Part shown: one piece after another, positions 1 through 64,000 of the stretch | How positions within the stretch are numbered: position 1 is the stretch's first letter | Layout of the letters: each line of letters begins with the position of its first letter | Source: Deltaproteobacteria bacterium | GTDB taxonomy: Bacteria > Myxococcota_C > UBA6777 | Assembly: GCA_002731275.1 (NCBI GenBank) | Contig: PCBK01000142.1 | Coordinates: 1-64,000, forward strand | Reading direction: 5' to 3' | Length of the DNA stretch: 64,000 nt | Translations under genes and position numbers: made by a program | Notes under the pieces: model-generated | What the model was told of the DNA's origin: nothing | What the model saw: only the letters and a program-made list of their open reading frames with translations | The model's database searches: none

Positions 1-99
1 ACAAGACAGAGATGTGCTGGAGTACGTAACAGCGGCGATTCAAGCCCACCGACGCAACGAACTACCTCCCTCTCTCTTGCCCACCCCCTGAACGGTTAC
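1..99 (+). mobile_element. Right end of an IS66-family insertion sequence
   Basis: The first 99 bases look like the 3' end of an IS66-type element that continues to the left of the window. It holds the last codons of a transposase, and just after the stop lies TGAACGGTTAC (89-99), which resembles the terminal inverted repeat of IS66 elements as I recall it (GTAAGCGTTCA-like). The element probably ends at 99. IS66 elements usually make 8-bp target duplications, so AAAGGGTC (100-107) is the predicted copy on this side. The other end cannot be seen. Confidence 0.6.
2..91 (+). CDS. IS66-type transposase, C-terminal fragment (cut by window edge)
   Basis: An open frame enters from the left edge and stops at TGA 89-91. 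The 29 visible residues include RDVLEYVTAAIQAH and end PPSLLPTP. This matches the typical IS66 transposase tail, where a GRNVLDYL-like segment is followed by PSLLP. Only the tail is visible, so whether the gene is intact cannot be judged. No catalytic residue lies in this part. Confidence 0.55.
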   Translation, partial: QDRDVLEYVTAAIQAHRRNELPPSLLPTP

Positions 100-755
100 A
101 AAGGGTCTTTTTCGTCACATTTCCCTTGGGTTGGCAACAACTTCGGGAGCTTTTGAGCGTTGGGCACTGCGACATGATGGCGCCGGCCTACAGTTGGGAA
201 ACTCGCAGCTCGCAACCACTTTTGCTTTTGTCGTTTCCATCGAAGGCATCGTTGCACAAGCTGTTTGCGTCGAAACGCAGCCTCACCCATGGACTGACCG
301 GATGCAGCGGGAACGAGGATGCCTCCTTGGCCGGAGATGGACAATACAGGCTGTGTGGAGATGGGAGGGCTTGTCGCCAGTGGCGAGTTGTTGCCACCTG
401 TCGACGCACCCTTCACAGGAACAGAGGGTGAGAAGACGTTGAGAAAACCGGGCCACAAAGACACACCACCAAACACAAACGCAGCCATGACTGCTGCAAA
501 AGACATCGAAAAGCTACGGATGGGGCGGATATCTTCTTGACGTAACGCGTTTCGAATGCGTCCTTCGAGGTGGATAGGTGCGACCTCACGTGGTACACAC
601 TTTTTCACCCTTTGACGCATCGCACGATAAAACGCGACTTCATCGCGACAAGACTCACAAACAGACAGATGATGTTCAATTTCAACACATTCGCGCTCAT
701 CGAATTCTTCGTCGATGTAAGCGTGAAGGTAACGATGGGCTTCTGAGCAATTCAT
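96..755 (-). CDS. Anti-sigma factor with zinc-binding zf-HC2 domain; 3' end probably altered by the IS
   Basis: A 219-residue protein. The N-terminal 45 residues carry the anti-sigma zinc finger: H29, C33 and C36 form HxxxCxxC, with further Cys at 3 and 23. One hydrophobic segment (about residues 83-108, FAAVMAAFVFGGVSLW) should cross the inner membrane. The remainder is Ser/Pro/Gly-rich and then strongly basic. By family logic the cytoplasmic finger holds the sigma factor encoded 14 bp upstream until an envelope signal arrives. The stop TAA at 96-98 lies inside the terminal GTTAC of the IS66 end, so the original C-terminus may have been lost. The odd basic tail could reflect this, or be native. 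Confidence 0.8.
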   Translation of the reverse strand: MNCSEAHRYLHAYIDEEFDERECVEIEHHLSVCESCRDEVAFYRAMRQRVKKCVPREVAPIHLEGRIRNALRQEDIRPIRSFSMSFAAVMAAFVFGGVSLWPGFLNVFSPSVPVKGASTGGNNSPLATSPPISTQPVLSISGQGGILVPAASGQSMGEAAFRRKQLVQRCLRWKRQKQKWLRAASFPTVGRRHHVAVPNAQKLPKLLPTQGKCDEKDPL

Positions 756-769
756 GACGCTGTCCCTTC

Positions 770-1441
770 TCAGATGGTTTTGAGTTGTTTTTGTGTTGCT
801 CGATTCTGCCGATAGTCATTCAAGTGAGCGACTTTTTGTTCACTCTTTTTACCGCTCGTTTTTTGTGCGTTTTCGTGTTCCTCTTTGCGTTTGATGTAAC
901 CTTGTTCGACACCAAACTCATAGAGGAGTTTACGAAGCATACGACGTCCGCGATACAGACGACTCATCACCGTGCCGATGGGACATTCGACAATTTCGGC
1001 GATCTCTTTGTAGGAGAAGTCTTGCAAGTCAGCGAGAATCACAACGACACGAAAATCAGCGGGGATTTGTTCGAGCGCCTCGGTAATTTGCTTACTGACA
1101 AAGCGATCGAGAATCGACTTTTCGGAGGCATCAAAGCCGGGCTCAGGGGGTGCAATTTGATCCCAATCCCAGTCTTCCAAGACCTCACGATCACGTTGTT
1201 GTTTGCGGTAGCGGTTGATGAATGTATTGGTCAGAATCTTGAAGAGCCAAGCCTTAATGTGGGTGCCTTCCTCAAATCGATGAAAAAATCGAAAGGCTTT
1301 CAGGTATGTATCCTGGATAAGGTCCTCGGCGTCGTTTTCATTTTTGGCCATTCGAAGAGCTGCACTGTAAAGCGCGTCCAAATGGGGCATGGTCAACTCT
1401 TCAAACTTACTCTTTTTTGACTTTTTCCAAAATCGAAGCAT
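770..1441 (-). CDS. ECF-type RNA polymerase sigma factor
   Basis: A 223-residue sigma-70 family protein. Region 2 is at about residues 20-85 ([20 protein letters not shown], then [18 protein letters not shown]). Region 4 is at about 130-180 ([28 protein letters not shown]), a helix-turn-helix for the -35 element. Regions 1.1 and 3 are absent, as in ECF factors. A lysine-rich tail follows. The start ATG at 1441 has a GAGGTGA ribosome site 8 bases upstream. It is co-directional with the zf-HC2 anti-sigma gene 14 bp downstream, the usual sigma/anti-sigma pair, so an envelope-stress role is likely. The regulon is unknown. Confidence 0.92.
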
Positions 1442-1566
1442 GGCGTTTTCACCTCAAATTGGTCGTTACTCATATCCTAACACAATGCCCCCTGGCAAAT
1501 ATTCCAACTTTTTTCATGACAAGCCATCCCCCTCACACAACCCACTGAAAAATCTATATCATTTCA

Positions 1567-2541
1567 TCATGGCGAAGTTGGAATCCACGAGCGCAACTGT
1601 AGGTGTCGTAGCGCTTTGCGGGCTGCAAGCTGGACCCGCAACGCAGGATGTCTCGTCCCCCACCGAATCAACAACGCCGCGCCAGGAAGCCGTATCTTCA
1701 AAAGTGACGCGATCAGGACTTCAACCTCTCCAGCAGGACCACTTCGAAGAAGCATTTCACACCGCCTGACAGCAGCTCTCTCCGACAACAACGCACGGAC
1801 AGACAATGACAGATACCACAGCCGCGAAGCCGATGTTCGTTTGACCTTTTTGAGCAAACGCAACCCTCTGATCCGCTCCCTTCGCCGTCCCCAAACGAGA
1901 CGTCCAATTGCCAAGACTGTCCGCTCCCTGATCGCAGGTAACCTCGATCGCAAGGCCACACCCATCACACGAAGTGCGCGCTGGGCTTTCATATTTTCGA
2001 TCGCAGTCAACGCGTACAAAGGTTCTTGCGCTCTCTTTTCGGAGGTCGTCCGCAACACCTGACGCAACATAGGCAAGGCCAAACGATATCCCCTCTTTAC
2101 GAGCCCCACGATCGCATATGTCCTCACGGCGGGATGTCGATCATTGAGAGCACGTCTCAAGAATCGATACGCTCGTTTCCCACGAAACCTTGCAATCCCT
2201 ACGATTGCGGTCATTCGTATCAAATGGTGCTTGTCCCTGATCGCTCTCCCGAGCAACCGCAGCGCCTCCTTTGGTGAACATGACATCGCACCAGAGACCG
2301 CACGCCACCGGACATATACATGAGGATCTCGTAGCATCTTCTCCAACGCCGCTTGCTCAAAAGGATTTCGATGGCAATGAAGCTGCGCGACAGCCAACTG
2401 CCTGACCTTCGGCTCCAGATCCTTCAAGCGCTTGTCGAATGACTTCGGCAGTGGCGCCTTACTTTCGAGCAAAATCCTCATCAAAAACAACGAAAATACA
2501 TATCCATGCATACCCAAAAAACTATCTCCACACCTTGTCAT
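1567..2541 (-). CDS. HEAT-repeat protein
   Basis: A basic protein of up to 324 residues, built from about seven or eight HEAT-type helical pairs of 30-odd residues (for example LEKMLRDPHVYVRWRAVSGA and FLRRALNDRHPAVRTYAIVG). Such repeats form a curved scaffold for binding other proteins. No catalytic motif, signal peptide or lipobox was seen. Several in-frame starts exist (2541, 2511, 2481) and none has a convincing ribosome site, so the N-terminus is uncertain. It is divergent from the lipoprotein gene at 2757 and downstream of no obvious partner. The function cannot be told from sequence. Confidence 0.75.
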   Translation of the reverse strand: MTRCGDSFLGMHGYVFSLFLMRILLESKAPLPKSFDKRLKDLEPKVRQLAVAQLHCHRNPFEQAALEKMLRDPHVYVRWRAVSGAMSCSPKEALRLLGRAIRDKHHLIRMTAIVGIARFRGKRAYRFLRRALNDRHPAVRTYAIVGLVKRGYRLALPMLRQVLRTTSEKRAQEPLYALTAIENMKAQRALRVMGVALRSRLPAIRERTVLAIGRLVWGRRRERIRGLRLLKKVKRTSASRLWYLSLSVRALLSERAAVRRCEMLLRSGPAGEVEVLIASLLKIRLPGAALLIRWGTRHPALRVQLAARKALRHLQLRSWIPTSP

Positions 2542-2756
2542 CGTCTTGACATGTCTTGCACCATCTCAACATGTCAGTCTCTTGAATCGTAGATACAAAC
2601 CGCACATCTCCTGATGAACGAAACCTTGCCAACCAACCTCTCGATCGATTATCATAACGCGTTGATTGTATGGTTTCTACGAAGAGGAACAACCATAACA
2701 CGTATGTGTTGAACAAACGCGCACTCTTCCCGAGTCATGACGAAAGGACCAATTGT

Positions 2757-3719
2757 ATGCACCGGGAGCTCCCAAAGAACGTGACTCCAAAGCAGCCTCA
2801 CAAGAATCACTGGAAAGTCATCTCACTGCTTGTATTGATAAGTGCCTTCTTTTTTTCGAGCCTTCAGGCCGGCTGTATCTTCGACCCTCCCAATCTCAAT
2901 GGATGGTCTTGCTTTGTCAACGATGAATGTCTTGGTAACCTCGTTTGCCGAAACAAACGATGTGTTCCAGGTTGTCAAAATGACAGCGACTGCCAAGGGG
3001 GAACCTGCCAAAGTGGTGCCTGTAGCGGAAGCGGCGATGGTGGAGGTGGTGACGGTATCTGCATCCCCAAGGCTGAAGAATGTAACGGAAAAGACGATAA
3101 CTGCGATGGTCGCATCGATGAGGGACTCCTCTGTGTAGGAGCAGGCGATACCTGTGATCCCAAGGCGAATCAACCAGTCAATTGCAAAGAAGGCTTACTC
3201 TGTGTCACCTACTATCCAGATCGCCCCAAGATCTGCCTGGAGCCGTGCACCAAAGGTCAGGCCACTTCTTGTGCTGACAAACGCTTCCAGTGCCTTCCCA
3301 CTCCCGGTCAACAATGGGCTTGCTTGCAATCGGGATGTAACACACAAACGGACTGTGTGTACAACAGCTTAACAACCCACGAATGCGCCAACATCGGCGG
3401 TAATGATAAGTTCTGCCTACCCGAATACCCCAAAACAGGCTCGATCACATTTGGCAACATCTGCGCTCCCTCCGAAGGCAACCACTGTGATGGCTCTCAA
3501 AACCTCGGCTGCTGGCGTCAGGATGAGGCCAGTCAAGGATTTTGCACCCTGCGATGCCAGACTGACGCTGAGTGCGAAAAACTTTCAGGAGGCCAATCGA
3601 AATGCCGCGTCTTCAGCACCAACTCCCGCAATATCAAAGTGTGCTCTTTTCCATGTGATACAGGTAGCTGTCCACAAGGCATGACTTGTAACGCAGAAAA
3701 AGTGTGTACGGTTCCCTAA
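2757..3719 (+). CDS. Cys-rich secreted lipoprotein with one MopE-type motif
   Basis: A 320-residue protein. The start ATG 2757 has AAAGGA nine bases upstream and gives a basic N-region, a hydrophobic segment (ISLLVLISAFFFSSL) and a possible lipobox ending AGC. The mature part is Cys-rich. It opens with Cys-rich modules (CFVNDECLGNLVCRNKRC) followed by a Gly/Ser/Asp linker. Next comes one MopE-type metal-binding motif (CNGKDDNCDGRIDEG), then several short disulfide-type modules (TQTDCVYNSL, TDAECEKLSGGQSKC). Proteins of this kind are abundant on myxobacterial envelopes and their roles are mostly unknown. Calcium or copper binding by the acidic Cys motif is a family-based idea only. It lies 26 bp upstream of another Cys-rich lipoprotein gene, probably in one transcript. 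Confidence 0.8.
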   Translation: MHRELPKNVTPKQPHKNHWKVISLLVLISAFFFSSLQAGCIFDPPNLNGWSCFVNDECLGNLVCRNKRCVPGCQNDSDCQGGTCQSGACSGSGDGGGGDGICIPKAEECNGKDDNCDGRIDEGLLCVGAGDTCDPKANQPVNCKEGLLCVTYYPDRPKICLEPCTKGQATSCADKRFQCLPTPGQQWACLQSGCNTQTDCVYNSLTTHECANIGGNDKFCLPEYPKTGSITFGNICAPSEGNHCDGSQNLGCWRQDEASQGFCTLRCQTDAECEKLSGGQSKCRVFSTNSRNIKVCSFPCDTGSCPQGMTCNAEKVCTVP

Positions 3720-3745
3720 ATAGGCTCCACAACAAGGGCGAGACA

Positions 3746-5611
3746 ATGCAGAAAGTATGGCTTTTTTTTCGGTATATGTTCTTCTTTTCCGCGATGTTTG
3801 CGCTCAGCCTCCCCGGCTGTACAAGTAACGCTCCATGTATCACAGACTCCGATTGCAAGATCGAAACATTCTGTGATCTCGTCGATGGAACGTGCAAAAC
3901 CCAGTGTACTTCTGATATCGACTGTAAGGCCACAGAGAGTTGCAACATCCGAGGAAAATGCACAGCCAAAAAAACGGAGTGTACACCGCAAGCCAAAAAA
4001 GCGTGTGAAGGTGGGCAGCTTTTCTGGTTTGATTCTTGCGGATATAAAGGCACAGTCGCGCAAGATTGCAAAGGCGCAGGTTGCAAAGACGCTGCCTGTC
4101 TCAATCTTCAATCCAAATGTGGCAATGGCACCTGCGAAGCCGATGAGAACTGTGTCACCTGCTCTGCTGACTGCTTCTGCGCGATCGGAAAACGATGTGA
4201 TGCCCCCACGACCTCTTGTGTACTCTCTGCTGATTGTGGAGACGGCCAATGCTCTCCCGAAAAACAAGAAAACTGCTTGAGCTGTCCCAACGATTGCAAA
4301 TGCTCTCCAGGACAGATCTGCGATGCAACCACCTCCAGATGTGCCCTCCCCACGGGCTCAGACTGTGGAAATGGTGTGTGCGACACAACCAAAGGCGAAG
4401 ACTGCAAAACGTGCGCGCAAGATTGTGGATGTGCCAACAAACAGATCTGTGACAATGGCATTTGCAAACGCGCCAACCATTGCGGTGATGCAACATGTGA
4501 CGCTGACAGTGGCGAAAACTGTACGACATGCCCACAAGATTGTAAGTGCGCTTCAGGTCAAGTCTGCGAACAAGAAAAATGTGTCGTCCCTGACCCCTGT
4601 GGGGATGGTCTATGTGACGAAGCAAGCGGAGAAAATTGCTCTTCTTGCGCCAAAGACTGCCAGTGCAAAACGGGAGAGATTTGCAAAAACAACGCTTGTG
4701 AGCAGCGATTCAAATGTGGAGACGGAAGCTGCGATGCAAGCGGTGGTGAAAACTGCTCTTCTTGTGCCAAAGATTGCGCATGTCCAACCCTCACTGTCTG
4801 TGAAAATGGAAGCTGCAAGACAAGCTGTGGTGATGGCATCTGTAACGGCAGCGCCGGCGAAAATTGTGATTCCTGCCCCCAAGACTGTCGCTGCGGAAAC
4901 ACCGAATACTGCGAAAACAAAAAGTGTCAGGCCTGCCTCTGTCAACCTGGCGCCCTCAAGTGTAGCGGAAACACCGTACAGTCTTGTGCAAACGACTGCA
5001 AGAGCTACCAGGATCTCAAAACCTGCCCGTCCAACAAAGCCTGCAAAAATGGCATCTGTGGCACATTGTGTGGGAACAAAATTTGTGAACCCAGCGCGAG
5101 TGAAAACTGCCTGACGTGCCCAACTGACTGTGGTTGCCCATCAGGACAGGTCTGCAAAAATCAGGCATGTGAAGCCTGCACATGTACAGCCGGACAGAAA
5201 AGATGTGGAGCTGGCGGCGCACTCGAACAATGTGAGGCTGACTGTTCGGGGTGGAAAACCCTCGAAGTCTGCAAAGCTTCAGAGGGAAGTTTTTGCTCAA
5301 ATGTGAGCAAAACATGCGAATGTACCACCACAAATGCCTGCTCGACCCCCAATGTCCATCGCTGCACAGCGACTGAGCGACAAACTTGCATTCAAAGCCC
5401 ACAAGGCTGTAAGACCTGGCAAACAAGCGCCGTACAATGTGGTGCAAATGCCAGCTGTATCAACGGAAATTGCTGCGTTTGTACGCCAAACTCCACGCGC
5501 TGTCTCGACTCAGGAACACAGGAAACCTGTGCCCAAGATTGCTCCTCGTGGATCCAAACGAAATGCTCTCTCTTAAAATTCTGTATCAGCGGAAAATGTA
5601 GGGGATTTTAA
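3746..5611 (+). CDS. Cys-rich lipoprotein with eight CGDGxC-ENC-DC repeats
   Basis: A 621-residue protein. The start ATG 3746 follows AAGGGCGAG and gives a short basic start, the core FFFSAMFALSL and the lipobox LPGC, so it is a likely outer-membrane lipoprotein. From about residue 120 there are eight copies of a 35-45 residue module of the form CGDGxC-(7-9)-GENCxxCxxDCxC-xxGxxC. Five are in direct succession; the last is set apart by an unrelated Cys-rich stretch. Each module has about eight Cys, so it should be a string of small disulfide knots, stable outside the cell. No enzyme motif was seen. Adhesion or surface display is a guess. The gene follows the lipoprotein gene at 2757 by 26 bp. 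Confidence 0.8.
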   Translation: MQKVWLFFRYMFFFSAMFALSLPGCTSNAPCITDSDCKIETFCDLVDGTCKTQCTSDIDCKATESCNIRGKCTAKKTECTPQAKKACEGGQLFWFDSCGYKGTVAQDCKGAGCKDAACLNLQSKCGNGTCEADENCVTCSADCFCAIGKRCDAPTTSCVLSADCGDGQCSPEKQENCLSCPNDCKCSPGQICDATTSRCALPTGSDCGNGVCDTTKGEDCKTCAQDCGCANKQICDNGICKRANHCGDATCDADSGENCTTCPQDCKCASGQVCEQEKCVVPDPCGDGLCDEASGENCSSCAKDCQCKTGEICKNNACEQRFKCGDGSCDASGGENCSSCAKDCACPTLTVCENGSCKTSCGDGICNGSAGENCDSCPQDCRCGNTEYCENKKCQACLCQPGALKCSGNTVQSCANDCKSYQDLKTCPSNKACKNGICGTLCGNKICEPSASENCLTCPTDCGCPSGQVCKNQACEACTCTAGQKRCGAGGALEQCEADCSGWKTLEVCKASEGSFCSNVSKTCECTTTNACSTPNVHRCTATERQTCIQSPQGCKTWQTSAVQCGANASCINGNCCVCTPNSTRCLDSGTQETCAQDCSSWIQTKCSLLKFCISGKCRGF

Positions 5612-5675
5612 GACCTATGTGGAGAGAACAACACAGAGGGATGAGGAGCGGGAAAATCTTGTGATTGTGCCACTA

Positions 5676-5785
5676 AGTGGTCCTCTCGCGAAGTAAGCGC
5701 ATGAGCATGATGTTGAATTTTCCCCGTAGGGTCGGGCCTTGTGTCCGACCTCGATGTTGTATGTCTTTTTCGCGAGAGGACCACT
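5676..5785. repeat. 17-bp perfect inverted repeat enclosing a second hairpin
   Basis: The arm at 5676-5692 (AGTGGTCCTCTCGCGAA) is the exact reverse complement of 5769-5785, separated by 76 bases. Within the spacer, GGTCGG and CCGACC (about 5729-5749) form a smaller hairpin. It sits between the converging genes at 3746-5611 and 5784-6224 and touches the last codon of the latter. It could be a two-way transcription terminator or a small palindromic mobile element of the REP/MITE sort. No poly-T tract directly follows either arm in the expected place. Confidence 0.6.
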
Positions 5786-6224
5786 AAGCGTTCTTTTGAC
5801 GAAGCATGTGTTTTTTGGGAGTGAGTAACGTCTCGTGACCTTTTTGTCCCCGCCATGACTTTCGAGAATGATTCTTCGAAGCTCTGCTGTCATGTGGGGT
5901 CTCAATATTCGACCCCTCACTCTCTCTAGACAACAGAAGATCCTCCAGCACAGGGATATTGGGAAGAGTCGCAACTAGTTGCGCGTCAGGGTGGACTGTT
6001 CGACGTTGAGGACTTTCGCTCACAGGAACTTCAGGCTCATCCGCTTGCTCATGGTGCAAACGTGTAACCTCTTCGATCATCGAGAGCGCTTCGTCTTCTT
6101 CAAAGGATTTGAGGGGAGATGTAATTGTTGTGCCCAATGATCCAGCGTATACACGAAATGTCTTGTAAGAAATCCCAATTCTCTCGGCCATCTCGTACAC
6201 ACGGATCTTTTTGCTCTTACTCAT
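5784..6224 (-). CDS. Small protein with IF2 N-terminal-like domain
   Basis: A 146-residue protein. The start ATG 6224 is chosen because AAGGAG lies seven bases upstream. Residues 1-50 (SKKIRVYEMAERIGISYKTFRVY, then SFEEDEALSMI) resemble the winged IF2_N module at the N-terminus of bacterial translation initiation factor 2, a short helical domain that usually begins KIRVYELAKELGVS. There is no GTPase part. The rest is Ser/Glu/Arg/His-rich with no recognised fold. A role in binding RNA, DNA or a protein partner is inferred from the domain alone. It is the last gene of the leftward RHS locus, 217 bp after the RHS stop. Confidence 0.65.
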   Translation of the reverse strand: MSKSKKIRVYEMAERIGISYKTFRVYAGSLGTTITSPLKSFEEDEALSMIEEVTRLHHEQADEPEVPVSESPQRRTVHPDAQLVATLPNIPVLEDLLLSRESEGSNIETPHDSRASKNHSRKSWRGQKGHETLLTPKKHMLRQKNA

Positions 6225-6250
6225 CGTCTTCTCCTTGGTGCTGCCTCCGC

Positions 6251-6445
6251 TTATGTGCGGAGCTGGTCTGGTACAACAAAGGGTGGTGAAGATGCATCCA
6301 CTATGTACCATAGCAATGACTGGAGAAGACTTCCAATTTTTTGCAAATAAATCTGGTAGATACGTTCAAAAAAGGCGGTCACGACTGGCCAAAAGACCAC
6401 CCAAGAAAATCCCCTCAATCCCATCAAGGCCCGATTGATATTCAA
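6251..6445 (-). CDS. Possible 64-residue hydrophobic ORF overlapping the RHS stop
   Basis: A reading frame begins with TTG at 6445 and overlaps the RHS stop codon by four bases (TTGA). It ends 26 bp before the start of the IF2-N-like gene. The product would contain a hydrophobic stretch (SWVVFWPVVTAFF) and a second weaker one (IGSLLQSLLWYIV). There is no clear ribosome site, so expression would depend on coupling to RHS translation. Position and size would suit an RHS immunity protein, but nothing else supports this and it may be noncoding. Confidence 0.2.
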   Translation of the reverse strand: MNINRALMGLRGFSWVVFWPVVTAFFERIYQIYLQKIGSLLQSLLWYIVDASSPPFVVPDQLRT

Positions 6446-9400
6446 TGAGCTGGCTTGATGTTGAGGCCAAATTGATGTTGATAGACCCGGCGTTTATATA
6501 TCCCTTGCTCTTGGAGAGCTTTTTCGTCTAGGGACAGGGGCTCGTCATTACTGACCATCTCGGAACGAGACAACAAACTCACCGTGTATTGGTCGTTATC
6601 CGTCTTAAAGATTTGAAGTAGCTGATTATTTTCAAGATCAAGGATTTCCCTTCCGGTCATCCTCTTTACCACATCACCATGCTCAAGCTTACGAATCCCC
6701 CTACCATTATTGACCTCCTCTTCCTCGACTCCAGCTCCCCCATCGTCTTCGTCGGCCTCTTCTCCATCGGCATCTCCAGCGTCCTCATCATCTCCGGCGT
6801 CTCCAGCCTCTCCCGCACCTCTCGCAGCATCTGCGTCTTCGGCGCCATCTATCCCATCGATCGCATCTCCCCCCAACTCCTCTCCTCCAAGGACATCTCC
6901 GACCAAACAGCCAGATAAAACTTCTCCTACGCCGAGAAATGCTGCACCTAGCGCTATACTCCCACCAACGGCAATAAGCACAATTCCCCAAGTCGGTATA
7001 TGTCCGCTTGGGTCTTTGTACATAATGGGGTTGCCATCGGCATAGTTGTAGGGGTTGATTGTCAGGATACTATCTCGGTTGATGAAATTCATCCGCTTAG
7101 GAGAGTAGTATCGGGCCCTCAAGTAGACTTGGCCGGACTCAACATCAGTGTATTCACCACGGTACCCGAAAGGATTGCTTGTGATGTCCCCGCTTCGCGG
7201 CTGGCTGTTGCCATATGCGTCGTACGTCGTCACGTCTTGGATAGACCCTGCCCCATCAAATGTCGCGAGAACACTGTCTCTCTCAAGCAGGTAGGTCTCG
7301 ACTGTCGTCGTTGCACCATTTTTGAGGAGACGAGCCAATCGGTAAGAGCCAGCCATCAAATAACTGGCTTCAACATCTCCCTGGACTTCGTTGACGATGT
7401 CCGGATGATTGGCGTTGTTATAATAGTACGTGATGATCTCATCATCCCCGCTTTGTTTGGTGGCCCGCATTCCGTTGGGATAGTATGTGTATACTGTACT
7501 CTCCCCTTGCACTGGGGTGAACTTTGTGAGTTGATTCAGTGCGTTGTACTCGTAGGTATTCCCACTTTCATCCTGCTTGAGATTCCCATTGGGATCGTAT
7601 TGCAACTGGGTGCTCTCTCCTCCAACCTCGACGGAGCTCATTTGACTGTCTTCGTCGTAATGGTAGGTGATGGAACGATCGTCGCCCCCCTTTGTGTCCG
7701 TGCGCGTTTTGACATTGGCAACAGCGTCATAACCATATGCAATGCTCCCAATGGGGTCGTCACTTGCGTTGGAAACAGATTCATTTTTCACCCTGCCAAC
7801 GCCATCAAATTCCAACACGAGCTTGGAGTCGAGCACGCCTGGACATTGGTAGCTGACACCCTCAACAAACGTTGTCACGTTGTCGCGGGTGTAAGTGACT
7901 GTAAGGGTAGGACTCTCGCTTTGCGCCTTGATTTGATGGGGACATCCATAGCCATCGTACTGGCTCGTGAGTACAACACCATTGGAGAATGTCAAGGACT
8001 CAACTTCCCCAACATTTGTGGGATCGATGTCTTTCGTGACATAGGTGAGTTTGACAGAGGCAGAGATGTCATCTCGAACGACCTCCTTCAAGCGACCATC
8101 TTCGTAATACACGTAATTTGTGACATTGCCGAAGGCGTCTGTGAATGTATCGAGAAGACCTGTATCATCATGGTAAGTCCATGAGACGCTTTTTTGGTCG
8201 GGGTAGGTGATGGACAGGATGTTACCATCCAGCGTGTAGCTGTACACCATGACCTCAGGCGCACCATCATCAATAGTCCGCGTGATGGAGTCCAATTTCC
8301 CCACACTGCTGTACTCGTAAACGAGCTTGATCTTTGAGCCATTGTCCGTGTACGTACGTGTGTAAATTTGGTTATTGTCAGTGTAAGTCGAGATAAATTC
8401 GTTTCCACTGAAGTCTACGAGATGAGTGCGGTTGCCAGCTCCGTCGTACTGGAACGTACGAGCTGCGTTTGTGGCTGTTGTTTCTGTTTGAAGCTGAGCA
8501 AACTCACCATACTGTCGAGTTGAGGAGTTTGAGGTCTGAGAATGTCCTTGCTCATCGACGACGGTGCAAGTGCTCTGGAGAATTTTTCCGTGTAGGTCTC
8601 TGGTGTAGTCCAAGGTTCGTGTTGAATCCTTGCTATTCAGGACCTCGTGAATGGGTCGTTGTATGATGTCGTATTGCTTTGACACCCAATACTTTTTCGA
8701 TGTGTCTTGGTTTCCAAGATGGACCCCAACGTTGAGTTGAAGCCCATTCCATAACCTCGTGATACAGGAGAACTCCCCGGATTTGTGGGTATCAAACCTC
8801 TTGACAGAGGACTCCATTCTCCTTTTGTGTCGTTTTTTGTGCCTTCGCTGGTATTTTCTCTGTGCGTTGTTTCTTTTGAGCGTATAAACGACCTCTTTCG
8901 ACTGGACACCGTTCAAGGTCGTCGTTTGGCTACACGCTACAGGATCATTGGTGTATGTCTCGACATTCCCATGAGTATCAGACTTTTGGGACATCTTGCC
9001 CCGAGGATCGTAGAGGTAAGTCAGGGTCGACACATCGCCAAGGATTCCCGACTGTGTGTAGAGTTGACCAAGATCGTTGTAGGTGTTGGTTTGCAACGTC
9101 CGCTCAGTCCCGCCCGAACCGAGGTTGTCGCTCTTCACCAAGAGTTTCCCAAAGCCACTCAAGTACGAATAGGTGACATATCCGTTGGGAGCTGTCTGTG
9201 TAATCTTGTTGTTTGGGATGTCATAACTCCAATGGGTGACATAACCCATCGGATCCGTTTGGTTGAGTGGTCTTCCCAAACCATCATATTGGTAGGTTGT
9301 CGTTGCGTTCAGTGCATTGCTTTGGGATGCAAGAAGCCCTGTCGCAGTATCATATATTTCGACGGAGAGTACATCGCCATTCCCCCCTTTTTGGGTCCGA

Positions 9401-11100
9401 GTCAACGATCGTGATGTCGAGTCGTAATCGAACTCGAAGGTAGAGGTGACATTCGGGATACCTGGTTGATTGGATGCCACCCATTCACGCTCGTAGAACG
9501 AGAGACGCCCTGCGCCGTCGTAGTGAACAGTGTTGACCAACTTTGCTTCGAACGTATCTCCAACTTTGGCTTTGCGAGTGGATGAGAGGATGTACCTCCC
9601 ATCATCGGAGAGTGTGTTGGACGTTTGGATCACTTCCGGTGTATCGCAGGGAGTTCCTTGGGGCTTGTAATCGTAGAGCGTGAGAAGAGTCGGCACGTTG
9701 AACCTGTCATCGTAGGTTGTCACCTCTTTCCTGACGAGTTTCAAGGTACCATCGACAGTTTCGTACTCAGACAAAGAGAGGAGCTGGCTGGTGTTTGGAT
9801 CGTAGCTCCGTACGACTTTCTCTTGCCTTGTCTCTCCTTCATAGTGGAATGTGCTGAGTGTTGTGGTGGCTTGTTGATAATTTGGATCGAGATCATTGGT
9901 GGGCGGGAAAGTAGTGTTCCCATTACCATCAGTGCTCTCTCCTGGATAGTGGTATGTTGTTTTCTTGAACAGCTCCGTTTTATCAGCACTTTTAACCGTC
10001 GATGTCAAGAGTAGATGAAGATGGTTGTATTCGTTTGTGACCTCCGTCAGGCCATTGTTGATGCTTGTCTTGTAGGTGTAGGTGTCATTGTTGCTCTCAA
10101 AGAGGCTGTCTGATCCAGGACAAACTTCATAGTCGTTGTATCCCAAGTAATTGGGGATGCCGTTGGGGATATTGTCGGGATTGTAGTCGTACTTGGTGAC
10201 TCGGGTGAGGCTCGGGCATGTTTGTGTCACAGAGCTCACAACATCTTGCCGCGAGTCAGCAGTATCTCCCTCCAAAATGTATTGGATGCTGTCGTAAGCG
10301 ATATGTGTGCTGGACTGGTTTGGATACGCAATGTCTGTGAGGAGGTCATAGCGGTAGTAGTTGTCACCGCCGTACGTGAAGATCGTCTCTTCGTTGGTTG
10401 GATCTGTGTAAGGGGAGAGATCACCACCTGATGTGATCCCGTAGGAGAACTGGATGGTGGTTCCAAGCACAGAGTCAGGGTAAGTGATCTTGATCTCGCT
10501 AGCGCTATGAGAGAGCAAGATCTTTTGACCGTAGGTGTCGAGAACTTGCGTGAGTTTGGCCTCGGTGATCAGACTGTTACTGTTGTCATAGGTGTAAATG
10601 ATGTGATTGTCGCTCTTGTCAGCCCAGCAAATCAACTTTCCGTATCCATCAAAGTACTGCACATGTCCACCCAACATCGTCAAGTAGGAAGAGTATTGCA
10701 GTGACGGATCGTACTTGAGTGGTGTTGGTGAACATTGAACGAGTTTCAGGTCTGTTTTGTAGTAGTACTGCAATCCAGATTCGTAGTACTGGTCGATTTG
10801 ATAGCTCTGTGTGCCGTTGACAACCAATGTACTGCCCGACATGTAACTCAAGGGAAACGACCAGCCATAAGGCAGCCCGAAGAAACGCTGTGTAGGGTTA
10901 GTCATTCCTTGGGAGTACGTAACTCCAAGGTTCACATCCATCGAACGAACCCCTGACAAGACAGGAGGCGCGATGCTCACACTGAGCAAGCCTGTGCGAG
11001 GATTGACTTGCGTTTGAAAGGTTTTTGTGTAGGTTTGGGCAACAGATGTGCTGGTTTGGCTACTAGCATCAGCCGTTTTTGCAGGGGTCTCAGACATCAT
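6442..11100 (-). CDS. RHS/YD-repeat protein with RHS core and variable C-terminal tail
   Basis: A 1552-residue protein. There is no signal peptide or PAAR domain. After an N-terminal beta-rich region come many YD repeats (for example YDYDSTSRSLTR and YQYDGLGRPLNQTDPMGYVT), which in this family form a hollow beta shell. The RHS core is at about 1330-1395 (GYRGEYTDVESGQVYLRARYYS, ending YKDPSGH). The tail after the core has a hydrophobic helix (WGIVLIAVGGSIALGAAF). Next is a 75-residue linker made almost only of Gly, Ala, Asp and Glu, and then about 85 residues with no recognised toxin motif. An unusual very basic patch (about residue 745, KYQRRHKKRHKRRM) interrupts the YD repeats. By family knowledge RHS proteins deliver C-terminal toxins between cells; that this one does so is inferred. 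AAAGGA precedes the ATG. Confidence 0.88.
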   Translation of the reverse strand: MMSETPAKTADASSQTSTSVAQTYTKTFQTQVNPRTGLLSVSIAPPVLSGVRSMDVNLGVTYSQGMTNPTQRFFGLPYGWSFPLSYMSGSTLVVNGTQSYQIDQYYESGLQYYYKTDLKLVQCSPTPLKYDPSLQYSSYLTMLGGHVQYFDGYGKLICWADKSDNHIIYTYDNSNSLITEAKLTQVLDTYGQKILLSHSASEIKITYPDSVLGTTIQFSYGITSGGDLSPYTDPTNEETIFTYGGDNYYRYDLLTDIAYPNQSSTHIAYDSIQYILEGDTADSRQDVVSSVTQTCPSLTRVTKYDYNPDNIPNGIPNYLGYNDYEVCPGSDSLFESNNDTYTYKTSINNGLTEVTNEYNHLHLLLTSTVKSADKTELFKKTTYHYPGESTDGNGNTTFPPTNDLDPNYQQATTTLSTFHYEGETRQEKVVRSYDPNTSQLLSLSEYETVDGTLKLVRKEVTTYDDRFNVPTLLTLYDYKPQGTPCDTPEVIQTSNTLSDDGRYILSSTRKAKVGDTFEAKLVNTVHYDGAGRLSFYEREWVASNQPGIPNVTSTFEFDYDSTSRSLTRTQKGGNGDVLSVEIYDTATGLLASQSNALNATTTYQYDGLGRPLNQTDPMGYVTHWSYDIPNNKITQTAPNGYVTYSYLSGFGKLLVKSDNLGSGGTERTLQTNTYNDLGQLYTQSGILGDVSTLTYLYDPRGKMSQKSDTHGNVETYTNDPVACSQTTTLNGVQSKEVVYTLKRNNAQRKYQRRHKKRHKRRMESSVKRFDTHKSGEFSCITRLWNGLQLNVGVHLGNQDTSKKYWVSKQYDIIQRPIHEVLNSKDSTRTLDYTRDLHGKILQSTCTVVDEQGHSQTSNSSTRQYGEFAQLQTETTATNAARTFQYDGAGNRTHLVDFSGNEFISTYTDNNQIYTRTYTDNGSKIKLVYEYSSVGKLDSITRTIDDGAPEVMVYSYTLDGNILSITYPDQKSVSWTYHDDTGLLDTFTDAFGNVTNYVYYEDGRLKEVVRDDISASVKLTYVTKDIDPTNVGEVESLTFSNGVVLTSQYDGYGCPHQIKAQSESPTLTVTYTRDNVTTFVEGVSYQCPGVLDSKLVLEFDGVGRVKNESVSNASDDPIGSIAYGYDAVANVKTRTDTKGGDDRSITYHYDEDSQMSSVEVGGESTQLQYDPNGNLKQDESGNTYEYNALNQLTKFTPVQGESTVYTYYPNGMRATKQSGDDEIITYYYNNANHPDIVNEVQGDVEASYLMAGSYRLARLLKNGATTTVETYLLERDSVLATFDGAGSIQDVTTYDAYGNSQPRSGDITSNPFGYRGEYTDVESGQVYLRARYYSPKRMNFINRDSILTINPYNYADGNPIMYKDPSGHIPTWGIVLIAVGGSIALGAAFLGVGEVLSGCLVGDVLGGEELGGDAIDGIDGAEDADAARGAGEAGDAGDDEDAGDADGEEADEDDGGAGVEEEEVNNGRGIRKLEHGDVVKRMTGREILDLENNQLLQIFKTDNDQYTVSLLSRSEMVSNDEPLSLDEKALQEQGIYKRRVYQHQFGLNIKPAH

Positions 11101-11217
11101 TCGATCCTTTTGTGGTAACTGTATCGACTTTTTTCAAGCGCCGACAGCGATCAGATGGGGATTTGAAAGTCTTGACTTGTTGTGTTTGGCGAGGCATGGG
11201 AAGAGGAAAGAGATTGC

Positions 11218-11655
11218 TTAGCCCTCTTCACGACACCAAAGCATAAGGTGGGAGGTATGGGACCCTGCGTTGGTCATTGAGATACGTGCGTTGTAACTCC
11301 GATCCCATGACAATTCGTTGAGAGAGTCAAGGCATTCGTCATACATTTTGTCGTAATCCGTGTCCGCTTTGTTATCAGACCAATCCCATGTTCCAGTGAG
11401 GCTCGTGTCACGTGGGGTAGGAGCGTCATCGGTTGTGTAGTAGATGACAGCACGACACGGGTTTGTGCGCAGCTCGCTACTGTTGCTAATGTTGGACATC
11501 GCAATTTTCACAGAGCTTCGTTCATTTTCAGTCTCCAAGGCGTTGAGCAACTTGAGGACATCGTCCCAGATGCAGGTTTCCCCTTCAGAACCGTTTGGAT
11601 TTGTTTTGGTGCAACCATTGGCTTCTTTGTATGTGTAGGTCAACTTTGTAGACAT
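11218..11655 (-). CDS. Small unknown protein, paralogue of the next gene upstream, RHS-linked
   Basis: A 145-residue soluble, acidic protein with no signal peptide. It aligns by eye with the 130-residue product encoded at 11732-12124. Shared blocks are SSVKIA/NSVKIA, AVIYYTTDDAP/TVIIYTDDAAP, the TWDW/TWDY segment, a following MYDECLDSLNEL/AYNDCVSFLNGS helix and a final hydrophobic strand with LMLWCREEG/VFLWFRKVG. The family is not one I recognise. It ends 117 bp upstream of the RHS start and reads the same way, so co-expression is likely. Possible roles are a chaperone, adaptor or payload partner for the RHS shell; this is inference from position only. Confidence 0.7.
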   Translation of the reverse strand: MSTKLTYTYKEANGCTKTNPNGSEGETCIWDDVLKLLNALETENERSSVKIAMSNISNSSELRTNPCRAVIYYTTDDAPTPRDTSLTGTWDWSDNKADTDYDKMYDECLDSLNELSWDRSYNARISMTNAGSHTSHLMLWCREEG

Positions 11656-11731
11656 TGTTCTTTGTCTCCTTGGTTCTTGGGTGTGAAAGGAATGTGTTGT
11701 TTCATTTGAGTAAGTAGGGGCAAGTTGGTAT

Positions 11732-12124
11732 TCAACCCCCTACTTTTCGGAACCAAAGAAAGACATAGAACTGGTTGTCTCCAGTATCGCACATGGAGAG
11801 GAGAGCGTAGTACTTTTGCAGATCGGTGAGTGTGCTTCCGTTCAGAAAGCTCACACAATCATTGTAGGCATCATCAGCATCTTTGGACATTTGCTCGAAT
11901 CTTTTGTAATCCCAAGTCGTCGACAGCTCACTTTGAGTCCCTTCTGGTGCGGCATCATCGGTGTAGATGATCACGGTTCGTGAGGCTCCATTTTGCCGAT
12001 CAGAGCTGGCTATTTTGACGGAATTTCGTTGATTTCCATCCAAACCATCAAGTGCATTTTTGACCGGATTCCACAAGTGTTTGTCTGCTTCGTTGTGATG
12101 GAAGCTTTGTTTCTCAAACTTCAT
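11732..12124 (-). CDS. Small unknown protein, paralogue of the following gene, RHS-linked
   Basis: A 130-residue soluble protein beginning MKFEKQSFHHNEADKHLW, with no signal peptide. A CAGGAGCAGAG-type ribosome site precedes ATG 12124. It shares the ordered blocks NSVKIA, VIIYTDDAAP, TTWDYKRF, DAYNDCVSFLNG and FYVFLWFRKVG with the gene 76 bp downstream, at moderate identity, so the pair arose by an old duplication. It is the first gene of the leftward RHS locus. No enzyme or binding motif was recognised. An alternating beta-alpha-beta pattern seems likely from the hydrophobic spacing. Confidence 0.7.
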   Translation of the reverse strand: MKFEKQSFHHNEADKHLWNPVKNALDGLDGNQRNSVKIASSDRQNGASRTVIIYTDDAAPEGTQSELSTTWDYKRFEQMSKDADDAYNDCVSFLNGSTLTDLQKYYALLSMCDTGDNQFYVFLWFRKVGG

Positions 12125-12566
12125 CTCTGCTCCTGCTGTTTGATTGTCCTGTGATTACCTTTCTTTTCGGGCACATACGCAAACATACAGACACCCTAAC
12201 AAGGAGTGTCTTGAGGATATGAGCATCCTAAACAGATCCCTTGAATCCTCAAGACTCGTCTGATGACATATCTATTTCCATCCACTTTAGACGCACGTGT
12301 CCACTGCAGATTGAAAGGTAGATGCATGTACAAAAGATGTTCGCTGTTGTCCGTATTTACAGGGTGGAGAATACGCTTCGCAGTCATTCAATGTCAAGCA
12401 AAAAAAAAGTGACAGGCTCCCCAAAGAAGACACACACATGTTTTTATTATACTATTATTTCGAACAACTAAAAAAAGTGCAATATACTCTTTTATAAGGC
12501 CGGGCATAGGCAGGATATCGGAGTGGTAGTGAAGACTATTACAGAAAAGAAAGTAAGAAAAAATCC
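12125..12566. other. Noncoding stretch upstream of the RHS locus, with an 11-bp inverted repeat
   Basis: No convincing gene was seen. A 63-codon frame on the minus strand (12196-12387) has no ribosome site and no familiar sequence. A perfect 11-bp inverted repeat, GTCTTGAGGAT at 12208-12218 and its complement at 12245-12255, would fold into a hairpin 84 bases upstream of the first small RHS-linked gene. It could lie in that gene's leader. 12430-12500 is AT-rich. On the minus strand a run of T near 12400-12408 follows the lipoprotein gene at 12567 and may help end its transcript. Confidence 0.4.
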
Positions 12567-12971
12567 TCAATGAGCAACACAGGCGATACCATCCCAACAT
12601 TGGCCTTCGCCACAATCACAGCCTGACGGCGTATCATCTGTGCAATTTTGGTTGCTCACAAATTGACACGCGTCCATACAACCATTCTGGAAAATCACCC
12701 ATTGCCCCCCTTTGAGCTCACAGTACAGGATGTTGTAGCGAGCTTTGCACTTGAGTTGGTTGTGGACGTTCTTTTGCTCCATTGAGCATTGTGTCTCTAT
12801 TTTTTGTGCGAGATCGTCTGCAGATGTCGGCTGATGCAGCGAGACTGGAAGATCTGTATCAGGTGTGGCTTCGTGTACGCCAGCGTCCTTCGTTTTTTCG
12901 TAGGATGGAGGTTGCTGATCAGTGCACGCCAACATGCACAACACACAGATGAAACATACAAGCCATCGCAT
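12567..12971 (-). CDS. Small Cys-rich lipoprotein
   Basis: A 134-residue protein. The start ATG 12971 is preferred over an in-frame ATG 24 bases upstream because GGGAGG precedes it by nine bases. A short positive start, the core LVCFICVLCMLAC and a Cys at the predicted cleavage site suggest a lipoprotein. The mature part has ten Cys, and its C-terminal 45 residues (CMDACQFVSNQNCTDD, CDCGEGQCWDG) look like a small disulfide domain. No known function. It follows dnaE by 43 bp on the same strand and may be read through from it. Confidence 0.7.
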   Translation of the reverse strand: MRWLVCFICVLCMLACTDQQPPSYEKTKDAGVHEATPDTDLPVSLHQPTSADDLAQKIETQCSMEQKNVHNQLKCKARYNILYCELKGGQWVIFQNGCMDACQFVSNQNCTDDTPSGCDCGEGQCWDGIACVAH

Positions 12972-13013
12972 CAAACAGAACCTCCCTGAAAACATTTGGT
13001 GTCTCCACCAACA

Positions 13014-16000
13014 TCATTTGAAGTATGTGGGGTTGGAACCAAAGAGCCTTTCGAGATCTTCGACAAACGCTTCAGTGGGATCGAGTGTAAACTCTTCGGG
13101 CAACTTGATGGTTGTTTGTAGCTTTTGAGGCACTTGAATGTGCACAAACGCACGACAACGTCCGGGGTGCTTTCTCATCACAGTGACGAGTTCGTTGATT
13201 CGGCTCTCAGAGAGATCAAGTGTGCTCAGTTGAAGATGGATCTCATTTGCTTTTTCGGCGCGCGCTTCCATCAAAGAGCGAACACTTTTGGCCTTCAATG
13301 TCGCGCCCTTTTCGTCGTGTTCCACGTCTCCAGTGAGCAACAAGGGGACATCTTGATCGAGGATATCAACAGCGGTCTGGAAGACCTTCGGGAAGAGACA
13401 GACTTCGACATATCCCGTGAGGTCTTCGACTGTCAAGATCGCCATACGATCCCCTCGTTTGGTCGTGAGATCACGCCTCGCGGTGATGATACCAGCGATA
13501 TTCACCTCGGACTTGTCGGCTTTATCTGTGAGATTGACAATTGTCGACGACGTAAAACGCTTGAGGTCCGAACGATAGCGTTCGAGTGGGTGACCTGAGA
13601 TGTAGAAACCAAGAGCTTCTTTTTCAAGATTGAGCTTTTGCTTGTCAACCCATTCGGTGATGTCGGGAATCTCAGGAGGTCTGACAGGCGCAAGCTCTCC
13701 ACCAAAGAGAGAGAATTGTGCACTGTTTTTCTCCTTTTGGACTTTGGCACCAAAGGACAAAGCCTCTTCCACACAGGAAAACATTCCAGCGCGTGTCTTT
13801 CCACAAAAGTCGAAGGCCCCACACTTTACGAGCGATTCGAGAACACGTCTGTTGACCTTCTTGGGATCGACACGTTGGCAAAAATCGTACAGACCAGTGA
13901 ACGGACCATCCTCTTTACGTGCCGAAATAATCGAATCAATCGCGCCTTCACCGACGTTCTTCACACCAGAGAGACCAAAGCGAATCTTTTTGTCAACGAC
14001 TGAGAAGTTCTTCTGGGACTCGTTTACGTCCGGCGGAAGCAGCTCTACATCGTGGAGACGACAGTCGTTGATAAAGTTGAGGACTTTTTCAGTGTTCCCC
14101 GCATCGGAGGTGAACAATGCCGCGAGGTACTCGTGGTAGTAGTGGGCTTTCAACCAGCCCGTTTGGTATGCGATCAGTCCGTAGGCCGCACTGTGCGAGC
14201 GGTTAAAACCGTAGGCCGCGAATTTCTCGACCTTATCAAACAGATCTGCGGCTTTCACAGCGTCGTGACCGTTTTTCTCTGCACCATCCAAAAAGCGGGT
14301 ACGTTGTCTCTGCATCTCTTCGGCGATCTTCTTACCCATCGCACGACGCAACAAGTCCGCTTCACCGAGGGAGTAGCTCGCGAGGACGTTGGCGATCTGC
14401 ATAACCTGCTCCTGGTAGATGACAACGCCGTATGTCATGTTGAGGAGTGGTTCAAGAACAGGGAAGAAATAGTCGATCTCTTCTTCACCGTGTTTCCGCT
14501 TGATGAAAGAGTCCGCCATCCCACTCTCAAGAGGACCAGGGCGATACAAGGCCACGAGCGCGATCACGTCGTCAAAAGTTGACGGCTTCAGACGAATCAT
14601 CAGGTTCCGCATCCCCGAAGATTCCAACTGGAATACACCTAATGTATCGCCGGAAGTGAGCAGCTTGAATACTTTATCGTCATCGAGCGGGATGGCGCTG
14701 ATATCGACATCAACGCCGTGGTTTTCCTTGATCATTTGAAGACAGTTTTGGATCAAGGTTAAGTTTTTCAGTCCCAAAAAGTCGAACTTGATCAAGCCAA
14801 TCGACTCGACACCTTTCATGTCGTACTGCGTTACGACGTCCTCTGTCCCTGCTGGTCGATACAGGGGCAAGTGCTCATCGAGTGGACGTCCATCGGAGAT
14901 CACAACCCCGGCAGCGTGGATGGAGGAGTGTCGGTTGAGTCCTTCAAGGCGTAAGGAGATATCGATGACCTTGTTGATCTTGGGATCCTTGCTCATCAAG
15001 TCCGCGATCTTGGGCTCTTGCTCGATCGCTTGGGAGAGGGTGATGTTGAGGACGTTGGGGATCAAACCAGCGATCGCATTGGTTTCGGAGAAGGACATGT
15101 TGAACGCCCGCCCAACGTCCTTGATCACGGCCTTGGCCTTCAACTTTCCGAACGTGATGATCTGCGCGACAGATTCGCCATCTGGAACAGCGTATTTCTT
15201 CTTCACGTAATCGATCACCTCGATGCGCCTATCTTCGCAAAAGTCGACGTCGATATCAGGCATGGAGACACGTTCGGGGTTCAAGAACCGCTCGAACAGT
15301 AGGACGTGTTTGATCGGGTCGATGTCGGTGATCCTGATCGCAAACGCGACGAGCGAACCCGCAGCCGATCCACGACCAGGGCCAACAGGGATACCGTTGT
15401 CTTTGGCCCAGTTGATAAAGTCGGAGACGATCAAAAAGTAATCGGAGAAGCCCATCGACTTGATGATGCCCAATTCGTACACGAGTCGTTCATCGTACTC
15501 TTTCCGCAGGGCCTCACGTTCCTCCTCGGGGACTTGGGGCATACGAACTTTGAGTCGTTCTTCGAGACCTTCTCGGGTCAACGCTTCGAGATAATCGTCG
15601 TTGTTATCGATCCCCTCGGGCGTGTCGATCACAGGGAAGTAGTAATCTTTGAGGTTGAGTTCAAAGTCGCACTCATCGGCGATTTTGAGCGTGTTGTCAC
15701 ACGCTTCGGGCCACTCTGCGAATTGTTGGTACATCTCTTCAGGAGACTTGATGTAAAACTCCTGCACCTCATGTCGAAGTCTGTTCGGATCATCGACGGA
15801 CTTCCTCATTTGGATGGCCATCAAGACGTCTTGTGCTTCGGCGTCTGCTTTGGTCATGTAGTGGACATCGTTAGTCGCGACGAGAGGAATCTTCAACTCT
15901 CGCGCGATCTTGACGAGCATCGGATTGACCTTCATCTGCTCTTGGATGCCGTTCATTTGCAGCTCGATGTAGTATCGACCTTCAAAGATCTCCATGTACT

Positions 16001-16547
16001 CTTTGGCCGCCTTTAAGGCCTCTTCGGGTTGGTTGCGCAGCAAAAATTGGCAGACCTCCCCTGCGAGACATGAAGATGTCCCAATGAGTCCGTCTGCATG
16101 GCGTCTTAACACCTCTTTATCGAGTCGTGGTCGATAATAGAAGCCTTCGAAGTAACCGATGGTGATCAGCTTGCAGAGGTTTTTGTACCCCAACGCATTT
16201 TTGGCGAGCAGGAGTTGGTGGAATGTCTTCCCTCGCGTGCTTTTGTCTTTTCGGTGACCAGCAGTGACGTAAGCTTCGCAGCCGATAATCGGCTTGATCC
16301 CGGCGGCGGTGGCTTTCTTGTAGAAATCAACGACACCGAACATGTTCCCGTGATCAGTGACCGCGACAGCGCTCATTCCCATCTCTTTGACGACGTTGAG
16401 CATCCCATATTCTTTTTTGGGTTTCTTCACATCGCCGATCTTCTGTGCACCATCGAGCAGGCTGTAAGTCGTATGAAGGTGAAGGTGAACGAAATCTTTT
16501 TTGGGTGTGGTAGGTTCGTTGGGTCCGATGACTTCAATCTTGGACAT
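13014..16547 (-). CDS. dnaE: DNA polymerase III alpha subunit
   Basis: An 1177-residue replicative polymerase, normal length for DnaE1. Order of domains: N-terminal PHP domain (HLHLHTTYSLLDG near residue 25), polymerase palm with the catalytic acidic motif PDIDVDFCEDRR near 430 and the GPGRGSAAGS motif near 390, then thumb and fingers. A helix-hairpin-helix region and an OB-fold (ITARRDLTTKRGDRMAILTVEDLTG) near the C-terminus follow. It copies chromosomal DNA as part of the holoenzyme; proofreading is normally supplied by DnaQ. ATG 16547 is chosen because AGAGGA sits seven bases upstream; a TTG one codon earlier is possible. It follows a PLD-type gene by 12 bp, likely in one operon. Confidence 0.97.
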   Translation of the reverse strand: MSKIEVIGPNEPTTPKKDFVHLHLHTTYSLLDGAQKIGDVKKPKKEYGMLNVVKEMGMSAVAVTDHGNMFGVVDFYKKATAAGIKPIIGCEAYVTAGHRKDKSTRGKTFHQLLLAKNALGYKNLCKLITIGYFEGFYYRPRLDKEVLRRHADGLIGTSSCLAGEVCQFLLRNQPEEALKAAKEYMEIFEGRYYIELQMNGIQEQMKVNPMLVKIARELKIPLVATNDVHYMTKADAEAQDVLMAIQMRKSVDDPNRLRHEVQEFYIKSPEEMYQQFAEWPEACDNTLKIADECDFELNLKDYYFPVIDTPEGIDNNDDYLEALTREGLEERLKVRMPQVPEEEREALRKEYDERLVYELGIIKSMGFSDYFLIVSDFINWAKDNGIPVGPGRGSAAGSLVAFAIRITDIDPIKHVLLFERFLNPERVSMPDIDVDFCEDRRIEVIDYVKKKYAVPDGESVAQIITFGKLKAKAVIKDVGRAFNMSFSETNAIAGLIPNVLNITLSQAIEQEPKIADLMSKDPKINKVIDISLRLEGLNRHSSIHAAGVVISDGRPLDEHLPLYRPAGTEDVVTQYDMKGVESIGLIKFDFLGLKNLTLIQNCLQMIKENHGVDVDISAIPLDDDKVFKLLTSGDTLGVFQLESSGMRNLMIRLKPSTFDDVIALVALYRPGPLESGMADSFIKRKHGEEEIDYFFPVLEPLLNMTYGVVIYQEQVMQIANVLASYSLGEADLLRRAMGKKIAEEMQRQRTRFLDGAEKNGHDAVKAADLFDKVEKFAAYGFNRSHSAAYGLIAYQTGWLKAHYYHEYLAALFTSDAGNTEKVLNFINDCRLHDVELLPPDVNESQKNFSVVDKKIRFGLSGVKNVGEGAIDSIISARKEDGPFTGLYDFCQRVDPKKVNRRVLESLVKCGAFDFCGKTRAGMFSCVEEALSFGAKVQKEKNSAQFSLFGGELAPVRPPEIPDITEWVDKQKLNLEKEALGFYISGHPLERYRSDLKRFTSSTIVNLTDKADKSEVNIAGIITARRDLTTKRGDRMAILTVEDLTGYVEVCLFPKVFQTAVDILDQDVPLLLTGDVEHDEKGATLKAKSVRSLMEARAEKANEIHLQLSTLDLSESRINELVTVMRKHPGRCRAFVHIQVPQKLQTTIKLPEEFTLDPTEAFVEDLERLFGSNPTYFK

Positions 16548-16559
16548 CAAGCATTCCTC

Positions 16560-17255
16560 TTATGACTGTTGTGAAAATTCCTTCCAGAGGCGGTCAAACT
16601 CATTTGCAAAAGCGCGAACAACTCCTGGCTCGTTGGTCATCTGGATATTCTCGTGGTTGTTGTAGGTCGCGCTGCGAGTCCAGTTGAAGCTACCATTGAT
16701 CAGCCATTGACCATCGACGATCGCGAATTTGTGGTGCATATGGTGAGGGCTGTTGTCGAACCGGACCTCGATACCTGCGTCACGAAGTCGATAGATATCG
16801 GAACCACGATCCAATGACTTATCGTCATCCGTCATGATCCGCACTTTGATACCACGTTCATGAAGGTCTTCGATCACATTTGAGATCATGTTATTCGTGA
16901 TCGTGAAGACGCAGATATCGAGCGATTGGCGCGCACGAGAGAGCGACTCATTTAATTGCTTCATGGAGCGCTCGCTGGGAAAAAAGAGCACTTTGTGTTC
17001 AACTTCTTGTTGTGCTTGGGCAGGGCTGGTCATGGCAGACATAAGCGCCTTCACCCACTTGAGGACATCTTTGTCGTGTGGGTGTTTTGTATGCTGTTCG
17101 GCGATCGAGAAGATCTGATGACGTACCCAAGCGATATCATTATCGTTAGGTTGGTGTTCGTCGAGTAACTGTTTGAACACAGAGGATTCGTTTCGGGAGA
17201 GTCGTTTGTCATCGAAGCTTTGTTCGAGAAAGTCTGCGATTTCTTTTTTGTTCAT
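16560..17255 (-). CDS. PLD-superfamily nuclease/phospholipase with a single HKD motif
   Basis: A 231-residue protein. The first 90 residues are helical with no known motif. Residues 100-230 form one phospholipase-D domain with the catalytic HHKFAIVD (HxKx4D) and the following GSFNWT. It resembles the mitoPLD/Nuc group, which has one motif per chain and works as a dimer on nucleic acid or phospholipid. No signal peptide was seen, so it is probably cytoplasmic, unlike Nuc. The start ATG 17255 is taken; a GTG three codons upstream is also possible and neither has a strong ribosome site. It lies between a kinase gene (61 bp upstream) and dnaE (12 bp downstream), which hints at DNA metabolism. Confidence 0.82.
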   Translation of the reverse strand: MNKKEIADFLEQSFDDKRLSRNESSVFKQLLDEHQPNDNDIAWVRHQIFSIAEQHTKHPHDKDVLKWVKALMSAMTSPAQAQQEVEHKVLFFPSERSMKQLNESLSRARQSLDICVFTITNNMISNVIEDLHERGIKVRIMTDDDKSLDRGSDIYRLRDAGIEVRFDNSPHHMHHKFAIVDGQWLINGSFNWTRSATYNNHENIQMTNEPGVVRAFANEFDRLWKEFSQQS

Positions 17256-17316
17256 GGGGTACACTGATCGTTAAGAGAGACAGGAAAAAACCGCAGCAAG
17301 GGGATTCCAAGCAGCG

Positions 17317-18735
17317 TTAGCGGAGAAAATTGATATAGATGAGGTAGAAGATGAGGATCGCGATCATCCCGAGTCCCACTCCGATCGCGCCGTATATCAG
17401 ACTGCGCGAGGAGGAGTTTTTACCAGGTTGGGCGAGAGTTTGTTGAAACAACGGATCCAGATTTCCGGGTTGACTCTCCGTTGGCAAGGATTCATCGCCT
17501 GAAGGATGTGAAAAACCGATTTGAGTAGGCTCAGTGTGGTTGGCACCGTATTCATTGGGTGCATAACCAAACGGAGGTTGGACGGGAGGCAAGGTGCCGG
17601 GCGTCGTCTTCTCGTCGGGAAAAGCAGTCGGATCGTTATAATCAAATGTACCTGCTTCTATCGCCTCTTTCGCAGCTTGCAGCTCCTCCCACATGTGATT
17701 GCCTTCGGAGCTAACGACAGTAGCGTCAAAACCTTCCTCTTCCTCATCGTCAACGCGCAAGACGTTACTGAGGGCATCGTACAGTTCTCGCGCATCTTGA
17801 AACCGTTCGATCGGGTTTTTGGCGAGCGCGCGCCGCATAATTTCTTCAATTCCCGCGGGAAAGTCGCGCTCAGGAGCGATGTCGTGCAGTGGAGGTGGCA
17901 TCCGACGGAGGTGGCGCTCCATGACTTCAACGGGCTTTTTGGCCCCCCAGAAGGGAGGTTGACCACACAGCAATTCGTAGATGATCGCGCCAACGGCGTA
18001 GAGATCAGCCCGGTGATCGACTGGTGCGTCGACGATGATCTGCTCGGGAGCCATGTAGTGTGGTGTTCCGACAACCATCCCAACAGCAGTGAGCTTGCGG
18101 GAATCTTCTGTGAGGAGTGCGATACCAAAGTCAAAGATTTTAAGGATACGCCCGTACAAGCTGCGAGAGTTTTCCTCTGCAATTTGCTGGGGGTTTCCGT
18201 AGATAAGCATCATGTTTTCAGGCTTCAGATCACGGTGGACAATGCCTTGATCGTGCATGAAGCTGAGGGCATCGGTCATTTGATCGACGATCCAAAGGAT
18301 CTCGTCAAAGTCCAGGTACTTTCGACGTTTCCTCTCCCCAAACAGCGTGGAGCCTTCGAGCCACTCCATCTCCATATAGGGGCCGATACCAGGGACATAC
18401 CCGGAGTCGGTGATCGAGACGATGTTTTTGTGGTGCATACCTGCGAGGACTTGCACTTCGCGCTCAAAGCGAGCTTTACTCTCTTCGTCGGTGACCAAAT
18501 CAGCGTGCAACACTTTCACCGCAAAGATCCGCCCCATCGTCGAGTGGACACCTTTATACACGGCTCCGCTGCCACCCAGGCCTATCTTTTCTTTGAGGAT
18601 ACACCGCCCCACCTGGCGACCAATAAACGGGTCTTCCTCATTGAGGAACGAAGCACCACATTTTCCGCAAAACGTGGCGTCCGAAGTGTTACGATGTCCA
18701 CAATTGTCACATTCTTTGAAATCTTGTGCAGACAT
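17317..18735 (-). CDS. Ser/Thr protein kinase, zinc ribbon plus membrane tail anchor
   Basis: A 472-residue protein. Residues 9-30 form a zinc ribbon (CDNCGHRNTSDATFCGKCG). The kinase domain spans about 45-310 and has the P-loop GLGGSGAVYKG, the ATP lysine in FAVKVLH, the catalytic HRDLKPENMM, DFGIAL and YMAPEQ, so it should be active. A Pro/Thr/Glu-rich linker of about 130 residues follows. One hydrophobic helix (LIYGAIGVGLGMIAILIFYLIY) ends five residues from the C-terminus and leaves almost nothing outside. There is thus no periplasmic sensor, and input must come from the cytoplasm or a partner. It heads a leftward run with the PLD gene and dnaE. Confidence 0.93.
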   Translation of the reverse strand: MSAQDFKECDNCGHRNTSDATFCGKCGASFLNEEDPFIGRQVGRCILKEKIGLGGSGAVYKGVHSTMGRIFAVKVLHADLVTDEESKARFEREVQVLAGMHHKNIVSITDSGYVPGIGPYMEMEWLEGSTLFGERKRRKYLDFDEILWIVDQMTDALSFMHDQGIVHRDLKPENMMLIYGNPQQIAEENSRSLYGRILKIFDFGIALLTEDSRKLTAVGMVVGTPHYMAPEQIIVDAPVDHRADLYAVGAIIYELLCGQPPFWGAKKPVEVMERHLRRMPPPLHDIAPERDFPAGIEEIMRRALAKNPIERFQDARELYDALSNVLRVDDEEEEGFDATVVSSEGNHMWEELQAAKEAIEAGTFDYNDPTAFPDEKTTPGTLPPVQPPFGYAPNEYGANHTEPTQIGFSHPSGDESLPTESQPGNLDPLFQQTLAQPGKNSSSRSLIYGAIGVGLGMIAILIFYLIYINFLR

Positions 18736-19064
18736 TCATCATCCTTGTGCAGGTACGCCCCAGCGACGTACATGATTCATCCGCTCTAGCATACTCCAAG
18801 CTAGCAAAAGAAACAACCTTACAATCTCATCAAAAAAAAGTGGAGAAATCTACCATCTCACTTTTTCCGATCAACAGCGCTTGAATCCCTTGTCTTTCAG
18901 TGGTATGTTCCGCGCGTTGTGATTGGGCCTCTACGTTGCACGTCACGCTCCAACGTCGTGCCCCATTGATCAAAGCTGTTACTGAACCACACAGTCACTG
19001 TGTTCGTAAGTTTGCGTGACCAAAAAGGTCTCGCTTTCAATAGATTCAAAAAAGGAGTGTTCTC
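18736..19064 (+). promoter_or_regulatory. gltX promoter and structured leader
   Basis: This 329-base gap separates the divergent kinase and gltX genes. On the plus strand TTGAAT (18881-18886) and TATGTT (18904-18909) are 17 bases apart, a fair sigma-70 match. The leader that would follow is about 150 nt. It can fold as GGGC-ACGTTG paired with CAACGT-GCCC (about 18927-18964), and then ACACAG/CTGTGT near 18992-19006. It ends in AAGGAG seven bases before the gltX ATG. No known riboswitch was recognised. No gene was seen here. Confidence 0.45.
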
Positions 19065-20540
19065 ATGTCAGTTCGCGTACGTTTTGCACCAAGCCCCACA
19101 GGGCAACTCCACGTGGGAGGTTTGCGGACAGCCCTCTATAACTACTTGTTTGCGCGCCAACATGGCGGGACTTTCGTCTTGCGCATCGAAGACACTGACC
19201 GCAAACGGTTTGTCGATGGTGCGACAGAGAAGCTGATCGAGAGCACCAAGTGGGCTGGATTAACATATGATGAAGGTCCACACGCGGGCGGAGAATACGG
19301 CCCATACGTGCAAAGTGAACGGCTTCACCTTTACAAACAGTACGTCGATCAGCTCCTCGAAGAAGGCAAGGCGTACTACGCATTCGACACCCCCGAAGAT
19401 CTCAAAGCAGCACGCGAAAAAGCGATCGAACAAAACCTCTCCGATCGACGCTACAAGCGCGATGAAATGAACAACAGTCTCACATGGTCCGAGGAGAAGG
19501 TGAAGGCCTGGATCGATGAAGGCAACCCCTACGTCATTCGTCTTCAAGTCCCTGACGATCGAGAAGAATACGTGATCCAAGACACGGTCCGTGGTGAAGT
19601 CAAATTTCACAACACACAGGTCGATGACCAAGTCCTCTTGAAAGCCGATGGATTCCCGACCTATCACATGGCGTGTATCGTCGATGACCATCTCATGGGG
19701 ATTACACACGTCATTCGCGGTGAAGAGTGGCTACCAAGTACAGCCAAACACGTCCTCCTTTACGAGATGTTCGGATGGGAACCACCACAATGGGTCCACC
19801 TGCCACTGCTGTACAACACTGATGGTAGCAAGATGTCCAAACGCAAAAAGATCAAGGGCGAGCTTGTACACGTCAACGTCGAGGACTACCAAGAGCTCAA
19901 TTATCAGCCCGAAGCTTTGATCAACTTCCTCGCGCTGCTCGGCTGGAACCCCGGTGATGAGAGAGAATTCTTCCTCCTCGAAGACCTCGTTAAAGAGTTC
20001 TCCCTCGGACGTGTCAACAAATCTGGAGCCATCTTCGACGTCGCAAAGTTCAAGTGGCTTAACGAGCAACATCTCCGACACCTGGACAATACGGCACTCG
20101 CAGCCGCAGTCAAACCACATCTCGAAGCAGCTGACTACAACATCAGCTCGGATGCTTACCTCGAACAAGTCGTAGAGCTGATGAGAGAGCGCATCTCCTT
20201 TTCAGTCGATCTCGTCGAGGCAGGTAAGTACTTCTTCGAGGATCCACAAGAGTACGACAAAAAAACGGTCAAGAAGCGCTGGAAAGCACAATCTGCCGAG
20301 CTCGCCAAAGAATTTGCTGAGAAACTGGAGGCTCTTGAGACCTTCAACGGTGAGTCAATCGAAGCAGCCCTACGTAGCCTCGCAGAGGAAAAAGAGGTGG
20401 GCGCAGGACAATTGATCCACCCCACGCGACTCGCAGTCAGTGGTGTTGGTGGTGGCCCTGGGCTGTTTGAAATGCTCGAAACACTCGGTCAAGAGACATG
20501 TGTTCGACGCCTCCGCAAAGCCGCTGACGAGTTGGGATAA
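19065..20540 (+). CDS. gltX: Glutamyl-tRNA synthetase
   Basis: A 491-residue class I aminoacyl-tRNA synthetase that attaches glutamate to tRNA-Glu in the cytoplasm. The HIGH-type signature is RFAPSPTGQLHVGGLRTA at residues 5-22, and the KMSKR signature is DGSKMSKRKK near 250. The C-terminal 140 residues are the helical anticodon-binding part. The cysteines of the zinc-binding variant (YxCxC) are replaced by YAFD, so it is the zinc-free type. AAGGAG lies seven bases before ATG. Whether it also charges tRNA-Gln cannot be told from sequence by eye. Confidence 0.96.
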   Translation: MSVRVRFAPSPTGQLHVGGLRTALYNYLFARQHGGTFVLRIEDTDRKRFVDGATEKLIESTKWAGLTYDEGPHAGGEYGPYVQSERLHLYKQYVDQLLEEGKAYYAFDTPEDLKAAREKAIEQNLSDRRYKRDEMNNSLTWSEEKVKAWIDEGNPYVIRLQVPDDREEYVIQDTVRGEVKFHNTQVDDQVLLKADGFPTYHMACIVDDHLMGITHVIRGEEWLPSTAKHVLLYEMFGWEPPQWVHLPLLYNTDGSKMSKRKKIKGELVHVNVEDYQELNYQPEALINFLALLGWNPGDEREFFLLEDLVKEFSLGRVNKSGAIFDVAKFKWLNEQHLRHLDNTALAAAVKPHLEAADYNISSDAYLEQVVELMRERISFSVDLVEAGKYFFEDPQEYDKKTVKKRWKAQSAELAKEFAEKLEALETFNGESIEAALRSLAEEKEVGAGQLIHPTRLAVSGVGGGPGLFEMLETLGQETCVRRLRKAADELG

Positions 20541-20683
20541 CCCCTACACCATTCACCGCCCAAGATCCTTCCCCTCTCCCCTTGCCGCCAAACACACAAC
20601 AAGCTATAGATCGACACAACACATCGCACGGATGTGTGAACGACAATGATGTATCATCAGCCCCAAGATATGGAGAATATCAG

Positions 20684-21379
20684 ATGATCCGAACCCTATA
20701 TATCGCCACCCTTTTTTGGCTTCTCCCTGCTCCTCTTGTTGCGCAGACAACCAAGCCACACACAAAACCAGTCGATACTTACGGCCGCGCAGAAGCGTTG
20801 TACAAACAATTTGTCTCCATCGTCCTTCCTAAAAAAGGGGACAAGAAGATGTCTTCGGCGCCCTTTAAACAAAAGCGCGCGTTAGGAAAACAAGCCAAAA
20901 CCCTGTACAAACAGATATTTTTGACACACAGCAAGCAACAGAGAGGTGTGTTCGCGCTCTGTAGAATGGCACAAATAGACGAGCAAGTCGCGCTTTTATA
21001 CAAACGATGGCCTACCCCAAGTGAAGCACAGCTGCGCAAAAAAATCGCAAGCTTGTTCGCGAAAAACCTGAAAAAACGTGGAATTCCACCACAAATGATC
21101 CCCCACATTCTGCAAACAGAACAGATCAAACAGTCTATCGACAAAGTCTACAACAAGGTGAAAGGCTCATTCCAAAAGATCGACAAACAGAGCCAATTAC
21201 AATACTCTCTCTATATGGAGAAGAGCCGCGAGAACAGACGCTCCTGCCTCGACTTGCTGACACAACACAACATCCCCAAAAACAAACAGCCTGCATTTTT
21301 GACACCTCTCCCCTTACTCGATCCCCCCTCTTCCCAGCCCTCCTCCACCAGTCGACCAACATCACAGCCCACCCAATAG
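20684..21379 (+). CDS. Secreted protein of unknown function
   Basis: A 231-residue protein. The start ATG 20684 is chosen because it begins a clear signal peptide (MIRTLYIATLFWLLPAPLVAQ, with cleavage probably after VAQ) and is preceded by a GGAGA-type site. The mature part is basic and mostly helical, with two Cys or so, and ends in a Ser/Thr/Pro/Gln-rich tail. No domain was recognised. A periplasmic location is inferred. It lies between gltX and an LRR-protein gene on the same strand, with no tight operon spacing. Confidence 0.65.
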   Translation: MIRTLYIATLFWLLPAPLVAQTTKPHTKPVDTYGRAEALYKQFVSIVLPKKGDKKMSSAPFKQKRALGKQAKTLYKQIFLTHSKQQRGVFALCRMAQIDEQVALLYKRWPTPSEAQLRKKIASLFAKNLKKRGIPPQMIPHILQTEQIKQSIDKVYNKVKGSFQKIDKQSQLQYSLYMEKSRENRRSCLDLLTQHNIPKNKQPAFLTPLPLLDPPSSQPSSTSRPTSQPTQ

Positions 21380-21450
21380 AACCTTACTGAAAGCGCGTTC
21401 GTCATTGTATGTGATGAGAGCATGACATCCCCCCTACACAGGAGCACATC

Positions 21451-22224
21451 ATGAATCACTTCAGCGAACTCAGGGCGCTGTTGACAGATCCATCTCCCCG
21501 ACATTGGCTCCAACTTATCGACTTATTCGACAAATGGGAACACACCCCTGAGCGCGAACTTGCCCTTCAGTACGCAGAGCAACACCTCAACGCTTGGCCT
21601 TTTCGGTTGCGAAGATATCCCTTCATTCCCATCGATGAGATCCTTGATAAGTCGGCACAATGGGCTCCCTTCAGGCTCGCATTACGTCTGGAACTCTCGC
21701 GCACCTATCCCAACCTCGATCAGCTCACAAAACTCTTCAACTCTCCCATCTCCGAGCGACTCCGAATCCTCGACTTGAGCACCAACCGCCTTCAACATCT
21801 CCCAAACAATCTCAGCAAACTCACGCAGCTTCGCATCCTTCACGTAGATCACAACGAATTGACACAATTTCCAACGTCCTGTGGTGAACTAAAAAAACTT
21901 GAAGAGTTGAAACTCAGCCACAACAAACTCACCTCACTGCCTGAGTCCATTTGCACCTTGGAGCACCTCAAAACACTCTCATTAAGTGTCAATGAGTTGA
22001 TACACATTTCCGAGAACATCAGTGAATGCAAACAACTGGAAGAGCTCTACCTGCGCAACAACCGGCTGACAAACATTAGCAGCAAACTCGCCCAGCTCCC
22101 AAGGCTCCAAGTTTTGACGCTCTCAAACAACCAGTTGCCAGGAGAAAACATCAACCTCTTTGGTCAACAAGAGATCCGCTCGTACTTTCTTCAGCTCAGA
22201 CACGTGACAAGGGCCAGCCGTTAA
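21451..22224 (+). CDS. Leucine-rich-repeat protein
   Basis: A 257-residue protein with no signal peptide. The N-terminal 100 residues are helical (ERELALQYAEQHLNAWPFRLRR). Residues 105-235 hold six bacterial-type LRRs of 23 residues (LRILDLSTNRLQHLPNNLSKLTQ, LEELKLSHNKLTSLPESICTLEH and so on), which form a curved binding surface. No attached enzyme domain is present. Such cytoplasmic LRR proteins are common in large deltaproteobacterial genomes, usually with unknown partners. An AGGAG site precedes ATG 21451 by seven to eight bases. Confidence 0.8.
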   Translation: MNHFSELRALLTDPSPRHWLQLIDLFDKWEHTPERELALQYAEQHLNAWPFRLRRYPFIPIDEILDKSAQWAPFRLALRLELSRTYPNLDQLTKLFNSPISERLRILDLSTNRLQHLPNNLSKLTQLRILHVDHNELTQFPTSCGELKKLEELKLSHNKLTSLPESICTLEHLKTLSLSVNELIHISENISECKQLEELYLRNNRLTNISSKLAQLPRLQVLTLSNNQLPGENINLFGQQEIRSYFLQLRHVTRASR

Positions 22225-22367
22225 GAAACAACACATGGACGAAATGAGCCTCGATACGCGGCCTTTCTCCATCTGAGCGACTCAATCACATCGCGTGATT
22301 GAAGTTGCTCCATCAGTCCAACTCTTCGAACATATGAGGTATTTTTTTATAGAAAGTGCAACGCTAC

Positions 22368-22471
22368 GATCAAGAATGATCTGAACAAGATATAAATGAC
22401 TACATTTCTTTGATCAAGACTGATCTAACTTTCCCCTCACCAGAACCACAACTTGATCAATATTGATCAAG
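22368..22471. promoter_or_regulatory. Three evenly spaced GATCAA-N-TGATC dyads
   Basis: Three partial palindromes lie at 22368-22381 (GATCAAGAATGATC), 22412-22425 (GATCAAGACTGATC) and 22455-22468 (GATCAATATTGATC). They start 44 and 43 bases apart, close to four helical turns. The third is the centre of a perfect 20-bp palindrome, 22452-22471, five bases before the SDR stop. An 8-bp hairpin (TCAATCAC/GTGATTGA, about 22283-22303) lies further left. The array sits between converging genes, an odd place for operators. It could bind a dimeric protein or be a termination or methylation site. Confidence 0.5.
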
Positions 22472-22476
22472 CTCTA

Positions 22477-23328
22477 TCATACAAAGTCAGCCACCCACTC
22501 TTCGGATCGCCTCCAAAGCTCGGATGCAAGGGCTTCATCACGTGCAAGCTTGCTGGGCTTCTTTTGCTTGCATTCATCATAGTAAAGACCAGATTCACCG
22601 GCAACATCAGGAGATGTTGCACAATACAAGGTGGTTTTTGCGCCCTCTTCATTGGAGATCATAAACATTTTAGCGAGGGGACGGATGATACCGGGGATAC
22701 GTCGCCATATATCAGAGGCAACAACGCCTGGATGCAGTGCATAACAGGTCACACCAGAGCCTTCCAATCTTTTGGCCAACTCCTTTGTAAACAATATGTT
22801 ACAGAGCTTGGAGACTTCGTACTCTTTGAGCCCGACGTACGTATCTGTTGCCCCCTTCACCGCGTCCAGATTGAGCGCACCTTTCACGCTGTAATGGGCC
22901 TTACTCGCAACAGTCACAACTCTCGAAGGTGTTGATTTCTTTAGCAATGGAAGCAACAATTGCGTGAACAAAAAGTGACCGAGATGGTTCACCCCAAAAG
23001 CAAGCTCAAATCCCTCTTGCGTTTCCCCTCGGATCGAAGCCACTCCCGCATTGTTGATAAGTACATCCAAGCGCTCTTCAGTGTCGAGAATGTGCGACGC
23101 ACATGTTTTGACTGATGAGAGGGAGGCGAGATCGAGCTTGATAAAGTGAACATCTGAATTTCCCGACTCTTTTTGGACCTCTTCGACAACAGGTAACGCT
23201 TTTTGTTCAGAGCGACAGGCCATCAGAATGCGACCACCGCGTTTGGCCAGCTCTAGCGCAGTCACCTTACCGATCCCTGTATTGGCGCCTGTGATAACGT
23301 AGACTTTTCCCTTGTCTTCTTGTGACAT
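22477..23328 (-). CDS. Short-chain dehydrogenase/reductase, retinol-dehydrogenase-like
   Basis: A 283-residue NAD(P)-dependent oxidoreductase of the classical Rossmann type. The cofactor loop TGANTGIG is at 13-20, NNAG is near 90 and the catalytic YEVSK is near 165. GVNHLGHFLFTQLLLP and the overall pattern resemble the RDH11-14/WWOX group. The start ATG 23328 has AAGGAG with good spacing; longer in-frame starts lack one. The substrate is unknown, probably a lipid-like alcohol or ketone. It reads leftwards and follows the methyltransferase gene by 112 bp; a functional link is not obvious. Confidence 0.88.
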   Translation of the reverse strand: MSQEDKGKVYVITGANTGIGKVTALELAKRGGRILMACRSEQKALPVVEEVQKESGNSDVHFIKLDLASLSSVKTCASHILDTEERLDVLINNAGVASIRGETQEGFELAFGVNHLGHFLFTQLLLPLLKKSTPSRVVTVASKAHYSVKGALNLDAVKGATDTYVGLKEYEVSKLCNILFTKELAKRLEGSGVTCYALHPGVVASDIWRRIPGIIRPLAKMFMISNEEGAKTTLYCATSPDVAGESGLYYDECKQKKPSKLARDEALASELWRRSEEWVADFV

Positions 23329-23440
23329 GCATATCTCCTTGAAGTTCAAAAGATTGAAGTCAGATGTGTACCATACTTGAGAGAAGGATGCGAGAGGCAA
23401 AGATGTGTGGGGCTCATGTGAGGAAAGAACGCGGGATGAA

Positions 23441-24280
23441 TCAGGCAATTTCAGCCATAAATTCGGTCTCTGCAAGTTCTGCTCTGAGGGTCTCGTATCG
23501 CTTAATGGAGAGGTCGAGATACTCGTCCTCTTTTTCGATACCGATGTATCGTCGACCCGTTGCGATCGCCATCAGTCCAGTGGTCGAGCTGCCGTTAAAA
23601 GGATCTAAAACAAGCGCACCTTCGACAGTTGAGGCAGTCACGATCCTTTTGAGCAGAGACAAAGGTTTTTGTGTCGGGTGTTTTCCGAGTTTCTTTTCAG
23701 AAGGACGGGGCTTGCCAAGCGACCACACCGAACGCATTTGCTTATTGGGTTTTTTGAGTTTGTCTTCCTTGTACCACTCGCCATTCTTCATCTCATTGTA
23801 CTGAAAAATGTGTTTTGCTTTCGGGGACTTCATTGCCCAAATCAGCGTCTCGTGACTGGCTGTAAAGTACCGACAGCTCAGGTTTGGTGCGGCGTTGGGC
23901 TTATACCAACAGATGTCGTTGAGGACCTTAAAGCCCGCGAGTTGGATGGCAAATCCACAAGTGTAAATGGAGTGATATGAACCACTTACCCACATTGTCC
24001 CTTCATCTTTCAGCACGCGCTGTGTGGCTTCGATCCAAGAGAAGTGGAACGCGAAGTCAGCCTCGACGCCCTTACTTTTGTCCCAAACGCCCTTGTTTAC
24101 GGGGACACGCTTTCCAGCATGGCATGTAAACCCACCATTGGAGAGTCCATACGGAGGGTCCGCAAAGACCATATCAACGCTTCCCTCCTCAAGGCCATCG
24201 AGAATCTCCCGGCAGTCGCCTTTGTACAGAACAAATTGGCCATCATCGTAGTAGGGTGTGTGTCCATTGATTTTCATCAT
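23441..24280 (-). CDS. Orphan DNA adenine-N6 methyltransferase, beta class
   Basis: A 279-residue S-adenosylmethionine-dependent DNA methylase. The catalytic motif DPPY (41-44) comes before the cofactor motif DPFNGSSTTG (near 224), the order of the beta class. The recognition region lies between (about 60-200). KHPTQKPLSLLKRIV precedes the cofactor motif, as in M.MboIIA/DpnIIB-like enzymes. DPPY rather than SPPY points to adenine-N6. No restriction endonuclease gene is nearby, so it may serve regulation or be an orphan guard. The target sequence cannot be read from the protein. The gene's own upstream region is rich in GATC. Confidence 0.88.
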   Translation of the reverse strand: MMKINGHTPYYDDGQFVLYKGDCREILDGLEEGSVDMVFADPPYGLSNGGFTCHAGKRVPVNKGVWDKSKGVEADFAFHFSWIEATQRVLKDEGTMWVSGSYHSIYTCGFAIQLAGFKVLNDICWYKPNAAPNLSCRYFTASHETLIWAMKSPKAKHIFQYNEMKNGEWYKEDKLKKPNKQMRSVWSLGKPRPSEKKLGKHPTQKPLSLLKRIVTASTVEGALVLDPFNGSSTTGLMAIATGRRYIGIEKEDEYLDLSIKRYETLRAELAETEFMAEIA

Positions 24281-24861
24281 TTTGCCGCTCTCACTTGGTC
24301 AAAAGTCGTGTTCATTCATCTGCTTGAGATGAGTGTCCCAGGTCATTTGTGTTGATTCTATCTCACGTCTTGTTTGCTTCTTCAGTGGGCATTCGCCATG
24401 CTTTTGTTATACACTGAGCAGATCGATGATTGCAAAAAAAAATCATAAAAAACCCTAGTAAAGGGAGAAATCCCAGATCTAAAAGCGATCCAAAATCCCG
24501 ATCTTAAGGCCCATACAGATCTTTCGACTCGACGTCAAAAAAATTGTCAATTTCACCCCAAATGCTCATTTTGTAATACTGCTCATTTGAAACCTTTTGT
24601 GTACAAAGTCTCTCTTGATCTCATTTCGTGATCTCAAAATCACACAAATTCGAGATCAAGCTTACAGATCAACACACAAGCGCAACTCCACCACTTCCAA
24701 TTCATACTGAACAGACAACTGCACAACACAACATATCGTGCATCTTGCTAAAAAGAACATACAAGATATAGTGCACAGACATAAATCAAACAACAAAACG
24801 CAAAAATCCCCGCCACCATCGAGGATACAGACATTCAACAATAAGAAGACACCGAGAAAAA
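24281..24861. other. Noncoding stretch upstream of the methyltransferase gene, GATC-rich
   Basis: No gene was seen in these 581 bases, which are AT-rich. Nine GATC sites crowd into 24421-24670, against roughly one per 250 bases by chance. CTTGATCTC (24614-24622) and its exact complement (24652-24660) form a 9-bp inverted repeat that encloses a second one, GTGAT/ATCAC. This is the only place for the methyltransferase promoter, which must read leftwards, so the repeats may be control sites. 24680-24860 shows nothing recognisable; the YndJ-like gene converges on it. Confidence 0.45.
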
Positions 24862-25863
24862 CTAAGAATGGATGAGTTCAGTGGACTGCGACATAAAAAA
24901 CCAGCCTAGAACACCCGCCCCTACAAAACCAAGCGCGTTAACGAGACCATGATACAACAACATATTCGGAATGGAGATCAAATGCACACCTGCAATCTCG
25001 GCATATGCATATAGGCAGGCAAAACCCATCGCGACGACAGAGCAGAGTGAAGAACAAAACAGTAACACACGCACAAACCATCTCATCCAGAGACTGGAAG
25101 TGGTGACTCTTGAGAGTCCCCAACATACAGTCAACACAGCGAGCGTAAGAACACTTGAGATCAAAAACAACGCCGCAAGGAACTCAACGAGTGGAGAGAG
25201 AGTGATACCAATCGCGATCAAAAAAGGTGCCGCAGTCAATCCAAGCGCTGCGTACATGTACCAACGACGCACTGAGCCACCTTTGTCTGAAAGCAGACGT
25301 CCTAACAACCCTGCGAGGACAGGCGCACTGAAACCTGCATAGTGAAAGTGAACGGCAGTCAATCGAGCGATCACGTGACCATACCCCAGATCATGTCCAG
25401 CCCTTGTGATCACAAACCACATGCCACCAACCAATAGATACAAACAACCTGCATCCACACACATCTCGCCAGAGAGTAACGCTCCCCTGCGCCACCAACG
25501 CTTCCAACCAATGTGGGCAAGCGCTGCGGTCACAAAAAACCACGGACAGGCAAGCGCTGCTCCGACCTTCCCCACAGGAAATGCAAACGCAAAGACACCC
25601 AACCAAGCCGCAAAAGGTGCACAAACGCCGATCCAACTCAGCCAATCGTGCAGATCAGCCTCCGCAAATGTGTCCGTCTTCGCGAAAATCGACAACACCA
25701 AAGGAAACAAAACCAACGGACAAAACAACATCAATCGACCAATCAAGCTCGCTTGCAATGGAAGCTCCGGAAAGAACATCCACACCCCCCAAGCGACACC
25801 ACCAAAGAGACTCCAAAACACATGCCATCGTGGCGACACACCAAGTCTTTTGATTCCAATCAT
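24862..25863 (-). CDS. YndJ-like integral membrane protein
   Basis: A 333-residue very hydrophobic protein with about nine or ten membrane helices. The segment LTAVHFHYAGFSAPVLAGLLGR is characteristic of the YndJ family of bacterial membrane proteins, and the conserved His in HFHYAGF may bind a metal or cofactor. The family's function is not established. The third in-frame ATG (25863, MIGIKRLG) is taken because GGAGA is correctly spaced for it and too close to the earlier ones. It reads leftwards, alone, with a long gap on its downstream side. Confidence 0.7.
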   Translation of the reverse strand: MIGIKRLGVSPRWHVFWSLFGGVAWGVWMFFPELPLQASLIGRLMLFCPLVLFPLVLSIFAKTDTFAEADLHDWLSWIGVCAPFAAWLGVFAFAFPVGKVGAALACPWFFVTAALAHIGWKRWWRRGALLSGEMCVDAGCLYLLVGGMWFVITRAGHDLGYGHVIARLTAVHFHYAGFSAPVLAGLLGRLLSDKGGSVRRWYMYAALGLTAAPFLIAIGITLSPLVEFLAALFLISSVLTLAVLTVCWGLSRVTTSSLWMRWFVRVLLFCSSLCSVVAMGFACLYAYAEIAGVHLISIPNMLLYHGLVNALGFVGAGVLGWFFMSQSTELIHS

Positions 25864-26230
25864 CTTCATTCTCCACAAAAAGTGAGTGCGATCACAACCG
25901 CATCTTTTCTTCCAAACCCAAAGAAGTCAAATCATCCCACCTTCCACAAAAACCGGAACATCAACATGGTAAAATGTGTTTGTGTTGAGCAACAACCGCG
26001 TTCATCTCTCGAAAAGAATATCCAGAGAGAACCACGTAGAGCTCAAAAGATGCGTAAAAAACGCAACGCAACGGCGGAGCAAAACTCATGTGTTCGTAGC
26101 GCTTTTTGACGAACACCCAAAAAAAATGTCAATCACCAGAGATCAGATCACCTCATGGTGGGTCATTCACAATGAGCGAATGAGATCAACATTCAACGAT
26201 GTTTTCGAGACCGGACAAAGGTTCATTTTG

Positions 26231-28975
26231 ATGCATACAAAACCAAAGTTCATCACATATATATGTCACGCCTTCGTGTGGGTCGCCCTGTTCATTGGAG
26301 GTTTACAGCTCCCAGCCTGTACATCTCCTATCCAACCACTCCCAGACGGAGGGCTGTTTTGTGAAAAAGATGATGACTGCGCGATCGGCTCGATCTGTCG
26401 TTTCCATCTCTGCCAGCTCCCCATCGAGTTACACACAGAGCGCAACACCGAACCACTCCCAGACACCCACCAACAAGAAACCAAGGCCGAGCAAAACTCA
26501 TGGGATGATGCATGTCTTGATGGACAAACACGCTCTTGCTATTCGGGTACGACACCTCCCCAGGGAAACTGCAAGAGAGGAACCCAGCTCTGCGCAAATG
26601 GCTCATGGGGCGCTTGCAAAGACGAAGTCTTGCCCAAAGATGAGACATGTAACGGTATAGACGATGACTGTGATGGCTTCATCGACAACCAAGACAAACA
26701 GGGCAATGCGCTGACACGTCAATGCACCAATCGCTGTGGTGAAGGCACAGAGCGCTGTCAGGATGGTTTGTGGAAAGACTGCACCGCCCCCCAACCCAAC
26801 GCAGAAGAATGCAATGGCAAGGATGACGACTGTGACGGTCAAATCGACAACGACATCCAGGGTCCGTTATGCAACATCCAAGAAGGTGTCTGTGCCAACG
26901 CACGCAAACAATGTGGTGGTGAGAAAGGATGGCTAGACTGCTCGGCAAATGACTATCGCCAACACAACCAGCACTTTGAAGAAAGCGAGACCTCTTGTGA
27001 TGGCAAAGACAACGACTGTGATGGCAAGACAGATTCCCAATGTACCTGCCTTGATGGTGACACGCAAAGTTGTTTCAGTGGTCCCGCTGGAAGCGAAAAA
27101 CATCCCCCCTGTTCTCCAGGAACCCAAACTTGCGCGCAAGGACAATGGGGAGCTTGCAAGGGTGAGCAACTTCCAGGACCGGAGACATGTAACAACAAAG
27201 ACGATGACTGTGACGGTCAAATTGACAATATCAAGCAAACAATGACCCCTCTTCAGCGAACCTGCCAGAGTAAGTGCGGTCCGGGAAAACAATTTTGCCG
27301 ACAAGGACAATGGAGCGCGTGTAACGCTCCACAACCAACCCAAGAGACATGCAACAACAAAGACGATGATTGTGACGGTCAAATCGACAACAAGCTCTCA
27401 CGTGCATGTCAAAGTCAATGTGGTACAGGGATGCAATTATGCCGGGCTGGACGCTGGGAGACCTGTGATGCACCACAACCAACCCAAGAGATATGTAACA
27501 ACAAAGATGACAATTGTAACGGCAAAGTAGACGAGGGCTTGTACAAAACTTGTGCGAACGCTTGTGGTGCAGGCAAACAACTCTGTGTCATGGGCAGCTG
27601 GGAGAAATGTAGCGCGCCCACTCCCAGCCCTGAGACTTGCAACGGCAAGGACGATGATTGTGATGGAAGTATCGACAATATAAAAAATACGCCACAACCA
27701 CTCCAAAAAGCATGTTCATCCATTTGTGGCAACGGAAAACAACTCTGCAAGGGCGGCGACTGGAAAGACTGTGATGCTCCTCTGCCAAAAATGGAGGTGT
27801 GCAACAACAGAGACGACGATTGTGACGGCAACATCGATGAAGGCTGCTTTCAAGCCAGGACGAACATGCTCCCCAAACCATCCTTTTTGCCAAGTCTGTC
27901 TCCAGATGGTGCGGCGCTTGCGCTGCTCTACACAGACAGCACAGCACGCATCACACGGTTGAGCGACGGTCAACAGGCCTGGACATCTGGTGGCTACTTT
28001 GTGAGAGGGCTGCGCTTTGCGTCACAAACCATCCAGGCCCCAACCATCAACTCCTACCTGCTCGGCACAGTAGGACATAACAAGCTCAAAAAGGCGACCT
28101 TCTGGACACCGACGTATCCTCCCCTCCCTCGCCCCATCCAACCTGTTCCACTTGGCTCTATCATGTCCGTCAGTGACGTACACATGGGCAACACACCGAC
28201 AGAGTGGTATATCCTCTCCCCTCACCAAAAAAGCATCTGGCAAAATGTCATCACACAGACATCCGGTCTCCCCGTGATCAAACAAACACAACTCTATCTC
28301 AAATCACCCCAAACATTCAAGACTTGCACCCCACTCAGGCTCGCAGTCCACCAACACCATATCGCCGTCATCTGCTCGGGATTCACTTGGTCACCACAGT
28401 ATCCAAGTAACGCAACACTCCAACAGCTTCCCACTCCCAAACAACAAGCAACGACACCATTTAGCGAACAGTTCTTGATGTTAATCGATCTCAAAAAAGG
28501 CTGGAAAGTCACAGAGAGTGTGCGCCTCCCTTCTGCCCCACTTGACGTCGTCCTCCAACCCACGAACGGGACAACCAGGATCTGGGTCACTCTCGCAGGT
28601 ACACCCAACATCAACAAAAGCACCAACGGCTCGATCTGGACAAGAGAGTTTGCGAGCACAAGTCAAAGCACACATAGACTCGTCCCCTCCTACAAAACGG
28701 GGACTCACTCTCGCCCTGTTGGCCTTCGAGTCACACCACAGGGTGAGCTTCTTCTGACTGTACAAGATTACAAGAGCAACACCCTGACGCTCACAAGTGG
28801 AAGACTTGTGGTGTTGGAGTCAAACGCATTCATTCGAGGAAAGTGGACGCTAAAACAATCCCTCCCTTTGTCCACCCCCCCACATTATCTCGACAGCGCA
28901 AACAAAGGTACAATCGCAGTCACAGTCTCTCCGAGAAAAACAGACGCGTTGCTGACAACCTTCACGAAAAAGTGA
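26231..28975 (+). CDS. Large lipoprotein with eight MopE-type motifs and a beta-rich C-terminal half
   Basis: A 914-residue protein. The start ATG 26231 has AAAGG nine bases upstream and gives a signal peptide (ICHAFVWVALFIGGL) with lipobox LPAC. From about residue 130 to 545 it carries eight copies of the acidic Cys motif C(N/D)(G/N)xDDDCDGxID. Each is linked to a CxxQCGxGxQxCxxGxWxxC module of the kind seen in MopE-like and myxobacterial surface proteins. Residues 550-914 lack Cys and look like a beta-propeller (SLSPDGAALALLYTDSTARI, then WYILSPHQKSIWQN). Known MopE binds copper and the acidic loops resemble EF-hand calcium sites; metal binding here is inferred. Probably a surface protein. 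Confidence 0.82.
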   Translation: MHTKPKFITYICHAFVWVALFIGGLQLPACTSPIQPLPDGGLFCEKDDDCAIGSICRFHLCQLPIELHTERNTEPLPDTHQQETKAEQNSWDDACLDGQTRSCYSGTTPPQGNCKRGTQLCANGSWGACKDEVLPKDETCNGIDDDCDGFIDNQDKQGNALTRQCTNRCGEGTERCQDGLWKDCTAPQPNAEECNGKDDDCDGQIDNDIQGPLCNIQEGVCANARKQCGGEKGWLDCSANDYRQHNQHFEESETSCDGKDNDCDGKTDSQCTCLDGDTQSCFSGPAGSEKHPPCSPGTQTCAQGQWGACKGEQLPGPETCNNKDDDCDGQIDNIKQTMTPLQRTCQSKCGPGKQFCRQGQWSACNAPQPTQETCNNKDDDCDGQIDNKLSRACQSQCGTGMQLCRAGRWETCDAPQPTQEICNNKDDNCNGKVDEGLYKTCANACGAGKQLCVMGSWEKCSAPTPSPETCNGKDDDCDGSIDNIKNTPQPLQKACSSICGNGKQLCKGGDWKDCDAPLPKMEVCNNRDDDCDGNIDEGCFQARTNMLPKPSFLPSLSPDGAALALLYTDSTARITRLSDGQQAWTSGGYFVRGLRFASQTIQAPTINSYLLGTVGHNKLKKATFWTPTYPPLPRPIQPVPLGSIMSVSDVHMGNTPTEWYILSPHQKSIWQNVITQTSGLPVIKQTQLYLKSPQTFKTCTPLRLAVHQHHIAVICSGFTWSPQYPSNATLQQLPTPKQQATTPFSEQFLMLIDLKKGWKVTESVRLPSAPLDVVLQPTNGTTRIWVTLAGTPNINKSTNGSIWTREFASTSQSTHRLVPSYKTGTHSRPVGLRVTPQGELLLTVQDYKSNTLTLTSGRLVVLESNAFIRGKWTLKQSLPLSTPPHYLDSANKGTIAVTVSPRKTDALLTTFTKK

Positions 28976-28987
28976 TCATCACTTTTT
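28967..28987. terminator. Bidirectional terminator overlapping both stop codons
   Basis: AAAAAGTGA (28967-28975) pairs perfectly with TCACTTTTT (28979-28987) around a TCA loop. The TGA of the rightward gene (28973-28975) and the TGA of the leftward gene (28979-28981 on the minus strand) both lie inside the stem. Read either way the hairpin ends in a T-run, so it should stop both converging transcripts. Confidence 0.7.
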
Positions 28988-30322
28988 CTCTTTGCTGTCC
29001 TCGTCTTTTTCGGGAAGTTGGGGAATAGCAGGAACCTTCCCAACAACAACTCCCCCCATCAAATCGTTGGAAACACCCACCTGATACGCTGATGACAGAA
29101 CACAGATGTTTTGGAAAGGCAACTTGATCTCTTGGTTGGTAAACGGATCGATCGGTTTGATCGCCTGAAACCCCTCGGGCATCTCGATCCCTCCCTCTTT
29201 TAATTTGCTCACAAGCAACGCGCGAAAAGCAGCAAACTGACATTGCATCTTGTACCAAGAGATCAGGACATTTCTGTACTCGACAGGGATTTGACTCATC
29301 AAAAAGCGTCCGACAGCGTTGTACTGGTAGTAACGCAAGAGTTTTGACTGGGTGCGCGTGCGTGCCAAGAGAGCCTCGATTGGCGAGATCCGCCACGCAG
29401 TGGTGTTTCGGATGGATGTTTGTGAAATAAACACGTACCGTCGAGCATACCGCTGCAACAACGTCCTGGTATCAGATGCATCACTCCAGGGTGCTGGTAT
29501 CCACGCGTAATCAGGTTGTTTTTTGAGGTGAGCAATCATCCGATAGAGCAAGCGAGTGTGACGGTAGATCAACGCGTTCATAAAACGAGGTCTTTTCTGC
29601 CATCGTCGAAGTGCCTGGAAGATCTTCACTCTGGTCTCACTAGAGAGATGAGGATGGACAAGCGCAAAGGCGAGGTAGTGATGAAGGCGCCCTAGCAGGT
29701 AAATCAAACCAAACGCATCTTGCGGCGTGATCGCGCAGTCATCGAGGTATGCAGCCAGTCTCTTTTCGACAACGAGCATCTCTTTCGTCGCGCGCTCCGC
29801 GTCTCCGGACTGTAGCTCTTTGACGGAGTACAAGACAAAGATACGAAGAGCGGAGATCATCTTCTTGATCCGCGACCACCTCGCGTCCTGCCATCGCGCG
29901 AAGACCTCCTTGGGGGTCCCACCTTTTAACGCCGCTGAGATGTCAAAATCATCGCGGAAATAGCAACCTTTTGAACGAAAAGTTTGCAAAATAGTCCAGT
30001 ACTGCGCTTGCAAAGAGGTCATCGCCAACTTAAATTCTTCGACCTGTGTGGGCCAGCGCCCTTCTTTGATGGCCGCGTGTGCTTTTTGAGCGGATGCTGG
30101 GATCTTGACGAGAAAGGCGTTGGACTGGAGCAAGCGCTCCCACTTCGCAGAAAATGTTAAACGTTTGGGTTTTTTGATGGAGAGTGACTTGAACTCTTGG
30201 GCTGGTGGCAGCGTTCGATTGGCCATCCAATAAAACAAGCCTGAAAAGGCCAAAAACCCAAAAAAAACAAACACACCAATGTACAAAATGATTTTGAAGA
30301 CGCGAGATGAGCCGATCGCCAT
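28979..30322 (-). CDS. Membrane-anchored protein of unknown function
   Basis: A 447-residue protein. The start ATG 30322 is chosen for its GAGGAGA site. One N-terminal membrane helix (IILYIGVFVFFGFLAFSGLFYW) leaves a large periplasmic domain that is mainly helical and rich in Arg and Lys. Short recurring patterns such as LQAQYWTILQTF and WSRIKKMISALRIF suggest an all-alpha repeat fold. No motif was recognised. The C-terminus ends in a Glu/Lys run. It converges with the MopE-motif gene and shares a terminator with it. Function unknown. Confidence 0.65.
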   Translation of the reverse strand: MAIGSSRVFKIILYIGVFVFFGFLAFSGLFYWMANRTLPPAQEFKSLSIKKPKRLTFSAKWERLLQSNAFLVKIPASAQKAHAAIKEGRWPTQVEEFKLAMTSLQAQYWTILQTFRSKGCYFRDDFDISAALKGGTPKEVFARWQDARWSRIKKMISALRIFVLYSVKELQSGDAERATKEMLVVEKRLAAYLDDCAITPQDAFGLIYLLGRLHHYLAFALVHPHLSSETRVKIFQALRRWQKRPRFMNALIYRHTRLLYRMIAHLKKQPDYAWIPAPWSDASDTRTLLQRYARRYVFISQTSIRNTTAWRISPIEALLARTRTQSKLLRYYQYNAVGRFLMSQIPVEYRNVLISWYKMQCQFAAFRALLVSKLKEGGIEMPEGFQAIKPIDPFTNQEIKLPFQNICVLSSAYQVGVSNDLMGGVVVGKVPAIPQLPEKDEDSKEKK

Positions 30323-30573
30323 TCTATCTCCTCGATGGCCAAAAAACAAACGCCATGGACGACATGAAGACATCCAGATGGTGGTGATGGAGCATCCTGC
30401 TCACAGGTAATGCTTGTGCTTACCACTTCTTTTGTGTAATAGAAAGAGCTTTCTTTGTGGCAATGGTTTGTTGCCATCCAGCGCCAGCTTGGATACACAA
30501 CCATTGTAGTTCTGCTCTCCGCAAAGAATCATAGCCAAAGTTTCGAGAAAATACAAAGTACGAGGACACTTCA

Positions 30574-31641
30574 ATGTCGCTGAACGAAAAAACCGTAATG
30601 GATGCACTCTCGAAGGTCAAAGATCCAGACCTCGGCCGCTCATTGACCAGCCTGAATATGATCAAAGATCTTAAAGTCAAAGGGACGTCCGTATCTCTCA
30701 CCGTCGAATTGACCACTCCCGCATGTCCCATGAAAGACAAAATCGAAGCGGACGTGAAGCAAGCTCTCGAAGCCGTTGGCGCACAAACCACAGACATCAA
30801 TATGACCTCACGAGTCCGACAAACCCGCAATGATGATAGTCCAATGCTCGCGAGCGTCAAGAACGTGATCCTCGTCGCGTCTGGAAAAGGTGGTGTGGGA
30901 AAATCAACAGTCGCAGCCAACCTCGCTGCAGCCCTCGCGAAAACAGGAGCCAAGACAGGCCTGCTTGATGCCGACATCTACGGCCCCTCCGTCCCACTTT
31001 TGATGGGTGTTGATGGTGCAGAGCACCAACCAGAAGTCGTCGTCATCGACGGTGAAAAGCGCATCCTCCCCATCAAAGCACACGGGCTGGAGATCATCTC
31101 CATGGGATTCTTTGTCCCCCCCAACGTCGCGATGGCATGGCGTGGCCCAATGGTTCATGGCGCCCTCTCACAGTTCATGCAAGAAGTCGCCTGGGGAGAT
31201 CTCGACTACATCATCCTCGATTTGCCCCCAGGGACAGGTGATGTCCAGATGACACTCGCCCAACGTGTACAAGTCTCAGGTGCGCTGATCGTCACAACCC
31301 CACAAATGCTCTCCGTCGCTGATGTCGTCAGGGCCAAGTCTTTCTTCGACAAACTGAAAGTCCCCATGCTCGGTGTTATCGAAAACATGAGCTACTTCGT
31401 CTGTCCCAACTGTGACGAAAAACACGACATCTTCTCCTCCGGCGGTGGAGAGCGAGCAGCACGGCAGTTTGGACTACCACTGCTCGCACAAATCCCACTT
31501 GTCGGTGGCTTGAGAGATTCATCGGACAACGGTGTGCCTGAAGTGATCGCAAACCCAGACGGCGCAGTCGCTGAAATTTTCACAGACATTGCGCAAAAAA
31601 TGGCCGCACAGCTCTCCATCCAGGCTCTTGAGGACGCTTGA
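30574..31641 (+). CDS. mrp: Mrp/ApbC-type iron-sulfur cluster carrier ATPase
   Basis: A 355-residue protein. Residues 1-85 form the MIP18/DUF59 domain; the rest is a ParA/MinD-like P-loop ATPase with the deviant Walker A SGKGGVGKST near 108, LDADIYGPSVP, and the CPNC pair near 275 that binds a bridging cluster. It delivers Fe-S clusters to target proteins in the cytoplasm. GAGGA lies seven bases before ATG. The next gene starts one base after its stop, so the two are co-translated. Confidence 0.93.
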   Translation: MSLNEKTVMDALSKVKDPDLGRSLTSLNMIKDLKVKGTSVSLTVELTTPACPMKDKIEADVKQALEAVGAQTTDINMTSRVRQTRNDDSPMLASVKNVILVASGKGGVGKSTVAANLAAALAKTGAKTGLLDADIYGPSVPLLMGVDGAEHQPEVVVIDGEKRILPIKAHGLEIISMGFFVPPNVAMAWRGPMVHGALSQFMQEVAWGDLDYIILDLPPGTGDVQMTLAQRVQVSGALIVTTPQMLSVADVVRAKSFFDKLKVPMLGVIENMSYFVCPNCDEKHDIFSSGGGERAARQFGLPLLAQIPLVGGLRDSSDNGVPEVIANPDGAVAEIFTDIAQKMAAQLSIQALEDA

Positions 31642-31642
31642 T

Positions 31643-32041
31643 ATGGCTGTATTCTCACTCGAAAGACTCGTGCAGTCAGTGACGCGACAAGATCAAACAA
31701 GCCTGGACTTTTGCGCAAAGCTCCACATCCCCAATGATCTGCTCGCGTTTGATGGACACTTCCCTGATGAACCCATCCTGCCGGGCATTGTCCAGCTTCA
31801 GATTGTACGTGAGCTGATCGAACAACAACTCGATCAAACCCTCACCCTGCACGCGGTCCCCAAGGCACGTATGTCACAAATGGTTCTCCCCAACGACGAC
31901 ATCGAGATCGACGTGAAGCTCAAACACGAAGACCCCAACGAGCAGCTCGACAGCCCACACTACTTCGCCAAGGTGGTGATCAAAAAGGACGATAAAATCG
32001 CCTCCAGGGTCCGATTCCTCCTCAAACCCAACGCAGTGTGA
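31643..32041 (+). CDS. FabZ/ApeI-like hotdog-fold protein
   Basis: A 132-residue single-domain protein. The segment DGHFPDEPILPGIVQLQIVREL (about 37-58) matches the 3-hydroxyacyl-ACP dehydratase signature HFPxxPxxPG with its catalytic His. At the position of the acid residue in FabZ (Glu) or ApeI (Asp) there is Gln, so dehydration may be lost or changed. LPGxVQL is closer to ApeI-type proteins than to FabZ. The start ATG 31643 follows the mrp stop by one base, which implies translational coupling. A role in lipid or polyene chain making is inferred from fold only. Confidence 0.75.
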   Translation: MAVFSLERLVQSVTRQDQTSLDFCAKLHIPNDLLAFDGHFPDEPILPGIVQLQIVRELIEQQLDQTLTLHAVPKARMSQMVLPNDDIEIDVKLKHEDPNEQLDSPHYFAKVVIKKDDKIASRVRFLLKPNAV

Positions 32042-32043
32042 CA

Positions 32044-33090
32044 TCACGACACGAAGGTGATCCCCAGCTCGTGTAACACAACTGACGCGTACACACCTGC
32101 AGGCAGGGAGAACGTCAACCAGACAAGCCCTCCCTTCTCCTCATATGAACACTCCGCAAGAGGCATCCTCATCGCACGTCTCGTCCCTTTGAGCAGCTTT
32201 CCAAGCCCCTCAAGGTGTCCAAGATGAATCTCATCACGCGATAGCAACGCCTCTTCCCACTCGCCAGGTCGTCCTTTGGCTCGCATCGCTTTGTAACCAG
32301 GCATCCAACCAGTCGGGCTGATTTCCAACGCATCCACACGTGGTTGATCCTCAGCTGGAACTTCACAGTGAAAGCTCCCCCCTGAATCGTGCTTTTGTAG
32401 AACATCCCCCTCCAACGCAGTGTCGAGATATCCCTTGGACATGCGGTACGCCAGCAGATCGTTAAAACAACCTGACTGGTAGCTACTCAGTAGGAGCTTC
32501 TCACGCCACGATTTACCAACACCTTCACCAGCCTTGATCATCGCGAGCCCCTGCTCTCTATTGTCTTCAAACTTGCCGAACCTTTGGGGTCCATAGAAGT
32601 TGGGAATGCCTTTTTGCTGGAGCACATTGATCATCTCCTGAAGCATCGTCATGCGCGCTCCATCAATGTCTTTAAGACCGATGCGAAAGGTGTTGTGTTT
32701 GACCTGCCCATTGCGCAATTTGTTGCGGTGCCACTTTCTTTGGAGAATGGAGACCCCTGGTATGGAGATCTTGTCGAGCAGATTGGCTTTGATCCCTTGT
32801 ATGCTGATCCACTGCGTGGTGGTGGCTTTCTTGTCTTTCATCCCAGCCACGCCGACATCTCTTGCTCGTATACCCAATGCCTTTGCAAAACTGTCCACAA
32901 CAGCCTTTGTCGTGAGATCACGCTTGCGAAATTGCACAAACAGATGCTCTCCCTTACGACATGGTTCATACGGAATATGCTCTTCAACGATAAAGTGCTC
33001 AGCGTCTTGAACAAAGATCGTCCCGATCGCTCCCATCGAATCGAGTCGACGAGGAAGGTTGTGTGGGTCAGTCTTGGGGATATCGTTCAC
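32044..33090 (-). CDS. truD: tRNA pseudouridine(13) synthase
   Basis: A 348-residue TruD-family enzyme that isomerises uridine 13 in tRNA-Glu. The catalytic motif is GVAGMKDKKATTTQWISIQ near residue 78, with Asp as nucleophile. IPNFYGPQRFGKFEDN (about 165) is a second family block. The TRUD insert and FHCEVPAEDQPRV are also present. The start is GTG 33090 with CAGGAG five bases upstream. It converges with the hotdog gene, whose stop is two bases away, and diverges from the acylase gene. Confidence 0.93.
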   Translation of the reverse strand: MNDIPKTDPHNLPRRLDSMGAIGTIFVQDAEHFIVEEHIPYEPCRKGEHLFVQFRKRDLTTKAVVDSFAKALGIRARDVGVAGMKDKKATTTQWISIQGIKANLLDKISIPGVSILQRKWHRNKLRNGQVKHNTFRIGLKDIDGARMTMLQEMINVLQQKGIPNFYGPQRFGKFEDNREQGLAMIKAGEGVGKSWREKLLLSSYQSGCFNDLLAYRMSKGYLDTALEGDVLQKHDSGGSFHCEVPAEDQPRVDALEISPTGWMPGYKAMRAKGRPGEWEEALLSRDEIHLGHLEGLGKLLKGTRRAMRMPLAECSYEEKGGLVWLTFSLPAGVYASVVLHELGITFVS

Positions 33091-33251
33091 GCTTGCTCCT
33101 GCATTCGCAACAAGATGGAGATCTCGTTGTTCGGTTTTTTGGGGAAAAAATTGTCTCCACAGTCGCCCGTGTGGTACATCAAAAAGAGCATCGAAACAGG
33201 TCCATATGACCGATATAATGTGGACATATCAGGCAAAGGAGAGAGGACAAC

Positions 33252-35657
33252 GTGTTGAGGCAATGGCTGCGTCCGTGGCTCAAAAGATCGACAACCCACC
33301 ACACGACTCTGGAAAGTCTGGGGGCTCCCGTAGAGCTACGGACAGATCAACGAGGAGTATGTCACATCCTCGCCAAAAATGAAGAGGATCTTTTTCGAGC
33401 ACAAGGGTACATCACCGCACGTGATAGGCTTTTTCAGATGGACATGCTGCGGCGTACAGCAGGGGGCAGGCTCGCCGAATTCTATGGAGACGTTCCAGGC
33501 GTAGGCCTCGACAACTCCATCGATGTCCGAGGCCGTGGTCTCGCGAGCATCGACTACTTGATGAGAGTGTTTGGACTCCAACAGGCTGCACAGCAAGGTC
33601 TCTCATGGCTATCTCCTCAGACACACCGTGCACTTCTGAGTTATGCCGAAGGGGTCAACGAGTACATCGAACAAACACAAGACGAGTTACCTCTTGCCTA
33701 CAAGATCCTCAACGCAAGCCCAGAAGAATGGCACCCAACAGATAGCCTCCTGATCTTGCGATACGTGGCGTTCCAGCTAAGTTTTCCGTGGAAACTTCTG
33801 CTCAACTTCGGTGCCATCTGCGCTCAACTCAAAGATCACCCAAGAAAACTCAACAGCATGCTCCCTCCTCACCTCGATCTGACCCTCGGCGATACAAGCC
33901 CAGAGAGCATGCACCAACTCTTCCCAGATGCCCCACAGGACGAACACGAGACCATCCCCGCAACCAAACAGCTCTACGAAGGAACAGGTCAAGGTAGCTG
34001 TGCATGGGTCGTTTCTGGAAAGTGGACACAACACAAAAAACCCCTCCTCTGCAATGATCCCCATCTGCTCTTGCGACTGCCATGCACCTTTTATCAGATC
34101 AGATTGCACGGTGGACAATACGACGTGATTGGCCAATCCATCCCCGGCACGCCAGCGATCTACGTTGGTCACAATGATCAAATCGCTTGGGGCGCCTCCC
34201 TCGGCCGCGTCGATGACGCTGATATCTTCGTTGAAGAGCTGGATCGGACAGGAGAGCGGTACAGACACAAAGACCGGTACATCCCATTTATCCGACGAGA
34301 AGAACTTATCAAAGTTCGAGGAGAGACGACCAAGCACCGATGGGTCCGCTCCACAAGTCGGGGTCCCCTCTTAAGTGATGCGCTGCGTGGTCCTCTGCCC
34401 CAACATATGACGTACTCCCTCTCGTGGGTCGGTCACGAGGGCGTTCGAGAAGCTGAAGCCATGATGAGACTTGCGCGGGCCAATCATTGGGATGACTTCC
34501 TTGACGCGATGAAGTACGCCCGTGTCCCGGCACTCGGCTATGTCTATGCGGACAAACAAGGTCACATTGGGGGTATCCTCGCAGGACGTTGCCCCAAACG
34601 CACACACTCTCCAAGGATCTTCCGCCCACTACCAGCAGCACAAGGCGAATACGATTGGTGCGGCGACATCCCCTTTGACGAACTTCCCAAAACACTCGAC
34701 CCGGAAGAAGGGTTTCTGATCCTCACAGGGCAACAACCCTCACGCTCTCTGCCTGAGCACACGATACAAGGCTTTTGGGCACCTCCACACCGCTATAAGC
34801 GGATCAAGGAGATGTTGAAACGCCAACTCAACAAAGGCGCAGATGGCAAGAGCATGGGACGGCTCCAACGCGATCAGTACAGTCTCTGGGGAAAAGAATT
34901 TATCGACAGAGAACTCAACCACTACGCACAACGCGCCCAGCTCGCAGGCCCAGTCAAAAAGAGTTTGCAAAACCTACTCGAATGGAACGGTCGTGTCGGA
35001 CCAGAGAGTCTGGCAGCCACCTTCTTCACGATGTTCCAACTCCAACTGATGGAGTTGACCTATCGGCCAGCCCTCGGCGAACATCTCTACAGACAATGGA
35101 TCGATATCGCGACAGAACTAGAAGCGCCTGTGGAGCCACTCTTTCGAGAAGAAAAATTGTGGAGCGACCTGTCAAAAGGTGTCCTGCTCCATCACGCTCT
35201 GACCCAAGCCCACAAAGAGTTACAAAAACGCCTGGGAGCTGACCCGCAAACATGGCAATGGAATCGCCTACACAGGTTGACACTCCACTCCTTGTTCTTT
35301 TGGGCAGGTGGGCTCCAAGACAATTTCACGAGGGGTCCTTATGGGACGGGGGGCAATGGCTTCTCGATCAACACAGGAAGTCACTCGTGGAGTCGCCCTT
35401 TTGAGCACCGTGTTGGTTCGGCAGCCAGACACATTATCGAGCTCGCAGATTGGGATCAATCGCGCTGGATTTTGTGTGGTGGTCAAAAAGAAGATCCTGA
35501 ATCCGTCCATTACGACGATCAGTTGGAGATGTGGCTGAGTGGGGGAGAATTCCCCATGTCATTTTCTTTCGCTGCGTTGAGAAATATGCAAGAAAGTTGG
35601 TTAACCCCAAGGCATCACAGACAAGAGGTGCGCTCCAATCTCAAGGAGACGCACTAA
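33252..35657 (+). CDS. Penicillin acylase family Ntn-hydrolase, without a signal peptide
   Basis: An 801-residue protein of the self-cleaving penicillin/acyl-homoserine-lactone acylase family. The alpha part has FRAQGYITARDRLFQMDMLRR (about 50-70). The beta chain should begin at the Ser in GQGSCAWVVSGKWTQHKKPL (about 251), the N-terminal nucleophile; PLLCNDPHL follows. Near the C-terminus GGNGFSINTGS and RHIIELADWDQSRWIL match the family. It hydrolyses amide bonds of acylated compounds. The substrate is unknown; quorum-signal quenching is one option. No signal peptide precedes the alpha part, whereas known members are usually periplasmic. The start is GTG with GGAGAG upstream. Confidence 0.9.
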   Translation: MLRQWLRPWLKRSTTHHTTLESLGAPVELRTDQRGVCHILAKNEEDLFRAQGYITARDRLFQMDMLRRTAGGRLAEFYGDVPGVGLDNSIDVRGRGLASIDYLMRVFGLQQAAQQGLSWLSPQTHRALLSYAEGVNEYIEQTQDELPLAYKILNASPEEWHPTDSLLILRYVAFQLSFPWKLLLNFGAICAQLKDHPRKLNSMLPPHLDLTLGDTSPESMHQLFPDAPQDEHETIPATKQLYEGTGQGSCAWVVSGKWTQHKKPLLCNDPHLLLRLPCTFYQIRLHGGQYDVIGQSIPGTPAIYVGHNDQIAWGASLGRVDDADIFVEELDRTGERYRHKDRYIPFIRREELIKVRGETTKHRWVRSTSRGPLLSDALRGPLPQHMTYSLSWVGHEGVREAEAMMRLARANHWDDFLDAMKYARVPALGYVYADKQGHIGGILAGRCPKRTHSPRIFRPLPAAQGEYDWCGDIPFDELPKTLDPEEGFLILTGQQPSRSLPEHTIQGFWAPPHRYKRIKEMLKRQLNKGADGKSMGRLQRDQYSLWGKEFIDRELNHYAQRAQLAGPVKKSLQNLLEWNGRVGPESLAATFFTMFQLQLMELTYRPALGEHLYRQWIDIATELEAPVEPLFREEKLWSDLSKGVLLHHALTQAHKELQKRLGADPQTWQWNRLHRLTLHSLFFWAGGLQDNFTRGPYGTGGNGFSINTGSHSWSRPFEHRVGSAARHIIELADWDQSRWILCGGQKEDPESVHYDDQLEMWLSGGEFPMSFSFAALRNMQESWLTPRHHRQEVRSNLKETH

Positions 35658-35708
35658 ACCACCTTCTACCAAGCATGTTATCCATTCATCAAAGACACCG
35701 AGGTAACC

Positions 35709-36842
35709 ATGTTAAAGCTCGAACAAGACAAGCATAAGACCCCCTTTGGCAACCAGCACGTCCAGCAGGCCTCTACAGTTCAATGTAAAGGTCGACCAGG
35801 CGCGCTCGAGTTGGTGTTGGATCCAGATGCAGCCCTGCTGGAGATTTTGCGAGATCTGGAAAGCATGCTTCAACAAAACAGACACCTGATCGGCCAAACG
35901 TCGATCAGACTTCGCTTTGGACAACGCCCTATCGATACACTGCAATTTCAGGAGATCAAGCAGATCCTGGACCGAGAAGGCTTAGAGCTCGAACGAATTG
36001 ATGTCTCCCAAGAGAGTATCGAGGAGTTTTTGGAAGACACCTTCGGACTCCCTGTTCGCTTTAGAACCTCGGCACAAGCGGCAGCCAAACCCATCGCGAT
36101 CAAAGAACCTGCAGCAGCTCCGTCGGTCGAGCAAAAGACCACACCAGCGACGATGGCGACACAACCAGATCCCGTCCCCATGCAAACAATTCCTGCACAA
36201 CCAGCCACACAAGCAGTCGCACCACCGATGCCAAAACCGGTCGCACCTCCCATGCCCCAAATACAAAAAGCATCGGCCAAAACGTTTCCTCAGACGCCCC
36301 CTCGCCCCATCTCCAGAAGACCCTACAACGAAAAACTGCACGGTCCTTCCAATCCGCCACCAAGGGGACCACTGCCTGAGCTTGAGACCAAACCGGAGTC
36401 CACACACCAGCAACCACAACGCCCCGGCCTGCAAATGAACACCAACCCCTTCACGCAAACCTCTCCAAAGCTGCACAAGATCGCCAAGACTTGTCGTGCC
36501 GGCACTTTTTACGATGTGGAAGGTGATATTGTGGTGTTTGGTGATGTCAACGCAGGGGCAGAGTTGAGGGCGACAGGGGATATCATCGTGTTTGGTGCGC
36601 TGCGAGGCATCGCTCACGCAGGGAGCAAGGGAGACAGAGACGCGACGATCACAGCCTTTACCCTTCAACCTACACAGTTGAGGTTGGGAGACCAAATCGC
36701 GATCGCCCCTCACTCCGAAGAGAGAGGAAGACAGTCTTTCAAGACAGAGGTCGCATACGTCAACAACAGCGGCGCGATCGAAGTCGAAACGTGTCAGGGA
36801 CGTATGCCTGATTTTCTACAGCTCCGCCTGACTACTTCTTGA
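35709..36842 (+). CDS. minC: Septum-site-determining protein MinC
   Basis: A 377-residue protein. The N-terminal domain (about 25-120) is followed by a 130-residue Pro/Gln/Thr-rich linker, far longer than usual. The C-terminal right-handed beta-helix (about 255-377: YDVEGDIVVFGDVNAGAEL, then GDIIVFGALRGIAHAG) is diagnostic. MinC blocks FtsZ assembly away from mid-cell, recruited by MinD. No minD or minE is adjacent, so the partner must lie elsewhere. GAGGT lies four to five bases before ATG. The 3' end overlaps the converging zinc-ribbon gene by 11 bases. Confidence 0.9.
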   Translation: MLKLEQDKHKTPFGNQHVQQASTVQCKGRPGALELVLDPDAALLEILRDLESMLQQNRHLIGQTSIRLRFGQRPIDTLQFQEIKQILDREGLELERIDVSQESIEEFLEDTFGLPVRFRTSAQAAAKPIAIKEPAAAPSVEQKTTPATMATQPDPVPMQTIPAQPATQAVAPPMPKPVAPPMPQIQKASAKTFPQTPPRPISRRPYNEKLHGPSNPPPRGPLPELETKPESTHQQPQRPGLQMNTNPFTQTSPKLHKIAKTCRAGTFYDVEGDIVVFGDVNAGAELRATGDIIVFGALRGIAHAGSKGDRDATITAFTLQPTQLRLGDQIAIAPHSEERGRQSFKTEVAYVNNSGAIEVETCQGRMPDFLQLRLTTS

Positions 36843-37119
36843 ACAACGCCTCCAGACGAGCCTTTGCTTCTGCCGCTTTGTCGTAGTCGGGAAGCTCTCG
36901 CTCCTTGTCAAACGAGAATTGTGAACAAAAGTTGGCCTTCTCTCGATCCCGAATAAAGTCACCCAACCCCTCACGACAAAGGCTCGCGTTAGCATCCCAA
37001 AAGCGACAGTTAATGCACGTGTGAAGATCCATGCCGCAGTGGTGACAGGTGTCACGACGTTGCAAAAGCCGCACATCATCATCTTGCAGTTCTTTCTTAC
37101 AGCTCGCACAAAATAACAT
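36832..37119 (-). CDS. Small zinc-ribbon protein
   Basis: A 95-residue protein. The start ATG 37119 has AGGAG eight bases upstream; a GTG 18 bases earlier is less likely. Cys pairs CASC, CHHC, CINC and two further Cys (SLCRE, NFCSQF) could hold two zinc ions or an Fe-S cluster. HTCINCRFWDANASLCRE resembles a small conserved bacterial zinc-ribbon group. The C-terminus is a charged helix. No function was recognised. It overlaps minC at their 3' ends and lies upstream of the converging stretch, with the NtrC-type gene 51 bp further up on the same strand. Confidence 0.75.
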   Translation of the reverse strand: MLFCASCKKELQDDDVRLLQRRDTCHHCGMDLHTCINCRFWDANASLCREGLGDFIRDREKANFCSQFSFDKERELPDYDKAAEAKARLEALFKK

Positions 37120-37170
37120 TCTATTTTCTCCTATCACTCATTGATATCATCACAAGGGAACACTTGGTCA

Positions 37171-38604
37171 TTAACGATGCAACGTTGATTGTGCAAAGTC
37201 ACGCGCATTGATGCCATAACGCTGCATTTTTTGCCAAAAGTTTTTTCTGTCCATCCCACTCGCCTTCGCGGCTCTGGAGATATTTCCCATATATAAAGAC
37301 AACATCCGATTGATGTAGCTTTGTTCAAACTCCGACAAAATTCTGGATTTCTCTTCTTTGAAAGTGCCAAGTTCACCAGAGAGATGGATTCCACCGGGCT
37401 CACTTGGTTCATTTTCCTCGAAGGTGACCTGCTCTGGCATGATCACACTTCGATCACTCATCACGACGATCTGCAGGATCTTGTTTTCAAGCTCGCGAAT
37501 ATTCCCAGGCCACGGATAGTCGAGCATTTTTTCAATCGCCCTTGGCGCAAACACGAGCCCGACCTTTCCTGTCTGCTTGGCGAACTTACGCAAAAAATAG
37601 TCGGCCAACAAGGGGATGTCCTCTTTGCGATCACGCAAAGGAGGCAACGTGATCGGGATGATGTTTAACCTGTAATAGAGATCCTCTCGAAATTCTCCAC
37701 GCTTGGTCTCCGCGAGGAGATCACGGTTGGTCGCGGAGATGAATCGGACATCCGCCAATGAGACCTTGGTGCTCCCGATCGGCTTAAACTCTTTCTCCTG
37801 CAAAAACCGCAGCAGTTTGACCTGTAATTTAAGAGGGACTTCCCCGATCTCATCGAGAAAAAGAGTCCCCTCATTGGCTTCACTCACCAACCCATCGTAG
37901 TCCTGATGGGCATCCGTAAAGGAGCCCTTTTTGTACCCAAAGAGTTCAGTCTCCAAAAGGTTCTCAGGGAGCGCACCACAGTTCATCGTCACCATCGGCT
38001 TGTGGGAACGATCGGAGAGCTGATGAATCCCCTTCGCGATCAGCTCTTTACCAGTACCAGAGTCTCCGTAAATGATAACAGAAGCGTCTGTTTTTGCGAT
38101 CGAAGGGAGCTTTTTGAGGACATCCATTAACTGAGGTGATTGTCCTACGATATCGTTGAGGCCTTTGCTCCTCCCCAACTCCTCCCGAAGCTGATCGATC
38201 TCCTCAGCGAGCCTCGACGTATCGAGAACTGCGCTGATCCTGTGTAACAACACGTCTTTGTGTAGCGGCTTTGGAATGTAATCGACAGCACCGGCGTTAA
38301 GAAAACGAACAGCGCTATCGATGCTCCCATGAGAGGTCATCAAGACGACGGGGATGTGTGGTGCGTGCTTTTTGATCGCGGCGAGGAGATCTTCACCTCC
38401 CATCAACGGCATCATCACATCGGAGAGGACCATGCGGATCGAGTTATCTTCATCTTTCTGAAGATATTCAAGGGCTTCGCGACCATTGGAGGCAAAAACA
38501 AGATCATACGTCTGCCCCCGACACATCACCTCGATCAGGCGCCACGTGTGCTTGTCATCGTCTGCAATCAAGATCTTGACGTGTTTTGGTTCAGCTTGTG
38601 TCAT
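37171..38604 (-). CDS. NtrC-family response regulator with a variant GAFTGA loop
   Basis: A 477-residue protein. The receiver domain (about 9-125) has the acidic pocket ADDD and the phospho-acceptor Asp in LSDVMMP. The AAA+ domain (about 150-390) has Walker A GDSGTGKELIAKGIH, Walker B GTLFLDEIGE, and the sigma-54 contact loop reading GSFTDA instead of GAFTGA. A Fis-type helix-turn-helix lies at the C-terminus (NISRAAKASGMDRKNFWQKM). It should activate sigma-54 promoters after phosphorylation by a kinase not found here. The altered loop could weaken or change sigma contact. ATG 38604 has GAGGAGA; an upstream start is less likely. It is divergent from the structured RNA region. Confidence 0.92.
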   Translation of the reverse strand: MTQAEPKHVKILIADDDKHTWRLIEVMCRGQTYDLVFASNGREALEYLQKDEDNSIRMVLSDVMMPLMGGEDLLAAIKKHAPHIPVVLMTSHGSIDSAVRFLNAGAVDYIPKPLHKDVLLHRISAVLDTSRLAEEIDQLREELGRSKGLNDIVGQSPQLMDVLKKLPSIAKTDASVIIYGDSGTGKELIAKGIHQLSDRSHKPMVTMNCGALPENLLETELFGYKKGSFTDAHQDYDGLVSEANEGTLFLDEIGEVPLKLQVKLLRFLQEKEFKPIGSTKVSLADVRFISATNRDLLAETKRGEFREDLYYRLNIIPITLPPLRDRKEDIPLLADYFLRKFAKQTGKVGLVFAPRAIEKMLDYPWPGNIRELENKILQIVVMSDRSVIMPEQVTFEENEPSEPGGIHLSGELGTFKEEKSRILSEFEQSYINRMLSLYMGNISRAAKASGMDRKNFWQKMQRYGINARDFAQSTLHR

Positions 38605-38718
38605 CCATTCTCCTCTTTTCAACATCGACGCCCAGATCGTGGCATAAAAGCCTCAACCACCATGGTAAAATAACCCCATCGCATATTTCATGAATGGATA
38701 GTAGGAGATTATTGGATT

Positions 38719-38847
38719 TTGTCAAGATAAAACGGAGAGAATATAAGGGTATTTTCACCACACTCAGCATGGCAAAAAAAGGCGTGCTCAAAAAAAGAAG
38801 CGCGTGGATTCATTTTTGTATTGACAAATGGCTCCACAGGGTATACT
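38719..38847 (+). promoter_or_regulatory. Two plus-strand sigma-70-like promoters ahead of the structured RNA
   Basis: The first candidate is TTGTCA (38719-38724) and TATAAG (38742-38747), 17 bases apart. The second is TTGACA (38821-38826, a perfect -35) and TATACT (38842-38847), with a shortish 15-base spacer. Transcripts would start near 38754 and 38854. Both point to the right, away from the divergent NtrC-type gene. They are well placed to drive the hairpin-rich RNA that follows. Confidence 0.6.
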
Positions 38848-38853
38848 TTTTGC

Positions 38854-39182
38854 GTGTAGAGTTAATCTACAAAACGTGGACGACAAGAACGGTTTCCCCC
38901 AAAACCAGTTGTCCGCGTCATGGGTGGACGTTATTGTGATACAGGATAAAAGTGTACCCCCTCCACTTCTGTAGACGATTTCGTCTGTGAGGATTGATGA
39001 CAACTTATAGCAGGTTCCCCCTCACCTGTCTTGTTTTCAATCGTAACCCCTAGACAGTACAGCGTTTGCACGAGAACCCCTTTCTCCACTTACGCTAGCT
39101 ACACTGACTAGTCAAAAAAGCCGTTGATTCTTTAAAGCGAGCACCCCTGCTTTCTTTAAGTGTCAGCGGCTTTTCCTTTTCT
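38854..39182 (+). ncRNA. Putative multi-hairpin RNA with C-rich apical loops
   Basis: No open frame with a ribosome site lies here. By hand-pairing, 38855-38871 forms a small stem. 38874-38918 forms an 11-bp stem (two G-U), a 5-prime bulge and a 5-bp apical stem with loop CCCCCA. 38941-38972 gives 4 bp, bulge GATAA, then 5 bp with loop TACCCCCTC. 38973-38986 is a plain hairpin. 38992-39042 gives 11 bp with one mismatch, bulge CTTATAG, then 5 bp with loop TCCCCCTC. 39061-39096 gives 5 bp, then 5 bp with loop CCCCT. The terminator hairpin has loop GAGCACCCCT. C-runs begin at 38896, 38957, 39017, 39047, 39077 and 39144. Promoters lie just upstream. I recognise no known family (not tmRNA, 6S, SRP or RNase P). 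The role is unknown. Confidence 0.6.
39116..39182 (+). terminator. Rho-independent terminator of the hairpin RNA
   Basis: AAAAGCCGTTGA (39116-39127) pairs with TCAGCGGCTTTT (39163-39174), 12 bp with one G-U pair. An inner stem AAAGC/GCTTT (39134-39138, 39149-39153) is capped by the C-containing loop. A T-rich tract follows (TTTTCCTTTTCT). On the other strand the hairpin is followed by six T, so it may work both ways. Confidence 0.7.
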
Positions 39183-39432
39183 CCCCCCACAATGCACTTT
39201 CAACATCATCTTCCAAGCAAACTCAAAAATGAGCATCTTCCTCGAAAAGAACCCCTCAAGAAGGGTTGCAATGATGGCTCCATCTGTGTTACAACAGACG
39301 GTGAAACAATGCCCCAGAATGGTCCAATCCGAACATGGATCCGGTCCTCGAAAAGACCCGAGCGAGGCCGCAGTACAAAGAAGCAAACCATGCGAAAAAG
39401 CAAGGTTTTCGTCTATATGTGAGGAGTGCAGA

Positions 39433-42400
39433 ATGCGCCATCCGCAAGCGGATGAATTATACGAACGTTATGTCAGTAGCCCCGAGTTTGCTCAGCTTTG
39501 TAAAGAAGCCTGTGACCGATCACGAGGAAAGAAGGGATCTTCCTACACCTACGTCAGGCGCAAACTCAACAAACTGCTCGGAGATCATCAAGATCACCTC
39601 GGACAACAAGCCTTTCAACGGTTATTCCAGCGCCTCTATATCTCCCTCATGAAGGTCGTCTCACAACAGACCAAGATCTCCTTCACAGGCGTCTTTGATG
39701 CGAGTCAACACTTTGGAGCCCCTCAACGCGCTGAGAACATCGTCGCGCAACTCTTTGCGCCCAAACCTTCCAATGATCTGTTCCCACAGCTCGATCAGCA
39801 GATGACCCCTCCCGCCCCCTCCTTCATCGATCAGACTTACTACAGCGACACAGAAGAACCACTCACCCCACCAGACTTTACATCGGTATCCTTTGAACAC
39901 AATCTCTCATCACCACACAACGGACACAATCAGCCCTCACTGATCGATGAGATTCTCGCAGAAGGACACCACGAATACGACGTCACCGCTAACGAGTTTA
40001 ACCCTGAAAATGCAGACCTCCATCCATCTCCAGCGGACATGGCCCTCGCGATGGACCCAAGCATCCCTGATTACCGATACGCCTCTGTCGAGATCGAAGT
40101 ACCTGATCCTCTCTCCTCAGAGGACCTGGACGAAAATCCCATCACACTTCATGTCGACGCTCCGCAGCTCGATCCATCCAGCCAACAAACACTCAACGCA
40201 CTCGCCGACAAACTCGACGAAGAGGCCTACCGTTCACAAAACCAACTCCCCGAGATGCCTCCACAACAAGCTCCCCCTCCGTCTGGGCTTGCTCAATCAC
40301 TCCCCATCGGCTTGATCCCTTCGCCTGCTGGGTACTCGACTTCAGGCTCGTATCCACAGTACCCAAGCCCGCTGCCCATGAACGCAGGTGTCCCTGATCT
40401 CTCGAAAATCAAAAACAAAAACTCGCGTTTTGAGACCGTCTCCTTCCCCGAAGGCTTCTATCTCCTCGATCAAAAGACCGGCGCGTCCTGGTTTATCTCA
40501 GCTGGCAGCCACCAATTTGTCGCCTGCCAGTTTGAAACCGCTCCACAACCAGCACACAATCCATCTCCGCTCCCCAACGACAGCACCACATCCCTGGACA
40601 ACGGTCCTCAACACCCTTCTCCCATGCCCCTCTTCTCCTCCCCAAGTGCATCGTCCTCATCACTCAACGCTATCTTGTCGACATCTCCCATGCCCAAGAT
40701 GAGCGCAAAATCAACGATGCAAATCAACCAAAATAGCTCCGACGACATCTTACCCACAGAGCTCTTTCCAACACTTGTCCCTCCCAAGTATTTGGACATC
40801 CAAAAGAAACCCTCAAGCTCTTACCCAACACACGCCTCACAACCATTCGATCAAGAGGTGCTGCAAAACTTCCCCTACCCCATCGCGCGATTGTTTGACG
40901 CATTTCTCGTCGAAAGTGATCCTCGCATCCGTTTGCGCTTGCTCCTGCTCGTCTTCAACCTCGTCCTCAAGTACTCGACGTTCCCACTGATCGTACAGTA
41001 CTTAAAGAGCAGCCACCTCAACGATGTAAGCGCTTACTACGCACTACAAAGGCTCCAATCTTCGCAGCTCAGCACATGGCTGGAGTTCGCTCGTCATGCG
41101 TTTAACCTGCTACAAAATGACCCCCCTCCCTTTGCAGCCAAAGCCCTGCACACGTTCAGCAAACTCGAATTTGAACGACTCCCACAAGAGCGCTTTTTGT
41201 ACACACAGCGCTTTCTCGACCCACTCGGTAAAGAGCGCTCCAGCCACCTCCAACTCGGTCTACTTGAAGCGCTCGTCGTATACAGAGACTCTTTTGTCCA
41301 CGGCTTCAACCCCACGCTCGAACAAGCCCAGGAAGATCTCGTCGTCTACGAACCCCTGCTCCGCGAGATCCTTCAGGAGATGACATGGGTCGTCGACTAT
41401 CCATTGCTCTACACCTTCCGCAAACAAGAAGATGGCACCTACCTGACATACCCTCTTATGGGAATGTATCCAGAACAAACGACCCCCATTGAGTTACCTG
41501 CGCATCCAGATCTGCCCACGACCAACCCTCTCTTTCTGTACGATCCAGACCATCCAGAAACCCCTCTATCACTCTACCCGCTGCTGATCACGGCCTTACC
41601 TCTTGTGGACGACAGCCCGATCCCGTCGCAACGCCATGCACTGTTCTTCTTCAACGACTGTAGCAGCGAAAAGATCAACTACCACAACCTCTGGCAATAT
41701 CCGTACTCCACAGACGAGAGCGTCGAGTATTGGCAGACAGCGCTCGCGCAAAAATCCATTTCCCCGGCGAGCAGTGGCCTCTCCGAAGCTGGACTCTTCG
41801 AATATTCAGAGTTCTGGACAAAGCGCAATCTCGAACACCTGATCCACGGTCAACAGTATCTTCCTGAGCTGACCATCCCTCGCCGGGCAGCACAACGCCC
41901 ACTGCTCGATTTTTATGCAAGTCGATTCCTTGGGATGATCATCCTTGGTGCTTCGGGAATTGGGAAGACATCCTTCCTCGCGGCTGAGGCCGAGCGACGA
42001 CTCACACAACAACAACCTGTCCTCCTGCTCAACGGACATGATCTATCCTCCTCAAGTATCCAAGAGAAGTTCGCACAGATCTTCGGCTTCTCAGATGTAC
42101 ACCCGAACCCCACGTTCGAAGACATCATCCAACACTTTCCACCTTACCTGACACAAGAGAAGCCTCTGCTGATCTTCTTCGACGCGATTGAAGAACATGA
42201 ACATCCAGAGGAATTCTTTTACCAACTCGATGAGTTTGTGCTCTCCATCGCCCAAGGCCCCTTGTGTGAGCGAGTCAAGTTGGTCCTCTCTCTGCGAAGC
42301 GACTTTTACCACAGCTTACGCCACAAAGGACCGCTCTTTCCGCAATCACAGCATTACTTCTTCAGCTTTGAAGATCCTCGCCTCGGATTTCGACCAAGCT

Positions 42401-44841
42401 CCATCACGCTGGAGTTGCCCCCCTTCCAGCTCGACGAATTGGAGGTCGCATACCAACGCTACAGAGACTTCCATAGTGATCACGGTATTGCTCCCTTCAG
42501 CCCACGAACGAACTGGCAACAATTGCCACAACACAGCCGCACACGAACGCTGTTGCGTCACCCCCTCTACCTACGCCTCGCGCTCGCGACCTTCTGCCAG
42601 CAAGATCTACCAGAGGACCTCACACTCGAAGAGCTGTTGCATCGCTTCCTCGAACAAGTCATCGAAGAGAAACACTCTCCCCTCCCCGTACCAGAGCGAC
42701 TACAATTTCTCCGCGCGATGACGAAAATATTCGATGAGCACGGACGCAATACACTCTCCAAAGAAGTGCTCTACTTCTCCGACGTGCCACAACTCAGCCG
42801 CGCGGTACAAAATGCCCACACAGACTCTCCATACATCCAACTGCTGCATCTCGGTATTATCCTGGAAGAATGGCACCCACGAGTCTGTCTTGTGCGCTTC
42901 ACCGCGGAGACACTCTTTCACTTTTTCCTGACACGACACTGGCTCCAACAAAACGGACACCTCACACTTCCAGAACTTCTCGACGCGCTCAAACACAGCG
43001 ACCTCCCCAACCTTTACTTCTTTGCCTGGCTCCACATCCTCGAACAGTCCAACGAAAACGCCAGCGAGTTGGTCCGTTGGATTTACAAAAATATCAACGA
43101 GACCTCACCGTTCCTCAAGTCGTTCTTGACGCAAATTATCCAGTCCAACGACCCCAAACAACATATCTTCTTACAAGAACTCCTCCTGCAAGCAGACGAA
43201 GCCATCCTGTTCGACGTCTTAACTGTCGTCGATCAACTCCTCAACTCCGGCTTTGAAGAATCCGCGAGTCAATTACTCGATGCGATCTTGACGTACTCCA
43301 CAGGCCCACAGGTCAACCCTCTACGCAGCGAGATCTTGTTTAGGCAAGCACGCATCGCCGAACTTCACGGCGACGTAGAGCACGCAATGTTGCTGTTCAA
43401 GCACAGCCGTACAGAAGCAGAGCTCCACGACCTGCCGCGACTCCTCACACACGCATTCCTGAGACTCGCATCACTATACCGAGCCCACAACGACATCTCC
43501 TCTTCAGCTGAGGTCCTTCATGAAGCTCTGATCCATCTCGATGGGACACGACACGGCAGCCTAAAAGCGCGTGTGCTCCGCCAACAAGGAAACCTTTCTT
43601 ATGAGCAAGGTGAGCTAAACGAAGCGCTCTCATCTTACGAAGAGAGTCTGCACCTGGATGAAGAAGCCGACTATGCCCGCGGTATCGCAGCTTCTTTGAG
43701 TAACCTCGGAACTGTATTGGGTTCGCGTGGGGATCTCGACGGTGCATTGGAACACTACCACCGATGTATGCGCATTCAACAAAGCTTGGGAGATCGCAAG
43801 AACGTCGCGACGACGCTCAACAATATCGGGATCATCCTGAAAAACCAGGGCAAAACGTCAAAGGCCTTGCAACACTTTCAGCGCTCACTCAAACTCCGCG
43901 AAGAGATTGGACACTTCAAAGAGATCGTCACCTCACACAACAACATCGCGTTGATGCTCAAACAACAAGGTGATCTTCAAGGTGCCCTCGAACACCAACG
44001 CCAAAGCTTGCTCATCAAGAGCCGTTTGCAAGATTCACGTGGTATCGCGTCTGGACTGCAACATATTGGTGATCTGCTCTACCACCTTGGCGAGCTCGAC
44101 GAAGCCCTTCAACACTATCAACAATCTTGTGACCTATTTGAACAGCTGGGTGAACTCGATGGATGGGCTTCTACGCTCCTCTCGCTGGGACAAATTTGGG
44201 AAGAGAAAGGCCAACTGACCGAAGCGCTCCCCTATTACCAACAAGCACAACAACATTACCAACAAGAAAACGACACCGAGCATTTGGCAGTCTCCATGCG
44301 GATGTTTGGTCGTCTCAAAGCCCAACAAGGCGAACTAAACGAAGCCCTTCAGGAGGTCCATAAAGGCCTCGCGCTCGCAGAGAGCGAAGGCAAGCGCAAA
44401 GAAGTCTTGCAGTGCATGCTAGAGCTCGCCCAGATCCGACTGCTCCGACATGAGTTGCCTGCGACGCGGGCATATATCGACAGAGCACTCAGCCTGAGCG
44501 AAGAGATCGAAGCCGAAACATGTCGCAAAGACGCCTTGTGTCTTCTTGTTCGCGTTGCCATCCGTGTCGAGAACTGGCTGGAGGTCGAAGAGAACCTCCA
44601 GCAGCTCGAAAATATGCTCGAAGAGTTGTCCTTTGATCCAACCCCACACCATACAGTGTGGGCGCTGTTCGAAGCCGCTCAGTTCTATCAGGATCTCGAC
44701 CACACGAGAGCGCTAGGACTCTCAGATCTCGCGATCCAAAAAATGGGCAGCCGACACTTTATCAAACGACAAGAACTCGAAGAATTGTACTTGGAGCTTC
44801 AAAACACCCCACACACGCCCCACCCTGTTCGCAATCTGTAA
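39433..44841 (+). CDS. Very large P-loop ATPase (STAND/NACHT-like) with C-terminal TPR array
   Basis: An 1802-residue protein. ATG 39433 is chosen because GAGGAG lies seven bases upstream; the frame is open for a further 273 bases with no good site. Residues 1-85 form a helical domain. About 90-450 is Pro/Ser/Gln-rich and disordered. From 450 to 820 is a mixed domain not recognised. The P-loop GASGIGKTS is at 839, the Walker B-like LLIFFDAIEE near 912, then VKLVLSLRSDFY. From about 1300 to the end lie roughly twelve TPR units (for example ALEHYHRCMRIQQSLGDRKNVATTLNNIG). The layout matches STAND signalling ATPases, which oligomerise on binding a ligand to the repeats. No effector enzyme domain was seen, and neighbours give no defence context. 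Confidence 0.8.
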   Translation: MRHPQADELYERYVSSPEFAQLCKEACDRSRGKKGSSYTYVRRKLNKLLGDHQDHLGQQAFQRLFQRLYISLMKVVSQQTKISFTGVFDASQHFGAPQRAENIVAQLFAPKPSNDLFPQLDQQMTPPAPSFIDQTYYSDTEEPLTPPDFTSVSFEHNLSSPHNGHNQPSLIDEILAEGHHEYDVTANEFNPENADLHPSPADMALAMDPSIPDYRYASVEIEVPDPLSSEDLDENPITLHVDAPQLDPSSQQTLNALADKLDEEAYRSQNQLPEMPPQQAPPPSGLAQSLPIGLIPSPAGYSTSGSYPQYPSPLPMNAGVPDLSKIKNKNSRFETVSFPEGFYLLDQKTGASWFISAGSHQFVACQFETAPQPAHNPSPLPNDSTTSLDNGPQHPSPMPLFSSPSASSSSLNAILSTSPMPKMSAKSTMQINQNSSDDILPTELFPTLVPPKYLDIQKKPSSSYPTHASQPFDQEVLQNFPYPIARLFDAFLVESDPRIRLRLLLLVFNLVLKYSTFPLIVQYLKSSHLNDVSAYYALQRLQSSQLSTWLEFARHAFNLLQNDPPPFAAKALHTFSKLEFERLPQERFLYTQRFLDPLGKERSSHLQLGLLEALVVYRDSFVHGFNPTLEQAQEDLVVYEPLLREILQEMTWVVDYPLLYTFRKQEDGTYLTYPLMGMYPEQTTPIELPAHPDLPTTNPLFLYDPDHPETPLSLYPLLITALPLVDDSPIPSQRHALFFFNDCSSEKINYHNLWQYPYSTDESVEYWQTALAQKSISPASSGLSEAGLFEYSEFWTKRNLEHLIHGQQYLPELTIPRRAAQRPLLDFYASRFLGMIILGASGIGKTSFLAAEAERRLTQQQPVLLLNGHDLSSSSIQEKFAQIFGFSDVHPNPTFEDIIQHFPPYLTQEKPLLIFFDAIEEHEHPEEFFYQLDEFVLSIAQGPLCERVKLVLSLRSDFYHSLRHKGPLFPQSQHYFFSFEDPRLGFRPSSITLELPPFQLDELEVAYQRYRDFHSDHGIAPFSPRTNWQQLPQHSRTRTLLRHPLYLRLALATFCQQDLPEDLTLEELLHRFLEQVIEEKHSPLPVPERLQFLRAMTKIFDEHGRNTLSKEVLYFSDVPQLSRAVQNAHTDSPYIQLLHLGIILEEWHPRVCLVRFTAETLFHFFLTRHWLQQNGHLTLPELLDALKHSDLPNLYFFAWLHILEQSNENASELVRWIYKNINETSPFLKSFLTQIIQSNDPKQHIFLQELLLQADEAILFDVLTVVDQLLNSGFEESASQLLDAILTYSTGPQVNPLRSEILFRQARIAELHGDVEHAMLLFKHSRTEAELHDLPRLLTHAFLRLASLYRAHNDISSSAEVLHEALIHLDGTRHGSLKARVLRQQGNLSYEQGELNEALSSYEESLHLDEEADYARGIAASLSNLGTVLGSRGDLDGALEHYHRCMRIQQSLGDRKNVATTLNNIGIILKNQGKTSKALQHFQRSLKLREEIGHFKEIVTSHNNIALMLKQQGDLQGALEHQRQSLLIKSRLQDSRGIASGLQHIGDLLYHLGELDEALQHYQQSCDLFEQLGELDGWASTLLSLGQIWEEKGQLTEALPYYQQAQQHYQQENDTEHLAVSMRMFGRLKAQQGELNEALQEVHKGLALAESEGKRKEVLQCMLELAQIRLLRHELPATRAYIDRALSLSEEIEAETCRKDALCLLVRVAIRVENWLEVEENLQQLENMLEELSFDPTPHHTVWALFEAAQFYQDLDHTRALGLSDLAIQKMGSRHFIKRQELEELYLELQNTPHTPHPVRNL

Positions 44842-44966
44842 ACGCTTGGGTTGTACCGCTCGTTGCTCCTTGAGACATTGCTTTCGACATATGTTCTTGT
44901 TAAAGTACATAGAGTCTATTGTTCACTTTTATCATGTGATGTCCCGTGTGGGCAGAGAGTAAGCTT

Positions 44967-45641
44967 ATGTTTAAGTATGTTCTTTGTTTTTGCGTTTGTT
45001 TGTTTCCCATGTCTCCAGCCCTCGCATACACTCCCGACACAAGCCAACAACCACAACGTTCTGGGTGGTTGATCGATACGGAGCTTCGTCCCCAAAACGA
45101 ATCGCGACAGACGCTCGTCGCCAAAGCTTCGAAGAGCGATCAAAAATACTACAAAAAGCTTCGCAAGAGTTTGCGTCAAAATTGGCGCACCAATCGATTT
45201 TGGTGGAGTATCGAGCTTGGTAACTTCATGCACTTCTTTGTCCCTTTCAAAGAAAACAGACCCACCCACAAAGCCTTTGATTACAACGGATTTCTGATCG
45301 GTGGTCGCTGGGGGTATGGAGGCAAAAACCTGATCGTAACAGGCGACATTATCTACGCAATGAGCGATGACATGACCCTCCAACTCGGTATCACCGTAGG
45401 ACTCCCGTTGCGCTCGTTCTTCATCGTCGAAGCAGGCACAGGACTCACCTTCATCTTCGCTGACGACTTCGAAAGTGGTATGTCCCTCCACATCCCCATT
45501 GATGTAGGTTTCACTGTCCGTATCCCCCTCAAAAACATCAGCTTAGGTCTCAGGACAGTTGGCTCTATAGCCTTCAGCGCAGACCAAGGCGGCGGCGTCA
45601 TGATGAGTCTTCGCGTGAGCCTTGTCCTTGGCATGATGTGA
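44967..45641 (+). CDS. Secreted, probably outer-membrane beta-barrel-like protein
   Basis: A 224-residue protein. The start ATG 44967 begins a signal peptide (MFKYVLCFCVCLFPMSPALA) with AxA-type cleavage. The mature N-part is basic and helical (KYYKKLRKSLRQNWRTN). From about residue 75 alternating strands rich in Gly and aromatics follow (YNGFLIGGRWGYGG, LQLGITVGLPL, FFIVEAGTGLTFIF, SLRVSLVLGMM), which looks like a small barrel ending in a hydrophobic residue. No specific family was recognised. It leads a rightward series with the PEGA protein, a lipoprotein and a kinase. Confidence 0.6.
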   Translation: MFKYVLCFCVCLFPMSPALAYTPDTSQQPQRSGWLIDTELRPQNESRQTLVAKASKSDQKYYKKLRKSLRQNWRTNRFWWSIELGNFMHFFVPFKENRPTHKAFDYNGFLIGGRWGYGGKNLIVTGDIIYAMSDDMTLQLGITVGLPLRSFFIVEAGTGLTFIFADDFESGMSLHIPIDVGFTVRIPLKNISLGLRTVGSIAFSADQGGGVMMSLRVSLVLGMM

Positions 45642-45894
45642 CGCTCTGCAGACAAAGATAAACAACGCCAAATAGATTCACGTTGTGCGCGTCGTTGTAC
45701 GTCGAAAAAACAGACATCCACACACATCACACTATGTGTTGGAAAGAAGCCGTACCTTCTCTGTCCGGCTACCTTTGCGCTGTTTCTTTCACATCGCGGC
45801 GGGTTCTATGCTACACCTGCATCCAATGAAAGCATGCCAAAGGAAGGGATTGCTTGTCTCGAAAATCAGGTCCGAAATACATGGAGTAACGATA

Positions 45895-46926
45895 ATGTGT
45901 CGATATCTTTGTTGGATGATGTTTGGACTCTTTTTGTTGTACAGCCCACAAGCATGGGCTCTCGACAAACCATGTCGCGCTCTCTTCAAACAAAAACAAT
46001 ACAAACAAGCAGCTTCGTGTTTCCTCAAGTTACTGCCTGTTGTGGACAAAAAGAAGGAACTTGGCACGATCGTGCCGCTCATGAAAGACCGCTTTTTGCG
46101 GTTCGCATCCGTCTCCCTACATCGAGCTGCCAAAGCTGAAACGGCGTCAGCGGAGAAGGCATTTCTCAAAGAGCAAGCGATCAAGCACCTCCTGCACTCC
46201 TTCCAAAAAGGATATTGTGAGTCGGCCCGAAAGTGCCGAACGAATAGACTCTTCGCAGATCAACTTAAGAAAGAGATTCGTTACAGCTCCCTCGTGATCA
46301 TCACAGGCTCTCCGACATCCACACTGCAAGTTACAGGGTACAAATTTTCGGCGACGACAAAAGGCACCTTCAACAAGCAGCTTCGTCCTGGAACCTACAA
46401 AGTCCTGCTCACCTTCCCCAACAAACAACCTGCCAAGCGAACAGTCACCCTCAAACCAAACACGACGAAGACGCTCAACGCCACGCCTGACAAAATCATC
46501 ATGAAGGAGAAGCGCATATATATCGCCAAAAAACTCCCTCCAATCGTGCTTGTCAGCTATATCGTGGGTGGTGTATTCGTCGTCACAGGCGCGGTCATCG
46601 GCGGACTGGGCTTTGGAGAGCTGCAAGAATACAACAAACTCAACGATGACCTCGATTACAGAAATGAAAAATATCCCCCGACAAAAGACGCCCAAGGTAG
46701 AACAGTGACAGGGTACGGTGAGTCAGAAGAGAAAGCAGAGCGCGCTGAGTACGTGAACTTGATGATCATCGCGGGTGCGACACTTGGTGTAGGTGTTGCG
46801 ATCGTGATCGGAGGGCTTATCATGCATAATGTCGCCTCCAACAACAAACAAAAGCCCAAAGAGGAGATACGAAATCTCTCTTCGCTTCGTACACGGCCAA
46901 CATTCGTATTGTCGACATACGAATAA
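45895..46926 (+). CDS. PEGA-domain membrane protein
   Basis: A 343-residue protein. The start ATG 45895 has GGAG eight bases upstream and begins a signal peptide (MFGLFLLYSPQAWA). About residues 25-115 form a helical, TPR-like part (CRALFKQKQYKQAASCFLKLL). Residues 135-205 form a PEGA-type beta domain (GSPTSTLQVTGYKF, LRPGTYKVLLTFPNKQPAKR). Two membrane helices follow (IVLVSYIVGGVFVVTGAVIG and VNLMIIAGATLGVGVAIVIG). The PEGA domain in this family is an extracytoplasmic surface-layer-like module. The layout of repeat, PEGA and membrane pair is common in myxobacterial envelope proteins. Function unknown. Confidence 0.75.
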   Translation: MCRYLCWMMFGLFLLYSPQAWALDKPCRALFKQKQYKQAASCFLKLLPVVDKKKELGTIVPLMKDRFLRFASVSLHRAAKAETASAEKAFLKEQAIKHLLHSFQKGYCESARKCRTNRLFADQLKKEIRYSSLVIITGSPTSTLQVTGYKFSATTKGTFNKQLRPGTYKVLLTFPNKQPAKRTVTLKPNTTKTLNATPDKIIMKEKRIYIAKKLPPIVLVSYIVGGVFVVTGAVIGGLGFGELQEYNKLNDDLDYRNEKYPPTKDAQGRTVTGYGESEEKAERAEYVNLMIIAGATLGVGVAIVIGGLIMHNVASNNKQKPKEEIRNLSSLRTRPTFVLSTYE

Positions 46927-46948
46927 TCCTCTTCAGAAAGGAGACATC

Positions 46949-47998
46949 ATGATACGAAGTCTCGTGTATCTGTTGCTCATCACAACCACATGGGCTTTTG
47001 CCTGCTCCGAACCCCAAAAGTCATGTACCTACAACAGCGACTGTGGCGAAGGATACTTTTGTGTAGAGACTCTATGTGTTCCAAGCTCGGAAGTACGAAC
47101 CTGCTCGACAAAGCAAGACTGCCGCTCCGGTGAAGTGTGCTTTGAGAGGAGGTGTTTTCCCGAGGTGTGCACACCTGGAGAGACCAAACCATGCAGCGGT
47201 GAGGAGAAGGGAGAGTGTTCGCCTGGAGTGAAGATCTGCAACAAAGCAGGAAGTGGCTACACACCCTACTGTCTTGGGCTTGTCAAGCCCACCGAAGAAG
47301 GCTCCCAATGTGATGGCCTGGACAATGACTGCGATGGTGAAGTCGACGAAGGTCTCGATTGTAGCTGTCAAAAAAGAGACACACGCTCTTGTCGCGTGAG
47401 CGGGAGTTTTTCCAGTGGCCATTGCCGTGCGGGTACACAAATTTGTGAAGAGAAGGATGGAAAACTTCAGTGGGGACCATGTCTCGGTCGTGTCTCGACG
47501 AAAGACCTGCTTCCGCTCGGACTCACTTGCTCGATCACGGACCTGAATTGTGACGGAGACGTCGATGACAATGATGGAAAGTCCATCATTTACACAGAAC
47601 GTCCAGTCTCCTGCCGGTGCCTGCATACAGACAAACCACGTGCATGCAAACGATTCTCCGAGACAAACGACTCCTCCTGTAATATGGGGACACAATACTG
47701 CCTACGTGAGAGCGCTCTGCGCAAAGGGGAAGACCCCACTGTCGCAAGCAGCCACTGTAAAGAAGGTGACAATTGCCTTTGGTCGGACTGCAAAGCCAAC
47801 ACCTCGGAAGTCAAAGGAGAAGAGTGTGACGGAAAAGACAACGACTGCGACGGAAAAATCGACAACATCCCTGGTACAGACACCCCCTACTTCGAAGCGT
47901 GCAATGACACAGAGAAAGATTGTATTGCGACCTGCAAAGACGGCAGCCTGAGCCTGTGTAAAGACAAAAGCGGCGCCGTTTGCCAAACCAAACCTTAA
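46949..47998 (+). CDS. Lipoprotein with MopE-type motifs
   Basis: A 349-residue protein. ATG 46949 follows AAAGGAG and gives a short signal peptide (MIRSLVYLLLITTTWAFAC) with Cys at the lipobox. Small Cys modules (TYNSDCGEGYFC, STKQDCRSGEVC) come first. Two clear MopE-type motifs (CDGLDNDCDGEVDEG near 125, CDGKDNDCDGKID near 293) and one degenerate copy (ITDLNCDGDVDDNDG) follow. It lies 22 bp after the PEGA gene and 14 bp before the kinase gene, so the four genes from 44967 probably share transcripts. Its exact role is unknown. Confidence 0.8.
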   Translation: MIRSLVYLLLITTTWAFACSEPQKSCTYNSDCGEGYFCVETLCVPSSEVRTCSTKQDCRSGEVCFERRCFPEVCTPGETKPCSGEEKGECSPGVKICNKAGSGYTPYCLGLVKPTEEGSQCDGLDNDCDGEVDEGLDCSCQKRDTRSCRVSGSFSSGHCRAGTQICEEKDGKLQWGPCLGRVSTKDLLPLGLTCSITDLNCDGDVDDNDGKSIIYTERPVSCRCLHTDKPRACKRFSETNDSSCNMGTQYCLRESALRKGEDPTVASSHCKEGDNCLWSDCKANTSEVKGEECDGKDNDCDGKIDNIPGTDTPYFEACNDTEKDCIATCKDGSLSLCKDKSGAVCQTKP

Positions 47999-48012
47999 CA
48001 ATGGGGGAAACC

Positions 48013-49836
48013 ATGTCCAACGCATCACAGGAAACACAGTGCCCACAGTGTCGTAGTCATGTACAATACCCAGCCTCAACGACGACCGGAGAAGAAGTTC
48101 GCTACTGTCCGACATGCCGACTCCCCCTTGTACACGTCGCAGGCAAATATAAACTCGAACGCGAGCTGAGTGAAGGTGGTTGCGGTATTCTTTACCTCGC
48201 CCGTCACGTCCGATTGAACATGGAACCCATCAGGGTCGTCAAATTCCTCAAACCCGAGCTCTTCGAAAAAGCCAACGCAGGCAAACGATTCGCCTACGAA
48301 GTCGAGCTGACCTCTGCACTCTCGCAGCGAAATGACCACATTGTACGAATCTATGACGACTTTGGCGAGCTCGACAAACTCGGCCACTACTACGTCATGG
48401 AGTATCTCGAAGGACAAACACTCTCCGAGCTGCTCGAAAATAACAAGGATTTGTCACTCCACACCATCAGCTATATCTTCGAACAACTGTGTCTCGCCAT
48501 CAAAGAAGCCCACGACGCCGGTGTCGTACACAGAGACCTGAAGCCCGACAACATCTTCTTGATCAGGCGCGGTGATGATCCCTACTTCGTCAAAGTCATC
48601 GACTTTGGGATCGCGAAAGACTTCGCCTCCGAGCACGCCACCAATCTCACACAAGGTGTTATCGGTACACCTGAGTACATGTCCCCTGAACAATGTACCG
48701 CGCAACCTATCGATCACCGCTCGGATATTTACTCGATGGGGACCATCTTGTACGAAATGGTCGTCGGATTCACACCTTACCTTCCTCCTAACCTCACGCA
48801 AAATGTCGACCTGATGTATCTCGTCTTCTCGCAGCTTAGTACACCACCCAACCCCCCAAGCCAGGCTGCCTCAGACAAAGAGATTCCAGACGCCTTGGAA
48901 CAACTCATTCTCAAAGCTCTCGCCAAAAAACCCGAAGAACGACAACAAACCGTCGATGAGTTGCTTCGGGAGTTGAAGGCCTTCCAGCAAACACATCTCG
49001 GCCTCATCACTTCCAACCGCCACACTCTCGACATCACCCCGATGCCTACGCAAGAGGCGAGTACATCCACCTCCCAACCTGTTGTCGAGACCCCCAAACC
49101 ACGCCCGCTCCCAACAGCCGACCCCGTTCTCCCCGCTCCCATCCCAGTCACGCCAAAGCCCCCAACTCCTATCACACCTTCCTTTGAGGAAGACGCCCCT
49201 GTCACAAAGCCACCTTCATCGAAGGGCTTGTTTTACGGCACCATCGGTGCGTTTGTCATCTTCCTGCTCGCCGGTACCTATGCGCTCTTTGGCACACGCG
49301 CCCAAACAATCCCGCCGACAAAACAACGACAGCGAAAAATCGCCAAAAGGCCGACCAAGCCACCAGTAAGAGAACGTCTTGAGCCTCGTGTCCCCGCTCC
49401 CCAACGCCCCTCATTACCCCGAGTGGCCGCTCGACCTGTCAGACGAGTGACAAAGAGAAAAAGGCGGCGAAGACGCCGGCGGACAAGGATGATTGTTCTC
49501 AAGAGAAGAACGAAGTCAAAGACCAATATTGAGATCTCACAAAAAGCTAGAACACCAGGATGTCCGATGGATCCAAAGGGTGGAAAGTGGTTTCGTATCA
49601 ACGCGAGCCCTTCTGGTCTTGAGCTCAAAGCTGTTGGAGGACGTGCACTTCGCACGGGAGGACATCACTGTGTCCTACGCAAGGGTACACGTCGTGTGCG
49701 CGTCGTCGTGACAGGACTGAATATTCAGGAGTGTCTGTTTCTCCTCCCCACCCACAAACGTGTCATTCGCATCCGACTCAAAAAATCGACGGGGTTGGGA
49801 GGTGGACTGGATGAAAACCAAAACTACTGCCTTTAA
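48013..49836 (+). CDS. Transmembrane Ser/Thr protein kinase with N-terminal zinc ribbon
   Basis: A 607-residue protein. ATG 48013 is taken, preceded by GGGGGA; an in-frame ATG four codons earlier is possible. A zinc ribbon (CPQCRSH and CPTCRLPL) is at about 9-40. The kinase domain (about 48-320) has VVKFLKPELF, HRDLKPDNIFLI, DFGIAKD and YMSPEQC. A Pro/Thr-rich linker and one membrane helix (LFYGTIGAFVIFLLAGTYALF) follow. The outside part begins with about 70 very basic residues (KRKRRRRRRR) and ends in a 95-residue small domain with four Cys. A basic tail suits binding to peptidoglycan or lipopolysaccharide; this is inference. Confidence 0.92.
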   Translation: MSNASQETQCPQCRSHVQYPASTTTGEEVRYCPTCRLPLVHVAGKYKLERELSEGGCGILYLARHVRLNMEPIRVVKFLKPELFEKANAGKRFAYEVELTSALSQRNDHIVRIYDDFGELDKLGHYYVMEYLEGQTLSELLENNKDLSLHTISYIFEQLCLAIKEAHDAGVVHRDLKPDNIFLIRRGDDPYFVKVIDFGIAKDFASEHATNLTQGVIGTPEYMSPEQCTAQPIDHRSDIYSMGTILYEMVVGFTPYLPPNLTQNVDLMYLVFSQLSTPPNPPSQAASDKEIPDALEQLILKALAKKPEERQQTVDELLRELKAFQQTHLGLITSNRHTLDITPMPTQEASTSTSQPVVETPKPRPLPTADPVLPAPIPVTPKPPTPITPSFEEDAPVTKPPSSKGLFYGTIGAFVIFLLAGTYALFGTRAQTIPPTKQRQRKIAKRPTKPPVRERLEPRVPAPQRPSLPRVAARPVRRVTKRKRRRRRRRTRMIVLKRRTKSKTNIEISQKARTPGCPMDPKGGKWFRINASPSGLELKAVGGRALRTGGHHCVLRKGTRRVRVVVTGLNIQECLFLLPTHKRVIRIRLKKSTGLGGGLDENQNYCL

Positions 49837-49855
49837 GACAGACTTCGCGGGAAGA

Positions 49856-50752
49856 CTATGAAGCGCGGAGAGAGACAGCCTCGAGGATCTTCGTGTAGGC
49901 TTCGATGAGTTCTTTGCGAATCGAGACAGACTTATTTGCGAGCGATTCTTGTCGCTGCTGGTAGAGCTGCCTCCCCTCCTCTGTTTCGACACGGATGGGG
50001 GTCAGACCGACACTTGAAACATCATAGGGACTTGCCTGCATATCGAGGGTTCGAGCTTCTAGTGCGAGAGAATACGCCTTCGCTATCAAATCACTCCCCA
50101 CCCAAGGGTACAACTTATACGCCCACTTATACAAATCCATATTGGTGTGAAGACAGCCCGGCTGTTCGAGGTCTTGCATATTTTCCACAGAGGGTTGAAG
50201 GATGTTTTTGGGGCGGGCGGGTGGGGTAAAGAAACGGAACGCGTCGAAATGGGTACACCGAACAGGTCGTGTGTCGACAAACGCGTCCGTCTCTTCCGGA
50301 GACATTCGCAGTGGTAAATTCTCGTGGCGAATGGCGTCAGCTTTGTAGACCATCGCCCACTCATGCATCCCAAAGCAACCGAGAGCCGGTGGACGCCTCG
50401 CTACGTGCTCCAACAAGTCACGAACCCACGCAATGGAGCGACGCCGCTTTTGTGTGACCTCCATCTGACGCAGATAAACACCTTCGGGATGTTTGACGAG
50501 TTTTTTGTGGAAGAAAAAATCCTCAGGAGTTGCCCCCTCCAAAAAGACCCCAAACCCCGGTGACCACCGTAAAAATTGAGCAGGTCGAAAGGCATAGTAT
50601 TCGAATAAAAAGTCCGTCACAGGTTCTTTTTGGTGTCGGCTTCGTCGTTTGACGATCGCGTCCATCTGCGCCTGATAGGTAGCCTTGTGTGCAGCCCGAC
50701 GTGCGGTCCAATCGTCAAAAGCAAGGTGTGTATGTAGGTAAGATGGGTCCAT
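49856..50752 (-). CDS. Conserved protein of unknown function (sometimes labelled 3-methyladenine DNA glycosylase)
   Basis: A 298-residue cytoplasmic protein. Blocks DFLFEYYAFRPAQFLRWSPG, GCFGMHEWAMVYKAD, NMDLYKWAYKLYPW and EARTLDMQASPYDVSSVG match a conserved bacterial family common in actinobacteria. From memory this family is often labelled 3-methyladenine DNA glycosylase, without firm evidence. No helix-hairpin-helix glycosylase motif is visible. ATG 50752 overlaps the stop of the upstream gene by one base (TGATG), so translation is coupled. It is the third of three leftward genes. Confidence 0.65.
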   Translation of the reverse strand: MDPSYLHTHLAFDDWTARRAAHKATYQAQMDAIVKRRSRHQKEPVTDFLFEYYAFRPAQFLRWSPGFGVFLEGATPEDFFFHKKLVKHPEGVYLRQMEVTQKRRRSIAWVRDLLEHVARRPPALGCFGMHEWAMVYKADAIRHENLPLRMSPEETDAFVDTRPVRCTHFDAFRFFTPPARPKNILQPSVENMQDLEQPGCLHTNMDLYKWAYKLYPWVGSDLIAKAYSLALEARTLDMQASPYDVSSVGLTPIRVETEEGRQLYQQRQESLANKSVSIRKELIEAYTKILEAVSLRAS

Positions 50753-51540
50753 CAATCTTTTGTATGTGCTGAGTGGGTCTGAAATGAGCGAATCACATCC
50801 ATGTATTCATCATCAAGCCCACCGAGTCGGAAAATGACTGCCTGATGAATACCGTGCGTTTGTAAAAACTGAAGATCTGCGCGCAGAGACGAAGGTGTGA
50901 GAATGGGTTCATTCCCAAAGATCCCAGTCGCGATCGTTCCAAGCCCGACCTTTACAGGATGTTGCGTGTGTTTGCAATAGTGAAGCAGGCTTCTTTGTGA
51001 AAGTTTGTGTAAGAACGTGGGGATGATGCTCGTGTAAAACATCAAAATCGTGTGGTGTTGTGTGTGTGCGTCGTACGCCAGACCGAGTTGATTGAGGAGT
51101 CCCTGAAAGAACGAGCCAAACAACGGATACTCAGCGGTGGCGATTTGGATATGGTGTCGTGACGCGTCTTCAAACACACCGCGGATATGACGGCGGTTTC
51201 GCAAAAAGTGGCGGGCATTTTTCCAAAACAAGCGAGGGGCGCGAAGAGGCAGCTCCAGGTCGAGAAGAATCTCCAACCCCTCTTCGTGTGGGCGCTGTAG
51301 ATCCTCAACGAGCTGTCGCAGCTCGGACGGGAATGAAAACGGAGAGATCCAGTACGAGTCAGGTAGAAGGGGCCAAAAACTCCAGGAGATGTGTGGTGCC
51401 TTCTCTCTCCAAGGAGCCGTCAGTTGGCGAAATTCATCGACAGAATGTGCAGCCAAGTAGACCGTGCAAGGACTCTCCAAAAGAGAGAGCTTCTCCAGAT
51501 TCTCAACAGTGGGAAACTCTTCGAAAAAATCAATTTGCAT
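50752..51540 (-). CDS. Conserved protein of unknown function, coupled to the next gene
   Basis: A 262-residue cytoplasmic protein, beginning MQIDFFEEFPTVENLEKLSL. Alternating strands and helices (CTVYLAAHSVDEFRQL, GLEILLDLELPL, HIQIATAEYPLFG, VKVGLGTIATGIFG, HQAVIFRLGGLDD) suggest a TIM-barrel-like fold. The family was not recognised. Its stop TGA overlaps the ATG of the next gene by one base. The lipoprotein gene at 51574 lies 33 bp upstream on the same strand. Gene pairing suggests a shared function with the following protein, which cannot be named. Confidence 0.6.
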   Translation of the reverse strand: MQIDFFEEFPTVENLEKLSLLESPCTVYLAAHSVDEFRQLTAPWREKAPHISWSFWPLLPDSYWISPFSFPSELRQLVEDLQRPHEEGLEILLDLELPLRAPRLFWKNARHFLRNRRHIRGVFEDASRHHIQIATAEYPLFGSFFQGLLNQLGLAYDAHTQHHTILMFYTSIIPTFLHKLSQRSLLHYCKHTQHPVKVGLGTIATGIFGNEPILTPSSLRADLQFLQTHGIHQAVIFRLGGLDDEYMDVIRSFQTHSAHTKD

Positions 51541-51573
51541 ACAACTATCTTTCGGGTGGCGTAGGGCCGAAGC

Positions 51574-52212
51574 CTAACGAGCTTTGCAGATGATCTTCAT
51601 GCGTTGTTCGAGTAAAACCTTCATCTTTGGTTTGAGGCATGGTCCCCACTCTCGAAGCCGTTTGCCAAGCGCACACGCCTCACCCCATGACTTTTGGTCA
51701 TACTTTCCACTGATGGCTTTCCAATAGGCAAAATCCACGCGATATTTTTTCTTGCGACAATTTCCGCCCGCAGTATGCGTATCACCTTGCACGACCTTCG
51801 TCACGGCCCCCTTTTCATCAAAAAGAAATGAGCGGCGAATGGTGACATTGTGCTGCTTGACGATGTGGTGCAACGTGTAAAGGAAACGTGGATCGTTCAG
51901 ATCTCGTTGCTGTGTTTTGACGTCAGCACGGCATAATGAATCCGTCGAAGTGTCATCGCGTACAATCATATAATGATCGCCAGCATCTCGAAGTTGATAA
52001 TCGTCTCCCAACAACTGCGTCAAGAATTGCTCGATCCAATGTCCCAACATTTTTGGGTTTTTCTGGTTTTTGATCGTGTTCCAGAGGGGCACAATTTGGA
52101 CCTTTACGGCCTGAAGCCGATCAGGACACGTTGGATAGCTCTTACAAGCGGACAGTGAGCACAACCCCACAAAAAACAAACAAAGTATAAAGTGCTGATA
52201 CAACCGAGCCAA
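51574..52212 (-). CDS. Putative lipoprotein of unknown function
   Basis: A 212-residue protein starting with TTG at 52212, with a GATGAGG ribosome site seven bases upstream. The signal peptide (FILCLFFVGLCSLSAC) ends in a lipobox SAC. The mature part is basic with several Cys (CRKKKYRVDFAYWK, KSWGEACALGKRLREWGPC). No known domain. It reads leftwards from a gap shared with the divergent GGDEF-EAL gene and is followed by two unknown genes in likely operon order. Confidence 0.6.
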   Translation of the reverse strand: MARLYQHFILCLFFVGLCSLSACKSYPTCPDRLQAVKVQIVPLWNTIKNQKNPKMLGHWIEQFLTQLLGDDYQLRDAGDHYMIVRDDTSTDSLCRADVKTQQRDLNDPRFLYTLHHIVKQHNVTIRRSFLFDEKGAVTKVVQGDTHTAGGNCRKKKYRVDFAYWKAISGKYDQKSWGEACALGKRLREWGPCLKPKMKVLLEQRMKIICKAR

Positions 52213-52420
52213 TGAAGAACCTCATCGTTGCAAAACGTCATCGTTGTCTGTGTTGAGCGCACGGCGAACGTATCGCTCTCGTCGAGAATGAAACTATAGC
52301 ACAAGCACAAGGACTTGAAAAACAAGAATCTGCTTACTTCACCCCGAAAAGGTGGTTGATTTCCAGTCGCAATAGGGTTAGTGTATGGGAAATTAGTGGT
52401 ATCTCACCAGAGGGAAATCT

Positions 52421-54571
52421 ATGAGTACAAAGCGGATCCTTATCATCGACGACGAAGAAACGAACCTGGAAGTGCTCGGTGGTATGGTAGAAACTTTAGG
52501 TCACGAAACGCTCTTCGCGCAAAGCGGCTGGGAAGGTTTGAACCTGCTTGACCACAACATCGACCTGGTCTTGCTCGACATCGTGATGCCTGGAATCGAT
52601 GGCTTTGAAGTCCTCCAAAGAATCCGCCAAAATGAACAATACAAAGCACTCCCTGTCATGATGGTCACTTGTATGAGCAGTCGCGAAGACCGTCTCACTG
52701 CGATCGAGCTGGGTGCCAACGATTTTATTATCAAACCTGTCGACAAAACCGAGCTATGTGTCCGTATGAACTCGCTGCTCAAGATCAAAGAAGCACGCGA
52801 CGAACTACACAACCATCAACTGCGCCTCGAAAAAATCATCGAAGCACGCACTGCTGCTTTGCGAGAGAGCGAAGAACGATACGCCCTCGCTGTTCGCGGT
52901 GCAAATGATGGTCTGTGGGACTGGGATCTCAAGAGGGAGTTGATCTACTTTTCTCCTCGATGGAAGGAGATGCTCGGATACAAAGAGCACGAGATCTCCT
53001 ACGAGAAAGATGAATGGTTTCGTCGTATTCACCCAGATGACGCGCCTGCCATGCAACGCGCACTCGAACAACATGTCATGGGACAGTCACCTCACTTTGA
53101 GAGTGAACACAGGCTCATGCACAAGGACGGCTTCTACCGCTGGATGCTCTGTCGAGGACTCGCCGTCAGAGACGCACAGAACAACGCAACCCGTATCGCC
53201 GGTTCGCTGAGCGACATCCACGCCCGAAAGCAAGCTGAAGAACAGCTCCGTTATGACGCCTTCCACGACTCTCTCACTGGACTCTCTAACCGTGCGCTCT
53301 TTATGAACCGACTCGAACGAGCGATGCAACGCGCCTCCACCTCGGAGAGCGTCTACGCAGTGCTGTTTCTGGATCTCGATCGATTCAAAAATGTCAACGA
53401 CGGCATCGGACACGTCGCAGGAGATCAGCTCCTCGTCGCTGTCGCGCGAAGACTCGAAGGCTGCCTCACATCTCTCGACACCGTCGCGCGTTTTGGTGGA
53501 GATGAGTTCGCCATCCTCCTCGATGGCATCGAAGAAGAGAGCGAAGCCACCCGCATCGCAGATCGACTCCTCAAATCGCTACAAGAGCCTTTCTACCTCG
53601 ATGGCATCGAAATGTACACGACTGCGAGTGTCGGCATTGCCATCAGCGATGGACACTACCACAGACCCGAAGAGATCCTGCGAGATGCTGATAATGCGAT
53701 GTATCGGGCAAAGTCATCGGGGCGTGCTTGTTACGAGACCTTCAACAAAGAGATGCACGCGCGCGTGCTCGCCTTGCTCGAAACGGAAAATGACCTCCGC
53801 CGCGCCATCGAACGAGAAGAGTTTATCCTCCACTACCAACCGATCATCGATGTGCAAACTGCATGTCTCAGAGGTTTTGAAGCCCTTATCAGATGGCAAC
53901 ATCCCGAAAAAGGGCTGCTCTCTCCCGGCCGATTCATCTCCGTCGCGGAAGACACTGGATTGATCATCCCTATGGGGTGGTGGGCGATGAATGAAGCCTG
54001 CAGACAACTCGTCGAATGGCAAAAAAAATTCCCAGCGTTCCAATCCCTCAGTATGAACGTCAACCTCTCTGTGAAACAATTTATCCACACCGAGCTGATC
54101 CAAAACATCCAACAGATCCTCAAAGAGAGCGGACTTGCACCATCCCTGCTCAAAGTTGAGCTCACGGAATCCGCCCTGATCCAAAGTCCAGAGAAAGCCA
54201 AAGAGCTCCTCCACGCGATTCGCGAGTGCGGGATCAGATTGTGCATGGACGACTTTGGCACAGGCTACTCTTCACTCAGCTATCTACACAACTTCCCCTT
54301 TGACACGCTCAAAATCGATCGCTCCTTTGTCAGCCACATCACCGAAAACGTGAAAAACCTCAAGATCGTCAAAACCATCCTCTCCTTGTGCAATGATTTG
54401 GAGTTGGACGTTGTCGCAGAAGGTGTGGAGACCGTTGAACAGCTCGAAAAACTAAGAGAACTCCACTGCATGAACGCGCAAGGGTATTACTTCTCTCATC
54501 CCAAATCCAAAGCCGAGATCGAAGAACTCCTGACACACGCTCCTGACACACCGCTCCCCATTTCCAGCTAG
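52421..54571 (+). CDS. REC-PAS-GGDEF-EAL cyclic-di-GMP protein
   Basis: A 716-residue cytoplasmic protein. Domains in order: receiver (about 4-120, phospho-Asp in LVLLDIVMPGIDGFEV), a coiled-coil linker, PAS/PAC (about 150-270), GGDEF (about 285-445, active-site RFGGDEFAILL) and EAL (about 465-705: GFEALIRWQHP, DDFGTGYSSL, LKIDRSF). Both signatures are intact, so it may both make and break cyclic di-GMP. The inhibitory RxxD before GGDEF is replaced by TSLD, so product inhibition is probably absent. Its receiver implies control by a histidine kinase not present here. It is divergent from the leftward lipoprotein gene. Confidence 0.95.
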   Translation: MSTKRILIIDDEETNLEVLGGMVETLGHETLFAQSGWEGLNLLDHNIDLVLLDIVMPGIDGFEVLQRIRQNEQYKALPVMMVTCMSSREDRLTAIELGANDFIIKPVDKTELCVRMNSLLKIKEARDELHNHQLRLEKIIEARTAALRESEERYALAVRGANDGLWDWDLKRELIYFSPRWKEMLGYKEHEISYEKDEWFRRIHPDDAPAMQRALEQHVMGQSPHFESEHRLMHKDGFYRWMLCRGLAVRDAQNNATRIAGSLSDIHARKQAEEQLRYDAFHDSLTGLSNRALFMNRLERAMQRASTSESVYAVLFLDLDRFKNVNDGIGHVAGDQLLVAVARRLEGCLTSLDTVARFGGDEFAILLDGIEEESEATRIADRLLKSLQEPFYLDGIEMYTTASVGIAISDGHYHRPEEILRDADNAMYRAKSSGRACYETFNKEMHARVLALLETENDLRRAIEREEFILHYQPIIDVQTACLRGFEALIRWQHPEKGLLSPGRFISVAEDTGLIIPMGWWAMNEACRQLVEWQKKFPAFQSLSMNVNLSVKQFIHTELIQNIQQILKESGLAPSLLKVELTESALIQSPEKAKELLHAIRECGIRLCMDDFGTGYSSLSYLHNFPFDTLKIDRSFVSHITENVKNLKIVKTILSLCNDLELDVVAEGVETVEQLEKLRELHCMNAQGYYFSHPKSKAEIEELLTHAPDTPLPISS

Positions 54572-54688
54572 TTCCCCCATCGCCCTGACAAACTTGTACA
54601 TCAAACCAATGGATGTTATGTTGTGGACAGCTCTTTCACGAGCCAAATAACAACCCCCAATCGGATTCGTTTAAACGAGGAGACCGCT

Positions 54689-56308
54689 TTGCGTAAGGAC
54701 ACACACAACGCCACCCCCCAACCCCCAAACGCACGACGAACAGGACCACCCAAGTGGGGACCATACTTGTGGCTTGGTGTTCTGTTTTTGGCTGGCGTGT
54801 TCCTCGGCGCAGGTGGTGGCGCACAACTGTTGAACTACGCGCGTGCCCTGCTCAAAAAGCAACCCTCGGCACCACAAGCGCTCAACATGCTCGCCAACAA
54901 AAACCAGCCAAGTGCCGCACTATGTTACAAACTCATCGGCGACAACGACCTTCATGGTGCCTTTCGCGAGCTTGACTGTCTCGTCACCTTCCGCAGGGCG
55001 TTTCCCAAAAAAGCCAAAGGACTCAATACCATCATCCTCGCAAAATTTACCAAACTTCACCGCAGACTGCGCAAAGAATCCGTCGATTGGCGTACGGTCG
55101 CTCGGTGGAAGTTTTTGTATTTGCTGAGCACGAAGATGTACAAAGTCCGCAACCAGTGGGCAAAAAACGCAGAGATCCCTGTGTACCGAGTCAACGGACA
55201 CCATCTCGCGATGCCTTTTTGGCTCAAAGAGAGCATGAGACGAAAAGTCGGTCCACTCTTCCACCTCGACACACACAACGATATGAGAGCCGTCCCCAGC
55301 CCCAAAGATGTCCTGGAAGCCGTGCGCAAACTCAAAGCCAATCGCGACACCAAGAACGCATGGCATACCATCGCCCATGCGATCTATGACTGCGCGATGC
55401 CGGTTGCTGGTGGTGTCCTGACTGTCGGCTACAAGCAAGTGGTGTGGGGAAAACCAAGCTGGAACGGATATCCTGAGTTTGTGAATCGTTCGTTCTTCTT
55501 CGCCCGCCCAAAATCAGGCGTCCCCGCAGCCATCCTCCCTCCAGACCTAAAAGGGAAAAGCAAAGCAAAAAAAATGAGAGAGTTCAAGTCGATGGAGGCC
55601 AAACGCAGCCACTTTCGGCTGTACTACGATAAGCTCAAAGAGAGGGGACTCCCTGGCTTCGAACGACAAGACGCGTGGGTCGAAATCCAACCGAAACAAC
55701 GCCCTGTAAAAGACAAGTTTGAGCTGTTTCGCCCCTTTACCTTCACTATCCTGACGACTGATCAACCTATCGACTCACATGGACGAGGCACAGGTGGGAG
55801 CACCTTCCAAAAGCTGCTCAAAGCCATCCCCAAAGGGCGCTTCACGCTGGATCTGGATCTCGATTACTTTGCCTCTATTGACTCTGCTGACGACTTCAAA
55901 CGTAAAGCCGGTTCGGACCCAGACTGGGATCTCGACAAATTTGCCAAAGGCCGTAAGATCCTCAAAAAACACCTCTCAAACTTCCACAACCTGCTCATCG
56001 CGCTCAAACGCAATGGTCGGATCCCCGCTGTCATCACGATCGCAGACTCGACCTATATGACCATCGCCTTCGACCGCATCGCACAGGGACAGTCAGAATA
56101 CACGCCCATCGAACACACCGCGCACATAGGCAGAGAGGTCCGCAAAATCTTCCACAAAGTGTACGGCAAAAAAGTGCAAGGCCGCGAAGACAACTCCACC
56201 GTGCTGCTGGGCAACTTTACACCACCTGTCCACACCAACAAGACCCAAAAAACCACAACGAAATCGGCACCAAAAAGACGAAGAGAACGACGCCCCGAAC
56301 ATCACTAA
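54689..56308 (+). CDS. Membrane-anchored UPF0489-like protein
   Basis: A 539-residue protein. The TTG at 54689 is preferred as start because GAGGAGA lies five bases upstream; a GTG at 54623 in the same frame lacks a site. A membrane helix (YLWLGVLFLAGVFLGAGGG) at about 25-43 anchors a large periplasmic domain. FHLDTHNDMRAV (near 192) and FTLDLDLDYFAS (near 390) resemble the paired Asp/His blocks of UPF0489 proteins, which have an arginase-like fold and may bind a metal. The C-terminal tail is basic and Thr/Lys-rich. Function unproved. It follows the GGDEF-EAL gene on the same strand by 117 bp. Confidence 0.6.
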   Translation: MRKDTHNATPQPPNARRTGPPKWGPYLWLGVLFLAGVFLGAGGGAQLLNYARALLKKQPSAPQALNMLANKNQPSAALCYKLIGDNDLHGAFRELDCLVTFRRAFPKKAKGLNTIILAKFTKLHRRLRKESVDWRTVARWKFLYLLSTKMYKVRNQWAKNAEIPVYRVNGHHLAMPFWLKESMRRKVGPLFHLDTHNDMRAVPSPKDVLEAVRKLKANRDTKNAWHTIAHAIYDCAMPVAGGVLTVGYKQVVWGKPSWNGYPEFVNRSFFFARPKSGVPAAILPPDLKGKSKAKKMREFKSMEAKRSHFRLYYDKLKERGLPGFERQDAWVEIQPKQRPVKDKFELFRPFTFTILTTDQPIDSHGRGTGGSTFQKLLKAIPKGRFTLDLDLDYFASIDSADDFKRKAGSDPDWDLDKFAKGRKILKKHLSNFHNLLIALKRNGRIPAVITIADSTYMTIAFDRIAQGQSEYTPIEHTAHIGREVRKIFHKVYGKKVQGREDNSTVLLGNFTPPVHTNKTQKTTTKSAPKRRRERRPEHH

Positions 56309-56320
56309 AGTCTCCACCAT

Positions 56321-56360
56321 TCGCCCAAACTGCCCCCTTTCTCCCAAACTGCCCCCTTCC
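56321..56360. repeat. 20-bp tandem duplication
   Basis: Two adjacent 20-base copies, 56321-56340 and 56341-56360, share the core CCCAAACTGCCCCCTT. It lies between the UPF0489-like gene and the first of three MopE-motif lipoproteins. No gene product or known site is recognised. It could be a simple slip duplication. Confidence 0.6.
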
Positions 56361-56476
56361 TCCATCGCACCGCATTCAGACACTCCCCTTCAGCAAAAAC
56401 GCTACCATCTTGCCTCTTTTGCATCCATATGTTACTCGTAAAGTGTAAAAATTGTCATTTGTGTAAGGGAAATCGT

Positions 56477-57568
56477 ATGCGAATGGTTCCACACATAAGC
56501 AAGCATGTGGTCGCTGTGATCGCTTTTTCTTGGCTTACAGCTTGTTATATCGCGCCCAAAAAAGTCATCCCCAGAGGGGAGTGTACAACCAACGAGGAAT
56601 GCCCTTCAGGCATGAAATGTGACGCGTACTTGTGTGTGTCTGTCCCTTGTACATTCCCAAACTGCGTCACACAAAACGACGCAAGCCCCGCTGACATATG
56701 CACAACACCCCCTTGTACACAGAACGAACAAACGCCGGACCAAGTGACATACGAGCGCAACGGACCCGAGCCACAACCAGAGCCACAGCCTGAAAAAGAG
56801 TGCACTTCGGGCTCTACAAGATCTTGCTATACCGGCCCAGAGGGGACACAAAACAACCTCCCTTGTAAGATGGGAACGCAAACTTGCATCCTCCACCAAT
56901 GGGGCGCTTGTTTTGGCGAGATCACACCACAGAAAGAAGCCTGCGATGGTGTCGATAACAATTGCGATGGTACCATCGATGAAGGATGTGTATGTAAAGA
57001 TGGTGAGACGCGAACTTGTGGTTCCAACGTTGGAGAATGTAAAGCAGGCACCCAACAGTGCAAGCGAGGACAATGGGAGCAATGTCTTGGGGAGATCAAA
57101 GCGATCGCCGAAACTTGCAACAAGCTTGACGATGACTGTGACGGCCAGACAGACGAAGGAGATGTCTGCCCAACCTGCAAAAATCCATGCATCACCGATC
57201 AGGACTGTGGTGGCTGTGGTCACCAATTCTCTTGCCTAAACGGCCAATGCCTTCCCCCACAGACCAAGCCAGGGGAATTTGGAACGCTTTGCAACAGAGA
57301 CCAAGAGTGCAATGTTCCCTTTTTATGTGAATACTACACAGCGTCCGGGAGCAGAGGCATGTGTACGCCAGAATGCAAAACCGACACAGCGTGCAAACAA
57401 GTGACGGTTGGACTTGTCACATACCAAACATTCTGCTCACCATCCGGTCCCAACAACGACCCTCGCTTCTGCGAATTCAAGTGCCACAAAGGTGTCTCCT
57501 GTCCGAATGGATTTGTCTGCACAAAGCACTACATCCTTACCAACGAGGTCGTTTGCGTTCCATTGTGA
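56477..57568 (+). CDS. Lipoprotein with two MopE-type motifs, first of three in tandem
   Basis: A 363-residue protein. ATG 56477 follows AAGGGA and gives a signal peptide (HVVAVIAFSWLTAC) and lipobox LTAC, then YIAPKKVIPRGEC, a start block shared with the next two genes. An acidic Pro/Glu/Gln linker follows. Two MopE-type motifs are at about 170 (CDGVDNNCDGTIDEG) and 230 (CNKLDDDCDGQTDEG). The C-terminal domain of 120 residues opens with CPTCKNPCITDQDCGGCG and has about 14 Cys. It is probably a surface lipoprotein; metal binding is only family-based. Confidence 0.82.
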   Translation: MRMVPHISKHVVAVIAFSWLTACYIAPKKVIPRGECTTNEECPSGMKCDAYLCVSVPCTFPNCVTQNDASPADICTTPPCTQNEQTPDQVTYERNGPEPQPEPQPEKECTSGSTRSCYTGPEGTQNNLPCKMGTQTCILHQWGACFGEITPQKEACDGVDNNCDGTIDEGCVCKDGETRTCGSNVGECKAGTQQCKRGQWEQCLGEIKAIAETCNKLDDDCDGQTDEGDVCPTCKNPCITDQDCGGCGHQFSCLNGQCLPPQTKPGEFGTLCNRDQECNVPFLCEYYTASGSRGMCTPECKTDTACKQVTVGLVTYQTFCSPSGPNNDPRFCEFKCHKGVSCPNGFVCTKHYILTNEVVCVPL

Positions 57569-57631
57569 GATGTCCTATCATACAATTTGCCATGAGGCTC
57601 CAACAAAAGTACGACCGGACATATCAGGACA

Positions 57632-59242
57632 ATGCCAACAATGAGAATATCCCAAACCATCCTCTTCCACCTCCTTGTGTTCCTCGCAGTAGGATGCTAT
57701 GTCGCCCCCAAAAACGTACTTCCAGAAGGAAAGTGTCACACGAGCCTGGACTGTCCAACCAATCAGGAGTGTGCAAACAACAACTGCGTCCTGGTTTGCA
57801 CTGGCAACAACTGCGGCACAACATCCCAAGATGGTGGTGTGACAGAAAGTACTCCAGAGAAATCGACCACTCCAGAGAAATCGACCACCCCAGAACAAAC
57901 GTCGCAGACAGACAACACCCTCCCAGATCAAAACAAAGACTGCCAGAGAAACCAAATACGTGCTTGCTACACAGGTCCAACAGGAACAGCAAATGTCAGC
58001 CCTTGCAAGCAAGGGAGCCAAGACTGTACAACGGGACAATGGGGTCCATGCAAAGGGCAAATCCTCCCTTCTCCAGAGACCTGCAACAACATTGACGATG
58101 ATTGTAACGGGACCATTGATGACGGTAGCGCTGGATGTGTATGCAAAGATGGAGATACCAAGCCCTGTGGAAGCGACCTCGGCGCATGTCGTTCTGGCTT
58201 ACAGACATGCACACAAAACAAATGGAGCGCGTGTGTCGGTGAGATCAAACCGAAACCCGAGAGCTGTAATGGTATTGACGATGACTGTAATGGTATGACT
58301 GATGACGGAGCGGGTTGCAATTGTAAAGAAGGTGCGAAACAGAGCTGTGGTAGCAAAACAGGCGAATGTATCGCGGGTACACAGATCTGTACAAGAGGCA
58401 AGTGGGGGAGCTGTCTGGGCGAAGTGAAAGCCACCACTGAGCTCTGTAATGGAAAAGATGATGACTGTGATGGGCAAACAGATGAAAAGTTGACGCGCTC
58501 TTGTTACACAGGTCCCTCTTCCACACAAAAAACGGGCTCATGCCGAACTGGCATCGAAACGTGCCGCGCTGGAAAGTGGAGCTCTTGTGTGGGGCAAGTG
58601 CTTCCACAAACTGAGACTTGTAACAGCAAAGACGATGATTGTGATGGAAAAGTTGATGAATATCTCACCAAGTCTTGTTATTCGGGTCCAGCAGGGACAG
58701 CCGGAGTTGGCATTTGCAAAGCGGGTACACAAAGCTGTCAGGCCGGAAAACTGACCGGGTGTGTTGGCGAAGTCACCCCAAGAAAAGAGATCTGCAACAA
58801 ATACCAAGACGACGACTGTGACGGACAAGTGGATGAAGGAAATATTTGCCCCATCTGCCCATCAATATGTACTTCTGACACACAATGCTCTCAGTGTGGT
58901 TTCAACACAAAATGTCGTAACAACAAGTGTGTGTATGATGCAAAATCTGCGACGGGTAGCTTTGGGACACGGTGCACGAGTTCATGCAATGGTTTCTCAT
59001 GTACCCACCTCGCGACACAAACACAAAAAGGAATGTGTACAACGACATGTGACTCTCTCTATCTGTGCCCCAGCCTTTACCTCAATGGAAAAGTTCGCAG
59101 TCGCTATTGCAACAAACCCACAAAAACCTCCAATATAAAGGTCTGCTTGTTGAGCTGCGTCTTTGATCCTTGTCCTACAGGATTCGACTGCGTACCTGAT
59201 CACAGTGAACCAACCATTAAAATTTGCGTACCTCGACCATGA
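57632..59242 (+). CDS. Lipoprotein with five MopE-type motifs, second of three in tandem
   Basis: A 536-residue protein. A signal peptide (ISQTILFHLLVFLAVGC) and lipobox VGC are followed by YVAPKNVLPEGKC, as in its neighbours. An eight-codon repeat (STPEKSTTPEKSTTPEQ) forms a linker. Five MopE-type motifs alternate with CYTGPxGTxxVGxCKxGxQxCxxGxWxxC modules; this is the expanded member of the trio. A C-terminal domain beginning CPICPSICTSDTQC is shared with the other two. The start is 57632 or ATG 57641; AGGA upstream does not decide. The stop overlaps the next gene's start (ATGA). Confidence 0.82.
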   Translation: MPTMRISQTILFHLLVFLAVGCYVAPKNVLPEGKCHTSLDCPTNQECANNNCVLVCTGNNCGTTSQDGGVTESTPEKSTTPEKSTTPEQTSQTDNTLPDQNKDCQRNQIRACYTGPTGTANVSPCKQGSQDCTTGQWGPCKGQILPSPETCNNIDDDCNGTIDDGSAGCVCKDGDTKPCGSDLGACRSGLQTCTQNKWSACVGEIKPKPESCNGIDDDCNGMTDDGAGCNCKEGAKQSCGSKTGECIAGTQICTRGKWGSCLGEVKATTELCNGKDDDCDGQTDEKLTRSCYTGPSSTQKTGSCRTGIETCRAGKWSSCVGQVLPQTETCNSKDDDCDGKVDEYLTKSCYSGPAGTAGVGICKAGTQSCQAGKLTGCVGEVTPRKEICNKYQDDDCDGQVDEGNICPICPSICTSDTQCSQCGFNTKCRNNKCVYDAKSATGSFGTRCTSSCNGFSCTHLATQTQKGMCTTTCDSLYLCPSLYLNGKVRSRYCNKPTKTSNIKVCLLSCVFDPCPTGFDCVPDHSEPTIKICVPRP

Positions 59243-60234
59243 AAAGAAACCTCTACCCCCTCTTGCTCCTCGCGTCCTTACTTTTGTTTGCACATGCATG
59301 TTACGTAGCCCCCTTGCGACTGCCCCCACAGGGGAGTTGTCGGACAAACAAGGACTGTCTGGAGGGGCAAGTATGCTTACATGGCATCTGTACTCCAATG
59401 TGCGCAGGCGAACAATGTACACAACTTGAAGACGCAGGTTCAACGCCTGAGGGCTCAAATGTATCGTGCCAGTCAGGAGCAAGTCGCCTCTGCTTTACAG
59501 GCCCCCCAAATGCGAACGGAGTGGGAGCGTGCAAACCAGGCACCCAAAAGTGCGTCAATGGGGGTTGGGGAACATGCCTTGGACAGAGACTCCCAACAAA
59601 CGAAACATGCAACGGAGTGGATGACAACTGTAACGGCCAGATCGACGAAAACGCAGGGTGCCAATGCAAGGATGGAGACAAACGTGTTTGCGGCTCAAAC
59701 GTCGGCGAATGTGTCGCAGGTGCACAAGTTTGTACAAACGGCCAATGGGGTTCGTGTATCGGAGAGGTCGCCAAAAAAACAGAGAGCTGTAATCAACTCG
59801 ATGATGATTGTGACGGACAAACCGATGAGGATGGTGTATGTCCAACGTGTAAAGGCAGCTGCACCACCAATCAAGACTGCGTCCCCTGTGGAGTCAACGA
59901 TACCTGCGTGAGCGGAAAATGCTCATCCTCTTCGACAAAAGGCGGTGGGTATGGTGTTTCGTGCGGAAAATTATCATCGTGTACATCTCCAAACCTCTGC
60001 TTCTTGATCAACAACAAGGTGAACATGTGCACGATCAGTTGCCAGGGGAAAAATGACTGTCCAGCCTTTGTGGTAGGTAACAGTAAGTACTACTCTTACT
60101 GTGGTCCTCCCGACGATTTGAGTCGAAAGACTGTATGCCTGATCTTGTGTGGCAATGGGAAATACTGCCCTAAAGGCTACCAATGTGTCCCCTCTCCTAC
60201 ACTCATCAACACCAACATATGTTTGCCAAATTAA
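59239..60234 (+). CDS. Lipoprotein with two MopE-type motifs, third of three in tandem
   Basis: A 331-residue protein. ATG 59239 overlaps the previous stop by four bases (ATGA), so translation is coupled. The signal peptide (YPLLLLASLLLFAHAC) ends in a Cys, then YVAPLRLPPQGSC as in the two genes before. MopE-type motifs are at about 120 (CNGVDDNCNGQIDEN) and 178 (CNQLDDDCDGQTDED). The C-terminal domain starts CPTCKGSCTTNQDC and matches its neighbours in Cys spacing. It converges with a GH113-like gene 15 bp away. Confidence 0.82.
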   Translation: MKRNLYPLLLLASLLLFAHACYVAPLRLPPQGSCRTNKDCLEGQVCLHGICTPMCAGEQCTQLEDAGSTPEGSNVSCQSGASRLCFTGPPNANGVGACKPGTQKCVNGGWGTCLGQRLPTNETCNGVDDNCNGQIDENAGCQCKDGDKRVCGSNVGECVAGAQVCTNGQWGSCIGEVAKKTESCNQLDDDCDGQTDEDGVCPTCKGSCTTNQDCVPCGVNDTCVSGKCSSSSTKGGGYGVSCGKLSSCTSPNLCFLINNKVNMCTISCQGKNDCPAFVVGNSKYYSYCGPPDDLSRKTVCLILCGNGKYCPKGYQCVPSPTLINTNICLPN

Positions 60235-60249
60235 ACGGTTACTTTCTAT

Positions 60250-61299
60250 TCACTTCCACTGCGTGAGACAACGCTGAAGTGCAACGGCGGCCGGTTTTCC
60301 CCTTGGTGTAAATGTCCGATCCAACGGACCACCATAGCCAAACCAATTCCACATGTAGAAGCCCTCCAATATCCGCCTTTTTGAAAAGACATCGCAAAAA
60401 GCACGATACAAACGTCTTTGCAAGACCAAATCACTCTTCGCTGAAGTCGTCTCATCCCACGGCATCTTGGCCGCAGAGGCCAACGAAGGATACCCAATCT
60501 CCGAGAAGAAAATCGGCTTGTTGTAGACCTTCTTTATCGTATAGAGCGCGGCGACAGGTCGCGTCCAGGCCGATCGCAATTGTGAAAGTGTCGGACGCTC
60601 AGAACCTTCTGACAGGGAGAAGTACCCACTAATCCCCAACTCATCAAGCTGCTCTACAAACCCAATATTCCGAAAATGATCCCAATTGGCCGAATAAAAA
60701 ACCTTCCCCTTGTAGACGCTCCGCACCTCACGTATCAACTTTTGCCAACGTTGTGTGTAACGCTCCATAGAGAGCAATTCACTCCCCACGGCAAATCGCA
60801 CCACACCTTCTCGTGCCGCAACACGAGCCATCGCGAGGATATACCTCCGATAAGAAGCAAACCAAGCATCGACCCCACGAAAAGGGTGTAAACGACCACG
60901 CCATTGTGCTTTTCCACGACGCGCGAGCCGGATCGTTGGCATAAAACCGACGCGAAATCCCCTCTCACGCGCCTGCCTGAGCGTTCGGCGCAGATTCGAA
61001 GGACTTGGAGAGTGACCCTTTGAAGGCTGAATGATATCATCGTGCATGCTCTTCAGTGTCCACGAGCTGACGATCAAGACGTCGGTCGCACCAAGGCGGA
61101 CGAGCTCATCGAGGAAACCACCGTAGTCGTATAGGGGGTCAGACGCAAACAAACCAAGGCTGACACCTCGGATACTCTTGCGGTATTGTTGGCTTGAGAT
61201 ATGCTTGGCGGAGAAAAAGGGCAGGAGAAACCAGACTAGAAACCCGACACCTAGCGCAAAGATCCCCAGGCGTCCCCATTTTTGGTACGAAGCGCTCAT
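60250..61299 (-). CDS. Membrane-anchored GH113-like TIM-barrel glycosidase
   Basis: A 349-residue protein. One N-terminal membrane helix (GIFALGVGFLVWFLLPFF) anchors a TIM barrel (about 40-345). VRFAVGSELLSMER (about 168-180) holds a likely acid/base Glu, and IFFSEIGYPS (about 268-277) a likely nucleophile Glu; YMWNWFGYGG follows. This arrangement matches GH113 (beta-mannanase) and related barrels. The true substrate is unknown. It starts inside the stop of the desaturase-rhodanese gene (ATGA overlap), so both are made together. Confidence 0.7.
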   Translation of the reverse strand: MSASYQKWGRLGIFALGVGFLVWFLLPFFSAKHISSQQYRKSIRGVSLGLFASDPLYDYGGFLDELVRLGATDVLIVSSWTLKSMHDDIIQPSKGHSPSPSNLRRTLRQARERGFRVGFMPTIRLARRGKAQWRGRLHPFRGVDAWFASYRRYILAMARVAAREGVVRFAVGSELLSMERYTQRWQKLIREVRSVYKGKVFYSANWDHFRNIGFVEQLDELGISGYFSLSEGSERPTLSQLRSAWTRPVAALYTIKKVYNKPIFFSEIGYPSLASAAKMPWDETTSAKSDLVLQRRLYRAFCDVFSKRRILEGFYMWNWFGYGGPLDRTFTPRGKPAAVALQRCLTQWK

Positions 61300-63164
61300 T
61301 TACCCTTTTCGATGGGCAATTCTTTTAAGCGGCTGTACTCAGCCCAAGAGCCATCGTAGTTGAGCAGAGCAGATTCATCGATCCCCATCTGCGCAAGTGC
61401 AAAGTACACAGCAGCCGAACGTGTTCCAGACTGACAGTATGTGACGACGAGAGGATGCTTCTTGACGTCATATGATGCAAAGAGCTCTTTTAGCTCCTTG
61501 GGCGACTTCATGCGGCGATCTTTTTCACTGCGGATGACCTTGTGCCATACCAAGAGGCGGGACTTTGGAATGTGTCCGGCGCGTGCTGCCTTTCGGTGGT
61601 GCTTTTTTCCTGTAAATTCATTGGTATTGCGTGTGTCGAGCAACAGGTGTTTCTCTTTGCCAAGGCGATCTTTGAGTTGGCTCCAAAGCAAAAGAGGTGC
61701 TTTCTTGGGTGTGTCTAGCTTGATATCTCCGGCCTTGTGCTCGATCTCTTTTCCACCAGCGATCGCGTGTCCTTCCTTCTTCCATTGTTGAAGGCCTCCA
61801 TCCAAGATCCGAGTGGGTGTGTTGGTCACCTTTCTCAGCGTCCACCACAAACGGAACGCTTCGGGTCCACCGTCTGTGTAGAGCACGATCACAGAGTCTT
61901 GATTCACACCTTTTTTGCGCAACAACGCCTGCAACTCGTCCTTCTTGCGTGACAAGCCTGGGATGGGTTTAGACGCCGAATAATCGGAACGATACAATTG
62001 CCGAGCAGATGGGATATGACCAAGTTCAAAGCGCCCTTTGGGTCGCACATCCAACAAAATCAACTTGGGACTCCCGAGCGCTTTTGCGACCTCAGAGACG
62101 CTGACCATCCACTCGGGAAAACGATAACCCGTTGCTTTTGCTGCGGTGCCAAATGCGGAGATCGCCTTTGTCGCTTCTTCTGGTGACGATGAATAGGCTG
62201 ACTTCTTTGCAGGCGTCACGGCCGGCATCGACGAAGCGACCTGCTCGCCCATCATAGGAGTGAGAAAGGCGACTTTTTTGGGCTGGGCAAAGTACCACCC
62301 CGCACCCAAGACAGCAAAACCAAACACCCCGCCGATCACCGCCATCGTTTTTGTGTGTGGGAGCACCATCTGTAGAGGCCAAGCGGCGTGCCCAAAAAAC
62401 TCCTCGGGAAACTCTTCGACACCGTGAAAACCAAGCTTCTTTGGTGGATCATCTGGCATTTTCGCCGTCCCAAAGATCCAATCCCAGGTGCTGAAGATAA
62501 TGCCAAAGTTCACAGTTGTTCTCGAATCACCGTCATAGTCGTGGTGCCAGATGTGCATACGGGGGCTGTTAAAGATGTACTTCCACCAACCATACCCTAA
62601 ATCGAGATTGGCATGGTTGAGGTGACCGATCAGAGTCCCAAAAATCGCGTGGAACAAGATGGCATACTGGGAAAACCCAAAAAACGCCAAAGGAAAGTAC
62701 AACACAGTCTTGTACACAACAACCTCAGTCCATTGGAAGCGGAAAGAGACAATCCAGTCCATCTCACCGTCTTTTACACTGTGATGACACTTGTGAAAGT
62801 CCCAGAAGAAAGGGACGCGGTGAAGGAGGTTGTGAACACACCACTGCACAAAGTCAACGACGACGAGTGCGACGATAATTTGCACCCATAAAGGCCATGA
62901 GGCTGCGGCGTTACGATAGACAACTCCGGTCAAATTGTAAGCAGCGAGCCATTGATCCACGTATGGAAGGACATACAGTGTCGAGATACCAAAGATGATG
63001 ATGCCGAGAAAGTGGCCGTTAAAGATGAGGTGTAAAAAGTCCGAAAAAAGAGCCTCACGGAGCTGTTTTTGCTCTTTCCGCCATGGAAAGAGATACTCCA
63101 ATGTGGCGACAAACGCCGAGATAATGGCGAGTGATATTGGATACAGATACGTAATCACGATCAT
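61296..63164 (-). CDS. Sterol-desaturase/hydroxylase fused to a double rhodanese
   Basis: A 622-residue protein. The start ATG 63164 follows AGGGAG. Residues 1-290 form a fatty-acid-hydroxylase domain with membrane helices and His boxes HNLLH, HKCHH, NHANLDLG and HIWHH, a di-iron site that inserts oxygen into lipids. A further helix (about 295-315) leads to two rhodanese domains (about 365-475 and 495-620). The first has LYTDGG at the catalytic loop and so lacks the Cys; the second has YCQSGTRS with it. This is the usual inactive-then-active tandem of sulfurtransferases. The fusion of lipid hydroxylase and sulfurtransferase in one chain is unusual. It lies downstream of a cytochrome c gene. 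Confidence 0.88.
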   Translation of the reverse strand: MIVITYLYPISLAIISAFVATLEYLFPWRKEQKQLREALFSDFLHLIFNGHFLGIIIFGISTLYVLPYVDQWLAAYNLTGVVYRNAAASWPLWVQIIVALVVVDFVQWCVHNLLHRVPFFWDFHKCHHSVKDGEMDWIVSFRFQWTEVVVYKTVLYFPLAFFGFSQYAILFHAIFGTLIGHLNHANLDLGYGWWKYIFNSPRMHIWHHDYDGDSRTTVNFGIIFSTWDWIFGTAKMPDDPPKKLGFHGVEEFPEEFFGHAAWPLQMVLPHTKTMAVIGGVFGFAVLGAGWYFAQPKKVAFLTPMMGEQVASSMPAVTPAKKSAYSSSPEEATKAISAFGTAAKATGYRFPEWMVSVSEVAKALGSPKLILLDVRPKGRFELGHIPSARQLYRSDYSASKPIPGLSRKKDELQALLRKKGVNQDSVIVLYTDGGPEAFRLWWTLRKVTNTPTRILDGGLQQWKKEGHAIAGGKEIEHKAGDIKLDTPKKAPLLLWSQLKDRLGKEKHLLLDTRNTNEFTGKKHHRKAARAGHIPKSRLLVWHKVIRSEKDRRMKSPKELKELFASYDVKKHPLVVTYCQSGTRSAAVYFALAQMGIDESALLNYDGSWAEYSRLKELPIEKGK

Positions 63165-63285
63165 GGATATTGTACTCCCTTGGAACCAAGAAGCGCCAGC
63201 AGTGAAATCTAGTTTCAAGACGGGTCTCTTATCTTCCGAAGAATGGAACAAATGAAGTCGATTCAAATGATGAAAAAGACTGCCA

Positions 63286-64000
63286 CTACAAGCCAAGTTT
63301 TGCGCGAAGCGCGCGAAGTTCTTTGGCAGTTTGTTGTTTCTTACGAGCTTGCGCGATATCTTTCGCCGTGACATTTACAAATGACTTCGGCAACATCGAG
63401 CTATTTCCCCACGCATGAAGGGCATAATGGATCGCAGCAGCGATTTCTTTGTCGTCCTTGGACGGTACAGGAGGCATGGGAGCAGTATATGTTTTCCCTT
63501 TGATCTTTGTGGGACCGGGTAAACCGTATACAAGAATTTGGGCAATGTACTGTTTACCGATAGGCTGTTGGACGAGCGCTGGGATGTGACCTTTCAAAGG
63601 AGGAAAGGCGCCAGGGATACCTCCTCCGTTGTCGCGGTGACAGGTCGAGCAGAGTTTTGTGTAAGATTGCTTTTGGTACGCGAGCGTCACACTTTGCTTC
63701 CCGCCTTTCGGGAATCTCGCCTGATACGCCTTCTCTCGCGCCTTGGGTGTGTAATGAGCCGCGAGGTAAGCGATGATCTTCTTGGCGACGTCATCAGGGA
63801 TCGTCGCACCATACGTCTTGATCATCTTGTGTACTTCCTTCTTCCACATGGAGGGCGGATGAGGAGGCTGCATCGTAATATAAGAAGTACTGTGACAGAC
63901 TGTGCAATATTGTTGTACCAGTTCACGTCCCTCTCCTTTCGCAAGGGGAGGCGTGTACATCGGCAGTTGACCGATTTTGTAGACGCTACCAGGCTTCAGC
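63286..64000 (-). CDS. Diheme cytochrome c, 5' end beyond the window
   Basis: At least 238 codons; the frame is still open at the right edge (LKPGSVYKIGQLPM at the boundary), so the start is outside. Two heme-binding CxxCH motifs are seen: YCTVCH (about 20 residues after the Met at 63960) and LCSTCH (about residue 107 from there). Downstream Met residues (TAPMPPVPSKDD) can act as axial ligands. It should be a periplasmic electron carrier, like the tandem-domain cytochromes of alcohol or sulfur oxidation. It lies just upstream of the desaturase-rhodanese gene on the same strand and might supply or take its electrons; this is inference. Confidence 0.85.
   Translation of the reverse strand, partial: LKPGSVYKIGQLPMYTPPLAKGEGRELVQQYCTVCHSTSYITMQPPHPPSMWKKEVHKMIKTYGATIPDDVAKKIIAYLAAHYTPKAREKAYQARFPKGGKQSVTLAYQKQSYTKLCSTCHRDNGGGIPGAFPPLKGHIPALVQQPIGKQYIAQILVYGLPGPTKIKGKTYTAPMPPVPSKDDKEIAAAIHYALHAWGNSSMLPKSFVNVTAKDIAQARKKQQTAKELRALRAKLGL

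Follow-up and report, generated by a model that had tools for sequence, protein, structure and literature searches.

Does the stretch between two divergent genes of this bacterium, one for an NtrC-type response regulator (37171-38625, minus strand; Pfam Response_reg, Sigma54_activat and HTH_8) and the other for a giant STAND/TPR ATPase (39433-44841, plus strand, by Pfam, with 39433 the likely start), encode a structured RNA, and if it does, what might that RNA do? The window, by which we mean the whole 64,000-nucleotide stretch of DNA that was analysed, comes from the genome called G000 below; G001 to G004 are four other genomes of the same phylum. The first-pass annotation had proposed that a regulatory RNA with serial C-rich hairpin loops is made here.

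The RNA locus and its predicted fold

Both of the rightward promoter matches that had been reported are present: an upstream candidate, TTGTCA-17-TATAAG (38719-38747, plus strand), which is a consensus match in the window sequence alone, and the main candidate, TTGACA-15-TATACT (38821-38847, plus strand), for which an alternative 17-nt spacing gives TACTTT. A strict promoter scanner missed both sites, owing to the short spacer and to the final base of the -10 element. TTGACA promoters also lie 5' of the RNA in G001 (L070:1172) and G003 (L071:1205). At the other end there is, as had been claimed, an intrinsic terminator, domain T (39116-39174, plus strand), with a CCCC-containing apical loop (C-run at 39144), a U-rich tail and the 3' end CGGCTTTTCCTTTTCT. 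From the placement of promoter and terminator we infer that a non-coding RNA of ~325 nt, 38854-39178, is transcribed from the plus strand. A minus-strand RNA with GAGGGGG loops was considered and rejected, since the U-run terminators and recognisable promoters point to the plus strand. A coding role for the region was rejected as well: the longest reading frames of 38719-39185 are not conserved among the RNA copies, in agreement with the earlier remark that the region has no coding sign. Finally, mobile or phage origin was rejected after searches of plasmids, phages and viral contigs gave 0 matches.

The six C-runs begin exactly where they had been placed, at 38896, 38957, 39017, 39047, 39077 and 39144, and five of them are placed in hairpin loops by the minimum-energy fold of 38854-39178. 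In 100 dinucleotide shuffles the same count averages 0.18 and never exceeds 1, so the proposal of serial hairpins with C-rich loops stands. The 329-nt fold has an energy of -106.4 kcal/mol (z = -6.7), and none of 100 shuffles is equally stable. From its 5' end the predicted plus-strand fold consists of a hairpin without a C-loop, TGTAGAGTTAATCTACA (38855-38871); hairpin 1, with the loop CCCCCA (38874-38918; C-run 38896 unpaired with P 0.95); hairpin 2, whose apical part is AAGTG-TACCCCCTC-CACTT (38949-38967; C-run 38957 unpaired with P 0.65); hairpin 3, with the apex CAGGT-TCCCCCTC-ACCTG (38992-39042; C-run 39017 unpaired with P 0.99); a linker that holds the sixth C-run (39047-39050); domain D, made of an outer stem, an inner stem and the apex GAGAA-CCCCT-TTCTC (39050-39111; C-run 39077), which is found in 5/5 genomes; and the terminator. 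The linker run is only partly unpaired (P 0.42); the first-pass annotation had likewise described one run as unpaired. That annotation also gave the hairpins a common plan with a 5' bulge, and here it needs amending: the conserved asymmetric bulge in 39050-39111 is on the 3' side, and bulges are thus not 5' alone. No second cluster of five such hairpins in 250 nt was found on either strand of 464 kb of the genome. The plus strand of the window as a whole (1-64000) has a run bias, with 346 CCCC versus 123 GGGG and 86 CCCCC versus 17 GGGGG.

Relatives, covariation and neighbouring genes

Is this arrangement kept by evolution? BLASTN with the window RNA found no relatives outside its own genome. 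A covariance model of a single hairpin picked out L070 (G001) and L071 (G003), each with an RNA whose terminator follows the same plan, and a model of the terminator domain matched G002 and G004 with E about 1e-4. A two-domain model, trained on the same five sequences, gives a single strong match per genome in all five phylum genomes (E 1e-11 to 1e-17). It gave 0 matches in 381 other genomes under stricter filters, with which distant relatives could be missed. The single-hairpin model also hit L066, L067 and L068, which were rejected as chance matches in coding sequence, and hits of a double CCCCCTC pattern, some of which were read, appear to be mostly coding or dispersed repeat.

Two C-loop hairpins are universal, domain D directly 5' of the terminator and domain T within it. 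Additional upstream C-loops number three in G000, two in G002 and G004 and none in G001 and G003, where other pyrimidine loops (e.g. CUCUCCUUUA) take their place. The D loop is CUCCCCCUCU or UGCCCCCUCU, and CCCCU in G000; the T loop is UCCCC(C)UC in G001-G004, and in G000 it is CACCCCUG, a C-run without the preceding U. The C-runs are unpaired in all five orthologues (mean P 0.68-0.94), C-loop counts exceed those of shuffles in all five (the observed count is reached by at most 1 of 100 shuffles), and each of the four orthologues tested has a fold much more stable than expected by chance (z -6.7 to -7.7). The RNAs of G002 and G004 share 97-100% identity, while the DNA on either side is mostly 75-85% identical.

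Covariation was measured on a helix-guided alignment of domains D and T that we made from the five sequences, which come from three genera; its sequence anchors are the outer D stem (the CT... and ...AG ends) and the T stem (AAGCCGTTG). Both sides have changed in 27 of 40 pairs, and 97.5% of the pairing cells are paired, figures that are optimistic, given an alignment adjusted to the structure and spanning only three genera. Shuffled alignments average 14.9 pairs changed on both sides with 73.2% of cells paired, and slid partners give at most 7 pairs and 44.8%. Domain D contributes 17 of its 20 pairs (7 of 10 in the outer stem alone are compensated) and domain T 10 of its 20. The stem sequences of D and T have thus been replaced across genera, with the pairing and the C-tips retained. 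The first-pass annotation had looked to relatives for covariation and for C-runs kept in loops; both are found there (the D and T C-loops in 5/5 genomes), and together they support its view of the locus as a regulatory type of RNA gene.

The genes around the copies tie them together. The NtrC-type gene adjoins the RNA also in G002 and G004 (66% identity to the window gene), where MinC-like and penicillin-amidase genes adjoin the NtrC-type gene in turn and an outer-membrane-type gene lies directly 3' of the RNA. In G001 and G003 it is the STAND/TPR ATPase gene that lies downstream of the RNA (orthologues 37-38% identical). The window has the NtrC, MinC-like, penicillin-amidase, ATPase and outer-membrane-type genes together, the last at 44946-45641 on the plus strand (34-37% identity to the G002/G004 genes; no hit in a Pfam search). 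The shared NtrC, STAND/TPR-ATPase and outer-membrane-type neighbours support orthology of the RNA copies, and an ancestral order NtrC - RNA - ATPase - outer-membrane-type protein, as reconstructed from these loci, would explain all five. In G001, tandem repeats of ~31-45 nt (e.g. CAGTGGCTTCTCGCTTCCAGTCAGAACATCC) begin directly after the RNA terminator (L070:1560-1730) and include a piece resembling a copy of the RNA 3' end (GCGGCTTCTTGCTT). Judged by sequence comparison, it is near certain that the locus is under selection at the RNA level and that it represents a real, conserved RNA family.

BLASTN within G000 did find a second locus (contig C3 near 556000; L002:1400-1560). The 19-nt apex of hairpin 2, AAGTGTACCCCCTCCACTT, recurs there exactly (L002:1504-1522) and sits in a terminator, 3' of another hairpin, GGCGAGGTTCCCCCTCTACCTTGCC; the locus has two terminator-like hairpins in tandem, AACCTCCTTTAGGAGGTTCGTTTTTT and then CGAGCTCGG..CCGAGCTCGTTTTTTT, and precedes a MoxR ATPase gene. 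No C-loop RNA was found upstream of the G003 MoxR orthologue, so the second locus is seen in G000 only. G000 also carries a dispersed repeat of ~75-80 nt, approximately CCCCCTCAGTCCGACCTACGGTCGTCCAGCTCCCCCTG..CAACTTCGTTGGCAAGGGGAGCGATGCAAGACCCCCTC, at more than 15 sites, on contigs C22, C27, C39, C50, C54, C56, C63, C69, C81, C83, C147, C158, C165, C177 and others.

Tests of pairing with ribosome sites, and competing explanations

The above comparisons establish what is conserved, but do the C-loops find partners at ribosome sites? The first-pass annotation had suggested that they could pair with the G-rich ribosome sites of many mRNAs, and this part of it was not borne out by tests on 464 kb of G000 (271-282 genes), whose Shine-Dalgarno sequence is of the AAGGAG type. 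None of 237 starts has GGGGG upstream. Neither GGGGG nor GAGGGGG is enriched before ATG, a count of little weight, since AGGAG, the positive control, is likewise unenriched; AGAGGGGG-ATG is in most genomes no commoner than its reversed-pattern control; and the duplex energies predicted for the loops against 271 starts are no better than those of shuffled loops. Since the start-motif counts, the AGAGGGGG-ATG counts and the duplex energies all failed, a general anti-Shine-Dalgarno role for the RNA is unlikely. Individual sites do show complementarity. The ribosome site of a Ser/Thr protein kinase gene in the window (47980-49836), UGGGGGAAACC, can pair with hairpin 1 over 11 nt without a mismatch, a match length not beyond chance; this gene is a possible predicted target, perhaps within a small target set. 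The ATPase start is complementary to the C-loops in one of three genomes, G001, with GAGGGGGG before the start.

We lean towards a stand-alone small RNA gene whose C-tips would base-pair with G-rich sites on a restricted group of mRNAs, altering their translation. By analogy with the RNAs discussed below, we have moderate confidence that antisense action through the C-loops is the best-supported mechanism. The gene's own sigma-70-type promoter would direct synthesis of a highly structured RNA of ~325 nt ending at the intrinsic terminator; its serial hairpins, the terminator loop included, would expose single-stranded CCCC/CCCCC(UC) tips; and these tips would act as redundant seeds on the G-rich sites, where pairing would block or alter translation as it does in sX13, 6C/B11, RNAIII and LhrC. 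The serial, redundant, identical tips would also suit a protein decoy that follows the logic of CsrB with another motif and titrates a putative protein that binds C-rich single strands. Species differ in the number of sites (2 to 5) but share the plan, and no general mRNA complementarity was found, both of which fit a decoy; against it, only two C-loops are universal, and a plain C-run would not need the specificity seen in the bases that flank it in the loop (CCCCCUC) and in the 19-nt hairpin that recurs at the second locus. On balance we regard a decoy as unlikely, and its more particular form, a phylum-specific sponge that captures a putative C-rich-binding regulator as an opposite-motif counterpart of CsrA/CsrB, as unlikelier still.

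A cis-acting leader or attenuator that controls the downstream ATPase and outer-membrane-type genes by terminator read-through would account for the strong, conserved terminator on the same strand upstream of the same genes. The next gene differs, however (ATPase in G000, G001 and G003, outer-membrane-type in G002 and G004), the terminator lies ~180-390 nt from the start, no conserved alternative anti-terminator helix is seen, and the second C-loop RNA precedes the unrelated MoxR gene; such a leader is therefore improbable. All copies are long and densely folded, as might be expected of a structured RNA that neither pairs nor titrates, for example a ribonucleoprotein scaffold, but conservation is centred on the exposed C-tips and the helices that present them, a pattern typical of seed loops, and we give a scaffold slightly less credence than a leader. 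That the hairpins are chance products of a C-rich intergenic region without function is hardly credible: the plus strand here is indeed rich in C-runs (346 CCCC against 123 GGGG), but covariation, the island of conservation, the five-genome distribution and the shuffle tests all contradict it.

Comparison with known C-rich-loop RNAs

In Rfam the window RNA matched no family, either at the gathering threshold or at E up to 10, and the relatives gave no match over the RNA (weak bxd_2 hits lie outside it); membership of any Rfam family, 6C included, was rejected, as no covariance model matched. The earlier statement that no known family fits thus agrees with Rfam, but it overlooked an established functional class: in other bacteria, there are small RNAs whose C-rich loops, among them loops of terminators, bind G-rich sites in mRNAs (PMC3771888, PMC10470900, PMC4132741, PMC9217828). 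We see in the window RNA a likeness of design to sX13, 6C/B11, RNAIII and LhrC, and claim no homology.

In Xanthomonas, sX13 has its own intergenic gene and forms a series of stable stems topped by C-rich loops, one of them with UCCCCCU, and it represses mRNAs that carry G-rich motifs near the start (PMC3771888). The window RNA likewise has apical 4C/5C loops on stable stems. By description the two are distinct: sX13 is 115 nt long, has three loops and is found only in Xanthomonadaceae, whereas the family described here is ~325 nt long, has 2-5 loops, belongs to another phylum and has a C-loop inside its terminator. The 6C RNA/B11 of Actinobacteria pairs two C-run-loop hairpins with G-tracts at ribosome sites (PMC10470900). 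The D and T pair of 5/5 genomes is a similar set of two C-run-loop hairpins, and the second locus is similar in this respect, but the window RNA is longer, with other stems, another host lineage and no Rfam 6C match. LhrC of Listeria repeats its UCCC motif redundantly, both in a hairpin loop and in the loop of its terminator (PMC4132741). Our family also repeats UCCC, once in the terminator loop (in G001-G004; the C-run of G000 lacks the preceding U), but is set apart by description from LhrC, which is short, multicopy and confined to Firmicutes, by having one ~325-nt copy plus, in one genome, one related locus. UCCC(C) seed motifs of the staphylococcal RNAIII and RsaE bind G-rich Shine-Dalgarno sites (PMC9217828); the C-rich motifs are shared, whereas the architecture is unrelated and no general Shine-Dalgarno complementarity is seen here. 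Many repeated hairpin tips within one RNA also recall the CsrB/RsmY sponges, but the tips of the window RNA hold CCCC/CCCCCUC and lack GGA, so that no CsrA-type ligand is implied.

This is apparently a structured RNA family new to description, in a phylum represented here by five genomes. In function the RNA probably belongs to a known kind, the small RNAs with C-rich loops, rather than to a new one. The lack of G-rich ribosome sites in G000 makes mRNA pairing and protein titration clearly testable against each other, and the family would carry the convergent class of C-rich-loop small RNAs into a new lineage, in an enlarged serial layout with a C-loop in the terminator.
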